Positions 1-12,386 of a DNA stretch of 12,386 nt are shown one piece after another. The DNA lies in NCBI GenBank assembly GCA_903958285.1, contig CAJBSR010000163.1, positions 1 through 12,386 of the forward strand, written 5' to 3'. A model generated the notes under the pieces. It saw only the letters and a program-made list of their open reading frames with translations. It made no database searches and had not been told where the DNA came from. The translations under genes were made by a program, and so were the position numbers. The stretch comes from an uncultured Sphingomonadales bacterium. Lineage in GTDB: Bacteria > Pseudomonadota > Alphaproteobacteria > Sphingomonadales > Sphingomonadaceae. The first letter of the stretch is position 1. Every line of letters begins with the position of its first letter.

Positions 1-210
1 GCCCAGTTTGAAGATGATTCAAACAGCCGCCGTCTGAGCGACGCGCTGACGCTGGATGCGGTCGCCGTGGTTCCGGTGACGGATCGGATGTCGCTGTTTG
101 TGCGCGGCGAAAATGTGACCAACGCCCGCGTCGAAACAGCGATCAGCGCAACCGGCGTCATCGAACGCGCGGCACCGCGCACCTTATGGGTCGGTCTTCG
201 GCTGAACTGA
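1..210 (+). CDS. TonB-dependent receptor, C-terminal end (partial)
   Basis: Open from base 1 in frame 1 to a TGA at 208-210, giving the last 69 residues of a protein whose start lies outside the window. The segment reads as beta-strands: a hydrophobic strand followed by a polar turn containing RGENVTNARVE, then a terminal strand ending GLRLN. The 'F.V.G.N(L/V)T(D/N)' word near the end and a short alternating last strand are typical of outer-membrane TonB-dependent receptors, which import siderophores, vitamins or oligomers with energy from TonB. The substrate cannot be told from this piece. A hairpin terminator follows 27 bases after the stop, so the gene ends its transcript. Another large beta-barrel is the main alternative. 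Confidence 0.82.
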   Translation, partial: AQFEDDSNSRRLSDALTLDAVAVVPVTDRMSLFVRGENVTNARVETAISATGVIERAAPRTLWVGLRLN

Positions 211-236
211 TTGGGATTGCCCGTATTGCAGGCATT

Positions 237-272
237 AAAAAGGGTCGCGGGGAAACCCCGGCGACCCTTTTT
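237..272 (+). terminator. Rho-independent terminator after the TonB receptor
   Basis: GGGTCGC (242-248) pairs with GCGACCC (261-267), and GGGG (249-252) pairs with CCCC (256-259) around an AAA loop, with one bulged G at 260. TTTTT follows at 268-272 and AAAAA precedes at 237-241, so the structure could also work on the opposite strand. It sits 27 bases after the receptor stop codon. Confidence 0.9.
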
Positions 273-453
273 CTCCTCTCCCGCGGAGCTTTGTATTTCT
301 TGCGGCTTGACCGCTTGAACCGGCTAATGCCTTAAAATTGTCACATTGCCAATCCCCTTCGCAATGGATGGCGGCATTTTCGGGATGGCGTGTCCGGCAA
401 GTCACAAGCTGTTGGCAACACACACGAAATGTTGCGCTGCACAAATTTTGGGC
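273..453. other. Intergenic stretch with no recognisable gene
   Basis: This lies between the receptor terminator and the amtB terminator. Short open frames exist on both strands but have no convincing ribosome site, no family resemblance, and overlap the flanking hairpins. I see no tRNA, repeat or promoter that I can support. Confidence 0.5.
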
Positions 454-486
454 AAAAAGAGAGGCCGGCAAGTTTCCTTGCCGGCC
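454..486 (-). terminator. Rho-independent terminator of glnK-amtB
   Basis: Read on the minus strand, GGCCGGCAAG (486-477) pairs perfectly with CTTGCCGGCC (472-463) around a GAAA loop, followed by TCTCTTTTT (462-454). A ten-base-pair stem, a tetraloop and a U-rich tail make this a textbook terminator. It lies about 90 bases after the amtB stop codon and is the third of three hairpins in that 3' region. Confidence 0.92.
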
Positions 487-560
487 CAGTAAGGTTCGCA
501 GGAGGAACCTGGGGAGGGGGTCCTTCCCTTTTCAGGAGAGGAGCGGGACGGACCCCCAAG
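454..560 (-). ncRNA. Candidate small RNA or structured 3' UTR of amtB with anti-SD loops
   Basis: Three hairpins in a row on the minus strand directly after amtB. Hairpin 1: GGGGGTCC (557-550) pairs with GGACCCCC (523-516); just inside, TCCC and GGGA can extend the stem, leaving a loop that carries CTCCTCTCC. Hairpin 2: AGGTTC (510-505) pairs with GAACCT (497-492) around the loop CTCCTGC. Hairpin 3 is the terminator. Pyrimidine-rich loops complementary to Shine-Dalgarno sequences followed by a terminator resemble the alphaproteobacterial alpha-r14 ('cuckoo') small RNAs, which are about this long. The 5' end is a guess and I could not identify a dedicated promoter. It may be processed from the amtB transcript, be an independent RNA, or be only a structured 3' UTR. 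Confidence 0.42.
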
Positions 561-577
561 CTTGGTAACGGGTGGCC

Positions 578-1984
578 TTAGTAGTTGTAGGCACGTTCCC
601 CGTGGCTCGACAGATCGAGACCTTCGCGTTCGGCGTCTTCCGACGGGCGGAGACCGATGGTCTTGTCGAGGATGAAGAAGAGGACAGCAGAGCCAATCCC
701 CGACCAGAGCAGCGTCAGGATGACGGCCTTGGCCTGAGTGATCACCTGTCCGGCCATGTCATAGGTGCCAGCGACAGCCGGGAAGACGGTGTAGTCGATC
801 CAGCCCTGACCGCCCAAAGCCGGGTCAGCCACAATGCCTGTCGCGAGAGCACCGACGATGCCGCCGACGCAGTGCACGCCGAACACGTCGAGCGTGTCGT
901 CATACTTCAGCTTGTTCTTCACAACCGCGACGAAGAGGTAGCAGACCGGCGAGACGACGAGGCCGATGAGGATCGACGTCATCGGGGCTGCAAAGCCCGA
1001 AGCCGGGGTGATGGCGACAAGACCCGCAACCGCACCCGTCACAGCGCCGAGGAGCGACGGACGACCGTGGTGGATCTGTTCAACCAAGGCCCAGGCGACA
1101 GCAGCAGCTGCTGTTGCGACGAAGGTGTTGATGAAGGCCAGTGCCGCAAGGCCGTTGGCTTCAAGGTTGGAACCGGCGTTGAAGCCGAACCAGCCCACCC
1201 ACAGAAGCGAGGCGCCGATCATCGTCATGGTGAGCGAGTGCGGCGGTGTGGCTTCTTTGCCGTAACCGATGCGCTTGCCGATCATGATGCAGCCAACAAG
1301 GCCAGCGATGCCAGCGTTGATGTGAACCACGGTGCCACCGGCAAAGTCCAGTGCGCCCATGCCCCACAGATAGCCCATGTCAGCAGGTGCATCGACCAGG
1401 AAGTCTGGGCCAGCCCAATACCAAACCATGTGCGCAATCGGGAAGTAGACGACCGTCAACCAAGCGACGACGAACAGCATCAGCGGCGCAAACTTCACGC
1501 GCTCCGCAAAGGCACCGACGATCAGCGCCGGGGTGATGCAGGCAAAGGTCATCTGGAACACAACAAATGCGTATTCCGGAATATAGACATTGTTCGAGAA
1601 GGTCGCCGCAACCGTGGTCGCATCAACGCCCTGCAGGAACAATTTGGACAGGCTGCCGATGAAGGGCGTGCCGCTCGTGAACGCGAGCGTGTATCCCCAG
1701 CTAACCCAGACGAGGGCCGCGATCGACACGATCATGAAGACCTGCATGAGGAGGCTCAGCATGTTCTTCGTGCGGACAAGGCCGCCGTAGAAAAGCGCGA
1801 GCGCCGGGATCGACATGAGCAGCACGAGCGCCGACGAAACGAGCATCCATGTGGTGTCGCCCTTGTCGACCATGCCGGCCATTTGTTCAGCAGTCGGTGC
1901 CTTGATCGGCCCGTCCTGCGCAAAGGCAGGGGCAGTTGCGAGCATCGTCGCGGCCCCTGCAATCCATTTGTTAAGTCTGGTCAT
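578..1984 (-). CDS. amtB: Ammonium transporter AmtB
   Basis: 468-residue inner-membrane ammonium channel of the Amt/Mep/Rh family, taking up NH4+/NH3 when ammonium is scarce. Residues 1-22 form a cleavable signal peptide ending APAFA, as in other proteobacterial AmtBs, followed by about eleven membrane helices. The twin pore histidines are at 221 (GGTVVHINAG) and 371 (FGVHCVGG). The conserved Asp of the DFAGG motif is 213, and the Trp of HMVW in the periplasmic recruitment region is 188. The cytoplasmic tail from about 445 keeps the canonical EREGLDLSSHGERAY segment to which PII docks. The start ATG has AGGGGA a few bases upstream. It lies 17 bases after glnK, so the two are co-transcribed and GlnK gates the channel. 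It shares the sigma-54/NtrC-type control region upstream of glnK. Confidence 0.97.
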   Translation of the reverse strand: MTRLNKWIAGAATMLATAPAFAQDGPIKAPTAEQMAGMVDKGDTTWMLVSSALVLLMSIPALALFYGGLVRTKNMLSLLMQVFMIVSIAALVWVSWGYTLAFTSGTPFIGSLSKLFLQGVDATTVAATFSNNVYIPEYAFVVFQMTFACITPALIVGAFAERVKFAPLMLFVVAWLTVVYFPIAHMVWYWAGPDFLVDAPADMGYLWGMGALDFAGGTVVHINAGIAGLVGCIMIGKRIGYGKEATPPHSLTMTMIGASLLWVGWFGFNAGSNLEANGLAALAFINTFVATAAAAVAWALVEQIHHGRPSLLGAVTGAVAGLVAITPASGFAAPMTSILIGLVVSPVCYLFVAVVKNKLKYDDTLDVFGVHCVGGIVGALATGIVADPALGGQGWIDYTVFPAVAGTYDMAGQVITQAKAVILTLLWSGIGSAVLFFILDKTIGLRPSEDAEREGLDLSSHGERAYNY

Positions 1985-2001
1985 ATGTCCCCTGCTTTTC
2001 G

Positions 2002-2340
2002 TTAGAGTGCGACCGCGCCCGTCTCACCCGTGCGGATACGGACCGCCGCGTTGAGTTCGAGCATGAAGATCTTGCCATCACCGATGGAGCCGGTGTTGGC
2101 GGCTTGCTGAATGGCCTCAAGCGCACGGTCAGCAATGGCGTCGTCGCAGGCGACCTCCACCTTCACCTTGGGCACCATGTTGGTCGAGTATTCGGCTCCG
2201 CGATAAATCTCGGTCTGGCCTTTTTGGCGGCCGAAGCCTTTGACTTCGGTGATCGTCATGCCGGACACGCCAAGCGCGGTGAGCGCTTCGCGGACATCGT
2301 CCAGCTTGAACGGTTTAATGATTGCGATGATCAGTTTCAT
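2002..2340 (-). CDS. glnK: PII nitrogen-regulatory protein GlnK
   Basis: 112 residues, the usual PII length. This trimeric signal protein binds ATP, ADP and 2-oxoglutarate, reports carbon/nitrogen balance and, when deuridylylated, blocks AmtB. Visible motifs: N-terminal MKLIIAIIKPFKL; the T-loop with RGAEYS, where Tyr51 is the uridylylation site; Lys58 and Lys60 after it; the B-loop TGSIGDGK (83-90, Lys90) that holds the nucleotide phosphates; and the C-loop Arg101/Arg103. No residue needed for signalling is missing. AAGGGG lies just before the ATG. It is the first gene of glnK-amtB and is called GlnK rather than GlnB because of the amtB linkage. Control is inferred from the sigma-54 element at 2373-2388 and the two NtrC-like sites further upstream. 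Confidence 0.97.
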   Translation of the reverse strand: MKLIIAIIKPFKLDDVREALTALGVSGMTITEVKGFGRQKGQTEIYRGAEYSTNMVPKVKVEVACDDAIADRALEAIQQAANTGSIGDGKIFMLELNAAVRIRTGETGAVAL

Positions 2341-2372
2341 TGGACCCCCTTGGAATTGGTCAGGAAGTTCTC

Positions 2373-2388
2373 CGCAATTGCCGTGCCA
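2373..2388 (-). promoter_or_regulatory. Sigma-54 (RpoN) promoter of glnK-amtB
   Basis: On the minus strand TGGCACGGCAATTGCG matches the -24/-12 consensus TGGCACG-N4-TTGCW at every fixed position except the last weak base. The GG and GC doublets have the required ten-base spacing. Transcription would start near 2362, about 21 bases before the glnK ATG, leaving room for its AAGGGG ribosome site. glnK-amtB operons are classic RpoN/NtrC targets, so context and sequence agree. Confidence 0.88.
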
Positions 2389-2465
2389 GAATCGGGAGTA
2401 GGGCGCTTTTCAGGGAATAATGATGCGCGGCGTGTCCCGCTGGCGTCACAAAGCATCAAAAGGTC

Positions 2466-2482
2466 TGCCTGATTCAACAGCA
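2466..2482 (-). promoter_or_regulatory. Candidate NtrC site, promoter-proximal
   Basis: TGCCTGATTCAACAGCA has the TGC-N11-GCA geometry of NtrC operators. Its centre (2474) lies about 112 bases upstream of the predicted sigma-54 start. It shares the word TGCCTGA, in the same orientation, with the second site 29 bases away. The inner dyad is imperfect, so it is weaker than its partner. Confidence 0.6.
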
Positions 2483-2494
2483 GCGTTGCGAATT

Positions 2495-2511
2495 TGCCTG
2501 AAATTTAGGCA
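2495..2511 (-). promoter_or_regulatory. Candidate NtrC site, promoter-distal
   Basis: TGCCTGAAATTTAGGCA is the core of a perfect 7-7-7 inverted repeat, TTTGCCT (2493-2499) and AGGCAAA (2507-2513). It has the TGC-N11-GCA spacing of NtrC operators. Its centre (2503) is about 141 bases upstream of the predicted glnK start, close to where the enhancer sites lie in the E. coli glnA promoter. Confidence 0.66.
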
Positions 2512-2622
2512 AAATTAACCTTTGGATTGAGAATTGGCAGAAAACCGTCTATCTCAGGCTCTGACGGCGGTGCCTCTTTGCGGGCATGCCGCACAAAACA
2601 TCAAAAAGATGAGAGACATCCC

Positions 2623-2688
2623 ATGCATATGCTCGCCATTCTGCGCGTGCTTGAAAACCTGTTCGCGACCCGCGCGCCGAAGCGCTGA
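2623..2688 (+). CDS. Possible 21-residue small protein or leader peptide
   Basis: ATG at 2623 to TGA at 2686-2688 encodes a 21-residue peptide: a hydrophobic stretch (LAILRVLENLF) and a basic end (TRAPKR), suggesting an amphipathic or membrane-touching helix. GAGAG at 2611-2615 is a modest ribosome site. An in-frame ATG two codons later is an alternative start. A poor promoter-like pair, TTGAGA (2527-2532) and TATCTC (2550-2555) 17 bases apart, lies upstream, and an 11-bp perfect hairpin follows at 2731-2757. I do not recognise the peptide. It is the only plausible gene in the 465 bases between glnK and the ligase at 2806, and it may be chance. Confidence 0.25.
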   Translation: MHMLAILRVLENLFATRAPKR

Positions 2689-2730
2689 GGCGGGGTTTCA
2701 ACAGGTCACCAAAACCCAAAGAGGCTCTCC

Positions 2731-2757
2731 GTCGCCCCGTGCTCGACACGGGGCGAC
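2731..2757. terminator. Perfect 11-bp hairpin between converging transcripts
   Basis: GTCGCCCCGTG (2731-2741) pairs exactly with CACGGGGCGAC (2747-2757) around the loop CTCGA. It lies about 48 bases after the ligase stop (minus strand) and 42 bases after the possible small ORF (plus strand). Neither side has a T-tract directly after the stem, so it is not a standard intrinsic terminator. It may act as a two-way attenuator or transcript-end stabiliser, or be a dispersed repeat. Confidence 0.5.
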
Positions 2758-2805
2758 GTGGGTGCAAGGCTGAATTAGCGCCCAATATGAATTTGTCCGC
2801 GACGC

Positions 2806-4200
2806 CTAAGCCGTCCGCAAATACCAAGCGTAATCAAGATCAGGCACCGCGCCAAAGAAGCGTTCCATCTCGGTCTGCTTCACGATGCCAAACATCTCGA
2901 CAAAGCGCGCGCCGAGCAGATCCTTCATCACCTCTGATCCGCTGAACCGGTCGAGTGCGGCAAACCAGTTGGTCGGCATGGGAGGCGCTGTCGTCACCGC
3001 TTCATAGCCATTGCCGACAACAGGCGCGCCGGGGTCCAGCTTGTGCTCGATCCCGTGGCACATGCCCGCCAGCATCGCGGCCATCGCAAGATAGGGGTTG
3101 GCATCTGCCCCGCCGATCCGGTGTTCGACATGGCGGCTGGCCGGTGGCCCTGCCGTCACGCGGAAGCTGACGGTGCGGTTGTTGACGCCCCATGTCGGCG
3201 CGACGGGGGCATAGCTGTTCGCCTTGAAACGCCGGTAGCTGTTGGCGTTGGGCGCAAAGATCAGGAAGGCGTCGCCGATGGTGGCCTGCATCCCGGCAAT
3301 GGCGTGGCGCAGCAGCGGCGTGCCTTGCGGGTCTTCGCTGGCAAAGGCGTTTTTGCCCGACGCGTCGAGCATCGAGGCGTGCAGGTGCATGCCATTGCCC
3401 GCGCTATGTTCAAACGGCTTGGCCATGAAGGTCGCTTCCATGCCGTGCTTCTGCGCGATGGCCTTCACCATGCGCTTGTGCATGATGGCATCATCACAGG
3501 CCTGAAGGGCGTTGGCCTTGTGCGCGAGCGTCATTTCAAACTGGCCGGGCGCATATTCGGATATGGCGGCTTCCAGTGGAAGATTCTGCGCGGCAGCACA
3601 GGCATAAAGATCATCGAAGAAGGGCCGGAAGTCCTCCATCTCGGCCAGACCATAGACCTGAATGTCGTGCGGCGTTTCCCCTGAAGAGGGTGAGCGGGCA
3701 GGCGTCGGGCGACCATCTTTGCCGCGCTTGGCATCGACCAGATAGAATTCCAGTTCCACCGCAACGTCGGGCGTCAGGCCATGCCCTGCCAGCCGGTCGA
3801 TCACGCGGCCCAGCACATGGCGAGGGTCAAGATCATTGGGTGTGCCGTCCAGCTCATAAAAGCCGGTCAGGAACTGCGCGGCATTTGGCCCGGCCCAAGG
3901 GGTCGGCACCAGCGTGCCGGGGATCGGATGGATGCGCCGGTCGGCATCGCCATCTTCCCAGACGAGGCCTGTTTCCTCGGTGTCGCGCCCGGTAATATCA
4001 ACGATGACGGCAGAGCCGGGCAGGAAGCGGCCTTCTTTGTAGACACCCAGCACTTCATGCGCGCGCAGCCGCTTGCCGCGCGGCACGCCGCACATGTTGG
4101 TGAAGATGATGTCGATGGCGTCAACCTCCGGATGGGCCTTGAAAAAGGCTTCTGCTTCGGAAAGTTGCGCGATCTGATGCGAGGACGTCTTGCTGGTCAT
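2806..4200 (-). CDS. Glutamine-synthetase-family gamma-glutamyl ligase, PuuA-like paralogue 1
   Basis: 464 residues. The family joins the gamma-carboxyl of glutamate to ammonia or an amine using ATP. The N-terminal beta-grasp part has TNMCGVPRGKRL (35-45). The catalytic domain shows the metal-binding ELEFY (Glu149, Glu151), SEYAPGQFE (Glu215, Glu222), GNGMHLH (His272), NNRTVSFR (Arg342) and EHRIGGADANPYLA (Glu359, Arg361). It lacks the GlnA adenylylation-loop tyrosine motif and ends in DYAWYLRTA, so it belongs with gamma-glutamylpolyamine-synthetase-like enzymes and not biosynthetic GlnA. I chose ATG 4200, preceded by AAGG; a GTG start 45 bases upstream (4245) is possible but has no ribosome site. 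It stands alone, diverging from the CYTH-CHAD gene with 124 bases between them. The amine substrate cannot be read from sequence. Confidence 0.9.
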   Translation of the reverse strand: MTSKTSSHQIAQLSEAEAFFKAHPEVDAIDIIFTNMCGVPRGKRLRAHEVLGVYKEGRFLPGSAVIVDITGRDTEETGLVWEDGDADRRIHPIPGTLVPTPWAGPNAAQFLTGFYELDGTPNDLDPRHVLGRVIDRLAGHGLTPDVAVELEFYLVDAKRGKDGRPTPARSPSSGETPHDIQVYGLAEMEDFRPFFDDLYACAAAQNLPLEAAISEYAPGQFEMTLAHKANALQACDDAIMHKRMVKAIAQKHGMEATFMAKPFEHSAGNGMHLHASMLDASGKNAFASEDPQGTPLLRHAIAGMQATIGDAFLIFAPNANSYRRFKANSYAPVAPTWGVNNRTVSFRVTAGPPASRHVEHRIGGADANPYLAMAAMLAGMCHGIEHKLDPGAPVVGNGYEAVTTAPPMPTNWFAALDRFSGSEVMKDLLGARFVEMFGIVKQTEMERFFGAVPDLDYAWYLRTA

Positions 4201-4324
4201 AAAGGCCTTGTGCGGGGAGTGCAGGGCCTCCGTCAAGCCGGACACGCAGCGCCGCTGGATGAAGAGTCGCGTCCTGTGCCGTCGGGTGTTACCCTCCCCA
4301 CCTTAAACAGATGGGCGCCGGGCT
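4201..4324. promoter_or_regulatory. Divergent promoter region, ligase / CYTH-CHAD
   Basis: These 124 bases must hold promoters for both the minus-strand ligase and the plus-strand CYTH-CHAD gene. I found no convincing sigma-70 pair. The only GG-N10-GC sigma-54 spacing (CGGCTTGACGGAGGC, minus strand) is a poor match. The single ribosome site I can see is AAGG before the ligase ATG. Confidence 0.4.
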
Positions 4325-5845
4325 ATGACAGACGGGCATGAGATCGAACTGAAGCTGGCCGCATCCGCCGCCATGCTTGCGCACCTGCGGTCGATGGACA
4401 TGCTGCAAGGCGAGGGTCGGACTCGGCATTTCTCGACCGTCTATTATGATACGCCTGACCAGAGGCTCGCCGCCGCACACCTCGCTTTGCGTGTTCGGAA
4501 TGACGGCAAAAGCTGCGAGATAACCGTGAAGCGCGGGGCGACTGGCAAGGCCATTTCCCGCGCGGAATGGAACGCCCCGCTAGAGGGTCCGCAGCTTGAT
4601 CTCGGAGCGCTGCCGCCCCAAGCCGCGCGCCTTGTGATCAAGGCCGCCAAGGGCGCCGATCTAAAGCCTGCCTTCAGCCTCGTCGTGGACCGGGACGTCC
4701 GGGCGGTCGCCTTTGGCCGTTCCAAAATCGAACTGGCCTTTGATGAGGGGCATGTGACCGCCGGAGGCCGGACGGCCCCTATGTGTGAATTGGAGCTGGA
4801 GCTGCTGTCGGGCAGTTTGAAGGACCTGCTTGGGCTTGTGCGTGCGCTGTCGTTGGGGCCTGAGCTCTATTGGTCGACCACCAGCAAGTCGGCCGCCGGC
4901 TATCGCTTGGTTGACGGGGCACCGCCCGTTGCGGTCAAGGCGCGTCCCATCCGCCTGCCCGCCAATATCGGCACACGGGCTGCGCTGCGTCGGATTGTGT
5001 GGGGCAGCATTGGACAGTTTCTGGCCAATGTTGATGCGCTGGTGATTTTCAGCCTGCCTGAAGGCCTGCATCAGATGCGGGTTGCCTTGCGGCGCTTGCG
5101 TGTCGCGCTGCGCCTTGCCCATGACATGCTGGAGGATGCCGATGCCCCGGTGCTGGATGCGGAATGGGGTGCCGCCATTGGGGTGATGGGCACCGCGCGG
5201 GATCTTGATGTCATCCTCGCACGGATCGGAAAAGGGCCCGACACCGAAACAGGCGCCGATGTGCGCCGCGCCCTCGCGGAAGAACGGGCGCAGGCCTATG
5301 CGTCGATGGTGGGTCTGATCCAGAGCGCGTCTTTTCAAAATCTGTTGGCCGGAACGGTGCATTGGGCCGAACATCTTGGTGGGCCACAGCCGGATGATCT
5401 GCCGCTCCGTCAGGCCACGCGTGCGCTCTTGAAAAGCTGGCGGCGCAAGCTCCGCCGGAAATCGGGGCACCTTGCCGATATCTCACCCGAAGCGCGGCAC
5501 CGTATCCGCATCGGGCTGAAGCGGCTGCGCTATGCCACGGAGTTCTTCACCAGCCTGTTGCGTGATCCCGAGCGCAAGACGTTGGACCGGTTGCGGCTCG
5601 ACCGTTTGGCGGATGCGCAGGAGCATCTGGGGGACCTGAACGACCTCGACGTTGGTGCCTCGCTTGGGGCGCGGCTCAAGGGCGATCCGCTCCACCGTGC
5701 AGCGATCCTCGAAGCGCTGGAAGCAGCGGCGCGGGACCAGCACCGTCATGTGCCAAAGCTTTTGGAGAAAGCGCAGGAGGCGGTCGACTTTGCCCTTGCC
5801 AAGCGGAAGAAGATCAGCGTGCGCGCGTCAGGAAAGCAGCGCTGA
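4325..5845 (+). CDS. CYTH-CHAD domain protein (inorganic triphosphatase type)
   Basis: 506 residues, two domains. Residues 1-200 are a CYTH triphosphate-tunnel domain: the signature EIELK (Glu6, Glu8, Lys10), the YYDTPD strand (40-45), LRVR (55-58), TVKR (67-70), CELELEL (154-160) and KSAAGY (188-193). Residues about 215-495 are a CHAD helical domain with two histidine/arginine-rich helices, HQMRVALRRLR (249-259) and HRIRIGLKRLRY (392-403), plus LADAQEHLGDLNDLD. CYTH proteins of the YgiF type hydrolyse inorganic tripolyphosphate; CHAD domains bind polyphosphate. The EIELK motif fixes the start, although no good ribosome site precedes ATG 4325. The gene runs head-on into the aminotransferase: their 3' ends overlap by 18 bases. 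In E. coli the equivalent ygiF lies next to glnE, another nitrogen-control gene. Confidence 0.95.
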   Translation: MTDGHEIELKLAASAAMLAHLRSMDMLQGEGRTRHFSTVYYDTPDQRLAAAHLALRVRNDGKSCEITVKRGATGKAISRAEWNAPLEGPQLDLGALPPQAARLVIKAAKGADLKPAFSLVVDRDVRAVAFGRSKIELAFDEGHVTAGGRTAPMCELELELLSGSLKDLLGLVRALSLGPELYWSTTSKSAAGYRLVDGAPPVAVKARPIRLPANIGTRAALRRIVWGSIGQFLANVDALVIFSLPEGLHQMRVALRRLRVALRLAHDMLEDADAPVLDAEWGAAIGVMGTARDLDVILARIGKGPDTETGADVRRALAEERAQAYASMVGLIQSASFQNLLAGTVHWAEHLGGPQPDDLPLRQATRALLKSWRRKLRRKSGHLADISPEARHRIRIGLKRLRYATEFFTSLLRDPERKTLDRLRLDRLADAQEHLGDLNDLDVGASLGARLKGDPLHRAAILEALEAAARDQHRHVPKLLEKAQEAVDFALAKRKKISVRASGKQR

Positions 5846-7174
5846 AACCGCGTCGTCCAGATGGTCCGCCAATCGGCCGACCTGCTCCACCGTCGTTACG
5901 GGGCTGACCAGCATCATATTGTGGAACGGCGCCAGCAAGGTGCCGCGGTTGACGAGCATCAGGTGGATCAGGCTTTCCAGATCATGGTCCATCGCCGCGC
6001 GGGCTTCTGTGCCATTGGTGGGCGGCTTGGCCGCGCAGACGATCTCCACCCGCGCGCCGACGCTTGACACATGCCAGGGCAGATTATGCCGATCAATCAC
6101 GCCTTCGATGCGCCCGGCGAGCATCTGCCCAAGGCCGAGCATATGGCTATAGGCGTGCGGCGACATCACATCGTCGAGCATGGCGTGCATCGCTGAGATC
6201 GCCAGCGCATTGGCAGACAGCGTCGTGCCGATCCCCGAATGGCCGGGCGTCAGGGTGGCGCGATAGGCCTCCATCCGGGTGGCGACCTCATGCGAAAAGC
6301 CGAAGGCCGCGCACGGCACGCCGCCGCCGATCGACTTGCCGATGACGAACATGTCGCCCGCCGGACCATAGCTGCCCGAATGGCCACCGGGGCCGGAGGA
6401 GATAGTGTGCGTTTCATCCCAGATGAGGAGCGTGCCCGTCCGCGCCGTCGCTTCCCGCATCAGGGCAAGGAAGCCGGGGCGCGGCAGCACCATGCCGCAA
6501 TTGGTCATCACCGGCTCGGCAAGGACCGCGGCGATGTCGCCGGCCTCTAATGCTGCCTCAAGCGCACGGCCGTCATTGAACTCGATGGCAATGGTGTGGT
6601 CACGCACGTCCCACACCTGACCGACAAGGCTGCGCCGTGTTTCGGGCACGCCATCGCGCAGATCGACAAACACATCATCGACCGCGCCGTGATAGCAGCC
6701 ATTGAAGATGAGGATCTTGTCCCGCCCCGTGATGCCCCGCGCCCAGCGGATGGCGGCGCGGTTGGCTTCAGAGGCAGTGGTCGTCAGCTGCCAATGCGGG
6801 TGGTGAAAGCGGGTGGCGAGCATCAGGCCGACATCGGCCGCCTTCTGGCTCGGGAGCATGTAGCTCAGCCCCTCCTGCGCCTGCTGGGCGAGGGCGAGAG
6901 CGAGTGGCTCGGGCGAATGGCCGAACATCGATGCGGTATCGCCCAGACAGAAATCGTCGAGCACCTGCCCGTCCAGCGTGGTCAGCGTCGACCCCTGCGC
7001 GGTCTTGGCGGTCAGCGGAAACGGCGAGGGCCAATCGCGCATCCAATGGAAAGGCACGCCCTGATGCCAGCCGCGCTTGCGGTCCAGCGCAGCGTCCGCC
7101 GATTTGGGGTTGGCAGCAATGAAGCGCGCCTCTTCTTCGGCACGGCAGGTGGCAATGCGGTTGCGGTCGATCAT
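5828..7174 (-). CDS. Class-III aminotransferase of the glutamate-1-semialdehyde aminomutase type
   Basis: 448 residues, a PLP enzyme of fold type I. Landmarks: ASEANRAAIRWAR (134-146), which binds the cofactor phosphate; GCYHG (159-163) stacking on the ring; LAEPVMTNCG (218-227); WDETHT with Asp253, which holds the pyridine nitrogen; and IGKSIGGG with the Schiff-base Lys280. The sequence looks more like the GSA-aminomutase-like amino-acid transaminases than like the GABA transaminase PuuE. It is not expected to be HemL, which has a different neighbourhood and no amine-oxidase partners. It is the last gene of the minus-strand cluster, 45 bases after the FAD oxidoreductase, with GGGAA before the ATG. 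It could transaminate the amino acid or amino aldehyde made by the upstream steps; the true substrate is unknown. Its stop codon lies inside the 3' end of the CYTH-CHAD gene. Confidence 0.9.
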   Translation of the reverse strand: MIDRNRIATCRAEEEARFIAANPKSADAALDRKRGWHQGVPFHWMRDWPSPFPLTAKTAQGSTLTTLDGQVLDDFCLGDTASMFGHSPEPLALALAQQAQEGLSYMLPSQKAADVGLMLATRFHHPHWQLTTTASEANRAAIRWARGITGRDKILIFNGCYHGAVDDVFVDLRDGVPETRRSLVGQVWDVRDHTIAIEFNDGRALEAALEAGDIAAVLAEPVMTNCGMVLPRPGFLALMREATARTGTLLIWDETHTISSGPGGHSGSYGPAGDMFVIGKSIGGGVPCAAFGFSHEVATRMEAYRATLTPGHSGIGTTLSANALAISAMHAMLDDVMSPHAYSHMLGLGQMLAGRIEGVIDRHNLPWHVSSVGARVEIVCAAKPPTNGTEARAAMDHDLESLIHLMLVNRGTLLAPFHNMMLVSPVTTVEQVGRLADHLDDAVSALLS

Positions 7175-7219
7175 GATCGTTCTTTCCCGTTCCCCTCGTT
7201 CACGACCGGCAGCCGGAAA

Positions 7220-8473
7220 TCATAAACGGTCCTTGAGCGCGTACCAGAGAAGTCCAAGCGTCGCCAAGGGACGGCGCATCCATTTTCCACCGGGAAAAGG
7301 CCGTTTTGGCAAAGACGCCATGACGTCAAAACGTGATGCCGTCCCCGCCAGCGCTTCGGCGACAAGCTCCCCCGCCAGCGTCGTGACCAGCGCGCCATGG
7401 CCGGAAAATCCGAAGGCATGAAACACATTGCCGCGCCGCCCTAGGATCGGCAGCCGGTTCATGCTCACCGAAACAGCGCCGCCCCATTGATAGTCGATAG
7501 GGGTGTCCGCCAATTGGGGGAACACCTCAACAATGTGGCGCCGCACGAACGCGGCGATATCGGCCGGTGGCGTCTGCACATATTTTTCACCGCCGCCGAA
7601 CAGCAGGCGCTTATCGGCAGACAGGCGAAAATAATTGAGGACGAACCGGCTATCCGCGACGGCGGCGTTGCTGGGCAGAAGGTCATCGGCGTTCGGGATC
7701 GGCGCGGTTGCGACATTGTAGTTCATGATCGGGATGGTGAAGCGGGCGAGACCAGGGTCGATCTCCTCCATCCAGGCATCGGTGGCGAGAATGGCATGCG
7801 CCGCGCGGACGCTGCCCTGCGCGGTTCGCACGGTCACTGTGCCTTGATCGATCACCTCTGCGACGCGGCTCTTTTCAAAGATTTGGACGCCCGCATCCTC
7901 TGCGGCGCCTGCCAACCCGAGAACATAGTTGAGCGGATGAAAATGGCCGCCTTGTGGGTCATAGAGCCCGCCATGATAGCCGGCAGCGCGGATTTGTTCG
8001 GCCAAGCCTGCGCGGTCGAGGATCGTCGTCTTGTAGCCGAAGCGGGTGTCCAGCAATTCTGCCTCAGCCGCCATATCGTCCAGATGCGCGGGCTTATAGG
8101 CCGCCTCTAAGTGACCGGACGTGAGATCACAGTCGATCTTGTGGCGGGCGACCCGACCCCACACAAGGTCGCGGGCGCCCCACGCAACGTCGAAAATCGC
8201 CTGGGCGCGCTCCGCACCAAATTCGGCTTCCATCTCGCGCATCGACCAGCGTAGGCCGGGGATCAGCTGCCCGCCATTGCGCCCTGATGCGCCAAAGCCG
8301 ATGGTTTCGGCTTCCAACAGGATGACCGAAAATCCCTTTTCCGCACAGGCAAGGGCAGCGGCCACGCCGGTGAACCCGCCGCCGATGACGACGACGTCAC
8401 AGGCCGTCTCGCCTCTTAAGGGTTGCGGCTGGCGCTGCCGGTTGGCGGTAGCCGCATAGTAATTGTCGAACAC
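7220..8473 (-). CDS. puuB: FAD-dependent amine/amino-acid oxidoreductase, PuuB-like
   Basis: 417 residues of the DAO (D-amino-acid-oxidase-like) superfamily. The Rossmann FAD site is VVVIGGGFTGVAAA (27-40), with the adenosine-binding acid in LLEAE (52-56). The family signature GFGASGRNGGQL (59-70) follows, as in gamma-glutamylputrescine oxidase PuuB. Near the C-terminus PILGRRGNVFHAFGFSGHG closes over the flavin. The start is GTG at 8473, preceded by AGAGGGCG; no nearby in-frame ATG would keep the FAD site. PuuB oxidises the free amine end of a gamma-glutamylated diamine to an aldehyde with O2. Being directly between a PuuA-like ligase and an aminotransferase supports that role, but glycine, sarcosine or other amine substrates are possible, so the symbol is tentative. 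Confidence 0.88.
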   Translation of the reverse strand: MFDNYYAATANRQRQPQPLRGETACDVVVIGGGFTGVAAALACAEKGFSVILLEAETIGFGASGRNGGQLIPGLRWSMREMEAEFGAERAQAIFDVAWGARDLVWGRVARHKIDCDLTSGHLEAAYKPAHLDDMAAEAELLDTRFGYKTTILDRAGLAEQIRAAGYHGGLYDPQGGHFHPLNYVLGLAGAAEDAGVQIFEKSRVAEVIDQGTVTVRTAQGSVRAAHAILATDAWMEEIDPGLARFTIPIMNYNVATAPIPNADDLLPSNAAVADSRFVLNYFRLSADKRLLFGGGEKYVQTPPADIAAFVRRHIVEVFPQLADTPIDYQWGGAVSVSMNRLPILGRRGNVFHAFGFSGHGALVTTLAGELVAEALAGTASRFDVMASLPKRPFPGGKWMRRPLATLGLLWYALKDRL

Positions 8474-8484
8474 CGCCCTCTATC

Positions 8485-8551
8485 CCGTTCGTGTCGAGCG
8501 ACGTCGAGACACTTGGCACCAACGTCCCTCGACTTCGCTCGGGACAAACGG
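8485..8551. repeat. Imperfect inverted repeat, REP-like intergenic element
   Basis: Left arm 8485-8512 and right arm 8524-8551, 28 bases each, match as inverted copies at 22 of 28 positions around an 11-base spacer. Each contains a TCGAGCGA(C/A)GTCGAG core. From memory, words of the CTCGACTTCGCTCG type are common dispersed elements between genes of sphingomonads. It fills most of the 97-base gap between the second ligase and the FAD oxidoreductase, both on the minus strand. It could reduce or stabilise transcript passing between them. Confidence 0.65.
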
Positions 8552-8570
8552 ATTTGGAATTCGGCCCATA

Positions 8571-9920
8571 TCAGACGCGGAGCAACAAATGCTCACGCTC
8601 CCATGAACTGATCACCGACTGGTAGTTGAACAGTTCACATTCTTTGATGGCATAGAAAATCTCAAAAAAATCTTCGCCCAGAAGCTGCTTGACCGGCTTG
8701 CAGTGCGAGAAGCGGTCGAGCGCACCTTCCAGTGTTCGGGGCAATGTCCGTGCGCGGTTATAGGCACTGCCTGCGATCGGCTTGGGCGGCACCATCCGGT
8801 CCACCATACCGATGTATCCGCAGATCAAAGAGGCGGCCATGGCGAGATAGGGATTGCTGTCTGCCCCCGGCAGGCGGTTTTCGATACGCCGGTTCTTCGG
8901 GTCCGAAATCGGGATGCGCAATCCGCACGATCGGTTGTCGGTGCCCCATTGGACGTTGATCGGGGCATCACTGTCGGGCCGCATTCGGCGGAAGCTGTTG
9001 ACGTTGGGCGCAAACATGGGCGTCACCTGCGGTAACAGCCGGGCAAGCCCGGCAATATAGCTGCGGAACAGCGCGCTGTCCTTGCCGGCCTGCGTGCTGA
9101 AGATATTGCGGCCCGTATCGATATCGAGGACCGACTGGTGGATGTGCATCGCGCTGCCGGGCTGATCGCTCATCGGCTTGGCAAGGAAGGTCGCGTAAAC
9201 GCCGTGCTGTAGCGCGACCTGACGGACGAGGCGTTTGAACAGCAACACTTCATCGGCCAGCTTCAGTGGATCACCGTGAAGGAAGTTCACTTCCAACTGC
9301 GCGGCGCCTGATTCATGGATCATCGTGTCGATGTTGATCCCGGCCTTCTCGCACCACTCATAAGTGTGTTCGATAAACTCTTCGAACTCGGTCAGGGCCT
9401 CCAGCCCATATGGCTGGCTCGCCGTTTCCGGGCGACCTGACCGGCCGGTCGGCGGCACCAAGGGGAAGTCCGGATCTGTGTTCTGCGAGACGAGATAGAA
9501 CTCAACTTCCGGCGCGATGACGGGCCGCCAGCCGCGGTCTTCATAGAGTTTGAGCACGCGCTTCAGGATCATGCGCGGGGCAATGGCCACCGGCGCGCCG
9601 TCTTTGGTGAAGGCATCGGCAATGACATAGGCCGTCGGCGTCGCAAAGCCGGGGGCCTCACGGATCGTCTCGGGATCGGGCACCATCATCTGGTCGGGAT
9701 CATATTCCGGGATGATGTGCCCGATGCCCTCGGGATATTCGCCGTTGATCGTGACGGAGAAAATGCTGCCGGGAATGCGCAGCGTGTTTTCCTTCACGCT
9801 GGACAGGAACTTGTTGGCGGGCAGCACCTTTCCGCGCTGCACGCCATTCATGTCCGGGACGATGCACTCCACTTCGCTGACACCATGCTCTGTAATCCAG
9901 GTCGCAAGGTTCGTCGCCAT
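8571..9920 (-). CDS. puuA: Glutamine-synthetase-family gamma-glutamyl ligase, PuuA-like paralogue 2
   Basis: 449 residues. Same fold as the ligase at 2806-4200 but clearly diverged from it. The N-terminus has IVPDMNGVQRGKVLP (20-34). The active-site set is complete: PEVEFY (Glu138, Glu140), HESG (Glu203), AQLEVN (Glu210), SAMHIH (His259), TDNRS (Arg330) and ENRLPGADSNPYLA (Glu347, Arg349). The tail WEREHLLLRV lacks GlnA's adenylylation motif. Gamma-glutamylputrescine synthetase (PuuA/SpuI type) is the best guess, because the next gene is a PuuB-like oxidase. It lies 48 bases after the porin gene and is probably in the same transcript. ATG 9920 has no ribosome site at normal distance; GGGAGG lies 26 bases upstream, beyond a small hairpin (see separate entry). 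Confidence 0.9.
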   Translation of the reverse strand: MATNLATWITEHGVSEVECIVPDMNGVQRGKVLPANKFLSSVKENTLRIPGSIFSVTINGEYPEGIGHIIPEYDPDQMMVPDPETIREAPGFATPTAYVIADAFTKDGAPVAIAPRMILKRVLKLYEDRGWRPVIAPEVEFYLVSQNTDPDFPLVPPTGRSGRPETASQPYGLEALTEFEEFIEHTYEWCEKAGINIDTMIHESGAAQLEVNFLHGDPLKLADEVLLFKRLVRQVALQHGVYATFLAKPMSDQPGSAMHIHQSVLDIDTGRNIFSTQAGKDSALFRSYIAGLARLLPQVTPMFAPNVNSFRRMRPDSDAPINVQWGTDNRSCGLRIPISDPKNRRIENRLPGADSNPYLAMAASLICGYIGMVDRMVPPKPIAGSAYNRARTLPRTLEGALDRFSHCKPVKQLLGEDFFEIFYAIKECELFNYQSVISSWEREHLLLRV

Positions 9921-9951
9921 GATGTCATTGTGCGCTAGGGCGCACCCTCCC
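9921..9951 (-). promoter_or_regulatory. Hairpin between ribosome-binding site and start codon of the second ligase
   Basis: Minus strand order: GGGAGG (9951-9946), then GTGCGC (9945-9940), a CCTA loop, GCGCAC (9935-9930), then nine bases to the ATG at 9920. If the six-base-pair stem forms, the Shine-Dalgarno is brought to about nine bases from the start codon; without it the distance is about 25. An out-of-frame ATG at 9928 also lies here. Confidence 0.4.
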
Positions 9952-9968
9952 GTTTCATGCGCTGTGGG

Positions 9969-10676
9969 TCAGAAGGATTTGCTGACCGAAAAAACAGCAC
10001 CGGCCTTACCCAGCGGATTGCCGGACGTGTGGGCCGTGTCGATATATTTCACGCCAAGGGTGAACCCGGCAAGCTCATAATCGGCACCAATCGACCAATC
10101 CTTCTTCTTGTCGGCAAAGGCACCATCTTCAATCCCGAAGGATCCGTTGAGCGTCAAGCCGGTTTCGCCGAGCGGATATTCCCCGGAAACAGCAACATAG
10201 ACATTGTCCTGATTGCCGGTGTTGTTCTGGCTGGGCACATAGCCGAGGTTGAGGGCAACGCTGCCCGCACCGACGCCCGTGCCGACCGATCCGAGCGCTT
10301 CGACATAGTCGAGGCCCGATGCGCCGGGATAAACATAATAAATCCCACTAATGCTCACGTCGACAGGGCCAGCGGTACCGGACCAGCCGGCGGTCAGATC
10401 GACTTCAATGTCATCACCACCATTGTCGGCAACGTTGGAAGCCCAGGCAGACACGAAAAGACCGGATTTGTGGGTCACGGTCAGCGAGGGCTGGAAGGCG
10501 GGATCCTTATCGCTGAGCGAGATGCCGCGGAAGCGATAGTCCGAGACGCCAGCGAGCGTGAATTCGATGTCGAGGGGGCCTGCGGCCTCGCCTTCCTGTG
10601 CCATCGCCGGGGCAGCAATGGTGAGGGCAGAAGCGGCGAGAGAGGCCAGCGTGATGGCGCGAATGGCATTCTTCAT
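9969..10676 (-). CDS. TorF-family putative porin (Gcw_chp type)
   Basis: 235 residues. Residues 1-26 are a clear Sec signal peptide (basic MKNAIR, hydrophobic core, APAMA before the cut). The mature protein is a run of amphipathic beta-strands with glycine/aspartate turns, an early SDYRFRGISLSDKDPAFQPS segment typical of this family, and a terminal phenylalanine (FSVSKSF), the outer-membrane barrel sorting signal. I chose ATG 10676, which gives a proper signal peptide and has GAGGA about ten bases upstream; earlier in-frame starts add a tail that is not a signal peptide. Family members often sit beside glnK-amtB in alphaproteobacteria, which hints at uptake of nitrogen compounds. It is first in the putative amine operon and has its own sigma-54 promoter candidate. 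The pore's selectivity is unknown. Confidence 0.9.
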   Translation of the reverse strand: MKNAIRAITLASLAASALTIAAPAMAQEGEAAGPLDIEFTLAGVSDYRFRGISLSDKDPAFQPSLTVTHKSGLFVSAWASNVADNGGDDIEVDLTAGWSGTAGPVDVSISGIYYVYPGASGLDYVEALGSVGTGVGAGSVALNLGYVPSQNNTGNQDNVYVAVSGEYPLGETGLTLNGSFGIEDGAFADKKKDWSIGADYELAGFTLGVKYIDTAHTSGNPLGKAGAVFSVSKSF

Positions 10677-10731
10677 GGGGTGTTTCCTCATTTTGACTTG
10701 GCGACAATGGGGGCATCTTGCCAAGAAATGA

Positions 10732-10747
10732 CGCAAAATCCATGCCT
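10732..10747 (-). promoter_or_regulatory. Sigma-54 promoter candidate for the porin / amine operon
   Basis: Minus-strand AGGCATGGATTTTGCG fits TGGCACG-N4-TTGCW with both invariant doublets (GG at -24, GC at -12) ten bases apart. Differences are A for the first T, T for C at the sixth place, and G at the final weak base. Predicted start is near 10721, about 45 bases before the porin ATG. It is weaker than the glnK element. The best NtrC-like half-site pair upstream (10808-10824, GGC-N11-GCA on the minus strand) is degenerate. Confidence 0.62.
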
Positions 10748-10882
10748 TGCCTGCGCAATTCCTGATGAGTGTTGCAGATATGTCGATGTCCGCCATCGCT
10801 CAAGCCATGCGACTATCGCTTGCCCGCCAGGCCTTCCCGCGACATCATAGGGCGAGAAAAGAAAATAGCCCGGAGAGCCTTT

Positions 10883-12386
10883 ATGCCCGTCACCCATCGC
10901 CGCACATGCCATATCTGCGAGGCCAATTGCGGTGTCATCGTGATGGCAGAGGGGCGTGATATTCTCTCCATCAAGGGCGATCCTGACAATGCGATGAGCC
11001 GGGGGCATATCTGCCCCAAGGCCACGGCAATTGCCGATCTCCAGAACGATCCCGACCGCCTCCGCCGCCCGATGAAGCGCGTGGGCGAGGACTGGCAGGA
11101 GATCAGCTGGGATCAGGCCTTTGCCGAGATTGGTGAAAAAACCCGCGCGATCATGGCGCGCGATCCGGCGTCGACCGCGCTTTATGTCGGCAACCCCAAT
11201 GCCCACAGCTATGGCAATGTGCTGACATCCGGCGACCTTAAAAAGGCGCTGCGGACCAAGAACGTCTTTTCGGCGAGCACGGTGGACCAGATGCCGCACC
11301 ATGTCGCCAATATCCGGCTCTATGGCCATTCAGGTTTTTGGGCGGTGCCTGACATTGACCGTACGCAGACGATGATCATTCTGGGCGGCAACCCCATGGC
11401 CTCCAATGGCAGCGTCTGGACCGTGCCTGATTTCCGCAACCGGGTGAAGGACTTGCAGGCGCGCGGCGGGGAGCTGATCGTCATCGACCCGCGCCGCAGC
11501 GAGACCGCGAAGATCGCCGACCGGCATATCTTCGTGCGCCCCGGCAGCGATGCCTTCCTGCTGATTGCCCTGTTGAAGACGATGAAGGCAAAGGGCTTGC
11601 CGGAAGCGGCGACTTACGTCCGCAATGTCGATGCGCTTTGGGTGGCACTGGAGCCCTTCGACGTGGCTGACTGCCTTGCGCGCGCGAATGTGTCCGCCGA
11701 AGACGTCAACCATCTGGCGGAACGCATGCTGTCCGGCCCTGCTGCACTTTACGGACGCATGGGCGCTTCGACGCAGAGCTTTGGCACGCTCACCACCTGG
11801 CTGGTGGCGGTGGCCAATATCGTCTCCGGTCAACTCGACCGCGAAGGCGGGCTGCTCTGTGGCGCGCCGGTGGTGGACCTGTTGCACCTGTTCGGCCCCG
11901 GCAGCATTGGCAAGCACCACTCCCGCGTCTCCGGCCATCGTGAGGTTCTAGGTGAATTTCCGTCGTCGGCCATGGCCGAGGAAATGGAAACGCCGGGTGA
12001 GGGCCAGATCAAGGCGCTGTTTGTCGTTGCGGGCAACCCTGTGCTCTCCACCCCCAATGGCACGCGGCTGGATAAGGCACTGGCGGGTCTCGACCTGATG
12101 GTCTCGGTCGACATGTATCTCAACGCCACGAGTCGGCGGGCGCACTACATCCTGCCGCCGGCGGGGCCGCTGGAGAAGGATCATTACGGCCTGTTCCTGC
12201 TGCCCATCGCGATCCGCAGCTTCGCCAAATATTCGCCGCCCTTGTTTGAAAAGGATGCGGAGACCCTTGCCGATTGGGAAATTCTGCGCGGACTGGCCGG
12301 GGCGATTTCAGGCCATAAGGCAGACGGCCCAACCCCGCGTGAGATGCTCGACCAGATGATGCGCACAGGCCCCTTTGGCGTCTCGC
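10883..12386 (+). CDS. Molybdopterin-dependent oxidoreductase, large subunit (3' end outside window)
   Basis: The first 501 residues of a DMSO-reductase-superfamily enzyme with a bis-MGD molybdenum cofactor and one iron-sulfur cluster. Cys9-x2-Cys12-x3-Cys16-x27-Cys44 ligates a [4Fe-4S], followed by Lys46 as the electron-path lysine. The molybdopterin domain has LGGNP, VIDPRRSETAKIAD and VRPGSDAFLL. Against formate dehydrogenase FdhF, the selenocysteine position (VUHGP) falls on Asp135 (VDQMP), so the metal ligand is probably aspartate and not Cys or Sec. There is no twin-arginine signal, so it acts in the cytoplasm. GGAGAG lies six bases before the ATG. The substrate is unknown; nitrate reduction or formate oxidation should not be assumed. 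It diverges from the porin gene across 206 bases. Confidence 0.93.
   Translation, partial: MPVTHRRTCHICEANCGVIVMAEGRDILSIKGDPDNAMSRGHICPKATAIADLQNDPDRLRRPMKRVGEDWQEISWDQAFAEIGEKTRAIMARDPASTALYVGNPNAHSYGNVLTSGDLKKALRTKNVFSASTVDQMPHHVANIRLYGHSGFWAVPDIDRTQTMIILGGNPMASNGSVWTVPDFRNRVKDLQARGGELIVIDPRRSETAKIADRHIFVRPGSDAFLLIALLKTMKAKGLPEAATYVRNVDALWVALEPFDVADCLARANVSAEDVNHLAERMLSGPAALYGRMGASTQSFGTLTTWLVAVANIVSGQLDREGGLLCGAPVVDLLHLFGPGSIGKHHSRVSGHREVLGEFPSSAMAEEMETPGEGQIKALFVVAGNPVLSTPNGTRLDKALAGLDLMVSVDMYLNATSRRAHYILPPAGPLEKDHYGLFLLPIAIRSFAKYSPPLFEKDAETLADWEILRGLAGAISGHKADGPTPREMLDQMMRTGPFGVS

Follow-up and report, generated by a model that had tools for sequence, protein, structure and literature searches.

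Why should the gene of an ammonium transporter carry an anti-Shine-Dalgarno (anti-SD) string of its own, and would such a string work in trans or in cis? The question is posed by the 3' end of amtB in the window, by which we mean the whole 12,386-nt stretch of DNA analyzed here. The amtB gene (578-1984, minus strand) encodes a 468-aa ammonium transporter (PF00909, 370.8 bits; TIGR00836, 424.5 bits), and because its stop codon lies at 578-580, the segment that follows is the immediate amtB 3' UTR. On the minus strand, this UTR folds into three hairpins, all of them where the initial annotation had placed them. H1 (516-557) is a stable 5' hairpin in which GGGGGUCC (557-550) pairs with GGACCCCC (523-516), with CUCCUCUCC at 535-543 in its loop. 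H2, the anti-SD hairpin (492-510), has a stem of 510-505 with 497-492, a loop CUCCUGC (504-498), and the conserved 15-mer GUUCCUCCUGCGAAC at 508-494. H3 (454-487) is an intrinsic terminator, as had been proposed: its stem (487-462) comprises 11 pairs and a 4-base loop and is followed by CUCUUUUU, with the tail running down to 454. The whole element spans 565-454 of the minus strand, and the H3 terminator is common to the element and the amtB mRNA.

Folding of 454-570 (minus strand) with RNAfold gives -56 kcal/mol, compared with -39.2 +/- 3.7 kcal/mol for 200 shuffled sequences, none of which equals it (z = -4.49). In the predicted ensemble, the UCCU of the H2 loop is at least 0.96 unpaired, C504 and G499, at about 0.2 unpaired, mostly form a closing C-G pair that leaves C498 bulged, and the CUCCUCUCC bases of H1 range from 0.58 to 1.0 unpaired. 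On the far side, a terminator-like hairpin near 236-272 faces the amtB terminator; within 1-275, a plus-strand open frame ends at 210 and encodes 69 residues without a Pfam match.

Upstream of amtB on the minus strand stands a glnK-type P-II gene (2002-2340; PF00543), the first gene of the presumed operon, whose product matches the PRK10665 and PRK10858 models under their cut-offs. Ahead of glnK lies TGGCACGGCAATTGC (2374-2388, minus strand), a -24/-12 promoter of the sigma-54 consensus type. The proposal that the hairpins end a sigma-54-type operon is supported, as TGGCA[C/T]-N5-TTGC occurs no more than 250 nt from glnK at each of the 19 loci, the window among them, where glnK and the element occur together. 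A simple consensus scan of 400-1000, which may miss alphaproteobacterial variants, gave no sigma-70-like promoter. A TGGCA[C/T]...TTGA site is also present at 12 of the 13 non-sphingomonad amt loci examined, and the element at none of the 13; since these loci have the site without the element, nitrogen control is likely the older of the two. At L035, a locus with a variant hairpin described below, no TGGCA[C/T]-type site was found. Beside glnK-amtB in the window, 2806-9920 encodes two glutamine-synthetase-like proteins, a class-III aminotransferase, and a DAO-type oxidase, with the gene of a CYTH-CHAD protein on the other strand between these nitrogen-related genes, and 10769-12385 encodes a molybdopterin oxidoreductase that resembles formate dehydrogenase/nitrate reductase alpha subunits and scores under all curated cut-offs.

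The 15-mer of H2 is widely kept. Written as GUUCCUCCUGCGRAC (GTTCCTCCTGCGRAC), it was scanned for in 149 genomes of the window's own family: exact copies number 100 and are spread over 97 of these genomes and 61 of the 91 genera sampled, compared with 3 copies for the reversed pattern. Ninety-nine of the 100 copies follow an amt gene at a distance of under 400 nt (57 of 58 and 42 of 42 in two batches); the lone other copy (L368) is inside a 260-aa open frame of a genome, G064, whose other copy is at amt. A multi-copy trans gene was rejected on this distribution. The amt proteins linked to the 15-mer are about 31 to 100% identical with the window's AmtB, and because identities fall to about 31%, the element outlives most amt protein similarity. 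Two genomes with two amt genes each, G011 and G014 (in the latter 2 kb apart), carry one element per gene.

A search for amtB relatives, of which we took the best 80 of at least 591 loci, gives the same picture. The 3' end of amt is present in 21 of these 80 (L002-L020, L035, and L036; 18 labelled sphingomonads and 3 labelled Alphaproteobacteria only), and UUCCUCCUGCG follows amt in 19 of the 21, the remaining two being L011, where one base differs, and L035, with its variant hairpin; L032 ends within amtB. Among the same best 80 of at least 591, the motif is found in none of the 58 other loci from rhizobia, methylobacteria, burkholderias, and others. R1, a covariance model based on 47 H2+H3 sequences, matches 89 of 196 genomes of the order at E <= 1e-9, all 89 from the window's own family, and 3 of 240 genomes drawn from the class, again all from that family, with E-values that are rough owing to a short calibration. 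At E <= 0.001, R1 matches 294 of 298 genomes, a figure inflated by ordinary terminators that does not measure prevalence. When six genomes were rescored, 8 matches reached at least 57 bits, all at amt, and the rest did not exceed 36.7 bits; in five weak matches that were aligned, the anti-SD loop fits poorly or not at all. The element is confined, so far as sampled, to the window's own family.

Within that family, the exact 15-mer was not found in 52 of the 149 genomes, some of which have amt without any H2. We examined 20 genomes with a weak or no R1 match for amt: six have no amt match, and the other 14 have 18 (two being pieces of one gene), three of them followed by a UUCC-UCCCCAA-GGAA hairpin, one by a hairpin with a loop one base shorter, and the remainder by no H2. 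As amt is present without H2 in some genomes, the element is not universal even alongside amt. The UUCC-UCCCCAA-GGAA hairpin, with a terminator, replaces H2 directly behind amt at L035, L210, L211, and L215, where the anti-SD core UUCCUCC is kept and the remaining loop and the stem are rebuilt.

Sphingomonad relatives also bore out the expectation of compensatory changes in the stems. In the 47-sequence H2+H3 alignment, 28 rows of which were collected by blastn with the window as query and which is to that extent ascertained, 95.1% of cells are paired; its covariation score of 0.379 compares with 0.137 for shuffled alignments, is reached by none of 500 shuffles, and falls to 0.107 or less when the pairing partners are slid. 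Both-sided changes occur in 8 of 10 pairs of H3 among the 47 relatives. The outermost pair of H2 is GC, UA, or CG and is unpaired in 13 of the 47, and the pair next to it changes from G-C to C-G in one species. The least variable bases are not the stems overall but the anti-SD loop and the inner stem of H2, and the sequence of H3 varies while the 15-mer stays exact. L036, whose contig is as long as that of L106 and probably the same one, was excluded from alignment A1 and from the 87 UTRs considered next; L092 (a blastn match away from amt) and L035 (the variant hairpin) also lie outside A1, and L183, a pattern match in a coding ORF, is the one locus of 104 without amt.

H1 behaves differently from H2. 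Taken as present wherever 7 or more pairs are predicted between the stop codon and H2, one perfect hairpin not being required, it is found in 83 of 87 distinct UTRs, retained as a hairpin and not as a sequence. A CU-rich apical loop (CUCC or CCUC) is scored in 39 of the 87, the others having a short plain loop; three further H1 loops, those of the window, L002, and L118, are rich in C and U yet are scored negative because the fold sets a 2-bp mini-helix there. The large H1 loops are long CU runs, such as CUCUCUCUCCUUUC and CUCCUCCUCUCCUCC, in many genera (L084, L099, L101, L102, L140, and others), and elsewhere the loops are tetraloop-sized. Two loci, L104 and L112, have no H1, and their H2 starts 2-5 nt past the stop codon. 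Because H1 is missing there and its CU-rich loop is present in part of the relatives only, the conserved unit is, on comparative grounds, H2 plus the terminator H3, usually with H1 ahead. The initial annotation had given H1 and H2 equal weight and had counted two CU-rich loops. Both hairpins exist, and H2 keeps its stem and CU-rich loop in relatives, as that reading demanded, whereas H1 does so in part only and it is H2+H3 that relatives conserve as a unit.

What might a conserved RNA structure do that sits almost exclusively behind amt, where glnK-amtB has a sigma-54-type promoter upstream? The 3' end of 16S rRNA contains CCUCC, and the H2 loop and its flank, UUCCUCCUGC, copy this string, which makes ribosome-binding sites the obvious candidates for pairing. 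We consider that the element's most likely job, at a probability of about 0.5, is that of a nitrogen-linked, anti-SD small RNA released from the 3' UTR. When nitrogen is short, NtrC and sigma-54 would drive glnK-amtB, and a ribonuclease would cut the 3' end of amtB free, analogous to RNase E freeing the enterobacterial GlnZ from glnA mRNA, to leave an RNA of roughly 55-110 nt. The UUCCUCCUGC face of H2 would then bind other mRNAs at their ribosome-binding sites and lower their translation, in the manner of the alpha-R8 and alpha-r14 anti-SD RNAs. Being made together with the transporter mRNA, such an RNA would follow ammonium demand in its amount. Both halves of the scheme have precedents: NfeR1 and SisA act via anti-SD seeds in the excerpts of PMC10746234 and PMC12559287 on which we draw, and GlnZ arises from the glnA 3' UTR in enterobacteria in those of PMC9731577. 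At L104 and L112, with H2 2-5 nt past the stop codon, a terminating ribosome would cover H2, which counts against this reading, as does the absence of the exact 15-mer from 52 of the 149 family genomes.

The choice of targets is harder to read from the seed. GCAGGAG was found in none of 76 start regions of glnA, glnB, ntrB, and ntrC (19 genomes per gene), the starts being script-chosen and several of them doubtful, those of ntrB above all. Of the four genes, ntrB, a proven target of rhizobial NfeR1, shows the weakest pairing (median -2.6 kcal/mol). NfeR1-like targeting of ntrB, and likewise of ntrC, glnA, and glnB, was set aside for want of a match at the start sites. In six genomes, GCAGGAG-N{4,10}-ATG has 55-135 matches per genome, compared with 11-30 for the reversed pattern; as it precedes ATG this often, the seed alone is not selective and names no targets.

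Feedback in cis comes first among the alternatives, as a less likely but live rival: by pairing with the amtB or glnK ribosome site on the mRNA that carries it, H2 would hold down translation or stability, as the icaR 3' UTR of Staphylococcus aureus reportedly does. The element stays with amt, as this explanation would have it. Ribosome sites of amtB are rich in G, and 56 of 120 distinct ones can form 7 or more contiguous pairs with UUCCUCCUGC (G-U allowed), compared with 20 of 229 genes of one relative, in which the amtB site is among the strongest-pairing 3.9% of the 229. This comparison takes its background from one genome and includes some script-chosen starts that are clearly wrong. However, when the motif is shuffled, 78 of 200 versions of equal composition match the amtB sites as often, so the excess is no proof of cis pairing and follows from G-richness. 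Moreover, AGGGG, the usual core of the glnK (22 of 27) and amtB (42 of 49) sites, needs a G-U pair with CCUCC, and the conserved loop would suit AGGAG better.

Next in order of probability, and likewise a live though less likely rival, is recognition of H2 by an RNA-binding protein or ribonuclease that would set how long the operon mRNA lasts, in which case the anti-SD likeness would be secondary. H2 adjoins the terminator, and its loop and inner stem are conserved past the anti-SD core (UUCCUCCUGCG), as in a protein site; the variant UUCC-UCCCCAA-GGAA of L035, L210, L211, and L215, however, keeps UUCCUCC while the remaining loop and the stem change, which suits base pairing better. That the hairpins are chance folds beside an ordinary terminator and regulate nothing is strongly disfavored and very improbable: H3 is indeed a good terminator and many terminators in these genomes weakly match the H3 half of R1, but termination can do without H2 and without a fixed 15-mer, which 97 of 149 genomes nevertheless keep exactly, and H3 varies where the 15-mer does not.

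We return, then, to the released anti-SD RNA. Its fuller version, a hitherto undescribed RNA family that would serve as a dedicated amt riboregulator, expressed from sigma-54, cut free, and repressing chosen mRNAs, is one to which we would give slightly less than an even chance. Searches of the open literature by title and abstract gave no description of the element among the matches listed, and the exact sequence string had no match there. If this version is true, the amt riboregulator would couple demand for ammonium to such repression and would fill in the window's own family the part played in rhizobia by the stand-alone NfeR1 and MmgR.

The comparison with known families begins with Rfam: across the window, no family scores as high as its gathering cut-off. 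A permissive search of 300-700 at E up to 10 gave 8 weak matches, and alpha-r14, whose covariance model is presumably part of the Rfam library, is absent among the 8 listed. The best of them is the molybdenum riboswitch RF01055, with 23.5 bits for a cut-off of 36 and several non-standard pairs; a molybdenum/tungsten riboswitch was rejected on this score and on its wrong context. The model ar7 scores 17.2 bits (cut-off 60), and RF00519 (suhB/mmgR) scores 18.8 bits in the window, 29 in G107, and 30.6 in G011 (cut-off 41).

The initial annotation had recognized the architecture of the alpha-r14/cuckoo RNAs in this segment, and here we part from it. The amt element and alpha-r14/cuckoo (NfeR1) do share anti-SD strings in hairpin loops before a terminator and a link to nitrogen control. 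As far as the excerpted text of PMC10746234 defines it, however, alpha-r14 has three hairpins, each with an unpaired CCUCCUCCC, and a sigma-70 promoter of its own with a conserved upstream stretch. CCUCCUCCC was not found in the segment, whose loops read CUCCUCUCC in H1 and CUCCUGC in H2 and lack the nonamer in H3, and neither it nor the sigma-70 promoter was found at the amt element. Membership in alpha-r14/cuckoo is excluded because the element departs from this definition, so far as the excerpts give it; the missing Rfam match points the same way. NfeR1 differs further in that it targets ntrB, where no conserved complement to the amt element was found.

In its working parts, alpha-R8 (RF00519; MmgR and SisA-D) is more alike: the order of 5' hairpin, UUCCUCC, and terminator is the same, and the UUCCUCC anti-SD string followed by a terminator, which characterizes alpha-R8, is present at the amt element. 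With the heptamer held fixed, however, 68-179 of 300 shuffles score as high in likeness to alpha-R8. Alpha-R8 RNAs adjoin the gene of an N-formylglutamate amidohydrolase (FGase) in the excerpts of PMC12559287, whereas 99 of 100 copies of the 15-mer lie behind amt; MmgR is induced by NtrC, according to the part of PMC7143759 that we cite. Membership in alpha-R8 was rejected on a score under 41 bits and a place behind amt instead of beside an FGase gene; the likeness past UUCCUCC is not significant. We regard the amt element as like alpha-R8 in its working parts and not as a member of it.

The same genomes hold two further RF00519-related types. One, at L179, L183, L184, and L190, scores 30-34 bits for the cut-off of 41 and reads UUCCUCCCUGAACC-UUGGCC (UUCCUCCCUGAACCUUGGCC) before its terminator; an FGase-like motif lies near three of these four, and the gene at L183 matches Pfam FGase. 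Because this FGase-linked type also scores 30-34 bits, the RF00519 cut-off is strict in these genomes. The other, with AGGCAUCCUCUCC... before its terminator, occurs at L167-L178, L182, L185, and L187, mostly above the Rfam cut-off. This sphingomonad RF00519-type small RNA (GCCUUUCAGGCAUCCUCUCC...) shares with the amt element a CU-rich string between hairpins, a terminator, and the genomes in which it occurs, but its string is CCUCUCC, it lies at other loci, and it mostly scores above the Rfam cut-off.

Outside the Alphaproteobacteria, the icaR 3' UTR of Staphylococcus aureus reportedly carries a pyrimidine-rich, anti-SD string that pairs in cis with the ribosome site of its own mRNA. The two are alike in having a 3'-UTR pyrimidine-rich string that could base-pair at a ribosome site; icaR acts in cis, whereas the cis pairing of the amt element is imperfect and not motif-specific. 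For location, GlnZ is by analogy the nearest precedent. From what the excerpted PMC9731577 reports, GlnZ is a small RNA from the 3' UTR of a nitrogen-assimilation mRNA, as the amt element putatively is; the latter lies in a 3' UTR, uses the terminator of its mRNA, and has a conserved seed. GlnZ differs in its gene and its bacteria and in pairing far upstream of the sucA start, whereas the presumed seed of the amt element is anti-SD. The conserved loop offers a seed that can be altered base by base, and the 15-mer a probe for many genera (61 of 91 sampled). The anti-SD small RNAs of Alphaproteobacteria are reported as stand-alone genes and a 3'-UTR nitrogen small RNA is reported from enterobacteria; the amt element would unite both.
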